The translations under genes and the position numbers were made by a program. Below, one piece after another: positions 1 to 42,550 of a stretch of DNA of 42,550 nt. Where the stretch lies: positions 1-42,550 of the IMG/VR virus record IMGVR_UViG_3300015194_000006. One strand, 5' to 3'. How positions within the stretch are numbered: the first letter of the stretch is position 1; every line of letters starts with the position of its first letter. This DNA comes from a virus. The notes under the pieces were generated by a model, which worked only from the letters and a program-made list of their open reading frames with translations, was not told where the DNA came from and did no database searches.

Positions 1-115
1 CGACATCATGAAGTCGCTCGTGTCGTCTGGTCATCCGACCGGGCAGGGAAAGAGCTACTGGACCGCCCGCGACACGCGCGAGATGCACCGCCTGCTCGCT
101 GGATTCGTCGCCTGA
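1..115 (+). CDS. SGNH-hydrolase tailspike, 3' end (circle-junction copy)
   Basis: This is the last part of the gene annotated in full at 40331-42538, repeated here because the linear record overlaps itself. The reading frame enters without a start codon and ends at the TGA at 113-115. The peptide includes the SGHPTGQGKSYW stretch that carries the putative catalytic histidine. It should not be counted as a separate gene or as a truncated pseudogene; joining the ends restores one 735-residue ORF. Confidence 0.9.
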   Translation, partial: DIMKSLVSSGHPTGQGKSYWTARDTREMHRLLAGFVA

Positions 116-127
116 TCCGCACCCCCA
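1..127. repeat. Terminal direct repeat, left copy
   Basis: Identical to 42424-42550. Both copies hold the last codons of the SGNH tailspike gene, its stop and a few bases beyond. A 127-base overlap equals a common maximum assembly k-mer, so this is most simply a circle cut open by the assembler and not a biological terminal repeat. The unique genome is then 42,423 bp. Confidence 0.95.
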
Positions 128-130
128 CCA

Positions 131-153
131 AGCCGCCTCCGGGCGGCTCTTTT
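131..153 (+). terminator. Rho-independent terminator after the SGNH tailspike gene
   Basis: Perfect 7-bp stem AGCCGCC/GGCGGCT with a 4-base TCCG loop, followed by CTTTT. It lies 15 bases after the stop of the SGNH tailspike gene and before the next gene at 171. It probably causes partial termination inside the late operon. Confidence 0.75.
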
Positions 154-170
154 GAACCTCTGATGACCGC

Positions 171-1106
171 ATGACCACTGTCTCCTCCGGCCAAACCAGC
201 AGCACCGTACTCGTCGCAGGCGATACGTTGTCGATTGCGTTCGACACGGCGGAACAGGCGGTTGTGCAGGTCTTCGGCACGGGCGGGCAACAGCGCTTCT
301 CGGGCTCGATCACCACATCGCAGAACATCGGCCCGTTCTTCGGCGGCGATACGGCCTACGTCCAGGCGCTGCGCGGTGCGGTCGACTACACCATCATCCC
401 CGCTGTCACGGTCCCGACCTACGGCACGGCGACGGTGGTGCGCCAGCTCACGGGCGATTACACGATCACGGCAGCCGATGACAACGTGATCTTCTACGCG
501 ACGACCACCATCGTCGTGACGGTCCCCGACCTGTCGCCGAACCCGCAAGTCATCGTCCTACCCCCGACCTCGGGCTCCGTCACCTTCCGCGCCGCTGGCT
601 CCGTCACGTTCAACGGCTCGGCTGCCGATGTGGTGCGCAACTACTCCACCGACCCCTTCGGCGTGTGCTTGGCTCCGCGCTATGGCACGCCCAACGCCTA
701 CGGGCTCAACTCGGGCACGTACAACTTCGCCGGCTTGTCGGGCAACCCGGGCGACAACGCGGCGATGGCTGCTGCCCTCGCGCTGAAGCAGGACATCGCC
801 AACCCGGGCGCGGACAAGCTCACCGGCAATCACACGCTCGTCCTGGCCGACTACAACAAGTGCTACTTCAGCGCGTCGACCTCGGCCCGCACGATCATCA
901 TCCCGTCCGGCCTGCCTACCTACTTCAAGTTCTACGTGGGCCTGACGACCGGCTCCGGGGCGCTTACCGTGAACAACGGTGCGGGCGTGACGATGTACAG
1001 CCAGGGTGGGGCCTATCGCATCACGGCGATGGGTGCTTTCGGAGAGGTTCGTTGCACGGGCGACCAGGACAAGTACATGTTCCTCGGGTCGTCCTGGGTC
1101 GTATGA
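171..1106 (+). CDS. Putative tail/spike structural protein with N-terminal module shared with the SGNH tailspike
   Basis: A 311-residue protein rich in beta-forming Thr, Val and Ser, with no signal peptide or membrane segment. Residues 1-75 align without gaps to residues 1-75 of the SGNH tailspike (40331-42538) with 30 identities, including IGPF, a Gly-Asp and the RG-x-VDYTI ending. After that come two similar beta-rich segments starting LTGDYTI (about residue 93) and LTGNHTL (about residue 220), each running into a TxxGSxxLTV/TF-like strand, which looks like an internal duplication. It overlaps the next gene by ATGA at 1103. The shared N-terminus is probably a particle-docking domain (inference). 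No enzymatic motif was seen. The exact virion role is unknown. Confidence 0.75.
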   Translation: MTTVSSGQTSSTVLVAGDTLSIAFDTAEQAVVQVFGTGGQQRFSGSITTSQNIGPFFGGDTAYVQALRGAVDYTIIPAVTVPTYGTATVVRQLTGDYTITAADDNVIFYATTTIVVTVPDLSPNPQVIVLPPTSGSVTFRAAGSVTFNGSAADVVRNYSTDPFGVCLAPRYGTPNAYGLNSGTYNFAGLSGNPGDNAAMAAALALKQDIANPGADKLTGNHTLVLADYNKCYFSASTSARTIIIPSGLPTYFKFYVGLTTGSGALTVNNGAGVTMYSQGGAYRITAMGAFGEVRCTGDQDKYMFLGSSWVV

Positions 1107-4100
1107 ACCGCTTTCAAGAGCTGCAGCACCTATTCGCACGCACGCAGCAAATGCGTGACCTGCGCAATGGGCGCATGACCATCTCCGGCGATCAGATCCT
1201 CGATGAGAACGGTCGCCCCTGGGTCGGTCGCGGGTTCAACGAGGGCCACGGCGAGCTGTCCAACAGCAACGACGCGCACGAGATGGCCGAACGCGGCTTC
1301 AACTGCGTGCGCATCGTCCCTCGTTTCTGGGGAACGTGGGGCGGCACCATCCTCGACTCCGAGGACGACACGCAGACCAGCCTCGTCGCGGCAACGTATC
1401 TCGTCTACATCCGCTCGCGCGTCATCGAGGCCAAGCAAGCCGGGCTCAAGGTGATCCTCGCCTTCGACACCAACTGCGGCCAGGCCGAGCGGGTGGGCGA
1501 TGCGACATGCGCCATCGGGACCGGCTCCCCGCAGACGCTGTGGACGGCGGGAGGGGCCACCAAGCGCACGCAGTTCAAGGCGGTTCAGCGCTGGTACGCC
1601 CGGATGCTGCGCGGGCTGGTCGACTTCTACGAGCCGGTTGTCGAGCCCAACCCGACGACCACCATCCCGACAGGCGTGGTGGACGACGACGTCAAGCTGT
1701 TCCAGACCGAGGCCCGCAACGAAATCCTCGCCGAAGACCCGCAAGCCCTGTTCATCATGGGGCCGGCACCGGCCTACACCTCCGGGCGCGTCTTCGCGTG
1801 GTTCAACCCGGCGTGGGTTGGCAACACGGTCTATACCTGCAACCTGCTGGACAACGCTTCGAGCGACCCGGCAGGTCTGCCCGCGAAGATCGCCAACCTG
1901 ACGAAGCTGCGCAGCACGTACGGCGCTCCGGTCTTCGTGCAGCAGGTCGGCACGCTGCTTTCCAGCGACCCGACGAACGCCAATCTCGCCAACGTCCTGA
2001 ACCTGATGAACACCGCATCGGGCGGACCCATCGGCGGGACGGTGTGGGAATGGATCAGCCCGATTGCGACCGCCTACGGCCCCTATGCGGGGAGCCAGAC
2101 GTCGCGCACGCTCAATGCGGACCGGATGGCGGTCCTGCAATCCTGGGCGGCGAACGCCATTCCCGCACCGCCCCCGCCACCCGACTACCAGCCAATCGCC
2201 GTCGCTGACGCCATCTCGACGACGCAGAACACGCCTGTTTCTGGAAGCCTCGCCTCCAACGATACCCCGTCTGCCAACGGTGGGAACGTGTGGAGCAAGA
2301 CCGGGTCGCCGTCCCACGGAATCGCCACGGTCAGCAGCGGCGGCAACTACACCTATACCCCGACCACCGGCTACGTCGGCTCGGACTCGTTCACCTACAA
2401 GATCACGGACGCGGACGGGTCGATCTCTTCGGCAACCGTCTCCGTCACGGTCGCACCGGCACCGCCCCCGCCGAACCATCAGCCGCTCGCCGTAGCCGAC
2501 TCGTTCGTGACCATCATGAACACGGCGGTTTCGGGCAGCCTCGCCACGAACGACGACCCATCGCTCGATGGCGGCAACGTCTGGTCCCTGACGAGCGGCG
2601 TGTCGCACGGCTCGGTCACGGTCAACGCTGACGGGACGTTCACCTACACGCCCACGACCGGCTATGTGGGCGGCGACTCGTTCACCTACACCATCACCGA
2701 TGTCGACGGGGACACTTCGACGGCGACAGTCACCCTCGCGGTGACGAACGACGTCCCCCTTGCGGTGGCGGACACGTTCTCCACGCCGATGAACGCCACT
2801 CTCTCGGGGAGCTTGGCGACCAACGACACGGCCTCGGCGGACGGCGGCAACGTGTGGACGAAGATCGGCCCGGTGAGCCACGGCACGGCCACGGTGGGCA
2901 CGGCGGGCGGGTTCACGTACACCCCGACGACGGGGTATGTCGGGACGGACTCCTTCGGCTACCGCATCACGGATGCCAACGGGGATACCTCCGACGCGGT
3001 GGTGACGATCACGGTCACCGGATCGCCCCCGCCGCCGCCGTCGAACGTCCTGTATGTGCGCCAAGACGCCGCAGGAGCGAACAACGGATCGTCCTGGGAC
3101 GATGCCTACACATCGCTGCCGCCGACGCTGCTGCGCGGCTATACGTACTACATCGCCAAGGGCGCGTACGGGTCGCATGTGTTCAACGATGCGACCTCGG
3201 GCACGAGCCGCATCATCATCCAGCGGGCAACGACGGCCATCAACGGCGCGGACCCGGGATGGAGCGGAGCCTATGACGGGACGGTGACGTTCGACGGCGG
3301 CTCGTTCTGGACCGACTACTACACCATCGACGGGCGCACGGTCGACCCGAATTGGCGTACCGGCCAGGTCACGGGATACGGCATCCGCTTCGTGAACTCC
3401 AGCGCGGTGGGTGGGGCCTACGTCTTGCGGCTGGACAACGGCGCGAACGTCGGCGCGAATCACCTCCTGTTCTACGGGGTGGGCTTCTACGGCAAGGGGC
3501 GCGACAGCGGCGCGGGCGACTTCCTCGTCTATGCGCTCGGAAGTTCTTCAACAGACATCACGTTCAGCTACTGCGCGTTCTCCGACAACGGCGGGGCGCA
3601 GTTCAACATTCGCGGCAATAACAGTAGCTGGACTTTCGACCACTGCCTCGCCACCCGGAACACCTCGACCCATGCGGTCCACGGTGAGTTCATGTCGCTG
3701 ACGAACGCGACGAACTTCGTCATCAGCAACAGCTACTTCATCGACATCGAGGGCTCCGGGATCATCGCTGCCGTCAACGGTGGCGCGGTGAACGGCCTCG
3801 ACTTCTTCGGCAACGTGGTCTGTCACACGGACGCGTATCGGGCGCACACGGGGCGCGTTGACGACGGCTCGGGGATCACCTACGGGATCACGGGCGTCAT
3901 CAACATCGCGCAAAACGGTGGCTCCGAGAACGCCACGGGCAACAACATCCGCTTCTACAACAACACGATGGCGAACGTCGAGGGGTTGTGGTGCGGGGTT
4001 CATATCGAGTCGCCGGGCAACACCGGAAACATCGTTCGCAACAACCTCTTCTACTACTTCGCCAACACCGGCTATCCGCTGGCGGGGTACGGAGCTCGGA

Positions 4101-4333
4101 CGGCCATCACTGGCGTCAACACGGTCAGCGACAACCTCTATTACCAAGTCTGGAACGAGGGCAACGCCGCGCCGGCTTTCACGGGCGCATTCGTCAACGC
4201 CGCTGCGCTTGACTTCCGGCTGACTGCGCACTCGTCGCCAGCCGGGGCAACCACCCTCGGCTCGACCTACTCCCCCGACAGCTTCGGCACCACCCGCACC
4301 TCGTGGGACATCGGTGCCTTCGAGTTCATCTAA
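1103..4333 (+). CDS. Large tail fibre/tailspike: GH5-like domain, three Ig/cadherin-like repeats, beta-helix
   Basis: A 1076-residue protein. The start chosen is ATG at 1103, overlapping the upstream stop (ATGA); an upstream in-frame extension to 665 lies wholly inside the previous gene. Residues about 20-345 resemble a GH5/cellulase-type TIM barrel (GRPWVGRGFNEGHGE, RGFNCVRIVPRFWG, FIMGP, GTVWEWIS). Three tandem Big_9/cadherin-like domains follow (about 355-640), each with GSLAxND, GGNVW and YTPTTGYVGxDSF, joined by proline-rich linkers. The rest, starting YVRQDAAGANNGSSW, looks like a right-handed parallel beta-helix. In the GH5-like part the usual NEP acid/base motif reads VEP (E181) and the expected nucleophile position reads VQQVG (Q280-Q281), so hydrolysis is doubtful. 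Likely a host-surface polysaccharide-binding or -cleaving spike. Confidence 0.8.
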   Translation: MNRFQELQHLFARTQQMRDLRNGRMTISGDQILDENGRPWVGRGFNEGHGELSNSNDAHEMAERGFNCVRIVPRFWGTWGGTILDSEDDTQTSLVAATYLVYIRSRVIEAKQAGLKVILAFDTNCGQAERVGDATCAIGTGSPQTLWTAGGATKRTQFKAVQRWYARMLRGLVDFYEPVVEPNPTTTIPTGVVDDDVKLFQTEARNEILAEDPQALFIMGPAPAYTSGRVFAWFNPAWVGNTVYTCNLLDNASSDPAGLPAKIANLTKLRSTYGAPVFVQQVGTLLSSDPTNANLANVLNLMNTASGGPIGGTVWEWISPIATAYGPYAGSQTSRTLNADRMAVLQSWAANAIPAPPPPPDYQPIAVADAISTTQNTPVSGSLASNDTPSANGGNVWSKTGSPSHGIATVSSGGNYTYTPTTGYVGSDSFTYKITDADGSISSATVSVTVAPAPPPPNHQPLAVADSFVTIMNTAVSGSLATNDDPSLDGGNVWSLTSGVSHGSVTVNADGTFTYTPTTGYVGGDSFTYTITDVDGDTSTATVTLAVTNDVPLAVADTFSTPMNATLSGSLATNDTASADGGNVWTKIGPVSHGTATVGTAGGFTYTPTTGYVGTDSFGYRITDANGDTSDAVVTITVTGSPPPPPSNVLYVRQDAAGANNGSSWDDAYTSLPPTLLRGYTYYIAKGAYGSHVFNDATSGTSRIIIQRATTAINGADPGWSGAYDGTVTFDGGSFWTDYYTIDGRTVDPNWRTGQVTGYGIRFVNSSAVGGAYVLRLDNGANVGANHLLFYGVGFYGKGRDSGAGDFLVYALGSSSTDITFSYCAFSDNGGAQFNIRGNNSSWTFDHCLATRNTSTHAVHGEFMSLTNATNFVISNSYFIDIEGSGIIAAVNGGAVNGLDFFGNVVCHTDAYRAHTGRVDDGSGITYGITGVINIAQNGGSENATGNNIRFYNNTMANVEGLWCGVHIESPGNTGNIVRNNLFYYFANTGYPLAGYGARTAITGVNTVSDNLYYQVWNEGNAAPAFTGAFVNAAALDFRLTAHSSPAGATTLGSTYSPDSFGTTRTSWDIGAFEFI

Positions 4334-4342
4334 GGACCACCC

Positions 4343-4687
4343 ATGACCGAACGCATCTACCTGGGCGGGATGACCAACACCACGGTCCATCTGGAGAACG
4401 ACGGGACCATCCACGTTGAAGAGAAGCAGGACGCCCAAGCCATCATCGACGCGAACCAGAAGAAGCGCGATCACCGCTTCCACGGCGCGTCGGCCTCGGG
4501 CGAGTTCGTGGAGGTGGCCGACATCCCCGAGGTGGTCTACCTCGCCAAGTGCCGCGAGATAGGCCAACGACCGTTCGCCTCGCCCGATGTGGCGATGGAG
4601 CTGATCCTTCGTGACCCGGCCTACTCCAAGTGCCTGTCCGCGCCCCGGGTGCGTGATGCGCATGTGATCGTGAAGGGTCTTCGCTGA
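4343..4687 (+). CDS. Small conserved phage protein of the head-tail region
   Basis: A 114-residue soluble protein starting at an ATG preceded by AAGGA (4334-4338). The first third is a short beta-rich segment (IYLGGMTNTTVHLENDG). The C-terminus contains VAMELILRDPAYSK and ends in a VRDAHVIVKGLR-type strand, a pattern I associate with small podovirus proteins encoded next to the head-tail adaptor. It shares a TGATG junction with the adaptor gene. No catalytic motif is visible and the function is unknown; a minor structural or assembly role is inferred from position. Confidence 0.7.
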   Translation: MTERIYLGGMTNTTVHLENDGTIHVEEKQDAQAIIDANQKKRDHRFHGASASGEFVEVADIPEVVYLAKCREIGQRPFASPDVAMELILRDPAYSKCLSAPRVRDAHVIVKGLR

Positions 4688-5349
4688 TGGCCTCGACCAT
4701 GCTGACGATGTCCGATCTCTACGTCGAGATCGTGCGGATGCTCGACGGGGACGACCCCGAGGTGTCGGACATCTCGTCGGACTCGATGTCGCGGCTGGTG
4801 TCCATCGCGCAGCGCCGCATCTACCGCGATGTCCGCTGCCGCTGGAACGAAAAGGAGTTCACGACGACCACCGTCACGAACAACCTCGCCCCGCTGCCCG
4901 CCGACTTCGAGTCCCCGTCCATCGCGCACTTCGGTCGGCAAGCGCTGATCCCGGTCGATGAGACGGTGATCCAGGACTACTACGCCTCCACCGGCTCGAA
5001 GGAGCGCTACATCGCCGTGGCGGGCTCCAACTTCACCTTCTGGCCTCCCATCTCCGATGGTGTGGCGCTGCTGGGACGCTATTACGCCAGGCTCCCCGAC
5101 TTGACGGACGCGAACATCGCCACCAACGCGCTATTCCAGAACGCCGACGACCTGTTCGTCTATGCCGCCCTGGTGGAGTCCACGCCGTTCTTCGGTCCGA
5201 AGGACCAGATGGCGACCTGGGAAGCGAAGTACGAGTCCATCGTGGAGACGCTGAACCTGCACAACCACCGCGCGGCCTATGGGGTCGGGCGGATGAAGCT
5301 GCGCCCCTCTGCGGGCATTTGCGGCGGCTTCCGGGGGCGTTCGGCATGA
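4687..5349 (+). CDS. Head-to-tail adaptor (SU10/P22 gp4-like)
   Basis: A 220-residue protein. The N-terminal half is helical (SDLYVEIVRMLDGDDPEV, SMSRLVSIAQRRIYRDVRCRW); the middle reads as beta strands (TVTNNLAPLPADFESP, YIAVAGSNFTFWPP); a C-terminal helix follows (DLFVYAALVESTPFFG...WEAKYESIVETLN). This order is typical of phage adaptor proteins that form the ring under the portal and link it to the tail hub. The gene begins at the upstream stop (TGATG) and overlaps the next by ATGA. Position between capsid-proximal genes and the gp10-like plug fits. The family call rests on pattern recognition, not a search. Confidence 0.75.
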   Translation: MASTMLTMSDLYVEIVRMLDGDDPEVSDISSDSMSRLVSIAQRRIYRDVRCRWNEKEFTTTTVTNNLAPLPADFESPSIAHFGRQALIPVDETVIQDYYASTGSKERYIAVAGSNFTFWPPISDGVALLGRYYARLPDLTDANIATNALFQNADDLFVYAALVESTPFFGPKDQMATWEAKYESIVETLNLHNHRAAYGVGRMKLRPSAGICGGFRGRSA

Positions 5350-5663
5350 CGACAGCCCTTCCAGTTGCCCGCTTCGACATCCCCATCGGGCGCACGGCGG
5401 ACGGCCAGCCCGTCATGTTCGACCCTCTGTGGTTTCGCAACGTCTTCAAGCCGCTCATCGACCGTGTTGGCGGCGACACCGCGCTATCGAACCTCGAGCT
5501 GGCGTCGATGACGTTCGCCTTCGCGGACCCCATCTACCAGCGCCCGGTGGCCGACGACGCGATGACCGACCTGATCCAGCCGCGCGACTTCGACCAGTCG
5601 TTCGGAGACGTCATGCAATCGGCAGGCAGCTTCGACCTCGGCGAAACAACCTACCAGCGGTGA
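5346..5663 (+). CDS. Small conserved structural-region protein
   Basis: A 105-residue soluble protein. The ATG at 5346 overlaps the adaptor stop (ATGA), which I prefer to an upstream in-frame ATG at 5319 because operon neighbours are joined the same way and GGGGGC lies just upstream. It has a Pro-rich N-terminal strand region (FDIPIGRTADGQPV), a helix around FRNVFKPLIDRVGG and an acidic C-terminus. No known motif. A role in tail or head completion is inferred from its position between the adaptor and gp10-like genes. Confidence 0.65.
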   Translation: MTTALPVARFDIPIGRTADGQPVMFDPLWFRNVFKPLIDRVGGDTALSNLELASMTFAFADPIYQRPVADDAMTDLIQPRDFDQSFGDVMQSAGSFDLGETTYQR

Positions 5664-5667
5664 ACCC

Positions 5668-6015
5668 ATGCAACGTGTCCCCGTCATCCTCGTCCAGAAC
5701 CTCCAGCTCCCGACCACCTACGCGGCGCAATACACCGTGAACGGCTCGGGCGCTGTGGCGACCGTCTCTGCGGCAACCCTGAACAACACCTCGGGCTCCC
5801 CGGTCACGGTGTCCATCAGCGTGGTCCCGAGCGGCCAGGCTCAGGCCAACGCGAACGAGATCGTCACGAACCTGTCGATCCCGGCTGCGGGCGCGGCACC
5901 GACCGTCATCTCCTCGCTGATCGGACAACACATCGCCTCGGGCGGGTCGTTGCAGATGAAGGCGTCCAGCGCGACGGCCATCTCCGCGTGCATCAGCGGC
6001 TATCTCACCACCTGA
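5668..6015 (+). CDS. Small beta-rich virion protein, function unknown
   Basis: A 115-residue protein almost entirely made of short, polar beta-strand-like segments (AAQYTVNGSGAVATVSAATL, SPVTVSISVVPSG, ISSLIGQHIASGGSLQMK), with one Cys near the end. It has the look of an Ig-like or decoration-type virion domain, similar in composition to the proteins at 39665-40093 and 40090-40326. The ATG at 5668 follows the upstream stop by 4 bases; no strong ribosome site is present, so translation may be coupled. Decoration or tail-accessory role is inferred. Confidence 0.6.
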   Translation: MQRVPVILVQNLQLPTTYAAQYTVNGSGAVATVSAATLNNTSGSPVTVSISVVPSGQAQANANEIVTNLSIPAAGAAPTVISSLIGQHIASGGSLQMKASSATAISACISGYLTT

Positions 6016-6016
6016 C

Positions 6017-7375
6017 ATGACCGTCCCCTTCGTCTACGGCTCCTATTCGCTGCGCTCGCGCACGGCGGATCTCCAGCGCACGGTCGGGATGATCCCGATG
6101 CCGCTGGAGCCCGCCAACGAGCGCTCGCTGTGGGTGTTCAAGGACGTTCCCGGGCTGGTGCAAGCGTACTCGTTCGGGGCACCGATCCGGGGCGTCTACA
6201 ACGTCAACGGGCGGGCCTTCGTCGTGGCCGGCGCGTCGCTGTACGAAATCTTCGGGGACGGGCGGACGGCGGTGCGTGGCGGTCTCGGGTCGCCAACCGG
6301 CTATGTCGGGTTCGCGGCCAACACGACGCAGCTCGTGGTGTCGGACGGGGCGCAGCTCTACACGATGCCGTTCGCCACCAACGTCGTCACCGGACAGGCG
6401 TTCCCCGGCAAGGCGCGAATCGACTACATCGACCAGTACATCGTCTACATCACCCGCGACTCGCAGCAGTTCGGGTGGACGGGCATCGGGGACGCGACCA
6501 AGCTCGACGCACTCGACTTCGCCAGCGCCGAAGCCTCCCCCGACAACCTCGTCTCCCTGATCGTTGATCACCGGGAACTGCTGCTGTTCGGCACGGACTC
6601 GACGGAGGATTGGGGCAACACCACCGGCTCGGAAATCTTCGCCCGCAACCAGGGTGTCGCCATCGAGTACGGCGTGGCCTCGGAGTGGAGTGTCGCCAAG
6701 CTCGATTCGTCGGTCTTCTGGCTCGCCTCATCGTCGCGCGGACAGGGATCGGTCGTCAAGCTCACCGGCTACGTGCCAGTGACCATCTCGACGGCGGCTA
6801 TCGAGCAGAAGCTGTCCGGGCTGGACCTGTCGGGGGCGACGGCGTTTGCCTTCGAGTGGGAGCGCTCGAAGTTCTACTGCCTGAACGTGCCTGGGCTGGA
6901 CACGACGCTGGTGTTCGATGCGCTGACTAACCAGTGGCACGAATGGGCGGAACTGGTCAACGGCGAGCGCGTACCGCACCGGGCAACGCATCACTTGTTC
7001 GCCTTCAACAACCACTACGTCGGGGATGCCACGGGCAAGCTGTACCGGCTCGACCCCACGGTGAACAACAACGCGGGCGACCCGAAGCTGCGCGAGCGGA
7101 TCACCCCTGTTTCGGCCACGCCGATGCGCGACCGCATCCACTACCAGCGCTTCGTCATCGACTGCGAGCGGGGCACGGGCGGGAAGGTATCCATGCGCTA
7201 TTCGCCCGATGGCGGGAGGAAGTGGACGAACTGGAAGCCGCGCAGCCTGGGCGCTCAGGGCGTCTTCAGGAAGCCGGTGCAGTGGCGACACCTCAACGCC
7301 GGGCGCGACATGGTGATCCATGTCCGCTGCACCGACGACGTTCCCTTCAACCCGGTTTCGGCGGGGGTCGAGTGA
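6017..7375 (+). CDS. Packaged-DNA stabilisation protein / tail plug (P22 gp10-like)
   Basis: A 452-residue protein close in length to P22 gp10 (about 470). It starts TVPFVYGSYSLRSRTAD followed by a run of short beta-strand repeats (GVYNVNGRAFVVAGASLYEI, GFAANTTQLVVSDGAQLY, IDYIDQYIVYITRDSQQF, HRELLLFGTDSTEDW, AKLDSSVFWLASSSRG), the pattern of the gp10-family beta-propeller that sits below the adaptor and closes the portal after packaging. FDALTNQWHEWAE and LYRLDPTVNNN belong to the last blades, followed by a C-terminal strand domain. Its GTGA junction with the cupin gene suggests tight coupling. Family assignment is confident from motif order; the blade count is not resolved. Confidence 0.85.
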   Translation: MTVPFVYGSYSLRSRTADLQRTVGMIPMPLEPANERSLWVFKDVPGLVQAYSFGAPIRGVYNVNGRAFVVAGASLYEIFGDGRTAVRGGLGSPTGYVGFAANTTQLVVSDGAQLYTMPFATNVVTGQAFPGKARIDYIDQYIVYITRDSQQFGWTGIGDATKLDALDFASAEASPDNLVSLIVDHRELLLFGTDSTEDWGNTTGSEIFARNQGVAIEYGVASEWSVAKLDSSVFWLASSSRGQGSVVKLTGYVPVTISTAAIEQKLSGLDLSGATAFAFEWERSKFYCLNVPGLDTTLVFDALTNQWHEWAELVNGERVPHRATHHLFAFNNHYVGDATGKLYRLDPTVNNNAGDPKLRERITPVSATPMRDRIHYQRFVIDCERGTGGKVSMRYSPDGGRKWTNWKPRSLGAQGVFRKPVQWRHLNAGRDMVIHVRCTDDVPFNPVSAGVE

Positions 7376-7689
7376 GCCAGGACAAGCGCGATCACATCGG
7401 CGTTGCACACCACTTCGGTGGCGGTGTCTACATGAAGGAAATCACCGTGCCTGCCGGGCTGGTGGTGGGGCAGCACGTCCACAAGTACGACCACCTTTCC
7501 TACCTCGTCAGCGGAGAAGCGGTGGTCGATGCGCCGTTCTCGCGCTCGACGCTTCACGGGCCAAGTGGGATGGTGATCGAGGCTGGGCGGGCACATTCCA
7601 TCCGAGCGGTGACGGATTGCGTGTGGCTTTGCATCCACGCGACCGACTGCACGGATGCCGACGAAGTGGATGCAGGGCTCATCAAATGA
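7372..7689 (+). CDS. Small cupin-domain protein
   Basis: A 105-residue single-domain cupin. The start is GTG at 7372, overlapping the gp10-like stop (GTGA); the alternative upstream ATG lies deep inside that gene. Motif 1 reads GQHVHKYDHLSYLVSGEA, giving metal-ligand candidates H35, H37 and H41, and motif 2 reads PSGMVIEAGRAHSI with H75. The pattern fits a small metal-binding double-stranded beta-helix. It overlaps by ATGA with a 2-oxoglutarate hydroxylase-like gene, so the two are probably made together. Substrate unknown. It could be an enzyme, a metal or sugar binder, or a structural beta-barrel recruited to the virion. Confidence 0.8.
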   Translation: MSQDKRDHIGVAHHFGGGVYMKEITVPAGLVVGQHVHKYDHLSYLVSGEAVVDAPFSRSTLHGPSGMVIEAGRAHSIRAVTDCVWLCIHATDCTDADEVDAGLIK

Positions 7690-8219
7690 CCAAGAAGATC
7701 GAACGACTTGCGCAGGGGATCAACGTCTCCCCGATGCTGTGGGCGCTTCAGTCGCACCCCGAGCTGTGGAACGTCAACCCGCGCCGAACGGAAGACCCGC
7801 GCAGCCCGCATCACGGCATCTCGGACATATGGGTTCGCTACGCTGATCCGGCTGTGGACGACAGCAAGCCTCATGACTCCGTATGGCTTCCCGCCGCTGA
7901 AGTACTGCCGGTGCGAGAACTGGTGTTCCCATTGTTCAACGCGGTGAGGGGTACGAAGCTCGGCGGAATCCTCATCACGCACATCCCGCCAGGACGCGAA
8001 GTCAAGCCACATGTTGATACCGAGTGGCACGCCAAGCACTACCAGAAGTTCGCCATCCAGATTCAAAGCGCACCGGGGCAGATGTTTTGCTTCGAGGACG
8101 AAGAGTTGGAAGCCATGCCGGGCGATGTCTACACGTTCGACAACCAGTTCAAGCACTGGGTGACGAACCAGACGAACTATGACCGGATCACGCTGATTGC
8201 GTGCATCCGCAAGGAGTAA
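7686..8219 (+). CDS. Aspartyl/asparaginyl beta-hydroxylase-like 2OG-Fe(II) dioxygenase
   Basis: A 177-residue protein beginning at the ATG that overlaps the cupin stop (ATGA). The second half is a double-stranded beta-helix with a full Fe(II)/2-oxoglutarate site: HVD (H109, D111), distal H157 in NQFKHWVTN, and R167 in YDRITLI as the likely 2OG anchor. GDVYTFDNQFKHWVTN followed by DRITLIACI is the aspartyl/asparaginyl hydroxylase signature. Family members hydroxylate Asp, Asn or other residues or small molecules. The target here is unknown; its place between the tail plug and the ejection proteins suggests modification of a virion protein or host component (inference). Confidence 0.8.
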   Translation: MTKKIERLAQGINVSPMLWALQSHPELWNVNPRRTEDPRSPHHGISDIWVRYADPAVDDSKPHDSVWLPAAEVLPVRELVFPLFNAVRGTKLGGILITHIPPGREVKPHVDTEWHAKHYQKFAIQIQSAPGQMFCFEDEELEAMPGDVYTFDNQFKHWVTNQTNYDRITLIACIRKE

Positions 8220-8223
8220 CGAG

Positions 8224-8994
8224 ATGCCGTTTGGATGGGCAGCAGCAGCAACGGTCGTCGCGGCCGGGATTGGCGCGTATGCCTCACATGAGGCGTCAAA
8301 GGCGCAGTCCGAATCCGCCGCAGCAGCTAACGCACTTCAGCGTACCGAGTACGACCAAACGCGAGCGGATCAGCAGCCGTGGCGGGATGCCGGCTATTCG
8401 GCTCTCGGGCGGATGTCCGACCTTCTCGGGCTGTCCGGACACACGGGTGCCGATGGGTATGGGTCGCTGAATCAGCGATTCACGCCGGGCGACCTCCAGA
8501 ACGATCCGGGCTACCAGTTCGAGCTGGCGCAGGGCACCAAGACGCTCCAGAACAGCGCAGCGGCGCGTGGCGGGCTGTATTCGGGTGCGACCTTGAAGGC
8601 GCTCACGCAGTACGGCAACGACTATGCCGGCACGAAATACAACGAAGCCTACAACCGCTTCAACCAAGACCAGAACACGACCTACAACCGGCTCGCCTCG
8701 CAGGCCGGGTTGGGGCAAGTTTCCACGCAGCAAGTGGACGCGGCGGGCCAGCACATGGCCGACCAAGTGGGGTCGAACCTGATCGGTGCCGGCAACGCAC
8801 GCGGCGCAGCGGACCTGTCCTACGGGAACATCGCCGGCAACGCGCTCAACCAAGGCGCGGCGTGGTGGCAGCGTCAGCAGCAGCCCTACAACCATTATCA
8901 GCAGCCGGGCTACGCACAGGGCTACAACGGTCAGAGCGTCAACCAAGGAACCAACGGCGGCGACGCTTCCGGCTCCTATTGGGGAGTCGAGTAA
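8224..8994 (+). CDS. DNA transfer/ejection protein (P22 gp7/p32-like)
   Basis: A 256-residue protein starting at ATG 8224, six bases after AAGGAG. Residues 3-19 are a hydrophobic Ala/Gly helix (GWAAAATVVAAGIGAYA), then a Gln/Ala-rich helix. The core contains RADQQPWRDAGYSALG, FTPGDLQNDPGYQFELAQGT, NSAAARGGLYSGATLKAL and YNEAYNRFNQDQNTTYNRLA, the hallmark series of podovirus DNA-transfer proteins. The C-terminus is Gln/Tyr/Gly-rich and low-complexity. Such proteins are packed in the head and ejected with DNA to form a channel across the envelope. It is the first of three ejection-type genes. Confidence 0.8.
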   Translation: MPFGWAAAATVVAAGIGAYASHEASKAQSESAAAANALQRTEYDQTRADQQPWRDAGYSALGRMSDLLGLSGHTGADGYGSLNQRFTPGDLQNDPGYQFELAQGTKTLQNSAAARGGLYSGATLKALTQYGNDYAGTKYNEAYNRFNQDQNTTYNRLASQAGLGQVSTQQVDAAGQHMADQVGSNLIGAGNARGAADLSYGNIAGNALNQGAAWWQRQQQPYNHYQQPGYAQGYNGQSVNQGTNGGDASGSYWGVE

Positions 8995-10533
8995 ATGCCG
9001 GTCGATACCGCGATCTACCAAAACCTCCTGCGCCCGCCGAAGTCGGCGCTGGAGTACGGGCAGGAGATGGACCAGGCGGACACCGCCCGGGGCCAGCTTG
9101 CCGCGCAAAAGCTGAACCTCATCGGGCAGCAGCAGGAGTACGACGACACGCAGAAGCTGCGCCAACTCTATGCCAAACCCGGTTTCGATCCGTCCAGCCC
9201 GGACAGCCTGCCGTCCATCTTCGCCATCTCTCCGAAAGCAGGCATGGCGGCTCAGAAGGCGGCGCTCGATGCGCAGAAGACGCAGTCCGAAATCGGCTTG
9301 AACTCGGCGCACGCGGGCAACTTCAAGGCGACGACCGCCAAGACGGCGCAGGAAACGCAGTTCGAGGCGAACGACCGCCACCTTCAAGACCTGGGTGGGG
9401 TGAGCACGCCGCAAGACGCCGCACAGTGGATTCTCGACGGCGTGAAGTCGGGCGTCCTTCCCGAAGCCGGCCTCCAGCCGGGCCTCCAGCGGTTGCAGCA
9501 GATGGCCTCCAAGCCGCAGGGCTTCGCGCAGTGGAAGCAAGAGACGCAAATGCAGGGCGTCAAGGTCGGCGAGCAACTGAAGATGACCGAGCCGAAGCCT
9601 ACCGAAGTCAACCTCGGCGGCGTCAAGAAGTTCATCGACACGAACCCGCGCAGTCCGACCTTCGGCAAGGAGACGATCCCGTCGCAGACGATGACGGCCA
9701 CGCCTGGCGAAGTTCTGTCGGCCCGCACATCGCGGGACAACAACGCCGCCACCATCCAGAAGGACTACAAGGTCGCCGGCCTGGATGGAAATGGCAACTT
9801 CGTCGGATTCGGTGGCGATATGCCGGCTCCTGCCGCCCCTGGTGCCGCAGCCCCGGGTGCAAAGCCGGCTCCCGGCGCTGCGCCTCCACAGAGCCCTCTC
9901 CAAGGCCTCGTGCAGAGCATCGGGACGTACAAGGCCCCGGAGAATGTGGCCCTGGCCCGCGTCCCGCCCGCCATGCGCTCGCAAGTGCTGGCAGAAGTGC
10001 AAAAGCAGTTCCCCGACTACGACCCGTCGACCTACGGTTCGCGGCAGAAGGCGGCGCGCGACTTCTCCACCGGCAACCAGGGCAACGCCATGCGGTCCTT
10101 CGCTGTCTCCGGGCAGCATTTGGACCAGCTCGGCACGCTCATCGACGCGCTCGGGAACGGCAACAACCAGACCATCAACAAGGTCGGTAACCTCGTCTCT
10201 GCGTGGAACGGCGGCACGGCCCCGACCAACTTCGACGCGGCCAAGGATGTCGTCTCGAAGGAAGTCATCAAGGCCATCGTGGGCAGCGGCGGCGGGGTCG
10301 GCGAGCGCGAAGAACTGGCGCACCAACTCTCCAACGCCAAGAGCCCGGCCCAGCTCAAGGGCGTCGTCCAGCAGTATCGCAACCTGATGGGCGCGCAGCA
10401 CGAAGCCCTGCTGGCTCAACGCCGGGCTGCTGGCCTGCCGGACTCCACGCTTCCCGACTACGGCGGCGGCGCTGCACCCGGGATGCCTGGCGCTGACGCA
10501 ATCGCAGCAGAACTCAAGCGTCGGGGGCACTAA
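8995..10533 (+). CDS. Internal virion/DNA ejection protein
   Basis: A 512-residue soluble protein rich in Ala and Gln. The first half is helical and coiled-coil-like (EMDQADTARGQLAAQKLNLI, GMAAQKAALDAQKTQSEIGL). A low-complexity Ala/Pro/Gly hinge follows at about 277-305. The C-terminal half contains a conserved-looking stretch from NQGNAMRSFAVSGQHLDQL to VGEREELAHQLSNAKSPAQL. The start directly abuts the previous stop (TAAATG), and the end overlaps the next gene by one base (TAATG). Position and composition match the second of three ejected proteins in P22-type phages (gp16/gp20 class). Not assigned to a specific orthologue. Confidence 0.7.
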   Translation: MPVDTAIYQNLLRPPKSALEYGQEMDQADTARGQLAAQKLNLIGQQQEYDDTQKLRQLYAKPGFDPSSPDSLPSIFAISPKAGMAAQKAALDAQKTQSEIGLNSAHAGNFKATTAKTAQETQFEANDRHLQDLGGVSTPQDAAQWILDGVKSGVLPEAGLQPGLQRLQQMASKPQGFAQWKQETQMQGVKVGEQLKMTEPKPTEVNLGGVKKFIDTNPRSPTFGKETIPSQTMTATPGEVLSARTSRDNNAATIQKDYKVAGLDGNGNFVGFGGDMPAPAAPGAAAPGAKPAPGAAPPQSPLQGLVQSIGTYKAPENVALARVPPAMRSQVLAEVQKQFPDYDPSTYGSRQKAARDFSTGNQGNAMRSFAVSGQHLDQLGTLIDALGNGNNQTINKVGNLVSAWNGGTAPTNFDAAKDVVSKEVIKAIVGSGGGVGEREELAHQLSNAKSPAQLKGVVQQYRNLMGAQHEALLAQRRAAGLPDSTLPDYGGGAAPGMPGADAIAAELKRRGH

Positions 10534-12464
10534 TGGACCTGTCCGGCTTCTCCACCGAAGACCTGAAGGCCCTTCAGTCGGGCGACCTGTCGAAAGTCTC
10601 GACGGCGGGCCTCAAAGCGCTGCAAGGGCAAGCGGCTCACTCGCAAGCCGAAGCGCGGGTGATGTCCGACCCCATCACGCAAGGCGCACTCCACCCGGAA
10701 GAAGGAGGCAACACGTTCCTCGCCGGCATCGGGCAGGGCATGACCAACACCGCGCGTGGCGTCGGGCAGCTCGCCGGGAAGCTGCTGCCTGACTCGTGGG
10801 ACCAGAAGATCGGGCTCCCGACGCAGGCGGACATCGACCAGTCCAAAGCGCTCGATAAACCGCTGATGAACACGACGGGCGGCAAGTGGGGCGGCTTCAC
10901 TGGCACGCTGGCCGCAGGCGCTCCCGTCATGCTGGTCCCCGGAGTGAACGGCTATGCCGGCGCGGCGATGGTTGGCGGACTAACCGGCCTGGCGCAGCCA
11001 GTGGCGAGCGATGAAGGACCGTGGGCGCGAGCGACGAACACGGGCGTCGGCGCAGCGGCTGGGCCGCTCGGTGTCGGCATCGCCCGAGGAATCGGTGGCG
11101 TCTGGAACGCCGGCAAGGCCATGATCCAGCCGTTCACGCAGTCGGGTCAGGAGCAGATCGCCGGGCGCACGCTCGCACGGTTCGCGGACGACCCCAATTT
11201 GATCGGGACCGCAACCTCGAAGCCGACGATCACGGGCGCTCGTCCGACGCTCGCCGAACAGACGGGAGACGCCGGGCTCGCCCGATTGCAGGACTCGCTC
11301 CGCAGCCTGGACCCGCAAATCGAGAACATGATCGGCGGTCGCATCCGCGACAACAACGCGGCACGTGTCGGCGCATTGGAATCGCTGGCCGGCGACTCGG
11401 GCAAGCGAGCGACAGCAGAAGCCGAACGCAGCGCAGCAGCGAAACCGCTGTACGACAGCGCGACAAAGCAGTCGGTGCCGGTGGACGCTGAACTGCTCGC
11501 GCTGATGAACCGCCCGTCCGTGCAGTCCGCGCTCGGGCGCGCATCGAAGATCGCGCAAGAGCAGGGCCGGGCATTCGGGTTGTCACAGGGCTCGCCCGGA
11601 AAGCCGGGGCTCCAAATCCTCGGCCCTGATGGCAGTGTCCTGTCCGACCTGAGCAAGCCCGGTGCGCCGGCCAGCATCAGCGGGCAGACCCTCCAAGACC
11701 TGAAGATGGGCATGGACGCCCTGCTCAAAGATCCGACCAGCGGAATCGCCGGCAAGGAAGCCGCAGCGGTGGGCGACACGCGCAACGCCATCGTGCAGTG
11801 GATGGAGAAGAACGTCCCCGACTTCAAGGCGGCACGCACGACCTATGCCGCGAAGTCTCAGCCGCTCAACGCCATGGATGTCGGCGAAGTCCTCGCGCGA
11901 AAGGGCCTGTCGAACACCTCCGACCTCGCGGGCAATCCGCGCCTCATGGCGAACGGGCTGCTCGGGACGCTGCGCGACGAGCCCAAGCTGATCCAGCAGG
12001 CTATCGGCAAGAAGGGCGTGTCGTCCCTGTCGCAAGTGTTCACCCCTGAGCAGCAGAACCTACTCGGAGCCATCGCCAAGGAGGCGGATCGTTCGGCGGC
12101 TGTCGCCACGGCGGGCAATGGCCCGGGAAGCGCTACCGCTCAACGCATGGCCTCCCAAAACATCATCGGCAACCTGATGGGGCCGCTCGGGAGCATGGGC
12201 GACAAGGCTGCGCAATCCACCTTCGCGCAGACCATCCTCGGCAAGCCGATCCAGTGGGTCTACGACAAGGTGGCCGAGCCAAAGATCCAGCAGGCTCTCG
12301 CCCGTGCCGTGCTCGACCCCGACGCGGCTCGTGGAGTACTGGCCGCAGCCAAGAACTCAAAGATCGAACTCCCCGGGCCTCTGCGCGCACGGCTGACACA
12401 GCAAGCGGCAGGACTCTCCACCAGCGAGTCGGCCCGCGAAGTCGCCGGCTCGACTCAGCGGTGA
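10533..12464 (+). CDS. Internal virion/DNA ejection protein with membrane-active segment
   Basis: A 643-residue protein whose N-terminus has short repeats (LSGFSTEDLKALQSGDL, LSKVSTAGLKALQGQ). Residues about 122-165 form a Gly/Ala-rich hydrophobic stretch (FTGTLAAGAPVMLVPG, GYAGAAMVGGLTGLAQP) likely to insert into membrane. The rest is long helical sequence with many Ala, Arg and Glu (ARLQDSLRSLDPQIENMIGG, ATAEAERSAAAKPLYDSATK). This matches the third ejection protein of short-tailed phages, which helps form the trans-envelope conduit. Its stop region overlaps by 10 bases the end of a small convergent minus-strand gene. No peptidoglycan hydrolase motif was recognised. Confidence 0.7.
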   Translation: MDLSGFSTEDLKALQSGDLSKVSTAGLKALQGQAAHSQAEARVMSDPITQGALHPEEGGNTFLAGIGQGMTNTARGVGQLAGKLLPDSWDQKIGLPTQADIDQSKALDKPLMNTTGGKWGGFTGTLAAGAPVMLVPGVNGYAGAAMVGGLTGLAQPVASDEGPWARATNTGVGAAAGPLGVGIARGIGGVWNAGKAMIQPFTQSGQEQIAGRTLARFADDPNLIGTATSKPTITGARPTLAEQTGDAGLARLQDSLRSLDPQIENMIGGRIRDNNAARVGALESLAGDSGKRATAEAERSAAAKPLYDSATKQSVPVDAELLALMNRPSVQSALGRASKIAQEQGRAFGLSQGSPGKPGLQILGPDGSVLSDLSKPGAPASISGQTLQDLKMGMDALLKDPTSGIAGKEAAAVGDTRNAIVQWMEKNVPDFKAARTTYAAKSQPLNAMDVGEVLARKGLSNTSDLAGNPRLMANGLLGTLRDEPKLIQQAIGKKGVSSLSQVFTPEQQNLLGAIAKEADRSAAVATAGNGPGSATAQRMASQNIIGNLMGPLGSMGDKAAQSTFAQTILGKPIQWVYDKVAEPKIQQALARAVLDPDAARGVLAAAKNSKIELPGPLRARLTQQAAGLSTSESAREVAGSTQR

Positions 12465-12604
12465 CGCCGCAGCGGAGAGAACAGGACTCGCTTGAACTTC
12501 GACTCCGGTAGCACGCGCCACACGAGTTCCTTGATGAGCAGGATCAAGACGAGGAACGCGAACGCGATGAACGGCTTGACCAAAAGCCCGATTGCCCAAT
12601 CCAT
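12455..12604 (-). CDS. Small single-pass membrane protein on the opposite strand of the late operon
   Basis: A 49-residue protein: MDWAIGLLVKPF, then a strongly hydrophobic helix (about residues 12-31, FIAFAFLVLILLIKELVW), then a basic tail ending SPLRRHR. On the minus strand GGAGG (12611-12615) lies 6 bases before the ATG at 12604, a good ribosome site, which argues that it is real and not a shadow. It is the only minus-strand gene in the late region and ends inside the tail of the ejection gene. I recall similar tiny membrane proteins in other phages. Function unknown; a superinfection-exclusion or inner-membrane modulator role is possible but unsupported. Confidence 0.7.
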   Translation of the reverse strand: MDWAIGLLVKPFIAFAFLVLILLIKELVWRVLPESKFKRVLFSPLRRHR

Positions 12605-12640
12605 GCCGGTCCTCCGTCTGAACACCACCACATCATAGCC

Positions 12641-14749
12641 ATGGCCGCATACCTGATCGAGCAAATCCCCGTCCGGGCCACCGATACCAACGGTGCCCCG
12701 GTCCCGTATGCCCGCCGCCATACCTACGCCGCGGGCACAACCACGCCGCTGGCGACCTACACCGATTCGGACGGTGTCACCCCGCTCCCGAATCCCGTCA
12801 TCGCCGACGCCGGGGGCTACTTCCCGCAGGTCTGGGTACAGCTCGCGGCCTACAAGTTCGAGGACCGCAAGGCCGACGACACGACCGTCCTCTGGCAGCG
12901 CGACAAGCTCCGCCCGGCGCAGCTCGCCATCGAGTCCTTCAAGACCGACCTGCTCGACGCGACGACGCTGACCAAGGGCGTGGCGCTCGTCGGCGGCGCT
13001 CCCCGGGCCGTCAACTCAATTTCTGACCTCCGCACGCTGCCGGTCGCCGGGTCCAAGCACGCGCTCGTGCTCGGCTACTACACACACGGTGACGGCGGCG
13101 GCGGGCTGTTCTTCTACGACGCGAGCGACACGACCACGGTCGACAACGCCTGCACGGTCATCGTCGCAGCGGACGGTGGGCGCTGGAAGCTCTCCACGCA
13201 AGCCGAACTCAACATCCGCCAGTTCGGCGCGAAGGGTGACGGGACCACCGACGACACGGCGAATCTGCAAGTCGCCATCACCTACTGCCGTCTGCAAGCG
13301 GGCAACAAGCTCAAGCTGCGTTGGAACACGGGGACGTACAAGGTCACCAACTATCTGGAGATCGGCTCGAATCAATACATCGAGTTCGAGCAGGGAGTGG
13401 TCATCGACGCGACCGGCCTGCCCAACGAGACGACATCGCTGTTCAGCATGGCGAACCAGAGCGGCGTCATCATGAACGGCAACGGGGCGCAGTTGAATGG
13501 CGCTCGGGCGACGGCTGGGGCGCTGATCGAGGGCAATTCCGCTGCCTTCTTCATCTACGGGTCTGACAACGTCACGATCCGCAATTTCAACATCAGCGGC
13601 TTCGCCACGGACGGGATCACCATCTCGGGCGACCTGACGGGGTCGGGTCCGTCGACCAACGTCCGCATCGAGAACTGCGACAGCTACAACAACCGGCGCA
13701 ACGGGCTGTCCATCGTCCACGCGCAGGGCCTGGTGGTCGACGGCGGGCGGTACTGGAACAGCAACGGCGCACCGAACGGCCCGTGGGCGGGCATTGACAT
13801 CGAGCCCAATGCCGGCCAGGTTGTGCAGGACGTCGTGCTGCTGGCGGTTCGCACGCAAGCCAATGCGGGCGCGGGCATCCAGTTCACGCCCGGGGCCATG
13901 TCCTCGTCCTCCGGCCTGCTGTACGACATCTCGGTCGTCGGCGGGCACTCGGTGGGCGATGGCAGCGTGACCGGAACGCCGTCTCTGAGGTTCGCCAACG
14001 GCGGCACGCAGGCGAACGAAATCCTCGGGCAGATCGTCGTGCGCGACTACGTCATCGAGTCGCCCAAGAGCATGGGGGTGTCCTTCAGCAACTGGGACGC
14101 CTTCAACTCCCCGCGCGTCCTGCTGGAGAACGTCGAGGTGATCAACCCGGACGGCACCTCCAACGCCGCGACCAACGTGCAGCGCACCGGGTTCGTCGTC
14201 TACTGCGACTCGGCGCAGGCGATCACCTCGCTCGGCAAGATCACCATGCGCAACTGCAAGGCGCAGGACTTCCGTGGAACGCCTCGGATGGTGTGGGGCG
14301 CGTTCATCCAGGCCGACGCCGGCAAGGCGATCCAAGACGTCTACATCGACAACTTCACGGCGGTCAACTACACCGCCGCGTCGAAATACCCCGTCAACAC
14401 GGCCATCGGAGCCGGCACCTTTGCCGATGTCGTCGTCCACTACCCGAACCCGAAGACGGTGGCGAGCAGCGTATCGCTCAGTGACTCGGGTTGGGGCGGG
14501 CAGCGCGTGAAGCTCACCACTGGCGGATCGACGTTCACGCTCCCGCTTGCGGCCAAGTGCCGGGCCATGTACTACGAGGTGGCGGCGGATGCTGCGGCGG
14601 GTACTCCGTGCTCGGTGCTCGTGGCCGGCTCCGACAAGATCAAGACGCTCGGTGTCGCGGTGGCGACCTCCCTGACCCTGCAACCCGGCGACGTTGCCCG
14701 TTTCCGCTCCGATGGGACGGCGACCTGGCTGACGGCTGCGGTGGCGTGA
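12641..14749 (+). CDS. Tailspike with pectate-lyase-type beta-helix (putative depolymerase)
   Basis: A 702-residue protein. Residues 1-85 (YLIEQIPVRATDTNGAPVPY, GGYFPQVWVQLAAYKFED) form an N-terminal particle-docking module common in phage spikes. From about residue 188 the signature FGAKGDGTTDDTANLQVAI marks a Pectate_lyase_3 right-handed beta-helix, running through many NVTIRNFNISGF- and NVRIENCDSYNN-type coils to about residue 590. A C-terminal beta-sandwich follows (SDSGWGGQRVKLTTGGSTF). Such trimeric spikes bind and usually cleave capsular or O-antigen polysaccharide; the substrate cannot be read from sequence. No strong ribosome site precedes the ATG. It is one of three large surface proteins here. 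Confidence 0.85.
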   Translation: MAAYLIEQIPVRATDTNGAPVPYARRHTYAAGTTTPLATYTDSDGVTPLPNPVIADAGGYFPQVWVQLAAYKFEDRKADDTTVLWQRDKLRPAQLAIESFKTDLLDATTLTKGVALVGGAPRAVNSISDLRTLPVAGSKHALVLGYYTHGDGGGGLFFYDASDTTTVDNACTVIVAADGGRWKLSTQAELNIRQFGAKGDGTTDDTANLQVAITYCRLQAGNKLKLRWNTGTYKVTNYLEIGSNQYIEFEQGVVIDATGLPNETTSLFSMANQSGVIMNGNGAQLNGARATAGALIEGNSAAFFIYGSDNVTIRNFNISGFATDGITISGDLTGSGPSTNVRIENCDSYNNRRNGLSIVHAQGLVVDGGRYWNSNGAPNGPWAGIDIEPNAGQVVQDVVLLAVRTQANAGAGIQFTPGAMSSSSGLLYDISVVGGHSVGDGSVTGTPSLRFANGGTQANEILGQIVVRDYVIESPKSMGVSFSNWDAFNSPRVLLENVEVINPDGTSNAATNVQRTGFVVYCDSAQAITSLGKITMRNCKAQDFRGTPRMVWGAFIQADAGKAIQDVYIDNFTAVNYTAASKYPVNTAIGAGTFADVVVHYPNPKTVASSVSLSDSGWGGQRVKLTTGGSTFTLPLAAKCRAMYYEVAADAAAGTPCSVLVAGSDKIKTLGVAVATSLTLQPGDVARFRSDGTATWLTAAVA

Positions 14750-14781
14750 TTTCCCAACAGAAACCAACCGGAGCCTTTCCC

Positions 14782-14811
14782 ATGCAATCGACCGCGACGG
14801 GGGCACTCTGA
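14782..14811 (+). other. Possible 9-codon mini-ORF before the membrane-protein gene
   Basis: ATG at 14782 encodes MQSTATGAL and stops at a TGA that overlaps the next ATG (TGATG at 14809-14813). CGGAG lies upstream at a workable distance. It may serve translational coupling for the gene at 14811, since no other ribosome site is evident there. Could equally be chance. Confidence 0.3.
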
Positions 14812-15116
14812 TGTCCGCGCCCCAGCCCCCCATGCTCCGAGTGATCGACTCGCTCGGGATGCGCGCCGCGACCACGATCATGAACGTGATCGTCTTGCCC
14901 ATCGTGCTGTGGTTCCTGGCCGACTTGAACATGCAGCTGAAGGACTTGCACGCCTTCATGGAGGCACAGAGGATCAGCGGCGCAACGATGGAACTGCGGC
15001 TGTCCACCATCGAGAAGATCGCAGCAGAACGCGGCGCGGTGATCGGTGGCATCAAGGAAGACGTCGGGATGCTGAAGTATCAGATGGTGCAGGTCCAGGC
15101 GGGGCGCAAGCCGTGA
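14811..15116 (+). CDS. Small membrane-anchored protein with coiled coil
   Basis: A 101-residue protein with one hydrophobic helix at about residues 20-38 (ATTIMNVIVLPIVLWFLAD), followed by a helical, heptad-like stretch with few charges out of register (MQLKDLHAFMEAQRIS, MELRLSTIEKIAAERGAV). It is encoded between the pectate-lyase tailspike and the lysis genes and overlaps the next gene by GTGA. The layout resembles small phage membrane proteins that act as holin accessory or antiholin factors, but no defining motif is present, so the lysis role is only inferred from position. Confidence 0.65.
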   Translation: MSAPQPPMLRVIDSLGMRAATTIMNVIVLPIVLWFLADLNMQLKDLHAFMEAQRISGATMELRLSTIEKIAAERGAVIGGIKEDVGMLKYQMVQVQAGRKP

Positions 15117-15331
15117 TCAATCCCGCCAAGACCTACAAGACCCGCGAGGGCGGCTCCGTCATCATCCGCGCGACTGACCACGACGATCCGCTGTATCCGG
15201 TCATCGCCTCCGTTCGCACGAACGTCGCCTCGTTCTCGATGGTGTACCTGTATTCGGCGGACGGGCGCTACGAGTTCGCTAACGGCAAGCCGCACAGGCT
15301 CGACCTCGTTCTCTCGGAGGATGCGAAATGA
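15113..15331 (+). CDS. Small conserved phage protein upstream of endolysin
   Basis: A 72-residue protein starting at GTG 15113, which overlaps the previous stop (GTGA). The sequence is beta-rich (KTREGGSVIIRATDHDDPLY, PVIASVRTNVASFSMVYLYS) and resembles small phage proteins of the KTREGGxVxIxATD type. No catalytic or membrane motif is visible. Its ATGA overlap with the endolysin gene implies coupled translation. Function unknown; it may be a small virion or chaperone-like protein that happens to sit between the tail and lysis modules. Confidence 0.7.
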   Translation: MINPAKTYKTREGGSVIIRATDHDDPLYPVIASVRTNVASFSMVYLYSADGRYEFANGKPHRLDLVLSEDAK

Positions 15332-15792
15332 GTCCGAACATGGCCGCGTTCCTTCAAATGATCGCGTTCTCGGAGATCGGCCCCGAGCTGCTCGCCAACC
15401 CGGCCACGGATCGCGGCTACCGGGTGATCGTGGGCTCCACGCCCGCGCATCCGATCCTGTTCTCCGACTACGCGCAGCACCCGCAGCTTCACTGCCAGCG
15501 GCTCAACTCCGACGCCGCGGGGCGCTATCAGTTCATGGGGCGCTACTGGCCGGCGTACCGGATGCAGCTCGGGCTTCCCGACTTCGGCCCGGAGTCGCAG
15601 GACAAGTGGGCGATCAAGCTGATCGACGAGTGCCACGCGCGCGACGACATCGAACTCGGACACGTTGACCGGGCGGTCGAGAAGTGCCGCAGCCGGTGGG
15701 CCTCGCTGCCAGGCGCGGGGTATGGACAACGGGAGAACCGGCTGGACGACCTCGTGGCCGCGTACGTCGAGGCGGGAGGGACTGTCGCATGA
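15328..15792 (+). CDS. Endolysin, lambda R-type lytic transglycosylase
   Basis: A 154-residue protein that follows the lambda R endolysin pattern from end to end: IAFSEIGPE with catalytic Glu at residue 16 (lambda E19), GYRVIVG, FSDYAQHP, SDAAGRYQFMGRYWPAYRMQLGLPDF-like core, VDRAVEKCRSRWASLPGAGYGQ and C-terminal YVEAGGTVA. Lambda R cleaves the glycan strand of peptidoglycan as a transglycosylase (GH104). There is no signal peptide, so it needs a holin for export; the next gene is a holin candidate, joined by ATGA. Length matches lambda R (158). Confidence 0.93.
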   Translation: MSPNMAAFLQMIAFSEIGPELLANPATDRGYRVIVGSTPAHPILFSDYAQHPQLHCQRLNSDAAGRYQFMGRYWPAYRMQLGLPDFGPESQDKWAIKLIDECHARDDIELGHVDRAVEKCRSRWASLPGAGYGQRENRLDDLVAAYVEAGGTVA

Positions 15793-16016
15793 AGTGGCTT
15801 CGCGACCTCGGGACGGGCATCGACGGGCAGACGCACGACATCGTTCGATGGGCCGCTGCGCTCGGAAGCCTCAATGCCATCGGGCTCGCCGCCTGGGATG
15901 TCATCGGCCACGCAGCGCACTTCGACTTCCAGAGCTACGGCATCGGCTTCGGCGCGATGCTGGCGGGGGTCGGCGGTGCCCTGAAGCTCAAGGAAACCAC
16001 GGAGCCCAAGCCATGA
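15789..16016 (+). CDS. Holin candidate
   Basis: A 75-residue protein starting at the ATG that overlaps the endolysin stop. It has two likely transmembrane segments, at about residues 20-39 (RWAAALGSLNAIGLAAWDVI) and 49-66 (SYGIGFGAMLAGVGGALK), and a short charged C-terminus (KETTEPKP). Size, two membrane passes and position directly after the endolysin fit a class II-type holin that forms the inner-membrane lesion. No holin family signature was recognised, and the small membrane protein at 14811 is an alternative. Confidence 0.65.
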   Translation: MKWLRDLGTGIDGQTHDIVRWAAALGSLNAIGLAAWDVIGHAAHFDFQSYGIGFGAMLAGVGGALKLKETTEPKP

Positions 16017-16201
16017 AGATCGCCATCCTCTGCCTGCTCCTGGCCGGCTGCGCCACCAAGCCGCAGTTGCCCCCGCAGATCCACCCCATCGCCCACAAGT
16101 GCGACCAGTGGGGCGTGTCCGCCATCGATGCCGTCGTCTCCGGGCCGGGCGTGGTGCATCTCGAATGGGGCAACGCTGCCGTGTGCGGGACGCCGTCGTG
16201 A
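16013..16201 (+). CDS. Small lipoprotein in the lysis cassette
   Basis: A 62-residue protein with a bacterial lipoprotein signal: MKIAILCLLLAGC, lipobox LLAGC with the acylated Cys at residue 13. The mature part is short, with two more Cys residues (CDQWG, AVCGTPS) that could form a disulfide in the periplasm. It overlaps the holin candidate by ATGA and the Rz-like gene by GTGA. An outer-membrane spanin role is already filled by the embedded Rz1 gene downstream, so this is an extra envelope lipoprotein of unknown role. Confidence 0.75.
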   Translation: MKIAILCLLLAGCATKPQLPPQIHPIAHKCDQWGVSAIDAVVSGPGVVHLEWGNAAVCGTPS

Positions 16202-16680
16202 GCTTCCTCGCGCTGCTCCCGATGCGCGTATGGGCCGAGCTGGGGGCCGGCGTCCTGGCCATGTGTCTCTTCGCGGGCTTCGTACATCACGAGCGCAAGG
16301 TCGGCGCGGAGAAGGTCGTCGCAGCCGCCCGGGAAGCCGCCGCCAAGGCAACCGCCGCCAACCAGGCCGAAACCCAACGGCGCGAAGTCGCCATGAAGGA
16401 CATCTCGAATGAAGCTCAGAGACTCTCGACTCGCGCAGTGGACGACGCTGCTGACGCTCGTGCTGCTGGCGACCGCCTGCTCGACCGTGCCCGTCGTGGT
16501 GCCGCCCCCGGCAATCCCGCCTCTGCCCCCGGAGGCGCGCCAGGGGCCGCCGCCGTCCGAGTGCAACCCGACATGCTCCGCGATCTTGTCCAAGCTGCTC
16601 AACGGTATGCTGAACTCGCCGACCAGCGAGGAATCGCCGGGCAAGCCTGCGAGCGGTCCTACGACTCCCTGACGCGGTAG
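16198..16680 (+). CDS. Rz: i-spanin, Rz-like
   Basis: A 160-residue protein from GTG 16198 (GTGA overlap with the lipoprotein gene); ATG 16222 is a possible alternative start. One N-terminal transmembrane helix at about 12-30 (WAELGAGVLAMCLFAGFVH) is followed by a long Ala/Glu/Lys-rich coiled coil (EKVVAAAREAAAKATAANQA) and a periplasmic C-terminus with an Ala/Pro-rich break and a final Cys (GQACERS). This is the type II membrane topology of Rz i-spanins, which link to Rz1 to fuse inner and outer membranes in the last lysis step. The presence of a nested lipoprotein gene supports it. Confidence 0.85.
   Translation: MSFLALLPMRVWAELGAGVLAMCLFAGFVHHERKVGAEKVVAAAREAAAKATAANQAETQRREVAMKDISNEAQRLSTRAVDDAADARAAGDRLLDRARRGAAPGNPASAPGGAPGAAAVRVQPDMLRDLVQAAQRYAELADQRGIAGQACERSYDSLTR
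16409..16672 (+). CDS. Rz1: o-spanin lipoprotein, Rz1-like, nested in Rz
   Basis: An 87-residue ORF wholly inside the Rz-like gene in another frame. It has a lipoprotein signal ending LLATAC (acylated Cys at residue 24) and a proline-rich mature part (VVVPPPAIPPLPPEARQGPPP), both typical of Rz1. AAGGA lies about 8 bases before the ATG at 16409. Embedded Rz1 within Rz is the lambda arrangement. At 87 residues it is somewhat longer than lambda Rz1 (60). Together with Rz it would disrupt the outer membrane. Confidence 0.88.
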   Translation: MKLRDSRLAQWTTLLTLVLLATACSTVPVVVPPPAIPPLPPEARQGPPPSECNPTCSAILSKLLNGMLNSPTSEESPGKPASGPTTP

Positions 16681-16722
16681 ACTTGCTCATCGGCGCTGTA
16701 ACACCAGTGTGCCAAAGCCGCT

Positions 16723-16761
16723 GGAACCCGCATGAACCCTAGCTGAAGGTTTCCGGGTTCC
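16723..16761. repeat. Inverted repeat between lysis genes and integrase
   Basis: Arms GGAACCCG (16723-16730) and CGGGTTCC (16754-16761) are perfect complements, with an inner AACC/GGTT pairing and a loop around CTAGCTGAA. No U-tract follows, so it is a weak terminator candidate; it may instead be a protein-binding or attachment-core element for the integrase. The rest of the 16681-16912 gap holds no ORF I can support. Confidence 0.5.
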
Positions 16762-16873
16762 GGCACCACAAACAGGCACTAGAAGCCCCGCTACGCCCCG
16801 TCAAGGCCCTGCATTCCCCTAGAGCGAGACCCGCCAAAGCCCCGGGCAACACTGCCAGAATCCGACCCGCGAC

Positions 16874-16901
16874 GTGACGTCAGTGTGACCGTCACTGTGA
16901 C
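16874..16901. promoter_or_regulatory. Phased GTGAC repeats upstream of integrase (arm-type site candidates)
   Basis: GTGAC occurs at 16874, 16885 and 16897, about one helical turn apart, with GTCAC on the other strand at 16891 and the palindrome TGACGTCA at 16875-16882. The cluster ends 11 bases before the integrase start. Repeated short sites beside an integrase gene are typical of arm-type integrase or excisionase binding sites; they could also be an operator controlling the gene. Confidence 0.45.
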
Positions 16902-16912
16902 GAGGGTTCCCG

Positions 16913-17917
16913 GTGGCAGTGATCCGAAAGCGCGGCAAGTCGTGGCAGGCCATCGTCCGCATGAAGGGCGCGCCGGCTGTCTCCGCGACCCGGGCGACCA
17001 AGCGCGAGGCCGAGGAATGGGCGAAGGCTGAAGAAGGCGCGATCCTGGCAGGCCGGCGCGGCAAGTTCCCGGCCAAGACGCTCGATGAGGCCCTGACGAA
17101 GTACGAAGCCGAGGTGTCGGCCCACAAGCGCGGCAAGGTCCACGAGGAACGGCGCTTCCAAGCGCTGCGCAACGACTTCCCCGAGCTCGTCGGCAAGGTG
17201 CTCCACACGATCACGGCGGGGGACCTGGGGGCATGGCGCGATGCCCGGCTGCGCGTCGTCTCCAAGGGATCGGTGCAGCGCGACATCAACCTCCTGCGCA
17301 ACGTCTGGTCCGTGGCCTCGCGGGAGTGGGGATGGTGCGAGTATGGGTTGTGGCGCTCCGTGCGGATGCCGGGCGACAACCCGGCGCGAACATCGGTGTG
17401 GCGCTGGCCGCAGATTCGCGCCCTGCTCCGTCGCCTGCACTACCGCACCGGCAAGCCCCCTACCCTGCCGATGGAGCAAGTCGGGTTCCTGTTCCTGCTC
17501 GGACTGCACACGGCCATGCGACATGGCGAGCTGTGCCGGATGCGTCGGGAGGACGTCGATCTAGAGCGGCGGGTCGTCACCCTGCGCACACACAAGACCG
17601 TCGAGGCAGTCGGGGCACGGCAAGTGCCGATCACCCGCCGTGCTGCCCGCGTGCTTCGCGTGCTCTGCGCGTCCGACAAGTCAGGGCCGCTGTTCACCGT
17701 CTCGCCCCCGTCAGCAGAAGCGCTGTTCCGCAAGTACCGGCTTCAGGTCGGCATCGAGGGGCTGACGTTCCACGACACGCGGGGGACGGCGCTGACTCTG
17801 CTTGCCAAGCGGGTGGAGCCGATGGTCCTGGCCCGCATCTCAGGCCACCGCGACCTCTCACTGCTGCTCGCGGTCTACTACCGGGCGACGGCGGCAGAGA
17901 TCGCGGCGGGGCTCTAG
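16913..17917 (+). CDS. int: Tyrosine integrase
   Basis: A 334-residue tyrosine recombinase starting at GTG 16913. Residues 1-50 form a small N-terminal arm-binding-type domain (VIRKRGKSWQAIVRMKG, SATRATKREAEEWAK); a SAM-like core-binding domain covers about 55-150. The catalytic domain has R203 (HTAMRHGE), K228 (RTHKT), H287 and R290 (FHDTRG), H312 (ISGHRDL) and the nucleophile Tyr at 322 or 323 (AVYYRA). It would integrate and, with the excisionase-like protein at 18009, excise the prophage. It lies downstream of the lysis genes on the same strand with a 232-bp gap, so it may have its own promoter. Confidence 0.93.
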   Translation: MAVIRKRGKSWQAIVRMKGAPAVSATRATKREAEEWAKAEEGAILAGRRGKFPAKTLDEALTKYEAEVSAHKRGKVHEERRFQALRNDFPELVGKVLHTITAGDLGAWRDARLRVVSKGSVQRDINLLRNVWSVASREWGWCEYGLWRSVRMPGDNPARTSVWRWPQIRALLRRLHYRTGKPPTLPMEQVGFLFLLGLHTAMRHGELCRMRREDVDLERRVVTLRTHKTVEAVGARQVPITRRAARVLRVLCASDKSGPLFTVSPPSAEALFRKYRLQVGIEGLTFHDTRGTALTLLAKRVEPMVLARISGHRDLSLLLAVYYRATAAEIAAGL

Positions 17918-17953
17918 GGGGGGCCCGGCGTCCGCCACCACGTTAAACGATGC

Positions 17954-17981
17954 TAAGTCGTTGATCTACATACATAAGTCG
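17954..17981. other. AT-rich segment with direct repeats; attP/excisionase-site candidate
   Basis: TAAGTCG occurs at 17954-17960 and 17975-17981, 21 bp (two helical turns) apart, in the most AT-rich patch of this region (17941-17990), between the 3' ends of the integrase and excisionase-like genes. This is a common place for attP or Xis-binding sites. No core identity to a tRNA could be tested here. Confidence 0.4.
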
Positions 17982-18008
17982 AAAACGAGTCAGGGCAAGT
18001 AAGCGGGT

Positions 18009-18215
18009 TTAGCCCCCGCGGGGGGCCCGCCCTGCTGCTCGCGGTTTCGCTGCCCACTGGCGCACGTCCTCGGCGTTCCAGGCGCGGCAGCGGGGCGAGA
18101 CGTTCACCACGGGCTTGGGAAAGCTCGGGCGCTTGATGTACGCCTCCCGAGCGTGGCGGTAGCTCACGCGCAGAAATTGCGCGATCTCCGCGACGGTCCA
18201 TTGATCTTGATTCAT
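18009..18215 (-). CDS. AlpA/excisionase-like DNA-binding protein
   Basis: A 68-residue protein. The start at 18215 overlaps the previous gene's stop (ATGA) and has AAGGAAG a few bases upstream. The sequence WTVAEIAQFLRVSYRHAREAY followed by FPKPVVNVSPRCRAWNAEDVRQW is the winged helix-turn-helix of AlpA/MerR-like excisionases: an N-terminal HTH, a Pro-rich wing and a conserved W-x-x-x-x-V-x-x-W ending. It is the last gene of the leftward operon and convergent with the integrase, which fits a directionality factor. It could instead be a transcription regulator of the AlpA type. Confidence 0.8.
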   Translation of the reverse strand: MNQDQWTVAEIAQFLRVSYRHAREAYIKRPSFPKPVVNVSPRCRAWNAEDVRQWAAKPRAAGRAPRGG

Positions 18216-18562
18216 GGCACTTCCTTCGTAGGCATGTTGGGTGCCCCGCCAGCAGCAGCGCGGACAATGGCGCGTCGCAGGGCTGCGCACTTGTCTTCGC
18301 CATACGGTTCCTCGTAACAGCAGTCATCGGCCACGGCGACGACATGGCGCGAGGTGAAGCCGTCATGCTGCCAATCGATGCCGAGATTCACCGCCAGTCG
18401 CAGTGCGTCCCCGTCGTCCTCCAGCGGGTTCCAGTCCTGGCGGATGCTGCAACCGTGCCGGACGTACATGAAGCAGCCACGCTCGACGTTCCAGCGGTAG
18501 TCGTCGGGGATGCTCCACCCCATCGCTTTCGCAGCCAGCTCCAAAAGCTCGCGGTCGCTCAT
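18212..18562 (-). CDS. Conserved phage accessory protein
   Basis: A 116-residue protein starting at ATG 18562. It opens with SDRELLELAAKAMGWSI and contains WNPLEDDGDALRLAVNLGIDW, a combination seen in many small phage early proteins of unknown function. The middle has several Cys (GCFMYVRHGCSI, DDCCYEEP) that might bind metal. No enzyme motif. ATGA overlaps join it to both neighbours, so it is a stable member of the leftward operon. Confidence 0.75.
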   Translation of the reverse strand: MSDRELLELAAKAMGWSIPDDYRWNVERGCFMYVRHGCSIRQDWNPLEDDGDALRLAVNLGIDWQHDGFTSRHVVAVADDCCYEEPYGEDKCAALRRAIVRAAAGGAPNMPTKEVP

Positions 18563-18993
18563 GGCGTCTCTCCCGTAGACTGAGGGGATGCAGCGGCGTC
18601 GATGGCAGCGCGGGGCGTCATGCCGGTGCCGATATCGATGCCGAAGGGGTCGTCCTCCGAATACCGCACGACGGACCAACTATCGTCCTCCTGGCACTGA
18701 AGTTCGTACCTCATCGCCTCCAGCCAATCCAGCCGCTGCGCATCCTTCTCCAGCCTCTCGACTCTCGCAGCCAATTCGATGGCTTCGCCGTCTCGCGCGA
18801 GGTAGTCCAAGGCCATGGTCTGCACCTTGGCAGCCAGGGCGTCACGCTCGGCAAGGAGGGCGCGGATGGTATTTGGCAAGCTGACGTCGCGGTACGTGTC
18901 CCATGCCTCCTGTGTGGCAATCCCAGTCCAGGCATTGTCGGGAAAGTCGAACTCGGCCAGCGCCCGGCGCAGCGCATCGAATTGCTCGTTCAT
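18559..18993 (-). CDS. Hypothetical early protein with coiled coil
   Basis: A 144-residue acidic protein. The centre is a predicted coiled coil (IRALLAERDALAAKVQTMAL, AIELAARVERLEKDAQRLDW), and AQRLDWLEAM resembles a motif found in many phage early proteins of unknown function. A C-terminal part with DDSWSVVRYSEDDPFGIDIG follows, with a short Ala/Ser-rich tail. It overlaps both neighbours by four bases. Function not recognised. Confidence 0.7.
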   Translation of the reverse strand: MNEQFDALRRALAEFDFPDNAWTGIATQEAWDTYRDVSLPNTIRALLAERDALAAKVQTMALDYLARDGEAIELAARVERLEKDAQRLDWLEAMRYELQCQEDDSWSVVRYSEDDPFGIDIGTGMTPRAAIDAAASPQSTGETP

Positions 18994-19433
18994 TGGTTCT
19001 CCTTCGGCTCAGTTTGGGGCGAGTTTGGGGATGCGCTGCGTTCTGTCGCATCTCCCCAAACTTGGGCGGCCAGGGCATCGATACGGGCGAGGACTTGAGT
19101 GCAGCGGACGCAAGCCGCCATCCATTCCTCGCGGCGTCCAGGGATCGGCTCAAATCCCTGCTCATCGCAAAGGTTGGTGATCGCCTCCCGCGCTTCTGCG
19201 AGCACCTTGTCCCGCTCGGCCAGAGCACGCAACAGCACGGCGGCGGTGCGGTAGTCGGCGAGGCCAACGAGAGGGTGCGTGCGTCCGTTGCCGTGCAGCA
19301 CACCCTTCTCCAGCCAGTCGGCCGAGCGGTCGAATGCTTCGGCGAGCTTCGCGGCTTGGTATGGCGGGCTGCACGTATGCACAGAGCCTGCCGGCGTGGG
19401 CTTGCCGCAGGCGGGGCACTTCGGGTCGGTCAT
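18990..19433 (-). CDS. Hypothetical early protein with N-terminal zinc ribbon
   Basis: A 147-residue protein from ATG 19433, overlapping the previous stop (ATGA). Residues 5-21 form a zinc-ribbon-like CPACGKPTPAGSVHTC with ligand spacing CxxC...HxC. The rest is helical (AAKLAEAFDRSADWLEKGVL, ALAERDKVLAEAREAITNLC) and includes a second CxxC-like CVRC. It may bind nucleic acid or a protein partner; no known function. In-frame ORF extends upstream to 19484, but that start would sit well inside the MmcB-like gene. Confidence 0.7.
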   Translation of the reverse strand: MTDPKCPACGKPTPAGSVHTCSPPYQAAKLAEAFDRSADWLEKGVLHGNGRTHPLVGLADYRTAAVLLRALAERDKVLAEAREAITNLCDEQGFEPIPGRREEWMAACVRCTQVLARIDALAAQVWGDATERSASPNSPQTEPKENQ

Positions 19434-20017
19434 GCGGCCTCCGGTTCGCACTGAGCCGCGGGCGAGGCGACCAGCGCCTCCCACATGCGAAGATTGGCGA
19501 GACGCGCCACGTCGATAGCCTGCTGCGGCGTCAGGCGGCTGGCGTCACGGTTCGGCGTTGAGCGGCGCACGCAGTCGATGCGCAGTGGGCCGCTCGGGCG
19601 CTCCGGGTTCGGCTCGTCGAGCAGCAGCACGCCACTGGCGGGCGATGCCGCCAGTGGGAACAGGTCGTCGCTCCAGATGGCGCGCGGGATGGCGTAGTAG
19701 TGCTTCCAGACCTTCGGAGGCCACGGGCGGTGTATGGGCTCGGGCGTGACGTAGCCGCGCGTCTCCGGGTCATAGTGGCCGAACTGCCGATGCCACCACT
19801 TGTCCTTCTTGGCGTCGACCTTGAAGTCGGCGCGGCTGACCTTGACCTCGATGTCGATGATGCGCAGGTCGGACGTGACGGCCAGCACGTCGCACTCGTA
19901 GCCGGTCCAGTTGCAGTTCGGCACGAGGACAACGCACGTTCGGGCGAGCGTCTGTCGGGCCAGCGCACGGATAACGCTAGGCTCTGTCCACGCGGTCCGC
20001 TTCGGGTCATTCGGCAT
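19430..20017 (-). CDS. MmcB-like PD-(D/E)XK nuclease-fold protein
   Basis: A 195-residue protein with a restriction-endonuclease-like core near the N-terminus: NWTGYECDVLAVTSD...IIDIEVKVSR, giving D43, E57 and K59 as the D...ExK catalytic triad, preceded by helix PSVIRALARQTLA. DFKVDAKKDKWW follows directly, which is characteristic of MmcB-type DNA-repair proteins. It may act as a DNA nuclease in repair or recombination alongside RecT and the Ref-like gene upstream in the same operon. The C-terminal third is variable. Activity is not proven by sequence alone, but the active-site residues are intact. Confidence 0.75.
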   Translation of the reverse strand: MPNDPKRTAWTEPSVIRALARQTLARTCVVLVPNCNWTGYECDVLAVTSDLRIIDIEVKVSRADFKVDAKKDKWWHRQFGHYDPETRGYVTPEPIHRPWPPKVWKHYYAIPRAIWSDDLFPLAASPASGVLLLDEPNPERPSGPLRIDCVRRSTPNRDASRLTPQQAIDVARLANLRMWEALVASPAAQCEPEAA

Positions 20018-20393
20018 CGCGCTTGCCTCCGTCAGTGGGGGTGGCGGCTTGTCGGCGAATCGCTTGCGCGAGCGCGTTGGCCCTGCCGCCGATGTCGTTC
20101 AGGCTGGATCGTTCGGCGCGACCAAGCGTCACCGACTCCAGCACGCGGGCGAGGTCACCCGCTCGATGCTGCATGCAATGGTCCGCCGTGGCCTCGAAGG
20201 TCATGCCGAACTTCTGCGTGAACCATTCGTCGTGTCCGCCAATCAAGAAGATCGGCACGCGCTCGGTCCCGCCGTCCACCGGCTCGAACGCATAGCGCCC
20301 GTCCCCGAGGAAGCAGCATGCGACTGCCGCGACTTGAAGATCATCGGCCTCGACGGTGTACGGGTCGCTCGGATTGATGATTTCGAACTTCAT
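20007..20393 (-). CDS. Conserved phage protein of the MKFEIINPSDPYT type
   Basis: A 128-residue protein from ATG 20393. The N-terminus MKFEIINPSDPYTVEA and the central VPIFLIGGHDEWFTQKFGMTFEAT are motifs I recognise from many temperate phages of proteobacteria, always as small early proteins of unknown function. The C-terminus is helical. It overlaps the upstream gene by ATGA and runs 11 bases into the MmcB-like gene. No enzymatic residues could be assigned. Confidence 0.8.
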   Translation of the reverse strand: MKFEIINPSDPYTVEADDLQVAAVACCFLGDGRYAFEPVDGGTERVPIFLIGGHDEWFTQKFGMTFEATADHCMQHRAGDLARVLESVTLGRAERSSLNDIGGRANALAQAIRRQAATPTDGGKRDAE

Positions 20394-20920
20394 GGCCGCG
20401 CATCCTCCCCTGCCAAAGGGGCAGCGGCGGGCGATGAGGGAGCGGCGTCGAGCATGGCGCGATAGATGTCGCCGCTGGACGAGCGACCCTTCTTCCGGCC
20501 CGCGTTCGCCGCGTTGAGCATGTTGTGCGTGACCGAGTCCGGCACGAGCTTCCACCCGGCCGGCACTGCTCCCGTGGATGCAGGAGCAGCGCGGGCGGCA
20601 AGGGCTGCGAGGCGTTGGACTGCAGCCTCCATGCGCTCACAGTAGGTGGCGAGGTCGCTGGTGTCGTGGTACATGACCATCGCGTGCGCGGCGTTGCTCG
20701 CCTCATTGGCAAGCCGCTCCACGTCTTCCGGCACCGCCGTTGCAGCCGGGGAGGCGTCCCGCACGAACTGCACGAGGCGCGCGATGGGTTCCAGTGGTAT
20801 GCGACTTGCCTTGCGGCGGCCGTTCGCAATCTCTCCGACCACCCGCTCCAGCTCGTCCGCGCTCTCCAACGCTTCGGCGGTCGTCACCGGGCGCGATGTC
20901 AGATTGAACTCGTCAGCCAT
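20390..20920 (-). CDS. Hypothetical early protein with PAGWKLVP motif
   Basis: A 176-residue protein starting at ATG 20920 with AGGAGGGG a few bases upstream. It is mostly helical (TAEALESADELERVVGEIAN, DVERLANEASNAAHAMVMYH). AVPAGWKLVPDSVTHNMLNA is a motif shared with many otherwise unrelated phage early proteins, and a related FKVVPDPTMASG occurs in the next gene upstream, which suggests these mosaic proteins share a module. The C-terminus is Ala/Pro-rich. Function unknown. Confidence 0.7.
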   Translation of the reverse strand: MADEFNLTSRPVTTAEALESADELERVVGEIANGRRKASRIPLEPIARLVQFVRDASPAATAVPEDVERLANEASNAAHAMVMYHDTSDLATYCERMEAAVQRLAALAARAAPASTGAVPAGWKLVPDSVTHNMLNAANAGRKKGRSSSGDIYRAMLDAAPSSPAAAPLAGEDARP

Positions 20921-21596
20921 TGCGCCCCTCCTGCACCGGGAGGGAGGCGAGGGCGGCAATCGTTGGCGACAGCGCGTCGTAGGCCATCGCACGCACCGTC
21001 CACAGCGCGTCAGGCACGGCGGGGCCAGTGCTCTTGTCGTGGGCGTAGTCGCCGATCTGCGCGAGCACGTCGGTCAATCGGTCCACCTCGTGCTGCGCCT
21101 CTCCCGCATCAGCCGCAGGGCGGGCGAGGGCGGCGAGGCGCCGAACAGCATGCGTTGCGTCGGCGGAGTGTCCGTTCAAGATGAATCGCTCTGCCATCGA
21201 CAGCAGCCGCGTAACCTCGTCAGCCGCCTGCGTCTCCACGGTCTGCTGCGCGAACTTCATCGTGCCCGACGCCATCGTCGGATCGGGCACAACCTTGAAG
21301 CCTGCAATAGTGGCCGGCATCACTTGGGGTGCCGCATCAGCCGCAGCCGGGGCGACCTTGCAGCAGGGCATCTCGACGTTGGGGCAGCACGGGCAGCTTG
21401 GCGAATCGCAGGGCGAGGACCCCGCATCCACTGCGCGAGCCGAGTCGCGGGCGAGGATCGCGTCGAGGTTGTCCATCGCTTGCATGTCGGCGGAGGTCCA
21501 GCCCTCGTCGCTGACGAACGAGCCGAGCGCACGGGAGGCTTCCTCCAGCATCCATCGGGGAACGAGCACGGCAGCGGGGATGGGGGATTGGGTCAT
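20913..21596 (-). CDS. Hypothetical early protein with Cys cluster
   Basis: A 227-residue protein. The N-terminal part (VLVPRWMLEEASRALGSFVS) is followed at about residues 60-80 by a Cys-rich stretch (SPCDSPSCPCCPNVEMPCC) with seven cysteines, possibly metal-binding. IAGFKVVPDPTMASGTMKFA echoes the GWKLVP-type module of its downstream neighbour. The rest is helical. It overlaps the upstream gene by ATGA and the downstream by 8 bases. No function recognised. Confidence 0.65.
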   Translation of the reverse strand: MTQSPIPAAVLVPRWMLEEASRALGSFVSDEGWTSADMQAMDNLDAILARDSARAVDAGSSPCDSPSCPCCPNVEMPCCKVAPAAADAAPQVMPATIAGFKVVPDPTMASGTMKFAQQTVETQAADEVTRLLSMAERFILNGHSADATHAVRRLAALARPAADAGEAQHEVDRLTDVLAQIGDYAHDKSTGPAVPDALWTVRAMAYDALSPTIAALASLPVQEGRNG

Positions 21597-22159
21597 GATT
21601 GCGTGTCCTGAGTGGCGAGAGCGCGGATCGCGTCGACTTGTTCGTCGAGTAGTTCAGGCGCCGTCTGCCGGAAGCCCGCGCCGAATCCGATAACCCCCTG
21701 GTCGATAAAGCAATGGCTTCTCAGTGCCCGATAGCGGGCTGCGTCTCGCGCATCCTGCGGGGGAGCGGCGGTGTAGAGGGGAGCGCCGTTCTTCCAGTAC
21801 GCATCGGGCTTGTCGGCCTCCGCTGCCGGGAACTCGGCGAACGTGCGTGCCGCGATGCCACCGTGCGGGACCGGGAGGTGCGATGGGCCATGCCAGTGCA
21901 GCACCCGCGCCACTGGCTCCACGGAGGGCGCAGCGGGGGCGTGAGCATGGGCAGCGAGGGCGCAGGCCGAGTCGAATGCAGCGACCGTTTCGGCGGTGAG
22001 CGCGAGGAACTTGGCAGACGTTTCGCCAGACTTCGCGTTCTGGCTGTAGCTCTCGCTGTCGGCCTGCTGCCAATAGGTCTGCCCGAGGCTGAATGCTCGC
22101 GACATCGCCTTTGCAAGCGCATCACGGTCGAGCGGCGGAAGCGGGGTATCGGTCGTCAT
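21593..22159 (-). CDS. Hypothetical early protein
   Basis: A 188-residue protein starting at ATG 22159 with AAGGAGAG about 8 bases upstream; the 110-bp gap before it (22160-22269) holds only G-rich sequence with no supported gene. It starts with a helix (LAKAMSRAFSLGQTYWQQAD), has Ala-rich linkers, and contains YWKNGAPLYTAAP followed by ARYRALRSH, a pair often seen in phage early proteins with a shared C-terminal module. Function unknown. Confidence 0.7.
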   Translation of the reverse strand: MTTDTPLPPLDRDALAKAMSRAFSLGQTYWQQADSESYSQNAKSGETSAKFLALTAETVAAFDSACALAAHAHAPAAPSVEPVARVLHWHGPSHLPVPHGGIAARTFAEFPAAEADKPDAYWKNGAPLYTAAPPQDARDAARYRALRSHCFIDQGVIGFGAGFRQTAPELLDEQVDAIRALATQDTQS

Positions 22160-22224
22160 GGGGTCTCTCTCCTTTGCCGAACTCTGCGGGCGCATGTCTC
22201 TATTCCTTGGTAGGTCAGTCGGTC

Positions 22225-22241
22225 GGGAGGCTGGGGGAGCG
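22225..22241. repeat. 17-bp G-rich direct repeat, copy 1
   Basis: GGGAGGCTGGGGGAGCG, identical to 22683-22699. The copies lie in the two gaps on either side of the 129-residue gene at 22270-22659. Confidence 0.6.
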
Positions 22242-22269
22242 CGGTCGGATCAGGCGGGGGACTCGGCGC

Positions 22270-22659
22270 TCAGGCGTCGTCTTCGGAGTACGGCAGCGGG
22301 GCACCCGTTGCCTTGCAGATCGCAACCTGCATTTCGTTGTGGACCGCGTCGTATTGCTTCACGCCGTCAGGCGAAAGAAAGCCGGCGCCCTCGTGGTCGG
22401 CGGAATCCCACAGCCGCCCGTAGAGGCTGCTGAAGCGCTGGCACACAGCGAGAAGGTCAGGCACGGAGGCAATCAAGCGAGCGTTTGCAGTGATTTCGTC
22501 CTTCGACAACTCGTCGTCGGAGCGCTCGCAGTCCGCGATGCAAGCGCGGGCGCCGCGAATCTTGCGAACCGTGTTCTCCGTGATGTTCCCGACGTAGACG
22601 AGGCCCTTGTCGGCCCATTGAGTCCACGGGCCCGGCGTGTGTGTCTCGTTCGCGCTCAT
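22270..22659 (-). CDS. Ea22/Ead-like phage early protein
   Basis: A 129-residue protein starting at ATG 22659 with AAAGG upstream. The N-terminus ETHTPGPWTQWADKGLVYVG and the central ITANARLIASVPDLLAVCQR are typical of a broad family of phage early proteins related to Ea22/Ead-type genes. The middle has Cys residues (ACIADC). No enzyme motif. It is flanked on both sides by short gaps carrying the same 17-base repeat, so it may be a separately exchanged cassette. Confidence 0.75.
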   Translation of the reverse strand: MSANETHTPGPWTQWADKGLVYVGNITENTVRKIRGARACIADCERSDDELSKDEITANARLIASVPDLLAVCQRFSSLYGRLWDSADHEGAGFLSPDGVKQYDAVHNEMQVAICKATGAPLPYSEDDA

Positions 22660-22682
22660 GTCGTGCCTTTCAGGCGTTAGGG

Positions 22683-22699
22683 GGGAGGCTGGGGGAGCG
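22683..22699. repeat. 17-bp G-rich direct repeat, copy 2
   Basis: Identical to 22225-22241; together the copies flank the Ea22-like gene. Confidence 0.6.
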
Positions 22700-22717
22700 G
22701 TGCGGCGTCAGGCGCCC

Positions 22718-23053
22718 TCACCTCAAATTCATCTCGGCGCGGCGGTTCGCAGCCTTGGTGCGCGACCACTCGAAGCGCATCCGGATCACTTCCAGCTTCC
22801 ACTTGAGGCCGATGGCCCGCTCCGTGGCGACCTTGATGCCCTGGAGAAGCGCCAGGTAGTCGGCGTGTCGGTAGGCTTCGCGTTCCTGGATCGCCGCACT
22901 GGTGGCGCCGGAAACCTCGGCTTCCTTCATCAGCGCGGCCTTCTTGCTCTTGCGGAACTCGTCCAGGTAGTCGGCCTGGGCCTGGGCTTCGGCGTACTGC
23001 TGCGAGATTTCGTCCAGCTCGGCGAAGCGCGTTTCGATGATGTCCTGGCTCAC
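22718..23053 (-). CDS. Small helical early protein next to the recombination genes
   Basis: A 111-residue, almost wholly helical protein with heptad features (FAELDEISQQYAEAQAQADY, GIKVATERAIGLKWKLEVIR) and a basic C-terminus. It overlaps the Ref-like gene by ATGA. Similar short helical proteins accompany RecT genes in many temperate phages; a role as an accessory factor is possible but not shown. No metal or catalytic motif. Confidence 0.7.
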   Translation of the reverse strand: MSQDIIETRFAELDEISQQYAEAQAQADYLDEFRKSKKAALMKEAEVSGATSAAIQEREAYRHADYLALLQGIKVATERAIGLKWKLEVIRMRFEWSRTKAANRRAEMNLR

Positions 23054-23502
23054 TTCGTCACCTCGTAGCTATCGAAGAATCCAAGCTCCACCTTGAGCCG
23101 CGCGAGCAAGTCCATCTCCTTGCCGTACCGCGCCTCAAAGCCGCGCTTGTCGTGGTGCCGGCTCACCATGCCGAACTGAGCGCCGCCCTTGTGGTGCCCC
23201 GGGTCGCACAGCGGCAGAGTGAACAGGTGCCCCATGCGAACCCCTCCGCGCAGGATGTGGTGGATCGCCGTGGGCCGGGGCGCCTGGCCGTCCATCCGGC
23301 AGGCGATGCAGCCGTGGCAGGCGGCGGCGTTCATCCACTCGCGCTCGGCCACGGTCGGCGCGCGCTTGCCGGGGCGGGCCTTGGTGCCCTTCGGCACGGC
23401 GCAGACCTCACCCTCGATGCGCGTTCCCTGGCGGAACATCCCCGGCTCGACCGGGTAGAGGATGCGCGGCGGGCGCTCTGGCAGCTTGCGGGCGAAGGCC
23501 AT
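23050..23502 (-). CDS. Ref-like (RecA-dependent nuclease type) HNH protein
   Basis: A 150-residue protein from ATG 23502, overlapping the RecT stop (ATGA). It has a Cys triplet CHGCIACRMDG (C62, C65, C68), then AIHHILRG (H81, H82), GHLFTLPLCDPGHHKG (H92, C99, H103, H104) and SRHHDKRGFEARYGKEMDLL. This order matches P1 Ref and the phage proteins related to it, an HNH-fold nuclease that cuts DNA within a RecA filament. Here it would work in phage recombination with RecT. Catalytic histidines are present. Confidence 0.8.
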   Translation of the reverse strand: MAFARKLPERPPRILYPVEPGMFRQGTRIEGEVCAVPKGTKARPGKRAPTVAEREWMNAAACHGCIACRMDGQAPRPTAIHHILRGGVRMGHLFTLPLCDPGHHKGGAQFGMVSRHHDKRGFEARYGKEMDLLARLKVELGFFDSYEVTK

Positions 23503-24515
23503 CACGTTGCCTCGGCCTCGGGCTTGGCCTTCGCAGCGGCCTTGCGGCGCACGTCGCCTTCCTCCTTGAGCGCCCGGCGCAGGTCGGACGGCAGCACGGA
23601 CCACAGGGCTACCTTGCAGTCGTTGTCCATCGCCTCGATCTCGATGCGCTCGAAGGAGAACGTGACGCCGCGCTCCGGGTCGCGGAACATCTCTTCGACC
23701 TCGCCGGCCAGCTCGCGCAGGTAGTTCTGCGTCTCGACGTTGAGCGAAGCCATCGCGCCGTCCGTGCCCTTGATGACGCCGGGGCCGGTCGCGGGCGCTT
23801 GGTGGATGTCGGCCAGGCCCTCGCCGCCGTCGTTGTTCAGGTAGTCGATGGCACGCTCGACCTTGTCGAAGCGCTCGGTCTTCGGCCAGAGCTTGTAGGC
23901 GCGCTTGATGACCGTCTTCTTGATCATCTCGGACTCGTCCGTCACCCACGGGCACTTCGCCTTCTTGGAGACAAACGCCTTCCAGGCCGAGGAACGGTCG
24001 CGGATGGCGTACACCTCGTCGATGCTCATGCAGGTCGTGAGGTAGTCGCCGTCGCGGGTCTTGACGACCACGTAGGCGCCAACGATGTCACCCCGGTCCT
24101 TGGCGAACGGGTCGCGGTCGTGTTCGGGCGGCTTGTCGAAGCCGCGCAGCTTGAACGCGTCCTTGCCGTGGACGACCTCGGCCTGACCCCACCGCACGGA
24201 CCCGGACTGGATCGCCAGGTCGAGCAGGCCCATGTAGCTGATGTCCAGGCAGATGCGCCCGTCACGCGGCACGAGGTAGGCTTGCTTCTTGGCAGGGTTC
24301 AGGCTGATGCCGATGGCCGCGACGTTCGTCACCGCGTTGATGACGGACTGCCGGTTGTCCATCGCCAGCTTGAGCGCGTAGTCGTTGGCCTGGAGCACCT
24401 GAATGGCGAAGCCGGCCTCCTTCTCGAAGATGCGCTCGTCGCCGGCCAGGGCGTTGAAGCGGTCGCGCAGACCGTAGATGTCGTCGCGGATGATGGCGAG
24501 GGCGTTGGATGCCAT
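23502..24515 (-). CDS. recT: RecT-family single-strand annealing protein
   Basis: A 337-residue protein starting at ATG 24515 with GAGGAAA upstream. The RecT core is clear: FAIQVLQANDYALKLAMDNR, VTNVAAIGISLNPAKKQAYL, GRICLDISYMGLLDLAIQSG, VVHGKDAF, GDIVGAYVVVKTRDGDY and EMIKKTVIKRAYKLWP. RecT proteins anneal complementary single strands in homologous recombination. The usual partner exonuclease (RecE or YqaJ type) is not adjacent; the Ref-like and MmcB-like proteins in the same operon are the only nuclease candidates. The C-terminal third is acidic then Lys/Ala-rich, a likely partner-binding tail. Confidence 0.9.
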   Translation of the reverse strand: MASNALAIIRDDIYGLRDRFNALAGDERIFEKEAGFAIQVLQANDYALKLAMDNRQSVINAVTNVAAIGISLNPAKKQAYLVPRDGRICLDISYMGLLDLAIQSGSVRWGQAEVVHGKDAFKLRGFDKPPEHDRDPFAKDRGDIVGAYVVVKTRDGDYLTTCMSIDEVYAIRDRSSAWKAFVSKKAKCPWVTDESEMIKKTVIKRAYKLWPKTERFDKVERAIDYLNNDGGEGLADIHQAPATGPGVIKGTDGAMASLNVETQNYLRELAGEVEEMFRDPERGVTFSFERIEIEAMDNDCKVALWSVLPSDLRRALKEEGDVRRKAAAKAKPEAEAT

Positions 24516-24524
24516 GATGTTTCC

Positions 24525-24710
24525 TCAGTGGCCCGTTTGCTTCGGAGCCGTGTTTTCGGTCTGCGCCTGGCGCTGCTGTTCAAGCAGGCGGGCGAACGTC
24601 TCGCGGATGTCGGTGGAGGCAGCGGGGACGTACGGCCTGGCCGGCTGGCCGAAGAGGTCGCGGTCCAGCAGCGTCCCGCCAGAGGGGTAGGTCTTGCGGT
24701 CCTCGATCAC
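24525..24710 (-). CDS. Small hypothetical protein upstream of RecT
   Basis: A 61-residue soluble protein from GTG 24710, with GGAGGGG 6 bases upstream on the minus strand and a GTGA overlap with the previous gene. Sequence: polar N-terminus (IEDRKTYPSGGTLLDRDLFG), a Pro-rich turn, and a Gln-rich helix (IRETFARLLEQQRQAQTE). An in-frame ATG at 24773 lacks this context. Function unknown; it may be a cofactor of the adjacent RecT. Confidence 0.6.
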   Translation of the reverse strand: MIEDRKTYPSGGTLLDRDLFGQPARPYVPAASTDIRETFARLLEQQRQAQTENTAPKQTGH

Positions 24711-24949
24711 AGCGGCCCCTCCAGGCAGGCGGTCGCCAGTGCGCCGAGCAGCGCGAAGCCGGCGAGCCACCAAGCGGCATCCATGACGCCGTCTGCGAGG
24801 CTCGGAGGCGGGTCGATGGGGCCGACACGATCAAGCGGGCAGCTACCGCCCTGCGACGGATTGCGCTGGAAACACTTTCCGTCGCAGCACAGGCGCGACG
24901 TATCGTGCTGCGCGGCGTGGTTCTTCGATGGCATGCGGACGACGGTCAT
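24707..24949 (-). CDS. Small protein with Cys cluster and C-terminal membrane helix
   Basis: An 80-residue protein. The first half has CCDGKCFQRNPSQGGSC, four cysteines in 16 residues that may bind metal or form disulfides. The second half ends in one hydrophobic helix (about 56-75, DAAWWLAGFALLGALATAC). It overlaps neighbours by ATGA and GTGA. A tail-anchored membrane protein is likely, but the function is unknown. Confidence 0.65.
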   Translation of the reverse strand: MTVVRMPSKNHAAQHDTSRLCCDGKCFQRNPSQGGSCPLDRVGPIDPPPSLADGVMDAAWWLAGFALLGALATACLEGPL

Positions 24950-25341
24950 TGCTGGCTCCCGTGGTAGTCATCGAACACCCCGCACGTAGCCGGCTGCGGC
25001 TCGTCCGCTTCCTCGCCCAACCCGATGAGCACCACGCACGCTTCTTGCTGCGTCTCGCGCGACACGATCTCAATGTGCCCGGCATGGGGCAGGACGCGGT
25101 CATCGAAGTTCAGCGCGGCGGCGGTTGAAGCCGGCATGGGCACATGCACATCGCTCGCGCGGCGGTAGTGCAGCGGGTTGCGGTACACGACGGCGGCACC
25201 TTGGGGATGCAATATGTTCAGCACCTCGCGGGCGATGGAGCCCAACTCCGCGTTGATGGCGTCGCGCTGCTTCTCCAGCGCATCCCGGCGTTCGTACAGC
25301 GCGGGCAGGCGGGGGTCGTCTGAGGTGCGGCGGGCGGTCAT
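24946..25341 (-). CDS. Hypothetical early protein with coiled coil
   Basis: A 131-residue protein from ATG 25341, which overlaps the stop of the Ala-rich repeat protein (ATGA). Residues about 13-42 form a coiled coil (ALYERRDALEKQRDAINAEL), then come beta-rich segments (GAAVVYRNPLHYRRASDVHV, HIEIVSRETQQEACVVLIGL). The acidic C-terminus ends FDDYHGSQQ. No known motif. It sits in the leftward operon between the repeat protein and the RecT group. Confidence 0.65.
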   Translation of the reverse strand: MTARRTSDDPRLPALYERRDALEKQRDAINAELGSIAREVLNILHPQGAAVVYRNPLHYRRASDVHVPMPASTAAALNFDDRVLPHAGHIEIVSRETQQEACVVLIGLGEEADEPQPATCGVFDDYHGSQQ

Positions 25342-26021
25342 TGCGCGGCTCCTGCGTCGATCATTCGGCGCACGAGGTCCAGCGCGGAAGCCTGGAGCCA
25401 TTCGGTTGTCGGCTTGAGCGCGGCCTTGGCGGCGGCCCAGGCAGCGTCCCAGGCAGCGTCCCCGGCAGCGGCCCCGGCAGCGGCCCAGGCAGCGTCCCTG
25501 GCAGCGGCCCCGGCAGCGTCCCAGGCAGCGTCCCCGGCAGCGTCCCCGGCAGCGGCCCAGGCAGCGTCCCCGGCAGCGTCCCTGGCAGCGCGAACGTTCA
25601 CGCCAGTTGCTGCCGCCCCAGCCATGTCGGCGATGCCCTCCAAGTCGCGCAGCGCCTTTGCGTGCTCATGCAGCGCAGGCACGAGGTCCAGCCACTTCGG
25701 CGTGAACACGCGGATCAGCCAATCCAGCGCCATGTAGCTGCGCCGCTCCTCGATTGCATCGCTCGCTTTCGTGCCCACCAGGGACGGCACCAGCGGCTTG
25801 AGCAGCCGATTGCGAGCCTCGTCGTCTAGCGAGTCGTTCCACGAGCGCAGGAAGGCAGCGATCACGGGAGACGCGCACGAGGGCGAATCGCTCCAGTCCT
25901 CGCCGGCCACGTAGGAGACGGCTTCCATCACGCACATGCCGCGCGAGAAATCCGCGTGCGAGCCGGAAGAGAGGGCCAGGGCCTCGATCTGCGCGAGGCG
26001 TTCGGGGTTGAGGTTGAACAT
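25338..26021 (-). CDS. Ala-rich tetrapeptide-repeat protein
   Basis: A 227-residue protein. Residues 1-150 are a folded, mostly helical domain ([59 protein letters not shown]). Residues about 161-212 are a run of tetrapeptides of the form (D/A)-A-A-(W/G/R), encoded by a nearly perfect 12-bp tandem repeat; a C-terminal helix follows. The family of DAAW-type repeat proteins occurs in phages and bacteria, but no function is established that I can name. It overlaps both neighbours (ATGA). The repeat is in frame, so unit gain or loss keeps the protein intact. Confidence 0.75.
25429..25590. repeat. 12-bp tandem repeat inside the Ala-rich gene
   Basis: Twelve units of GCAGCG(T/G)CCC(A/C/T)G from 25441 to 25584, with a half unit after and a degenerate unit before. 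Only unit positions 7 and 11 vary. On the coding strand these change residue 1 (Asp/Ala) and residue 4 (Trp/Gly/Arg) of each tetrapeptide; all other positions, including synonymous ones, are identical. Confidence 0.9.
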
Positions 26022-26401
26022 CACACTTCGCCCCTCAACCGCAGCGAAGCGATGTCGTCGCCCACGCTGGCAACATGCTCGTCCGCGATGCACTCGCGCA
26101 GCCGGGCGATCAGCGGGTGGTCCAGCGTCATCAGCTCGCGCATGATCCGGGCGTATTCCGGGCCGCAGGACGCGTCCGACAGGTCCACCGTCGCCGGCTC
26201 CTCGGCCTCCACCCGGGCGCGGTGGTCGTACGTCGAGACCAGCGTCCCGCCAGCCTTCAGCGCCGCGATCACCTCGGCCCGCAGCTCGGCCTTGATCTGC
26301 GCCCGGATGTCCTCTTCGGCATCCACGCGCTCGTTCTGCGCTTCGTGCTCTCGCCAGGCGCGATCCGTGACCGCGTCGCTGATTCCGTGTACGTAGGACA
26401 T
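26021..26401 (-). CDS. First gene of the leftward early operon, unknown function
   Basis: A 126-residue acidic protein, the first gene after the leftward promoter at 26459-26487. It starts SYVHGISDAVTDRAWREHEA, followed by a charged helix (DAEEDIRAQIKAELRAEVIA) and a C-terminal part with SCGPEYARIMRELMTLDHPL and ECIADEH. AGAGAGG precedes the ATG. By position it corresponds to the N/early-control slot of lambda-like phages, but no antiterminator-like arginine-rich region is present. Function unknown. Confidence 0.7.
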   Translation of the reverse strand: MSYVHGISDAVTDRAWREHEAQNERVDAEEDIRAQIKAELRAEVIAALKAGGTLVSTYDHRARVEAEEPATVDLSDASCGPEYARIMRELMTLDHPLIARLRECIADEHVASVGDDIASLRLRGEV

Positions 26402-26458
26402 CTGGCCTCTCTTGCTGCTTCCTGCGGGGTGCAGGGGTCGTTTGCAGCAGTGAGGACA

Positions 26459-26487
26459 AGTCTAAACACGTTAGACCTGCATGTCAA
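26459..26487 (-). promoter_or_regulatory. Leftward early promoter (PL-like)
   Basis: On the minus strand TTGACA (26482-26487) and TAGACT (26459-26464) are separated by exactly 17 bp. The transcript would begin near 26452, about 50 bases before the first leftward gene. Both boxes lie in or beside repressor-type operators. The block is 34/41 identical to the rightward promoter block at 27496-27536. Confidence 0.75.
26460..26476. promoter_or_regulatory. Left operator 1 (perfect palindrome)
   Basis: GTCTAAACACGTTAGAC, a 6+5+6 palindrome with perfect half-sites GTCTAA/TTAGAC, covering most of the -10 box of the leftward promoter. Identical half-sites occur at 27519-27535. Confidence 0.8.
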
Positions 26488-26499
26488 ACGTCTTTGGAC
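26483..26499. promoter_or_regulatory. Left operator 2 (imperfect)
   Basis: GTCAAACGTCTTTGGAC, same 6+5+6 layout with half-sites GTCAAA/TTGGAC, centred 23 bp from left operator 1 and overlapping the -35 box. Its mirror copy is at 27496-27512. Confidence 0.75.
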
Positions 26500-26543
26500 A
26501 CGCGAGACGAGAAATTTGTAACGCCGCCGGGTGCAGACAGCAA

Positions 26544-26566
26544 AAGGCCCGCACGCGGCGGGCCTT
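26544..26566 (-). terminator. Rho-independent terminator of the repressor-lipoprotein operon
   Basis: Perfect 9-bp stem AAGGCCCGC/GCGGGCCTT with a 5-base loop; on the minus strand the stem ends in TTTTG. It lies 26 bases past the lipoprotein stop and before the leftward promoter, so it separates prophage transcription from the early operon. The rest of 26402-26591 holds the operators, promoter and 5' leader. Confidence 0.85.
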
Positions 26567-26591
26567 CAGGACGAGCGAGAGACGGGGTCTT

Positions 26592-26996
26592 CTATCGGGC
26601 CTTGCAGTTGTTGCCTTCCCAGGTGTACGACCGAACGACGCCATCCCACAGCGAAAAGCGGATCGTGCAGTTCATCTGGATGAGCATCGGCGCGCCCTGC
26701 TGAGGAACGTAGGTCGTGGTCTGCGCGGTGAACGGCCGGGAGTTGACGTAGCCGGTCGTCGTGGACGACACCGCTTGCGTGGTCTGGACGCCCGGCAGCA
26801 CCATCTGCCCGGAGCGCTCGAAGGTCAGCACCTTGGAGTGTTCATTGAACGCATACGAGCCAGACGGGATGCCTAGCCCGGAGACAAGCGATTGCTCAGA
26901 CGCCCCTATGTAGGTGTCCATGATCGCCCGGAACTTCTCTTGAGTCGCGCATCCAGCCAGGGCCAGCACCGCAGTCGCAGCTATCCATGCCTTCAT
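26592..26996 (-). CDS. Lipoprotein expressed with the repressor (lysogenic-conversion candidate)
   Basis: A 134-residue protein with lipoprotein signal MKAWIAATAVLALAGC; the acylated Cys is residue 16. The mature part starts TQEKFRAIMDTYIGASEQSLV and continues GLGIPSGSYAFNEHSKVLTF, similar in layout to SmpA/OmlA-like bacterial lipoproteins, with a C-terminal pair of Cys (MNCTIRF, GNNCKAR). It starts 12 bases after the repressor stop and ends before a terminator, so it is probably made in the lysogen. An envelope role such as superinfection exclusion is plausible; that is inference from position and lipidation. Confidence 0.8.
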   Translation of the reverse strand: MKAWIAATAVLALAGCATQEKFRAIMDTYIGASEQSLVSGLGIPSGSYAFNEHSKVLTFERSGQMVLPGVQTTQAVSSTTTGYVNSRPFTAQTTTYVPQQGAPMLIQMNCTIRFSLWDGVVRSYTWEGNNCKAR

Positions 26997-27008
26997 GGTG
27001 TCTCTCCT

Positions 27009-27464
27009 TTAGTGGTCGTCGGCCTTGCGTCGGCGGTCGTGCGCGACATTGAGCGCCTGAAGCCGGCGGTCGCCTGGTGCCGGTGTCGGCGCGACCCCGA
27101 ACGCTGACTCCACGCGGGAATCGGTAGCGGCCTCCTGCACGAATGCCATCATCACCGTCTTCAGGGTGGACTTCTGGCGCTCGGTCAGCGAGTCGAACGT
27201 CGCGGCGAACTGCATCGACTCGTTCGTAAGCGCGTTCTCCCACAGCAGGGCGTCGGCGCTGACGTTGTAGACCCGAGCCAACCGCCGCAGGCGCAGCGCA
27301 TCCGGGATGCCGCCGCCCATCTCCCAAGCAGACACCGTCCCTTTCTTCACTCCGAAGAGATCGGCAACCTGTTGTTGGGTCAGGCCCCGGGCCTCACGAG
27401 CGGCCTTGAGGCGCATGCCGAAGCTCTTGCGCTCTGGATCGCTGGCCTGTTCATCGACACCCAT
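27009..27464 (-). CDS. CI-like repressor, HTH type without peptidase domain
   Basis: A 151-residue protein from ATG 27464; ATG 27491 (nine residues longer) is an alternative, but the most plausible minus-strand promoter would start transcription between the two. Residues 16-72 are a clear HTH_3 domain (GMRLKAAREARGLTQQQVAD, LFGVKKGTVSAWEMGGGIPD). The C-terminal part is helical (FDSLTERQKSTLKTVMMAFV), probably for oligomerisation. There is no S24/LexA-like Ser-Lys protease domain, so induction by RecA-stimulated self-cleavage is not expected. It lies between the two mirrored operator pairs and is divergent from the Cro-like gene, as in lambda. Confidence 0.85.
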   Translation of the reverse strand: MGVDEQASDPERKSFGMRLKAAREARGLTQQQVADLFGVKKGTVSAWEMGGGIPDALRLRRLARVYNVSADALLWENALTNESMQFAATFDSLTERQKSTLKTVMMAFVQEAATDSRVESAFGVAPTPAPGDRRLQALNVAHDRRRKADDH

Positions 27465-27495
27465 CCATGGAGCATAAAAAGGCTCATCCATACCC

Positions 27496-27512
27496 GTCCA
27501 AAGAGGTTTGAC
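27496..27512. promoter_or_regulatory. Right operator 2 (imperfect)
   Basis: GTCCAAAGAGGTTTGAC, half-sites GTCCAA/TTTGAC, overlapping the -35 box of the rightward promoter. It is the mirror copy of 26483-26499 and lies just upstream of the repressor gene, where it could also affect the repressor's own promoter. Confidence 0.75.
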
Positions 27513-27536
27513 GACAAGGTCTAATGTGGTTAGACT
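27508..27536 (+). promoter_or_regulatory. Rightward early promoter (PR-like)
   Basis: TTGACG (27508-27513) and TAGACT (27531-27536) with a 17-bp spacer. Transcription would begin at about 27543, which is the A of the Cro-like start codon, so this mRNA may have no leader. Confidence 0.75.
27519..27535. promoter_or_regulatory. Right operator 1 (perfect palindrome)
   Basis: GTCTAATGTGGTTAGAC, perfect half-sites GTCTAA/TTAGAC covering most of the -10 box of the rightward promoter; centre 23 bp from right operator 2, as on the left side. Confidence 0.8.
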
Positions 27537-27542
27537 TGGGCG

Positions 27543-27863
27543 ATGGATCATCAGATTGCCCCTGAAAAAGCCGCTTTGGAGCGTGCCGCGCGCGTTTTGG
27601 GCGGTCAGGCCGCTCTGGCTTCGCTCCTCGGATACGCCGACCGCCGCAACGTCACGCCTTGGTTCAAGACGAGCCGCGCGTTCCCGGCCGAATACTGCCC
27701 TGTCGTGGAACGTGCCACGAGGGAGAAGCACCGGCAAGACCCTGAGGCGACGGTCGTGACGTGCGAAGAACTCCGGCCGGACGTGCCGTGGAGCGTCCTG
27801 CGCCGTGATCGCCGCAAGGACAAGTCGACCGGCGGGCGGCGCAGCGCAGAGCAGGAGGGCTGA
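27543..27863 (+). CDS. YdaS/Cro-like regulator
   Basis: A 106-residue protein, the first rightward gene. Residues about 10-65 match the YdaS/Cro HTH pattern: ERAARVLGGQAALASLLGYA, NVTPWFKTSRAFPAEYCPVV then ERATREKH, ending with TCEELRPDVPWSVLRRDRR, a typical YdaS close. It should act as Cro, binding the shared operators and opposing the repressor. The ATG lies only 7 bases after the -10 box and no ribosome site is visible, so translation is likely leaderless. The C-terminal tail is basic and Gly/Arg-rich. Confidence 0.82.
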   Translation: MDHQIAPEKAALERAARVLGGQAALASLLGYADRRNVTPWFKTSRAFPAEYCPVVERATREKHRQDPEATVVTCEELRPDVPWSVLRRDRRKDKSTGGRRSAEQEG

Positions 27864-27866
27864 GCC

Positions 27867-28256
27867 ATGGCCCACGTCCGCAAGCCGCTCAAGATCGACG
27901 GGCAGTGGTGCTGCCTGGACTGCAAGGTGCCGCTCGCTCCGCACTACCTCGCCGGGAATGGCGGCCCCATGGTTTTCCGGGGCCTTCGCTGCACACCGTG
28001 TCGTCGCGCCCGTCACGCTGCCCACAACGTCGTGAAGTGCCGCGCGCACCGCAGCGTTGCTGTGGCTATCGAGGCGGGGCTCCTGCTGCCCGTGACGATG
28101 CATCGCTGCGTCGACTGCAACGCGCCGGCCTGCGACTACGACCACCGCGACTACTCCAAGCCGCTGCACGTCGATCCGGTCTGCCGCCGCTGCAACCTCG
28201 TGCGCGGTGCCGGCGCTGGTCTGCCGCCCGCCGAAGCCTATCTGGCTCGCGCCTGA
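27867..28256 (+). CDS. Zinc-finger/HNH-like protein
   Basis: A 129-residue protein starting at ATG 27867 with AGGAGGG upstream. It has two zinc modules: an N-terminal CCLDC...CTPC pair (C16, C19, C42, C45) and a C-terminal treble-clef-like CVDCNAPACDYDHRDY...CRRCN (C81, C84, D92, H93, C106, C109, N110). The second has the D-H and C-x-x-C-N features of small HNH-type nucleases. It could be a nicking or structure-specific endonuclease, or a zinc-binding regulator. It sits between Cro and the CII-like gene. Confidence 0.7.
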   Translation: MAHVRKPLKIDGQWCCLDCKVPLAPHYLAGNGGPMVFRGLRCTPCRRARHAAHNVVKCRAHRSVAVAIEAGLLLPVTMHRCVDCNAPACDYDHRDYSKPLHVDPVCRRCNLVRGAGAGLPPAEAYLARA

Positions 28257-28258
28257 CC

Positions 28259-28393
28259 TCACAGCATCCTCCGCAGCCGCGTAGCCATGTCGAACCCTGC
28301 CAGCGCTTCTTGCTCGATGGCGCACGCCACTCGGTACAGCAGCGACCTCAGCGCTAGGCGTGCCCATTCGTCGGGGGTGTGTGGTTTCGACAT
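28259..28393 (-). CDS. Possible small minus-strand protein between Cro and CII regions
   Basis: A 44-residue ORF on the minus strand (SKPHTPDEWARLALRSLLYR...AGFDMATRLRRML) filling most of the 190-bp gap between the zinc-finger gene and the CII-like gene. The composition is natural for a small helical protein, but the ribosome site is weak and an upstream in-frame ATG (28402) exists. It would be antisense to the early rightward transcript, in the place where lambda has its oop RNA. Confidence 0.35.
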   Translation of the reverse strand: MSKPHTPDEWARLALRSLLYRVACAIEQEALAGFDMATRLRRML

Positions 28394-28446
28394 GGACGGC
28401 ATCTTCGGACGCCCGTCTGATAAGCACTGACAACCAGCGAGACGAA

Positions 28447-28830
28447 ATGCCATCGCGGAATATCACAGCCCCCACTTCAGGGGGGTCGCAGCAGCTCACG
28501 CTGGACCTCGATCCGAAGATGCACGAGCGCTTCGGCTCCCTGCGCGAGTGCATCGCCCAAGGCGTGTACCAGCGCGGCCTGACGAACGTCGCGCCCTCGT
28601 TGAACAAGGCCCCCGGCAACCTGTCGGTGGAGCTGTCCGAGGACCCGTCGCGGCGCTTCAGTGTGGACGCGCTGGAGGACTACATCACCAAGTTCGGCGA
28701 CCTCCAGCCGGTCTACTACCTCGTCTCCAAGTTCCTGGCCGAGAACCAGCCCGAGCAGGAGGCGACTGCCGCTGTCATGGCCCTCATGGCGCAGCTCGCG
28801 CCGCACATGAAGCGGATGGGGCTGGCGTGA
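28447..28830 (+). CDS. CII-like regulatory protein
   Basis: A 127-residue protein from ATG 28447 (a 5' extension to 28360 has no ribosome site and lies in the gap). The core MHERFGSLRECIAQGVYQRG and SLNKAPGNLSVELSEDPSRR looks like a helix-turn-helix, then FSVDALEDYITKFGDLQPVY and YLVSKFLAE, with a helical end suited to oligomerisation. It occupies the cII position, directly before the replication initiator, and shares the layout of phage proteins annotated as CII-type regulators. DNA-binding role is inferred; it overlaps the next gene by GTGA. Confidence 0.7.
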   Translation: MPSRNITAPTSGGSQQLTLDLDPKMHERFGSLRECIAQGVYQRGLTNVAPSLNKAPGNLSVELSEDPSRRFSVDALEDYITKFGDLQPVYYLVSKFLAENQPEQEATAAVMALMAQLAPHMKRMGLA

Positions 28831-29597
28831 AGCGTCCGTCGTTCCAGTTCTACCCTGCCGACTGGCGGGCGAACGCCAAGCTGCGCCGCTGCAGCGAGGC
28901 CGCACGGGGCGTATGGATGGACATCCTGTGCGTGCTGCACGACGCCGAAGAGTACGGCGTGTGCCGCTGGCCGCTGGCCGACCTGGCGCGAGCCTCGGGC
29001 GCATCGCTCAAGCTGGTGCGCGAGCTGGTGGAGAAGGGCGTGTTGAAGGGCGCCGACAAGGACGCCGAGCCCTACGTCTTCACGCCGCGTCACGCTGGCA
29101 AGGACGGCGATCCAGCCACGCTGGTCACGGCGAACGGCGGGCCGTGCTGGTACTGCAGCCGCTTCGTTCGCGACGAATGGGTCCGCCAAAGGCGGGGTTC
29201 GGCGACACGGTTTGACGACACCAATCAGCCACCCAAGGCGGGACCGAAGGCGACACCAAAGCCTTCACCAATCCCCCCCATTGGTGAACGGCAGGGTGAC
29301 GGCTCTTCTTCTTCATCTTCTTCTTCCCCTTCACTACGTTCAGGGGAGAGGTCGCCGAACGGCTCCCGCCTCCCCGCCGACTGGGTTCTGCCGGAGGACT
29401 GGCGGGCATGGGCAGAGGGCCAACGTCCCGACCTCGACGTGACCACGGTCGCCTGCGTCTTCGCCGACTTCTGGCGCTCCAAGCCGGGCAAGGACGGGCG
29501 GAAGCTCGACTGGCAGGCGACGTGGCGCAACTGGGTCCGCGCCGAGAAGGCGCCCAAGCGAGCCGCCAACGATGCCGCATGGCAGGGAGCCGAATGA
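28827..29597 (+). CDS. Replication initiator (lambda O-like), origin-bearing
   Basis: A 256-residue protein from GTG 28827 (GTGA overlap). The N-terminus FQFYPADWRANAKLRRCSEA then ARGVWMDILCVLHDAEEYGV and LARASGASLKLVRELVEKGV forms a DUF1376-like winged helix for origin binding. A CWYC pair (C107, C110) precedes a low-complexity linker with eight serines (160-167). The C-terminal domain (LPADWVLPEDWRAWAEGQRP...LDWQATWRNWV) resembles the helicase-loading part of phage replication proteins. The linker DNA carries a 9-bp inverted repeat and a pyrimidine tract, as origins inside O genes do. Confidence 0.8.
   Translation: MKRPSFQFYPADWRANAKLRRCSEAARGVWMDILCVLHDAEEYGVCRWPLADLARASGASLKLVRELVEKGVLKGADKDAEPYVFTPRHAGKDGDPATLVTANGGPCWYCSRFVRDEWVRQRRGSATRFDDTNQPPKAGPKATPKPSPIPPIGERQGDGSSSSSSSSPSLRSGERSPNGSRLPADWVLPEDWRAWAEGQRPDLDVTTVACVFADFWRSKPGKDGRKLDWQATWRNWVRAEKAPKRAANDAAWQGAE
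29264..29288. repeat. Inverted repeat inside the initiator gene; origin candidate
   Basis: TTCACCAAT (29264-29272) and ATTGGTGAA (29280-29288) are perfect complements around a run of seven C. Similar AAGGCG/CACC motifs precede it (29230-29262), and a CT-rich tract coding for polyserine follows (29304-29330). The set resembles iterons plus an unwinding region; it is a candidate replication origin. Confidence 0.55.
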
Positions 29598-29974
29598 TGC
29601 GCCATACCCGCGACCTCAAGGCCATGCGTCACGACGGGCTGCGTCCTGGCGGATGGGTCTACCTCGAATGCCAGTTCGACACCCCGGAATGGCTCAAGTG
29701 GGCGTCCACCGATCCCGGCAATCCGCGCATCGTCATCGAAGCGACCGACCCCATCGAGCGCCTCGACCTTCGCTTCCTCACCCGCTGCCGTGTCTCCATC
29801 GACGGCGGGAACGAGGCCAGGGTGCGAGCCCTCTTCGCAGCCTGCCAGGACCATGGCGCCGAGCGCGTCCTGGCCCACATCCACCGTCCGAACGCCCACG
29901 GGGGCTTCGACCTCATCCACATCCTCGACACCGCCCACGTCATGACGTGGAGCATGGAGACCGCCAGTGTCTGA
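29594..29974 (+). CDS. Hypothetical protein between initiator and helicase
   Basis: A 126-residue protein from ATG 29594 (ATGA overlap; ATG 29597 is the next codon pair and also possible). The sequence has an N-terminal MRHTRDLKAMRHDGLRPGGW, a beta-rich middle (WVYLECQFDTPEWLKWAS, PRIVIEATDP) and HIHRPNAHGGFDLIHILDTA. It overlaps the helicase start by eight bases. No known motif; a replication accessory role is inferred from its location. Confidence 0.65.
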   Translation: MMRHTRDLKAMRHDGLRPGGWVYLECQFDTPEWLKWASTDPGNPRIVIEATDPIERLDLRFLTRCRVSIDGGNEARVRALFAACQDHGAERVLAHIHRPNAHGGFDLIHILDTAHVMTWSMETASV

Positions 29975-30911
29975 AATCATTCGGGAGTCGGACTTCGACT
30001 ACGCCACCTACGAGCGGCAGACCGAAGCCTCCGTCAAGGTCCGCCCGGCTTCGGCCTGGCGCGACGACCTCATCGCCGAGTTCGCGGTGCAGGAGGGCGG
30101 CAAGAGCCCCCACCCGACGATCACGAGCCTGCGCAAGCTGGAGGGTCGCATCGACTTCCTTCCCGGCGAAATCACCGTGTGGGCCGGCTACTCGGGGCAC
30201 CGGAAGTCCATGCTGATGGGCCAGGTCGTGCTCGACCTCATCGACCAGAAGCGCCGCACCCTCGTCGCGTCGTTCGAGATGATGCCGGCCCGGACGCTCG
30301 CCCGGATGGCGCGGCAGGCCAGCGGCCACCGCTTCCCCACCCCCGCATGGCTGGAGCGCTTCGGGCACTGGACGGACGGCAGGCTGTGGGTCTTCGACCA
30401 CATGGGCCGGCTGTCGCCCTCGATGATGCTGGCGGTCTGCCGGTACTTCGCCGAAGAGAAGAAGGGCCAACACATCGTCATCGACTCCATGATGATGGTC
30501 TGCGCCTCCGAGGAATCGATGGACGAACAGAAGCAGTTCGCCACGGACCTCGTCCGCATCGCGCAGGAGACGGGCCTGCACCTTCACCTCGTTGCCCACT
30601 GCCGCAAGCCGCAGGCCGGGGACGAGAAGGCGCCCACGAAGTACGACGTGCGCGGGTCCGCCGCCATCACGGACCAGGCGCACAACGTCATCACCGTGTG
30701 GGCGAACAAGGGCAAGGCGGACAAGCTCCCGAAGGCACAGGCGAACGACGTGCTCGCGCTCCAGGCTCAGCCGGACGCCGTGGTGAGCGTCGAGAAGCAG
30801 CGCAGCGGCTCCTACGAGGGCAAGGTGCAGCTCTGGTTCGATGAGCGCTCCCTGCGGTTCATGGACGACCGCACCGAGCGCGTCGAGCCCTATGCGGGGG
30901 TGTTCGCGTGA
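29967..30911 (+). CDS. RecA-fold replicative helicase/ATPase (DnaB-like)
   Basis: A 314-residue single-domain ATPase from GTG 29967. Walker A region is VWAGYSGHRKSMLMGQ (residues 71-86); the last P-loop glycine is Arg (GYSGHRKS, 74-81). Motif 1a follows (TLVASFEMMPARTLARM), Walker B is HIVIDSMMMV, then HLVAHCRKP and TKYDVRGSAAITDQAHNVI as motifs 3-4, ending with a strand-rich region with an arginine-finger-like KQRSGSYEGK. This is the DnaB/gp4 helicase core without primase or N-terminal DnaB domain. It should unwind DNA after loading by the initiator. It overlaps the downstream gene by GTGA. Confidence 0.85.
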   Translation: MSEIIRESDFDYATYERQTEASVKVRPASAWRDDLIAEFAVQEGGKSPHPTITSLRKLEGRIDFLPGEITVWAGYSGHRKSMLMGQVVLDLIDQKRRTLVASFEMMPARTLARMARQASGHRFPTPAWLERFGHWTDGRLWVFDHMGRLSPSMMLAVCRYFAEEKKGQHIVIDSMMMVCASEESMDEQKQFATDLVRIAQETGLHLHLVAHCRKPQAGDEKAPTKYDVRGSAAITDQAHNVITVWANKGKADKLPKAQANDVLALQAQPDAVVSVEKQRSGSYEGKVQLWFDERSLRFMDDRTERVEPYAGVFA

Positions 30912-31441
30912 AGAAGCCCAAGCGCCCGATGCCGCACCTTCAACGCAAGTGGGACATGGACTACCTCCGCGCCCGCTGCACCGAGGAAGGGGAATGCCTG
31001 CTGTGGGACGGCGCCCTCAACTCCGCAGGGCACCCCACGGCCAGCATCGCCGGCAAGGCGACCCTCGTCCGCCGCTTCGCCTACGCCTCGATCTACGGCA
31101 AGCAGCTCCCGCCCGGCCGGCGCCTCGTCTCCCTGTGCGGCAACCCCCGGTGCTGCGCCGAGAACTGCCTTCGCTCCAAGACCGTCAGCGAAGTCCTGAA
31201 GCTGGCCTACGCCGTCTGGAAGCGCAACGACCCGGGCTACACGCAGGCGATGCAACGGCGGTGCGCCCCCATCGCCAAGCTCTCGCTCGCCAAGGCCGAG
31301 GCCATCCGCGCATCCGGCAAGCGATACCAGGATGTCGCCGCCGAAGAGGGCATCAGCCTGGAGTGCGCCCGCCGCGTGATTCTCGGCACGGCCTGGCGGT
31401 CGTCCACCGTCAACTCGTCCGTCTTCAACTATCGCCCATGA
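30908..31441 (+). CDS. Degenerate HNH_3-like domain with C-terminal helix-turn-helix
   Basis: A 177-residue protein from GTG 30908. Residues about 20-90 follow the HNH_3/homing-endonuclease layout (CLLWDGALNSAGHPTASIAG, LVRRFAYASIYGKQLPPG, VSLCGNPRCCAENCLRS), but where active members read CHHC...NP..C...H, this reads VSLCGNPRCC...NCL: the zinc-type cysteines remain and the catalytic histidines are gone. A C-terminal HTH follows (KLSLAKAEAIRASGKRYQDV, AAEEGISLECARRVI), as in many phage HNH proteins. Probably a DNA-binding protein that lost its nuclease activity. Confidence 0.7.
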   Translation: MKKPKRPMPHLQRKWDMDYLRARCTEEGECLLWDGALNSAGHPTASIAGKATLVRRFAYASIYGKQLPPGRRLVSLCGNPRCCAENCLRSKTVSEVLKLAYAVWKRNDPGYTQAMQRRCAPIAKLSLAKAEAIRASGKRYQDVAAEEGISLECARRVILGTAWRSSTVNSSVFNYRP

Positions 31442-31695
31442 GCCCCATGAAGCACGTTGCCCCCGAGATCATCGCCGCTCTCATGGAGCAGCCCCGCACC
31501 GAAAGCCAGCTCCGGGAATACACCGGATTCGCTCAGGACACGGTCATCTCGCACTTGCGCGAATTCCACGCAAGGGGCGTGATCCACCGAGCCGGCCTGT
31601 CCAGCCTCACCGAAGACGGCAAGAAGAGGCATGGACGCGCCGCCGTCGTGTGGGCGCTCCAGAGCAAGCCGTTCAACGCCCCAGACGCCGTTTAA
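31438..31695 (+). CDS. Winged-helix DNA-binding protein
   Basis: An 85-residue protein from ATG 31438 overlapping the upstream stop (ATGA); a second ATG at 31447 is also possible. PEIIAALMEQPRTESQLREY, TGFAQDTVISHLREFHARGV then IHRAGLSSLTEDGKKRHGRA forms a compact winged helix of the ArsR/MarR size. It sits between the replication and late genes, where a late-gene regulator is expected, but no Q-like motif is present. Regulatory role inferred. Confidence 0.7.
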   Translation: MSPMKHVAPEIIAALMEQPRTESQLREYTGFAQDTVISHLREFHARGVIHRAGLSSLTEDGKKRHGRAAVVWALQSKPFNAPDAV

Positions 31696-31708
31696 CCGGA
31701 GCCCTGCC

Positions 31709-31921
31709 ATGCGACCTTTCGATCCGTACCGCCAAGCGCAATCCGCCCACGCCGCAACCGAGCCCCCGGCCCGCAAGTGGATCGGCAAGGCCCGTGCCCT
31801 GCTGAGCCCAAGCGCGTGGACGGACGAGGTTCTGCTGGCGGTGATGGTGCTGGCGTACCTGCTGGTGCTGTTCGCGGTCGCCGAGCTGGCTCCGTTCATC
31901 GCGCAGGGGTTGCCGCTGTGA
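31709..31921 (+). CDS. Small membrane protein
   Basis: A 70-residue protein from ATG 31709 with GGAG about 9 bases upstream. A polar Pro-rich N-terminus leads into one strongly hydrophobic helix at about 43-66 (EVLLAVMVLAYLLVLFAVAE). It overlaps the RusA-like gene by GTGA. Function unknown; single-pass inner-membrane location is predicted. Confidence 0.65.
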   Translation: MRPFDPYRQAQSAHAATEPPARKWIGKARALLSPSAWTDEVLLAVMVLAYLLVLFAVAELAPFIAQGLPL

Positions 31922-32376
31922 TCCTGATCCCCGTCCGCACGGTCGCCGGCCTGAACGCCAGGGAGCACCACTACGCCCGCGCTCGCAGGGTCAAGGCCGA
32001 GCGTGACGCTACCGGCTGGGCGCTCAAGGGCCGGCCTATCCCGGCGACACCCTGCTCTGTGCTGCTGGTGAGGGTCAGCCCCGCCCACGTTGCCCCGGAT
32101 GACGATTCCGTCGTGGGGGCTCTCAAGGGCGTACGTGATGCCGTGGCCGACTGGCTGGGCGTCAACGACCGCGACCGCGCCACCGTCCGGTACGCCTACG
32201 CGCACGAGAAAGGCCCCTGGGGCGTCCGCATCGAGTTCGGCCCCCACTGCGAGGGATGCGCCCTGGCCGAGCGCGACGACCCCTGCATGTACGTCGCCAA
32301 CTGCCCCGCGTGCCGTGCTCGGATGCTCGCCGACCTCTCCACCGACAACCGCGTGCGGGAGGCGAACGGCGCATGA
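31918..32376 (+). CDS. RusA-like Holliday-junction resolvase fold with added zinc knuckle
   Basis: A 152-residue protein from GTG 31918. SVLLVRVSPAHVAPDDDSVV then GALKGVRDAVADWLGVNDRD matches the RusA core: acidic D61-D63, D74 and D84-D86 in the positions where RusA family members keep their metal-binding Asp residues, followed by beta strands (VRYAYAHEKGPWGVRIEF). After this comes a short zinc-finger-like extension with C111, C114, C123, C129 and C132, not part of standard RusA (120 residues). It likely resolves branched replication or recombination intermediates before packaging. Confidence 0.72.
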   Translation: MILIPVRTVAGLNAREHHYARARRVKAERDATGWALKGRPIPATPCSVLLVRVSPAHVAPDDDSVVGALKGVRDAVADWLGVNDRDRATVRYAYAHEKGPWGVRIEFGPHCEGCALAERDDPCMYVANCPACRARMLADLSTDNRVREANGA

Positions 32377-32618
32377 ACTGCGAGCGCGGCGACCTGGCAA
32401 TGATCGTGGACCGGGGCCTCATGTCTCACCACGCCGCCGGAATGATCGTCCGCGTCCTTGAGTGGACAACGAACAACGGCCAAAGCGGGTGGCGGCTCGA
32501 TGCCATGTACCACGCACCGAACGGCCACCAGTTCAACTTCGCCGTCGACCGCGTCCTCACCCCCATCCGCTACCGCTCCGGGGTTGACCAAATGGTCGCA
32601 CGCATGAGGTCTCGATGA
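32373..32618 (+). CDS. Small conserved phage protein
   Basis: An 81-residue protein from ATG 32373 (ATGA overlap). It opens CERGDLAMIVDRG, continues GMIVRVLEWTTNN and ends with FAVDRVLTPIRY, a beta-barrel-like pattern (CxxGDLAxIV...G..VxV...DxxLxPI) frequently found in phage genomes upstream of terminase genes. It lacks catalytic residues. Function unknown. Confidence 0.7.
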   Translation: MNCERGDLAMIVDRGLMSHHAAGMIVRVLEWTTNNGQSGWRLDAMYHAPNGHQFNFAVDRVLTPIRYRSGVDQMVARMRSR

Positions 32619-32833
32619 CTAAGCAATCACGCTTCTCGACGTTCGGTCGTCCCGTGACCACCTGCCAAGGGGCACGGTGCGCGTTAACAAGGATTCGCAA
32701 GCACATCTCTGACGCCGAGACGATTCCCTGGCCCGAGTTGGCCGACAGCTTCAAGCAGGACGAAGCCGCCCTCCTGGCCCTGATGCGCGAACAGGGTTGG
32801 GCGTTGGGCAAGAAGCAAGGAGGCATCACATGA
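32615..32833 (+). CDS. Hypothetical protein before terminase
   Basis: A 72-residue protein from ATG 32615 (ATGA overlap). Basic N-terminus (TKQSRFSTFGRPVTTCQGAR), a central TRIRKHISDAETIPWPELA and a helical, Lys-rich end (ALLALMREQGWALGKKQGG). It could be a small DNA-binding protein. Nothing specific recognised. Confidence 0.6.
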   Translation: MTKQSRFSTFGRPVTTCQGARCALTRIRKHISDAETIPWPELADSFKQDEAALLALMREQGWALGKKQGGIT

Positions 32834-33126
32834 GCGCCAACGACAAAGTGCCGAGCAAAAGCCGTGCCAAGCGCCCGCAGCCGAAAGGAGGAAGCCGCAA
32901 GGGCATCCCCAACAAGGTACCGGCAGAGGTGAAGACGATGGTGCTCCAGGCACTGAGCGAGGCAGGCGGCGTCGAGTACCTGCTGGAGCGGGCCAAAGAC
33001 CCCCGGACGCAAGCGGCATTCATGACGCTGGTGGGCAAGGTCATCCCGACGCAGATCACCGGAGAGGGCGGCGGGCCGGTCCAGACGTTCACCCGCATCG
33101 AACTGGTGGGGGTCGCGCCTAGGTGA
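32830..33126 (+). CDS. Putative terminase small subunit-like protein
   Basis: A 98-residue protein from ATG 32830 with AAGGAGG shortly upstream. The N-terminus is very basic (KPSKSRAKRPQPKGGSRKGI-type, with a KGIPNK motif), then a helix (EVKTMVLQALSEAGGVEYLL) and AFMTLVGKVIPTQITGEGGG. Proteins of this pattern (GGxRKGxPNK...P.Q..G) often directly precede terminase large subunits and act as or replace small terminase subunits. It overlaps the large subunit gene by GTGA. Confidence 0.7.
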   Translation: MSANDKVPSKSRAKRPQPKGGSRKGIPNKVPAEVKTMVLQALSEAGGVEYLLERAKDPRTQAAFMTLVGKVIPTQITGEGGGPVQTFTRIELVGVAPR

Positions 33127-34418
33127 CTGCCGTCCAAGTGCTGATCCCGGAGAAGCTGCGCCCCGTCTTCGAGGGCGTGGCTGACGTCCGTGGGGCCTAC
33201 GGGGGCCGAGGGTCAGCCAAGACGCGCACGTTCGCCAAGATGTCGGCGGTGCGCTCGGTGATGTGGAGCGAGGCCGGGCGCGAGGGGATCATCCTGTGCG
33301 GGCGGCAGTACATGAACAGCCTGGACGAGTCCTCAATGGAGGAAGTCAAGGCCGCGATCCGCTCTGAGCCATGGTTGAACGAGCGCTTCGAGATTGGTGA
33401 GAAGTTCATCCGCGCCCGCAACGGGCGCATCTCGTACAAGTTCACCGGCCTGGACCGCAACGTCGATAGCGTCAAGTCCAAGGCCCGCATCCTCCTGTGC
33501 TGGATCGATGAAGCCGACCCGGTGAGCGAGGAAGCCTGGTCCAAGCTCATCCCCACGCTTCGAGAGGAAGACTCCGAGCTGTGGGTGACATGGAACCCTG
33601 AGCGTAAGAACAGTGCCACGCACAAGCGCTTTCGTGAGACGAAGGACGCGCGCACCAAGGTCGCGGAGTGCAACTGGCGCGACAACCCATGGTTCCCCGA
33701 CATCCTCGACCGGGTCCGCCTGAAGGACAAGGCCGAGCGCCCGGACAGCTACGACCACATTTGGGAGGGCGGGTTCAAGACGGCTGTTGCCGGGGCCTAC
33801 TACGCCGCGCACTTGCTGGAGGCCAAAGCCTCGGGGCGAATCGGGCGTGTGGCCGCTGACCCGCTCATGACGCTGCGAGCGTTCGTGGACATCGGCGGAA
33901 CCGGAGCCCGGGCGGATGCGTTCGCCATGTGGATCGGCCAATACATCGGGCGTGAGATTCGCGTCCTCGACTACTACGAGGCGGTGGGCCAGCCGCTCGC
34001 CACGCACCTTGTGTGGATGCGCTCGCGGGGCTACTCGCCCGAGCGATGCCAGATATGGCTCCCGCACGACGGGGCCACGCACGACAAGGTTTTCGATGTC
34101 TCCTACGAGTCCGCGCTGGAAGAGGCGGGCTACAGCGTGACCGTCGTCCCGAACCAGGGCAAGGGCGCTGCGGCAGCTCGGATCGAGGCCGGACGCCGCC
34201 TGTTCCCTTCCATGTGGTTCAACGACGAGACCACGCAGGCCGGGCGTGATGCGCTGGGGTGGTACCACGAGAAGCGCGACGAGGAGCGGGGCATCGGGCT
34301 CGGGCCTGAACACGACTGGGCCAGCCACGGGGCGGATGCGTTCGGGCTCATGGCGGTGGCCTACGAAGAACCGAAGAAGCATCAGCCGCTGAAGATCAAT
34401 CGTTCGTTTGTGAGGTGA
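33123..34418 (+). CDS. terL: Terminase large subunit (PBSX/Terminase_3 type)
   Basis: A 431-residue protein from GTG 33123. Walker A is GGRGSAKT (residues 27-34), Walker B ILLCWIDEAD, and the coupling motif lies in ELWVTWNPE. The RNase H-like nuclease domain has acidic residues in RAFVDIGGTGARADAFAMWI, IWLPHDGATHDKVFD and EHDWASHGADAFGL. This ATP-driven motor fills the procapsid through the portal; the circularly permuted genome fits headful packaging. It starts the packaging-head gene block. Confidence 0.92.
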   Translation: MTAVQVLIPEKLRPVFEGVADVRGAYGGRGSAKTRTFAKMSAVRSVMWSEAGREGIILCGRQYMNSLDESSMEEVKAAIRSEPWLNERFEIGEKFIRARNGRISYKFTGLDRNVDSVKSKARILLCWIDEADPVSEEAWSKLIPTLREEDSELWVTWNPERKNSATHKRFRETKDARTKVAECNWRDNPWFPDILDRVRLKDKAERPDSYDHIWEGGFKTAVAGAYYAAHLLEAKASGRIGRVAADPLMTLRAFVDIGGTGARADAFAMWIGQYIGREIRVLDYYEAVGQPLATHLVWMRSRGYSPERCQIWLPHDGATHDKVFDVSYESALEEAGYSVTVVPNQGKGAAAARIEAGRRLFPSMWFNDETTQAGRDALGWYHEKRDEERGIGLGPEHDWASHGADAFGLMAVAYEEPKKHQPLKINRSFVR

Positions 34419-34422
34419 CGTG

Positions 34423-34596
34423 ATGAGTAAGGTTTGGGGCTGGATTGCTGACGTGACATTTCGGATAAGCAGGCGCGCCCGGGTGCGCCAGTTCGCCAAA
34501 GAGTCGTCGATATGGGCCTACAAAGTCCCCGGACCAGGCAAGCCGTTGACCGATGAGGAGGCCGTGGCATGGTTCAACAGGGACATGCAGAAATGA
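34423..34596 (+). CDS. Small hypothetical protein after terL
   Basis: A 57-residue ORF from ATG 34423, starting four bases after the terL stop and ending in an ATGA overlap with the next gene. Sequence SKVWGWIADVTFRISRRARV followed by FAKESSIWAYKV and PGKPLTDEEAVAWFNRDMQK. GAGGTGACGTG upstream provides a weak ribosome site. Its tight packing argues that it is real; function unknown. Confidence 0.65.
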   Translation: MSKVWGWIADVTFRISRRARVRQFAKESSIWAYKVPGPGKPLTDEEAVAWFNRDMQK

Positions 34597-34817
34597 GTGC
34601 CAAGCACGACGAGCGCATGGGGCAGCTCATGACGCTACACAAGGAAGACCTGGCCCGCATGGTGGCGGCGCTGGAGCACCAGGCCGGCGTGCTGGAGGCG
34701 CGTATCGCCGAGGTTCACGCCCAGCGCCCGCAACCGGAGAAGCCCAAGCGGGCCACCGTGACGCCGCCCGTGCGTGTCGTGCCCCGCGAGTTCGCCATGA
34801 CCCCGAGGAAGAAATGA
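34593..34817 (+). CDS. Small coiled-coil protein
   Basis: A 74-residue protein from ATG 34593 (ATGA overlaps at both ends). Residues about 8-45 form a coiled coil (QLMTLHKEDLARMVAALEHQ, AGVLEARIAEVHAQR); the C-terminus is Pro/Lys-rich and basic. It may be a minor assembly or DNA-associated protein of the head genes. Nothing more specific seen. Confidence 0.6.
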   Translation: MSAKHDERMGQLMTLHKEDLARMVAALEHQAGVLEARIAEVHAQRPQPEKPKRATVTPPVRVVPREFAMTPRKK

Positions 34818-35047
34818 CCATCGATGACCTTCTCGCCGAGGCTGCGCCGCTGCGCCTGCTCGACCCGGAAGACCCTGCCGCCGCCCGCCTGGGTGAGCTG
34901 GTGGACGAGATCAACCGCCTGCGCGCCGAGGAAGAACGAGCCGCCCTGTCCGTGGCCTACCAAGACCCGCCGCCTGCTGTGGTGGAAGGGGCCGACGCCG
35001 AACCCATCAAACGCAAGCCGGGCCGACCCCGCAAGGATCAAGCATGA
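34814..35047 (+). CDS. Small acidic/helical protein before portal
   Basis: A 77-residue protein from ATG 34814 (ATGA overlaps at both ends). An N-terminal helix with LLAEAAPLRLLDPEDPAAAR, a charged coil (LVDEINRLRAEEERAALSVA) and a basic tail with KRKPGRPRKD, an AT-hook-like GRP core that may touch DNA. Function unknown; positioned between terminase and portal. Confidence 0.6.
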   Translation: MTIDDLLAEAAPLRLLDPEDPAAARLGELVDEINRLRAEEERAALSVAYQDPPPAVVEGADAEPIKRKPGRPRKDQA

Positions 35048-37335
35048 ACGACATGACCCTCCCGGCTGACGTCAGCCACGCGCCGGGGCAGTCCTCCGAG
35101 ATGGACGACGACGCGATCAACGCCTTCATCAAGCAGCGCGAGGCCATCGCCGACCGCCCGGAAGTCTCCGCCGAGCAGGCCAAGGCCGTCGACTACTACC
35201 TGCGCCGCCCGTTCGGAAACGAGGAAGAGGGCCGCTCTCAGGTCATCTCGTCGGACGTCTGGGATGTGGTGGAAGGCCTGGCTCCGATCATCCTGGAGCC
35301 GTTCGTGTCGTCGTCCGACATCGTGCAGTTCGACGCCACCGGCCCGGAGGATGAGGACGCGGCCAAGCAGGAGTCCGACTTCGTCAACTTCGTCGTGACA
35401 CAGCGCAACGACGCGTTCATCCAGTTCCTCGCCTTCGCGAAGGCGGGCCTGCTGCTCAAGAACGGCATCGTGAAGTGGTGGTGGGACGAGACGCACAAGA
35501 CGACGCTGGAGACGTATCGGGGCATCACGGGCGACATCCTGGCCGCGATGATGCAGGACTCGGAGGTGGAGATCGTCGGGCTCACGAAGAACGAGCCGAC
35601 CGAGGCTGCGCAGCTCCCGCCTCCGCAAGACCAGCCCCCGCAAGGCGGGATGCCGCCGCAGGGTGCCATGCCGCCCCCAGGGATACAGCCGCAGGGTATG
35701 CAGCCTCCCGCCCCCCCTGAGCCGACGTACGACGTCCGCATCCGCACGCGCAAGAAGGACGGCTACGCTCGCTATGAGGTGGTCCCGCCCGAGGAAATCC
35801 TGGTGATCGGGCGCGACCCCAACATCCAGAAGGCATCGTTCGTCCAGCACCGAACCCGGATGACCCTCTCCAACCTGCGGGAGATGGGCTACGACGTCGA
35901 GGACGACATCAATGACGGTGGCGACGGGGATGTGACCAACTCCGACGTCTACACCGCCCGCCGGCGCGATCAGAACAACCTCTATCGCGACATCGACGAC
36001 CAGGGCAGCGGCGACCCGGCACTCCGGGAAGTCTGGTACCGCGAGACGTACTGCCGGCTGGATGTGGACGGCGACGGGATCGCAGAGCTGCGCAAGATTT
36101 GCCAGGTCGGCAACAACATCCTCGCCAAAGACGAGGCCGAGGAAATCCCGTTCGCTTCCTGGACGCCGTATCAGCAACTCTTCGAGTTCTCGGGGCGATG
36201 CCCGGCTGACGAGGCGACCGAGTTCCAGGACGTCAAGACGACCCTGTGGCGGCAGTCGTTGGACAACCTCTACACGATCAACAACAACCGCGTCTTCGCT
36301 GGCAAGCATGTCAACCTGGACGACCTGCTCGACAACCAGATCGCCGGGGTGGTCCGCATCGACGCGCCGGACGTTCGCGGACAGGTCGCCTCGTTCCCGC
36401 CGCAGCCCCTGGGCCAGATCATCCAGCCGATGATCGAGTACACGGACTCGGCCAAGGAGAACCGTACCGGCTTCACGCGCTACAACCAGGGCACGGACGC
36501 AGAGAGCCTGAACAAGACAGCCACCGGCGTGCGCCTCATCAGCCAGGCCGGCAACAAGCGCACCGGGCTCATCATCCGCTCGTTCGCGGAGCAGGGCGTC
36601 AAGCCGCTCATGCTCGGCATCCACGGGCTCTTGCGCAGGCACGCGACCAAGCAAGAGACGGTGCGCCTTCGCGGCAAGTGGGTGGACATCGACCCGCGCG
36701 AGTGGGAGATGCGCTACGACATGACCGTCAGCGTCGGCCTGGGCACGATGGACAAGCAGATGGAGCTGGGCACGCAGCAGGAAATCCTGAAGATGCAGGC
36801 CGGGCTGGCTCCTGCCGGCTTCGTGACCCCGGAGAACCAGTACAACGCAGCGGCCAAGTTCGTGGAGCTGACAGGCGAGAAGAACGCCGACAAGTACTTC
36901 ACCCACCCGGACAAGATGCCCCCGAAGCAGGCCCCGGACCCGATGCAAGACCCGAAGATCATGCTGGAGATGGCCGGGCACAAGCTCGAAGCCATGAAGG
37001 TGGAGCGGGAGCTGGCGCAGAAGGACCGGCAACTCGACCAGATGGACCGCACGCTGGATCAGGTCGACCAGAAGCAGGGCATCGAGGCGACGAATGCGCA
37101 ACTCGACGCGCTCGCCCGCCAGCACGAACTCCAGCTCAAGACCGAGGCGCATGTCCGCGACCTCCAAGCCCCGCACCCGCAGGCTCTCGCCGCCAACGCG
37201 CAGGCGATGCAGGCCGACCAGCAAGCGCATTCGCAGGGCGTGGACCAGGCGCAACTCGCGCAGAGCCAGCAGCAGATCGACAACCCGCCCGAGCCGGCAC
37301 AACCCGCCCAAGGAAACGCCAATGGACAAGCATGA
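35044..37335 (+). CDS. Portal protein (P22-type)
   Basis: A 763-residue protein, near P22 portal length (725). The N-terminal half contains EQAKAVDYYLRRPFGNEEEG, SQVISSDVWDVVEGLAPIIL, FVNFVVTQRNDAFIQFLAFA and KNGIVKWWWDE; the Pro/Gln/Met-rich stretch at about 190-220 (PPPQDQPPQGGMPPQGAMPP) is a flexible insertion. The clip and stem lie around FASWTPYQQLFEFSGRCPAD and NNNRVFAGKHVNLDDLLDNQ. The last 140 residues are Gln/Ala/Leu-rich helix, the barrel that projects into the capsid. It forms the dodecameric DNA channel. Overlaps the upstream gene by ATGA. Confidence 0.88.
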   Translation: MNDMTLPADVSHAPGQSSEMDDDAINAFIKQREAIADRPEVSAEQAKAVDYYLRRPFGNEEEGRSQVISSDVWDVVEGLAPIILEPFVSSSDIVQFDATGPEDEDAAKQESDFVNFVVTQRNDAFIQFLAFAKAGLLLKNGIVKWWWDETHKTTLETYRGITGDILAAMMQDSEVEIVGLTKNEPTEAAQLPPPQDQPPQGGMPPQGAMPPPGIQPQGMQPPAPPEPTYDVRIRTRKKDGYARYEVVPPEEILVIGRDPNIQKASFVQHRTRMTLSNLREMGYDVEDDINDGGDGDVTNSDVYTARRRDQNNLYRDIDDQGSGDPALREVWYRETYCRLDVDGDGIAELRKICQVGNNILAKDEAEEIPFASWTPYQQLFEFSGRCPADEATEFQDVKTTLWRQSLDNLYTINNNRVFAGKHVNLDDLLDNQIAGVVRIDAPDVRGQVASFPPQPLGQIIQPMIEYTDSAKENRTGFTRYNQGTDAESLNKTATGVRLISQAGNKRTGLIIRSFAEQGVKPLMLGIHGLLRRHATKQETVRLRGKWVDIDPREWEMRYDMTVSVGLGTMDKQMELGTQQEILKMQAGLAPAGFVTPENQYNAAAKFVELTGEKNADKYFTHPDKMPPKQAPDPMQDPKIMLEMAGHKLEAMKVERELAQKDRQLDQMDRTLDQVDQKQGIEATNAQLDALARQHELQLKTEAHVRDLQAPHPQALAANAQAMQADQQAHSQGVDQAQLAQSQQQIDNPPEPAQPAQGNANGQA

Positions 37336-37624
37336 GCAGGCCGTGATGCGCGGTGACGCCGCCGCCCGCATCCTCAACGACCCCGTCTTCCTCGGGTCGT
37401 TCACCGCGATCCGGGACGCCTACTTGCGCGAGTGGGAGGACATGCCCACCAGCGAATCGGAGAGCGCCCGCGACATTCATCGGCGCCTCAAGTGCCTGGC
37501 CGATGTGAAGACCGCGCTTCAAGCGCACATCACTACCGGAAAGATGGCGCAGCGGGAATTGTCGATGCGCGAAAAGATCACGAATAGCGCTAACCGCGCA
37601 GTGCGTACCCTCACCCAACGTTGA
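37322..37624 (+). CDS. Small helical protein overlapping the portal end
   Basis: A 100-residue protein from ATG 37322, with AAGGAAA upstream; its first 14 bases lie inside the portal gene. It is helical throughout (QAVMRGDAAARILNDPVFLG, FTAIRDAYLREWEDM, ARDIHRRLKCLADVKTALQA, HITTGKMAQRELSMREKI). Proteins of this layout occur between portal and scaffold in related podoviruses; they are of unknown function. An assembly role is inferred. Confidence 0.7.
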   Translation: MDKHEQAVMRGDAAARILNDPVFLGSFTAIRDAYLREWEDMPTSESESARDIHRRLKCLADVKTALQAHITTGKMAQRELSMREKITNSANRAVRTLTQR

Positions 37625-37635
37625 CCGGAGTCAAT

Positions 37636-38601
37636 ATGCTCAACACCCAAGTCGACCCGCAACTCCATGGCGACCCGCGAACTGATGCAGTGACCGCGGA
37701 CCCGGGAAGCGAAGACGAGGCAATCGCGGCGTTTCACCAGCGCCGCCAGTCTCAAGCGCCGAGCGAGCCGGAAACACCGACCGACGAGCCGCAAGCGGAC
37801 GACGACCAGCCGGAAGCCGTGGATGCTGACCCGGTGGACGACGAGCCGCAAGCGGAAGAACTCATCGAAGTGGAGTACGAGGGGGATACCTACAAGGTTC
37901 CCCCCACGCTGCGGGAAGCGCTGCTTCGCAAGGCCGACTACTCCCGCCGCATGGCCGAAGTCTCGGAAGCGAAGAAGGACTACGCGCAGCGCATCGAGTC
38001 CGCTCAGAAGCTGCTTGAAGGAGCCGAGAAGCTCGCCGAGGCCAAGGCCGAAGCCAAGCAACTCGACGCCCAGCTCAAGCAGTACGAGTCGGTGGACTGG
38101 ACGACGCTGGAGCGAGATGACCCGGCCCGGGCGTCTCTCTTGGCGGTGAAGTTCCTTCAACTTCAACAGGCCCGCGCATCGGTCGAATCGAAGGAGAAAT
38201 CCATCGAACAGACCGTGGCTGGTGAGCGCACGCGAGACCTCAACGCCAAGCAGGCCGAGATGCTCAAGGTGCTCGCCAAGGACTTCCCCGGGTGGGGCGA
38301 GGACGCGGGAACGAAGGTGAGCCAGTACGCGATCAAGAGCGGATGGGCACCCGAGGAAATCCGCAACTTCTCCGACCCGAGGCTGGTGATCGCGCTGGAG
38401 AAGGCTCGCAAGTTCGACGCCATCCAGGACGGCAAGCGCGCTGCGCAAGCCGCCCCCCGCGAAATCCCGCCAGTGGCGAAGCCTGGTGCGCCGCGTCGAG
38501 CGAATCCCACGCAAGACCTGCAAGCCCGGTTTCAGAAATCCAACAGCCCCGACGACGCAGTGGCGTTGTTCGAGGCCCGGGCCGCGCAGAGGCGTCGATA
38601 A
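37636..38601 (+). CDS. Capsid scaffolding protein
   Basis: A 321-residue protein. ATG 37636 is chosen because GGAG lies just upstream (37627-37630); a TTG at 37621 in frame is possible. It is strongly acidic at the start (TPTDEPQADDDQPEAVDADP), then IEVEYEGDTYKVPPTLREAL, a long coiled coil (EAKKDYAQRIESAQKLLEGA, EKLAEAKAEAKQLDAQLKQY) and a basic C-terminal end (FEARAAQRRR), the classic scaffold layout in which the basic C-terminal helix-turn-helix binds the coat. It directly precedes the major capsid gene. Confidence 0.85.
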   Translation: MLNTQVDPQLHGDPRTDAVTADPGSEDEAIAAFHQRRQSQAPSEPETPTDEPQADDDQPEAVDADPVDDEPQAEELIEVEYEGDTYKVPPTLREALLRKADYSRRMAEVSEAKKDYAQRIESAQKLLEGAEKLAEAKAEAKQLDAQLKQYESVDWTTLERDDPARASLLAVKFLQLQQARASVESKEKSIEQTVAGERTRDLNAKQAEMLKVLAKDFPGWGEDAGTKVSQYAIKSGWAPEEIRNFSDPRLVIALEKARKFDAIQDGKRAAQAAPREIPPVAKPGAPRRANPTQDLQARFQKSNSPDDAVALFEARAAQRRR

Positions 38602-38646
38602 CGACATCGCACCTCGCCGGCTCGAAAGAGCATACGAGGTGCCGCC

Positions 38647-39597
38647 ATGACCGTCCCGACCAATTCCCTCCAGACCTACCAGTCCAGCAACAACGCCGAA
38701 GACGTCAGCGACGTCATCATGAACGTGTCGCCGTTCGACACGCCCCTGCTCACGATGATGGGCACGGGCGTGGCCGAAGCGACCTACACCGAGTGGCCCA
38801 TCGAATCGCTCGCGGCGGTCGACACGGCCAATGCGCGCATCGAAGGCGACGACGCCACGATCAACGCCTCCACCACGCCGACCCGTGTGGGCAACTACAC
38901 GCAGTTGCAGGACAAGACGCTGTCGATCACCACGACGCAGCAGCAGATCAAGAAATACGGCGTCAAGGACGAGTGGGCTCACCAGAAGGTCAAGAAGGGC
39001 CGTGAGCTGAAGAACGACATGGAAGCGACCATGTTCCTGAACCAGGCTCGCGTCGTCGGCGCTGCGGGCACGGCTCAGAAGATGCGCTCGCTGCCGGGCT
39101 GGCTGACGACCAACGTCAACCGGGGCGCGGGCGGTGCGAGCGGCAACGCCACCACGGCGGCGACGGATGGCACACAGCGCAACTTCACGGAAAACCTGTT
39201 CCGCCAGACGCTGATCTCCTGCGCCACCAACGCCGGCGAGATGCCCTCGGTCGTGATGGCCGGCATCACGCAGCGGGCCAACCTGTCCTCGCAGCTCACC
39301 GGCTTCTCCACGAAGACCTTGGACATGAAGGACGGCAAGCTCAACGCCTCCATCACGGTCTACCGCTCGGACTACGGCGACCTCAAGCTGGTCCCGAACC
39401 GCCGCCAGCGTGAGCGCGACGTCTACTTCCTGAACCCGTCCTACATGCAGCGCCGCACGCTGGAGCCGATGCAGTTCATCGAGCTGGGTCGGACCGGCCT
39501 GCAGCGCAAGGCGCAGATGTGGACGAACTGGACCGTCGCGGTGCTCAACGAAGCCGCGCACGGCATCCTGGCCGACCTCAACACGACGGTCCTCTGA
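38647..39597 (+). CDS. Major capsid protein (SU10/DUF5309-type HK97 fold)
   Basis: A 316-residue protein starting 45 bases after the scaffold, with GAGG about 8 bases upstream. The pattern TNSLQTYQSSNNAEDVSDVI, NVSPFDTPLLTMMGTGVAEA, TYTEWPIESLAAVD, NYTQLQDKTLSITTTQQQIK and the closing RRTLEPMQFIELGRTGLQRK, MWTNWTVAVLNEAAHG is that of the DUF5309/SU10 coat family, which has the HK97 fold. It forms the icosahedral shell together with the portal and scaffold upstream. A terminator follows, consistent with high expression. Confidence 0.88.
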   Translation: MTVPTNSLQTYQSSNNAEDVSDVIMNVSPFDTPLLTMMGTGVAEATYTEWPIESLAAVDTANARIEGDDATINASTTPTRVGNYTQLQDKTLSITTTQQQIKKYGVKDEWAHQKVKKGRELKNDMEATMFLNQARVVGAAGTAQKMRSLPGWLTTNVNRGAGGASGNATTAATDGTQRNFTENLFRQTLISCATNAGEMPSVVMAGITQRANLSSQLTGFSTKTLDMKDGKLNASITVYRSDYGDLKLVPNRRQRERDVYFLNPSYMQRRTLEPMQFIELGRTGLQRKAQMWTNWTVAVLNEAAHGILADLNTTVL

Positions 39598-39615
39598 TCC
39601 TGGGTGAGTGACTTC

Positions 39616-39649
39616 GGAGCCGCCTTAAACCAGCGGCTCCCCTTCTTTC
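39616..39649 (+). terminator. Terminator after the major capsid gene
   Basis: Perfect 8-bp stem GGAGCCGC (39616-39623)/GCGGCTCC (39633-39640), 9-base loop, then CCTTCTTT. Probably a partial terminator reducing transcription of the downstream tail genes. Confidence 0.7.
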
Positions 39650-39664
39650 GAAAGGAGGGCACTC

Positions 39665-40093
39665 ATGCCCTGCGACATCAAGCAAAACGCCGACGCATCC
39701 ACGGGGATGCAAGGCACGGGCGGCGGCGACGGCGAGTTCGTCGCCCTGCATCGCGGCTACAACGCAACCAGCGTCAACGGCACCATCTTCACGGCCTCGC
39801 GAAACTACGTCGTCAAGTCCGTCGTGCTGCGCCCTGACGTCATCGGCTCGGACGCCTCGGCGGTCACGGTGGCGGTGAAGATCGCGGCCAGCGGAACGGC
39901 CATCGCTTCGGGCGTGGCGGTCCACTCGGGCACCGGCGACCTGAAGGGCACGGCGAACACGAACCAGACGCTGACGCTGTCGACCAACGGGCCGGACCTG
40001 CTCCTGCTCGCGGGCCAGAGCATCGGCCTGGCCTTCACGGGCGTACTGACGGCGGCGGTGGGCAACGTGTCCATCACGCTCTGCCCGGCATGA
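39665..40093 (+). CDS. Beta-rich virion protein, decoration candidate
   Basis: A 142-residue protein with the strongest ribosome site in the late region (AAAGGAGGGC about 5 bases before ATG 39665), implying high-level synthesis. Residues 1-35 are Gly-rich (QNADASTGMQGTGGGDGEFV); the rest is a beta-sandwich-like series (FTASRNYVVKSVVLRPD, SAVTVAVKIAASGTAIASGV, QTLTLSTNGPDLLLLAGQ, GLAFTGVLTAAVGNVSITLC). Its place right after the capsid gene and its composition suggest a head decoration or fibre-base protein. No homologue named. Confidence 0.7.
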   Translation: MPCDIKQNADASTGMQGTGGGDGEFVALHRGYNATSVNGTIFTASRNYVVKSVVLRPDVIGSDASAVTVAVKIAASGTAIASGVAVHSGTGDLKGTANTNQTLTLSTNGPDLLLLAGQSIGLAFTGVLTAAVGNVSITLCPA

Positions 40094-40326
40094 GCGACCC
40101 GCTGCTCTCAACGAGCACGGCGGTCGCGATCACGCCCTCCGACTCGGTGGACCTCCCCAACGGGCCTACGGGCCTGGGGGTGTACGTCGGTGTCGCGGGG
40201 GATGTGACGGCCATCGTGGGAGGCAATACCGTCACCTACAAGGCGGCGGTGGGCCGGTTGAACATCCGCGCGTCTCGCATCCTGGCAACGGGGACGACCG
40301 CGACAAACCTCATCGCGGAGTACTGA
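40090..40326 (+). CDS. Spike base protein, RCAP_Rcc01079-like
   Basis: A 78-residue protein from ATG 40090 (ATGA overlap). The sequence AVAITPSDSVDLPNGPTGLG, VYVGVAGDVTAIVGGNTVTY and RASRILATGTTATNLIAEY matches the small spike-base family first named in a Rhodobacter gene transfer agent (RCAP_Rcc01079). Such proteins attach spikes or fibres to the capsid or baseplate. It is directly followed by the SGNH tailspike, 4 bases on. Its structure is probably a small beta-barrel. Confidence 0.82.
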   Translation: MSDPLLSTSTAVAITPSDSVDLPNGPTGLGVYVGVAGDVTAIVGGNTVTYKAAVGRLNIRASRILATGTTATNLIAEY

Positions 40327-40330
40327 ACCG

Positions 40331-42538
40331 ATGGCGCTCGTATCCGCAGGCACTTCCGCGTCGTACACCTTCGCCGAGGGCGAGTCGGCCACGATCACGC
40401 TTGACCAGGGCGAAGAAGCCCGGGTCGGCGTGACCTCGGCGGCTGGGCGCGACAAGTTCGGCGGTGCGGTGACGGCTCCGCGCGTCATCGGGCCGTTCTC
40501 GGCAGGAGATGTGCTGTCAATCACCGCCATGCGCGGGGATGTGGACTACACGATCTCGTCTGTCGGTGGATTCGGCTTGCCAGCCTCTCTCACCGCTGCT
40601 CAGGTAGCAGCGGGAGGGGTGGGGGCTAACTCCTCGGATGCATATGGCACGGTGATCCCGCCGAGCGGCGTTCCCGCCGTTCTTTTGCGCAACCTGGTGA
40701 CACCCAGCTATCGGCTGGGCTACGCGAGGAACCTGCCGCGCGAAGCTGCTCCGACCATCTCGGTCAGCGCCTCGGCGATGGCGTCGCCCCAGACGTTCGA
40801 CGGCTGCAACACCGCGACCGGCCTTCCGCGCTTCGAAAAGTTCGCCTTCTACGGTGCCGGCAAGACGCTGTTCGCGCCCCGTTCGTCGGCCGTGACGCAG
40901 AACAAGCTCGTCGTCGCATCGCGGGCATCTGCCGACACGCTTGGCTTGCCGCCGTTCACGACCTCGTTCTACCTCACGAGCTACGGCGGTTCGTTCGACA
41001 TCATCTACTACAAGGATGGCATTTCCGATGTCAACCTGTTCGTTGATGGCGTCTACGTCGGGCGCATCACGTTCTCATTGCGTCGGGCGACCGCTCAGGC
41101 TGGTGCGGCCACGACGATGACGCTGGACGCAAGCGCAAGCGCGACCAACGGCTTCTACAACCAGTATTACCTACGCATCACTGGCGGCACGGGGACGGTC
41201 GGCGAAGTGCGCCAGATCACCGGCTACGTCGGTGCGACGAAGATCGCCACGGTGAACGCCGCGTGGACTGTCAATCCGGATGCCACGACGACGTTCGCGG
41301 TCGATGAATCGCCCATTGGCAGCATCGACCCGAACGGCGCCACGCTGCAATACATCAACGTCACCTTCCCGGCGGCATCTCCCCCGCAACCGACGACCCG
41401 CCTGATCCAGATCGCCGGCAAGCAGTTCATGGGCGTGAACATCGGCCAGAACGACGCCATCACGCCGGGACCTCCGCTAATCGTGGGGCCGACGATGATC
41501 TTCCTCGGCGACTCGTTCATGGACGGCACGCGTACGCCGGACCCTGGACTCCATCCCGTCTATGAGATGGGCTTCCAGCTTGGCGTGCAGCCGGTGGGCG
41601 TCTCTTCGGGCTCGACCGGCTGGTGGACGCGTGGCACCAACAACCGCCTCAGCTTCCTCAACCGAGCCTGCCCGCCGACCGAGGCGTGGGAAGTGGCGAA
41701 TCCGTCGAATCAGGGCGCGACAGGCGGGACGTGGACGATCAGCGTCACCTACAACGGGACGACGCAAACGACAAGCGCCCTCGCGTACAACGCCGCCGCA
41801 TCGGCCATCGAGACGGCGCTCACCGCCTTGCGATTCAACGGGTTCGACCCGTCGCTGAACGCGAACTGCCCGACCATCGGTCCGACGACGCAGGGATGCT
41901 TCTGCGTGGCACGAGGCGACATCGGGGCTCCTTTCATCATCGTGGCGAACGGCATGGTGGGCGCAACGATCAGCATCGACAGCAGCGGCCTCACGGGCGG
42001 CGTGGCTGGTCCGGTCACGCAGTACCTCGGCGACATCTACAAGAACGTCCCGCGCGACCCGAATGGCAACGCGCTCCCTTTCCTGCTCTACATGCAAGGC
42101 TCGGGCAACGATTCGTCGGCCACCGGCTACACCGACGCGAAGCTGCAAACGAACGCGACCACCATCGCGCAGCAGATCGTCGCGCGCTTCCCGACATGCA
42201 TCCCCTTCTTCGGCGGGCTGGTGACGGTCAGCGACGGTACGGGCGGGAACGGGATCATCACGGCTGGTGATGTCGCCCACAACGCCGCGATTCTGGCCGG
42301 CGCCGCCTACCTGCCGAAGATGCACGGGCAGGTTCCCTTCATCGACACCTACAAGGAAGGCGTGGGCGGCGAGGCGTACTACACCGGCACCGGCTCGGTG
42401 GGCGTTCCGACGAATGCCAAGCGCGACATCATGAAGTCGCTCGTGTCGTCTGGTCATCCGACCGGGCAGGGAAAGAGCTACTGGACCGCCCGCGACACGC
42501 GCGAGATGCACCGCCTGCTCGCTGGATTCGTCGCCTGA
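40331..42538 (+). CDS. SGNH-hydrolase tailspike (putative polysaccharide deacetylase/esterase) with two inserted modules
   Basis: A 735-residue protein. Residues 1-75 are the docking-like module shared with the protein at 171-1106. A beta-sandwich follows (about 150-375), interrupted at about 253-328 by a module with TMTLDASASATNGFYNQYYL and GEVRQITGYVGATKIATV. The SGNH domain has block I FLGDSFMDG (Ser395), a Gly block (GSTGWW), block III GSGND (Asn593) and a final His709 in SGHPTGQG. Between Gly block and block III, residues about 456-563 form a second inserted module (QGATGGTWTISVTYNGTTQT, TSALAYNAAASAIETALTAL) of a kind common in phage fibres. Probably removes acetyl groups from host surface glycans. 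The final Asp of the usual DxxH is Ser here. The gene crosses the circle junction. Confidence 0.82.
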   Translation: MALVSAGTSASYTFAEGESATITLDQGEEARVGVTSAAGRDKFGGAVTAPRVIGPFSAGDVLSITAMRGDVDYTISSVGGFGLPASLTAAQVAAGGVGANSSDAYGTVIPPSGVPAVLLRNLVTPSYRLGYARNLPREAAPTISVSASAMASPQTFDGCNTATGLPRFEKFAFYGAGKTLFAPRSSAVTQNKLVVASRASADTLGLPPFTTSFYLTSYGGSFDIIYYKDGISDVNLFVDGVYVGRITFSLRRATAQAGAATTMTLDASASATNGFYNQYYLRITGGTGTVGEVRQITGYVGATKIATVNAAWTVNPDATTTFAVDESPIGSIDPNGATLQYINVTFPAASPPQPTTRLIQIAGKQFMGVNIGQNDAITPGPPLIVGPTMIFLGDSFMDGTRTPDPGLHPVYEMGFQLGVQPVGVSSGSTGWWTRGTNNRLSFLNRACPPTEAWEVANPSNQGATGGTWTISVTYNGTTQTTSALAYNAAASAIETALTALRFNGFDPSLNANCPTIGPTTQGCFCVARGDIGAPFIIVANGMVGATISIDSSGLTGGVAGPVTQYLGDIYKNVPRDPNGNALPFLLYMQGSGNDSSATGYTDAKLQTNATTIAQQIVARFPTCIPFFGGLVTVSDGTGGNGIITAGDVAHNAAILAGAAYLPKMHGQVPFIDTYKEGVGGEAYYTGTGSVGVPTNAKRDIMKSLVSSGHPTGQGKSYWTARDTREMHRLLAGFVA

Positions 42539-42550
42539 TCCGCACCCCCA
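42424..42550. repeat. Terminal direct repeat, right copy
   Basis: Identical to 1-127. See the left copy: this overlap marks a circular or circularly permuted genome opened at an arbitrary point. Confidence 0.95.

Follow-up and report, generated by a model that had tools for sequence, protein, structure and literature searches.

Two inverted operator-promoter blocks enclose a repressor gene and a lipoprotein gene in the phage DNA studied here, and on sequence evidence and analogy the region is very probably the immunity region of a temperate phage, organised as a reduced lambda-type OL/OR switch with two sites on either side (2+2) and resembling the PaaR2/YdaS switch of CP-933P. That we are dealing with a version of a known device is well supported; it is new in its operator code, in having two sites per side and in its apparent AUG starts. 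To the sequence-only reading of the same DNA, which had proposed a lambda-like layout, our analysis adds the leaderless geometry, the inner site at -40, the identity of the Cro-like protein as a member of the YdaS family and a repressor in which no S24 domain could be detected.

The window, i.e. the whole stretch of 42,550 nt analyzed, stems from the virus record IMGVR_UViG_3300015194_000006. A 127-b direct terminal repeat at positions 1-127 and 42424-42550 makes it look like a complete record, assembled from a circularly permuted or terminally redundant genome. Judged by its genes, which include terminase, portal protein, Hc3 connector, scaffold, major head proteins, a tail spike-like protein, integrase, RecT and a DnaB-like helicase, this is a temperate tailed phage. 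Direct protein and megablast searches found no close relative in the named phage set, and the phage is therefore new to that set. Short tandem repeats of ggcagcgtcccc units are present at 25500-25600 within a leftward open reading frame (25341-26021). The features of the immunity region and its surroundings are as follows:

23502-24515, minus strand: RecT-like annealing protein by annotation, further along the PL direction
26021-26401, minus strand: first gene of the PL operon, no function assigned
26459-26487, minus strand: PL, TTGACA-N17-TAGACT, with a predicted leadered leftward early transcript
26499-26459, minus strand: left block, GTCCAAAGACGTTTGAC-ATGCAG-GTCTAACGTGTTTAGAC-T, 41 nt
26476-26460, minus strand: outer OL site GTCTAACGTGTTTAGAC, from sequence and family matrix
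26499-26483, minus strand: inner OL site GTCCAAAGACGTTTGAC, from sequence and family matrix
26544-26566, minus strand: GC hairpin AAGGCCCGC-N5-GCGGGCCTT with a short T run, between the lipoprotein gene and PL
26592-26996, minus strand: lipoprotein with LAGC lipobox, phrog_3716, 12 nt downstream of the repressor gene
27009-27464, minus strand: CI-like repressor, 151 aa, HTH_3 domain and helical C-terminal tail, from Pfam and structure model
27471-27476, minus strand: predicted PRM -10, TATGCT, ending 6 nt before the repressor ATG
27496-27536, plus strand: right block, GTCCAAAGAGGTTTGAC-GACAAG-GTCTAATGTGGTTAGAC-T, 41 nt
27496-27512, plus strand: inner OR site GTCCAAAGAGGTTTGAC, centre at 27504, final bases forming the PR -35
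27519-27535, plus strand: outer OR site GTCTAATGTGGTTAGAC with perfectly palindromic half-sites, final bases forming the PR -10
27508-27536, plus strand: PR, TTGACG-N17-TAGACT, predicted to initiate transcription near 27543, at the A of the cro start codon
27543-27863, plus strand: Cro-like protein of the YdaS family (PF15943) with a DRRNV segment, predicted leaderless
27867-28256, plus strand: second gene of the PR operon, weak HNH-endonuclease-like profile match (phrog_2340)
29967-30911, plus strand: DnaB-like helicase by annotation, further along the PR direction

The two 41-nt blocks match at 34 of 41 positions, as previously described, while the best inverted 41-mer in each of 60 dinucleotide shuffles of the 2-kb region reached at most 28 matches (mean 25.6). 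The imperfect site on the -35 and the perfect GTCTAA-N5-TTAGAC on the -10 were likewise found where they had been placed, and on the PR side the site centres lie 23 bp apart. Sites of the form GTCNAA-N5-TTNGAC occur exactly four times in the entire 42,550-b record. With a scoring matrix built from the family's own sites, and hence blind to sites of another code, the four sites scored 20-26 bits, the next position in the record 5.5 and shuffled sequence not more than 14.5. The absence of a third site also held up within the reach of this matrix, as nothing between the right block and the repressor gene scored higher than -8.8 bits, such that the window has two operators per side instead of the three of lambda. 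The repressor and cro genes diverge with operators between them and over PR, and the second, mirrored operator region lies over PL beyond the lysogeny operon. The notion of a lysogeny operon between the blocks agrees with the tandem arrangement of the repressor and lipoprotein genes, both leftward and separated by 12 nt. The hairpin at 26544-26566 is a possible end of this operon; it fell below the threshold of the tool used and was not called as an intrinsic terminator in the scan.

To find relatives, IMG/VR and GTDB contigs were scanned for two half-site-defined sites 6 bp apart. A strict 30-base operator pattern gave no matches; the loosened half-site pattern succeeded. The paired operator, which the sequence-only reading had suggested seeking in related prophages, recurred as a mirrored pair around repressor and cro genes in five other phages, which supports a lambda OL/OR layout with a different operator code. 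Four of these (L006, L008, L009 and L011) carry two strict blocks each; L008 is the prophage of Pseudorhodoferax sp. Leaf274, also recovered as L021, and is the only named relative. In L010 one block is strict and its partner combines one strict with one diverged site, so that one of the ten block copies departs from the strict pattern. A further match, L007, corresponds to the PL-side block of L009. In all of these whose genes could be seen, a short XRE repressor is enclosed by the blocks and a YdaS-type Cro comes next. The five relatives have unrelated spacers and divergent proteins. Searches of six whole records returned four sites each, three in the case of L010; among these records is the 6.7-Mb Pseudorhodoferax genome, whose only four sites are all inside its prophage. 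A search by Cro alignment, which is blind to operators, led to the same phages and additionally to L063, L066 and L069. The right block of L063 has mutated letters (GTCTAA-N5-GTTGAC and GTCTAC-N5-TTAGAC-T, with the ATG 6 nt on); this degenerate block is the only one visible there because the contig ends before any left block.

Among the twelve blocks compared, half-sites are fixed and spacers free, the half-site letters in most of the twelve rows having been fixed by the search pattern itself. Letters that the search left free are nevertheless also conserved: T14 and T27 in 11 of 12 blocks each, A37 and T41 in all twelve. T14 belongs to the -35 and A37 to the -10, and T41, which lies outside the palindrome, completes TAGACT. 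Thus the palindrome is bent so as to suit RNA polymerase too.

The two TTGACR-N17-TAGACT promoters noted before are the only ones that a sigma-70 scan of the 1.4 kb from 26300 to 27700 returned, with 0.2 expected. PL leads into the recombination region (RecT) and PR to cro and then to replication genes. For PRM no -35 could be matched and the inner OR site lies directly upstream of the weak -10 candidate instead. The start-codon geometry on both sides of the intergenic region was strikingly constant in the seven GTCTAA-code phages including the window, which are related by descent and were mostly recovered via the operator pattern: in 7/7 the cro ATG follows 6-7 nt after the -10, in 7/7 the inner site and the start codon of the repressor are separated by 30-32 nt, and the repressor and cro genes are 78-80 bp apart (78 bp in the window). 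The repressor ATG is preceded by TAnnnT at a distance of 6 nt in the window and in four of the five pattern-found relatives, the exception being L011 with CACGCT; in L063 the distance is 5 nt. These fixed distances, together with the usual spacing between -10 and start, imply that both divergent mRNAs start at the AUG or within 1-2 bases of it, and we predict that the repressor and Cro mRNAs are both leaderless. The centre of the inner right site of the window, 27504, falls at -40 relative to the repressor ATG, which would be an activator-like position comparable to OR2 of lambda.

We then considered YdaS-type cro genes irrespective of their operators. In 16 of 27 such genes from related genomes, 5-9 nt separate the end of the best promoter from an ATG, as opposed to 1 of 114 controls handled identically (Fisher p 4e-13); for cases and controls alike, as many as three ATGs were considered for each gene. 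Upstream of the divergent repressors TAnnnT occurs 5-8 nt before the ATG in 9/27 versus 4/308. Other Burkholderiales prophages keep the plan and differ in code, with GTGTAG-N5-CTACAC in L037 and TAAGGC-type sites in L034 and L042. Mirrored copies with other codes were found in L039 (29/41), L042 (34/41) and L045 (27/41), where null maxima were 22 and the count is limited by the 1.5-kb flanks. In L071 (E. coli) and L072 (P. aeruginosa) the best promoter lies 26-30 nt before the cro ATG. Leaderless cro thus seems to be the rule among Burkholderiales YdaS-type prophages and not in these two.

Membership of the window Cro in PF15943 is clear, with 56.1 bits against a curated cut-off of 30 (E 3e-15). 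Its profile matches the solved Cro proteins PDB 3bd1, 8c7k and 8co2 (E 9e-7 to 3e-6), the nearest solved Cro relatives, only about 40-63 of 91 profile positions matching; Foldseek with the Cro model gave weak HTH matches only. In the repressor, Pfam detected an HTH domain only and no S24 peptidase domain. Its structure model (mean pLDDT 71, residues 119-151 unreliable) consists of the HTH and a helical tail, and a structure search with it matched mainly HTH domains. Given that a LexA-type protease is not detectable in this sequence and model, prophage induction probably does not proceed via SOS self-cleavage of the repressor. The lipoprotein is a probable lysogeny-operon gene and may have a rex- or superinfection-type role.

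Lambda has 17-bp sites over the -35 and -10 of PR and PL, a leaderless repressor mRNA and an inner site near -40 of PRM, with PL leading to recombination and PR to replication genes. The window shares much of this plan: mirrored operator-promoter regions flank the lysogeny operon (cI-rexAB in lambda), 17-bp sites overlap the -35 and -10 of PR and PL, the inner site is near -40 of the putative PRM, the repressor is predicted to be leaderless, and PL and PR point towards recombination and replication, respectively. It differs from lambda in that neither side has a third site, in a repressor for which no cleavable C-terminal domain could be detected, in a Cro of another family whose gene is predicted to be leaderless, and in the operator code. 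Strict membership in the lambda type thus fails on the third operator and the cleavable repressor, while the reading of a lambda-like mode of working stands.

The closest characterised parallel is CP-933P of E. coli O157:H7, in which PaaR2 and YdaS compete for overlapping operators at PR/PRM and repress a PL copy with identical -35 and -10 (PMC8630535). The PaaR2 mRNA was found to be leaderless by 5' RACE and low PaaR2 activates PRM (PMC8630535). In that system the intergenic region spans 97 bp, OR and OL comprise three operators each, 18-bp inverted repeats are present in addition, the code is GTTTAGTAA, and the repressor operon contains toxin-antitoxin genes (PMC8630535). The window resembles it in the divergent pair of a short, non-lambda CI analogue and a YdaS-type Cro and in operators over PR/PRM with a copy at PL. 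It deviates by its 78 bp, two 17-bp sites per side, the code GTCTAA, a lipoprotein gene in the repressor operon and a Cro that is also predicted to be leaderless. No match to YdaT, the CII analogue, was obtained downstream of the window ydaS gene, where the next gene (27867-28256) is the weakly HNH-like one. In the linear-plasmid phage PY54, the cI and cro mRNAs are both leaderless by RACE and a single Cro site, OR3, lies by the repressor gene (PMC4488713); the window has no OR3 but two sites over PR and two over PL. A literature search did not find the GTCTAA letters joined with phage operators.

Which regulator reads the sites was approached via the recognition segments. The motif DRRNV is present in the Cro recognition segment of 7/7 GTCTAA-code phages and in 0/33 other YdaS-type loci, which are also without strict operators; one more Cro from another genome, L081, has neither DRRNV nor the code. 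Although a correlation on a tree, this link suggests that Cro is among the readers of the GTCTAA code. The recognition helix of the repressor, in contrast, is conserved in four of the code-sharing phages and different in L008 and L011, with the forms KGTVSAWE, VKTVYAWE and PKAFYHWE. As it is more variable than that of Cro, binding of the repressor to these sites is less supported than that of Cro. It could then be that only the YdaS-type Cro reads the sites and that the repressor binds elsewhere or overlaps them in part, giving a double-negative switch. Both the perfect tracking of the code by DRRNV and the differing repressor helices over identical half-sites would fit this, as does the fact that in CP-933P repeats of two types overlap and the precise sites bound by PaaR2 and by YdaS were not settled (PMC8630535). 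However, the repressor start keeps its fixed distance to the inner site in all seven phages, the family matrix, to which other codes are invisible, turned up no additional site of the GTCTAA type around the repressor promoter, and in model systems both regulators share or overlap sites. Taken together, we regard an exclusive role of Cro as unlikely. That the switch works as proposed but with Cro and/or repressor mRNAs leadered from upstream starts is, in our estimation, quite improbable: the distant promoters in L071 and L072 would allow for it, but no other sigma-70 promoter was found in the scanned region, and the 6-7 nt spacing in 7/7 GTCTAA-group phages and the strong excess in the wider family argue against it.

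Two further explanations concern the nature of the blocks themselves. The Pfam name of PF15943, "YdaS toxin", suggests a toxin-antitoxin module with the sites as autoregulatory operators, a possibility to which we give very little credence. Toxin and antitoxin genes would be expected in one autoregulated operon, whereas the genes here are divergent and a second, distant operator block is located at PL, as befits an immunity region; the named solved relatives of the profile are Cro proteins, and an mBio 2021 study argued that YdaS and YdaT are analogues of Cro and CII and not a toxin-antitoxin pair (PMC8630535). The 34/41 identity within one phage could also reflect promoters duplicated by recombination, similar by descent and without a shared regulator. 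This is scarcely credible because at the sixteen variable positions blocks of the same phage are often no more alike than blocks from different phages, half-sites and promoter letters stay fixed across phages, and both palindrome halves are kept although a promoter alone would not need them.

In the reduced lambda-type switch that we favor, neighbouring repressor dimers would occupy the two sites of each block. As these sites supply the -35 and -10 elements of PR and PL, both promoters would be silenced, PR with cro and then the replication genes, PL with the recombination genes. OL and OR may cooperate across about 1.04 kb. From its position 40 bp ahead of the repressor start, a dimer at the inner right site would activate the weak PRM in a manner similar to lambda CI at OR2; the geometry is compatible with such activation and with binding of both regulators to the shared operators. 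After infection PR would give rise to the YdaS-type Cro, which is proposed to read the same GTCTAA half-sites, displace the repressor and later damp PR and PL. Both regulator mRNAs would start at or beside the AUG and be translated as leaderless messages.

A broader proposal is tentative and in our view rather doubtful as it stands, namely that a widespread clade of Burkholderiales phages uses a minimal lambda-like switch in which both regulator mRNAs are leaderless and the operators double as promoters, with the outcome tied to leaderless translation. If true, the decision would depend on leaderless (70S or initiation-factor-sensitive) translation and on the translation state of the host, and lysogeny would be achieved without a third operator and without an SOS-cleavable repressor. 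As it has just two sites on each side and a repressor that is short and apparently not cleavable, the region lends itself to testing which parts of the lambda switch are dispensable. It represents a compact lysis/lysogeny switch whose operator code is conserved over divergent phages, and DRRNV is directly testable against this code. Where the family was examined, Cro genes labelled "YdaS toxin" look like leaderless lytic repressors, and adopting this reading would change the annotation of prophage gene starts and of toxin-antitoxin systems.

Several pattern matches were set aside. Only L021 was a relative among the 14 genome-contig matches of the loosened pattern. L016, L019, L020 and similar matches (Anaerolineales, Spirochaetia, Prevotellaceae) were recognized by inspection as short tandem repeats with a 23-bp period, and the remaining ones were taken as chance. 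BcepC6B cI/Cro (L005) was checked and is without the GTCTAA operator code, and the GTCGAAC sites of L012 seem unrelated to the GTCTAA operators.

Some of these sequences deserve mention in their own right. Metagenome-assembled genomes of Prevotellaceae/Cytophagaceae (L020, L022, L023, L025, L026) and of Spirochaetia MS499-42 (L017-L019) as well as L016 contain GTC(A/T/G)AA-N5-TT-N-GAC units, short palindromic sequences in tandem or near-tandem arrays with a 23-bp period that are seemingly unrelated to phage operators. The 63.9-kb viral contig L012 harbors four GTCGAAC-N3-GTTCGAC-like sites within about 140 bp (L012:1143-1284), perhaps the operator region of another phage. In Pseudomonas phage CF63a a tblastn match revealed a YdaS-type Cro (L072:2420-2690) that is unannotated in the deposited record. 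Finally, a type IV pilin gene (PF00114, N_methyl, E 3e-17; L006:9963-10451 of IMGVR_UViG_644736413_000001) and a second XRE regulator are situated between the two operator blocks of the prophage L006, and the pilin of this immunity region could be superinfection-exclusion cargo.
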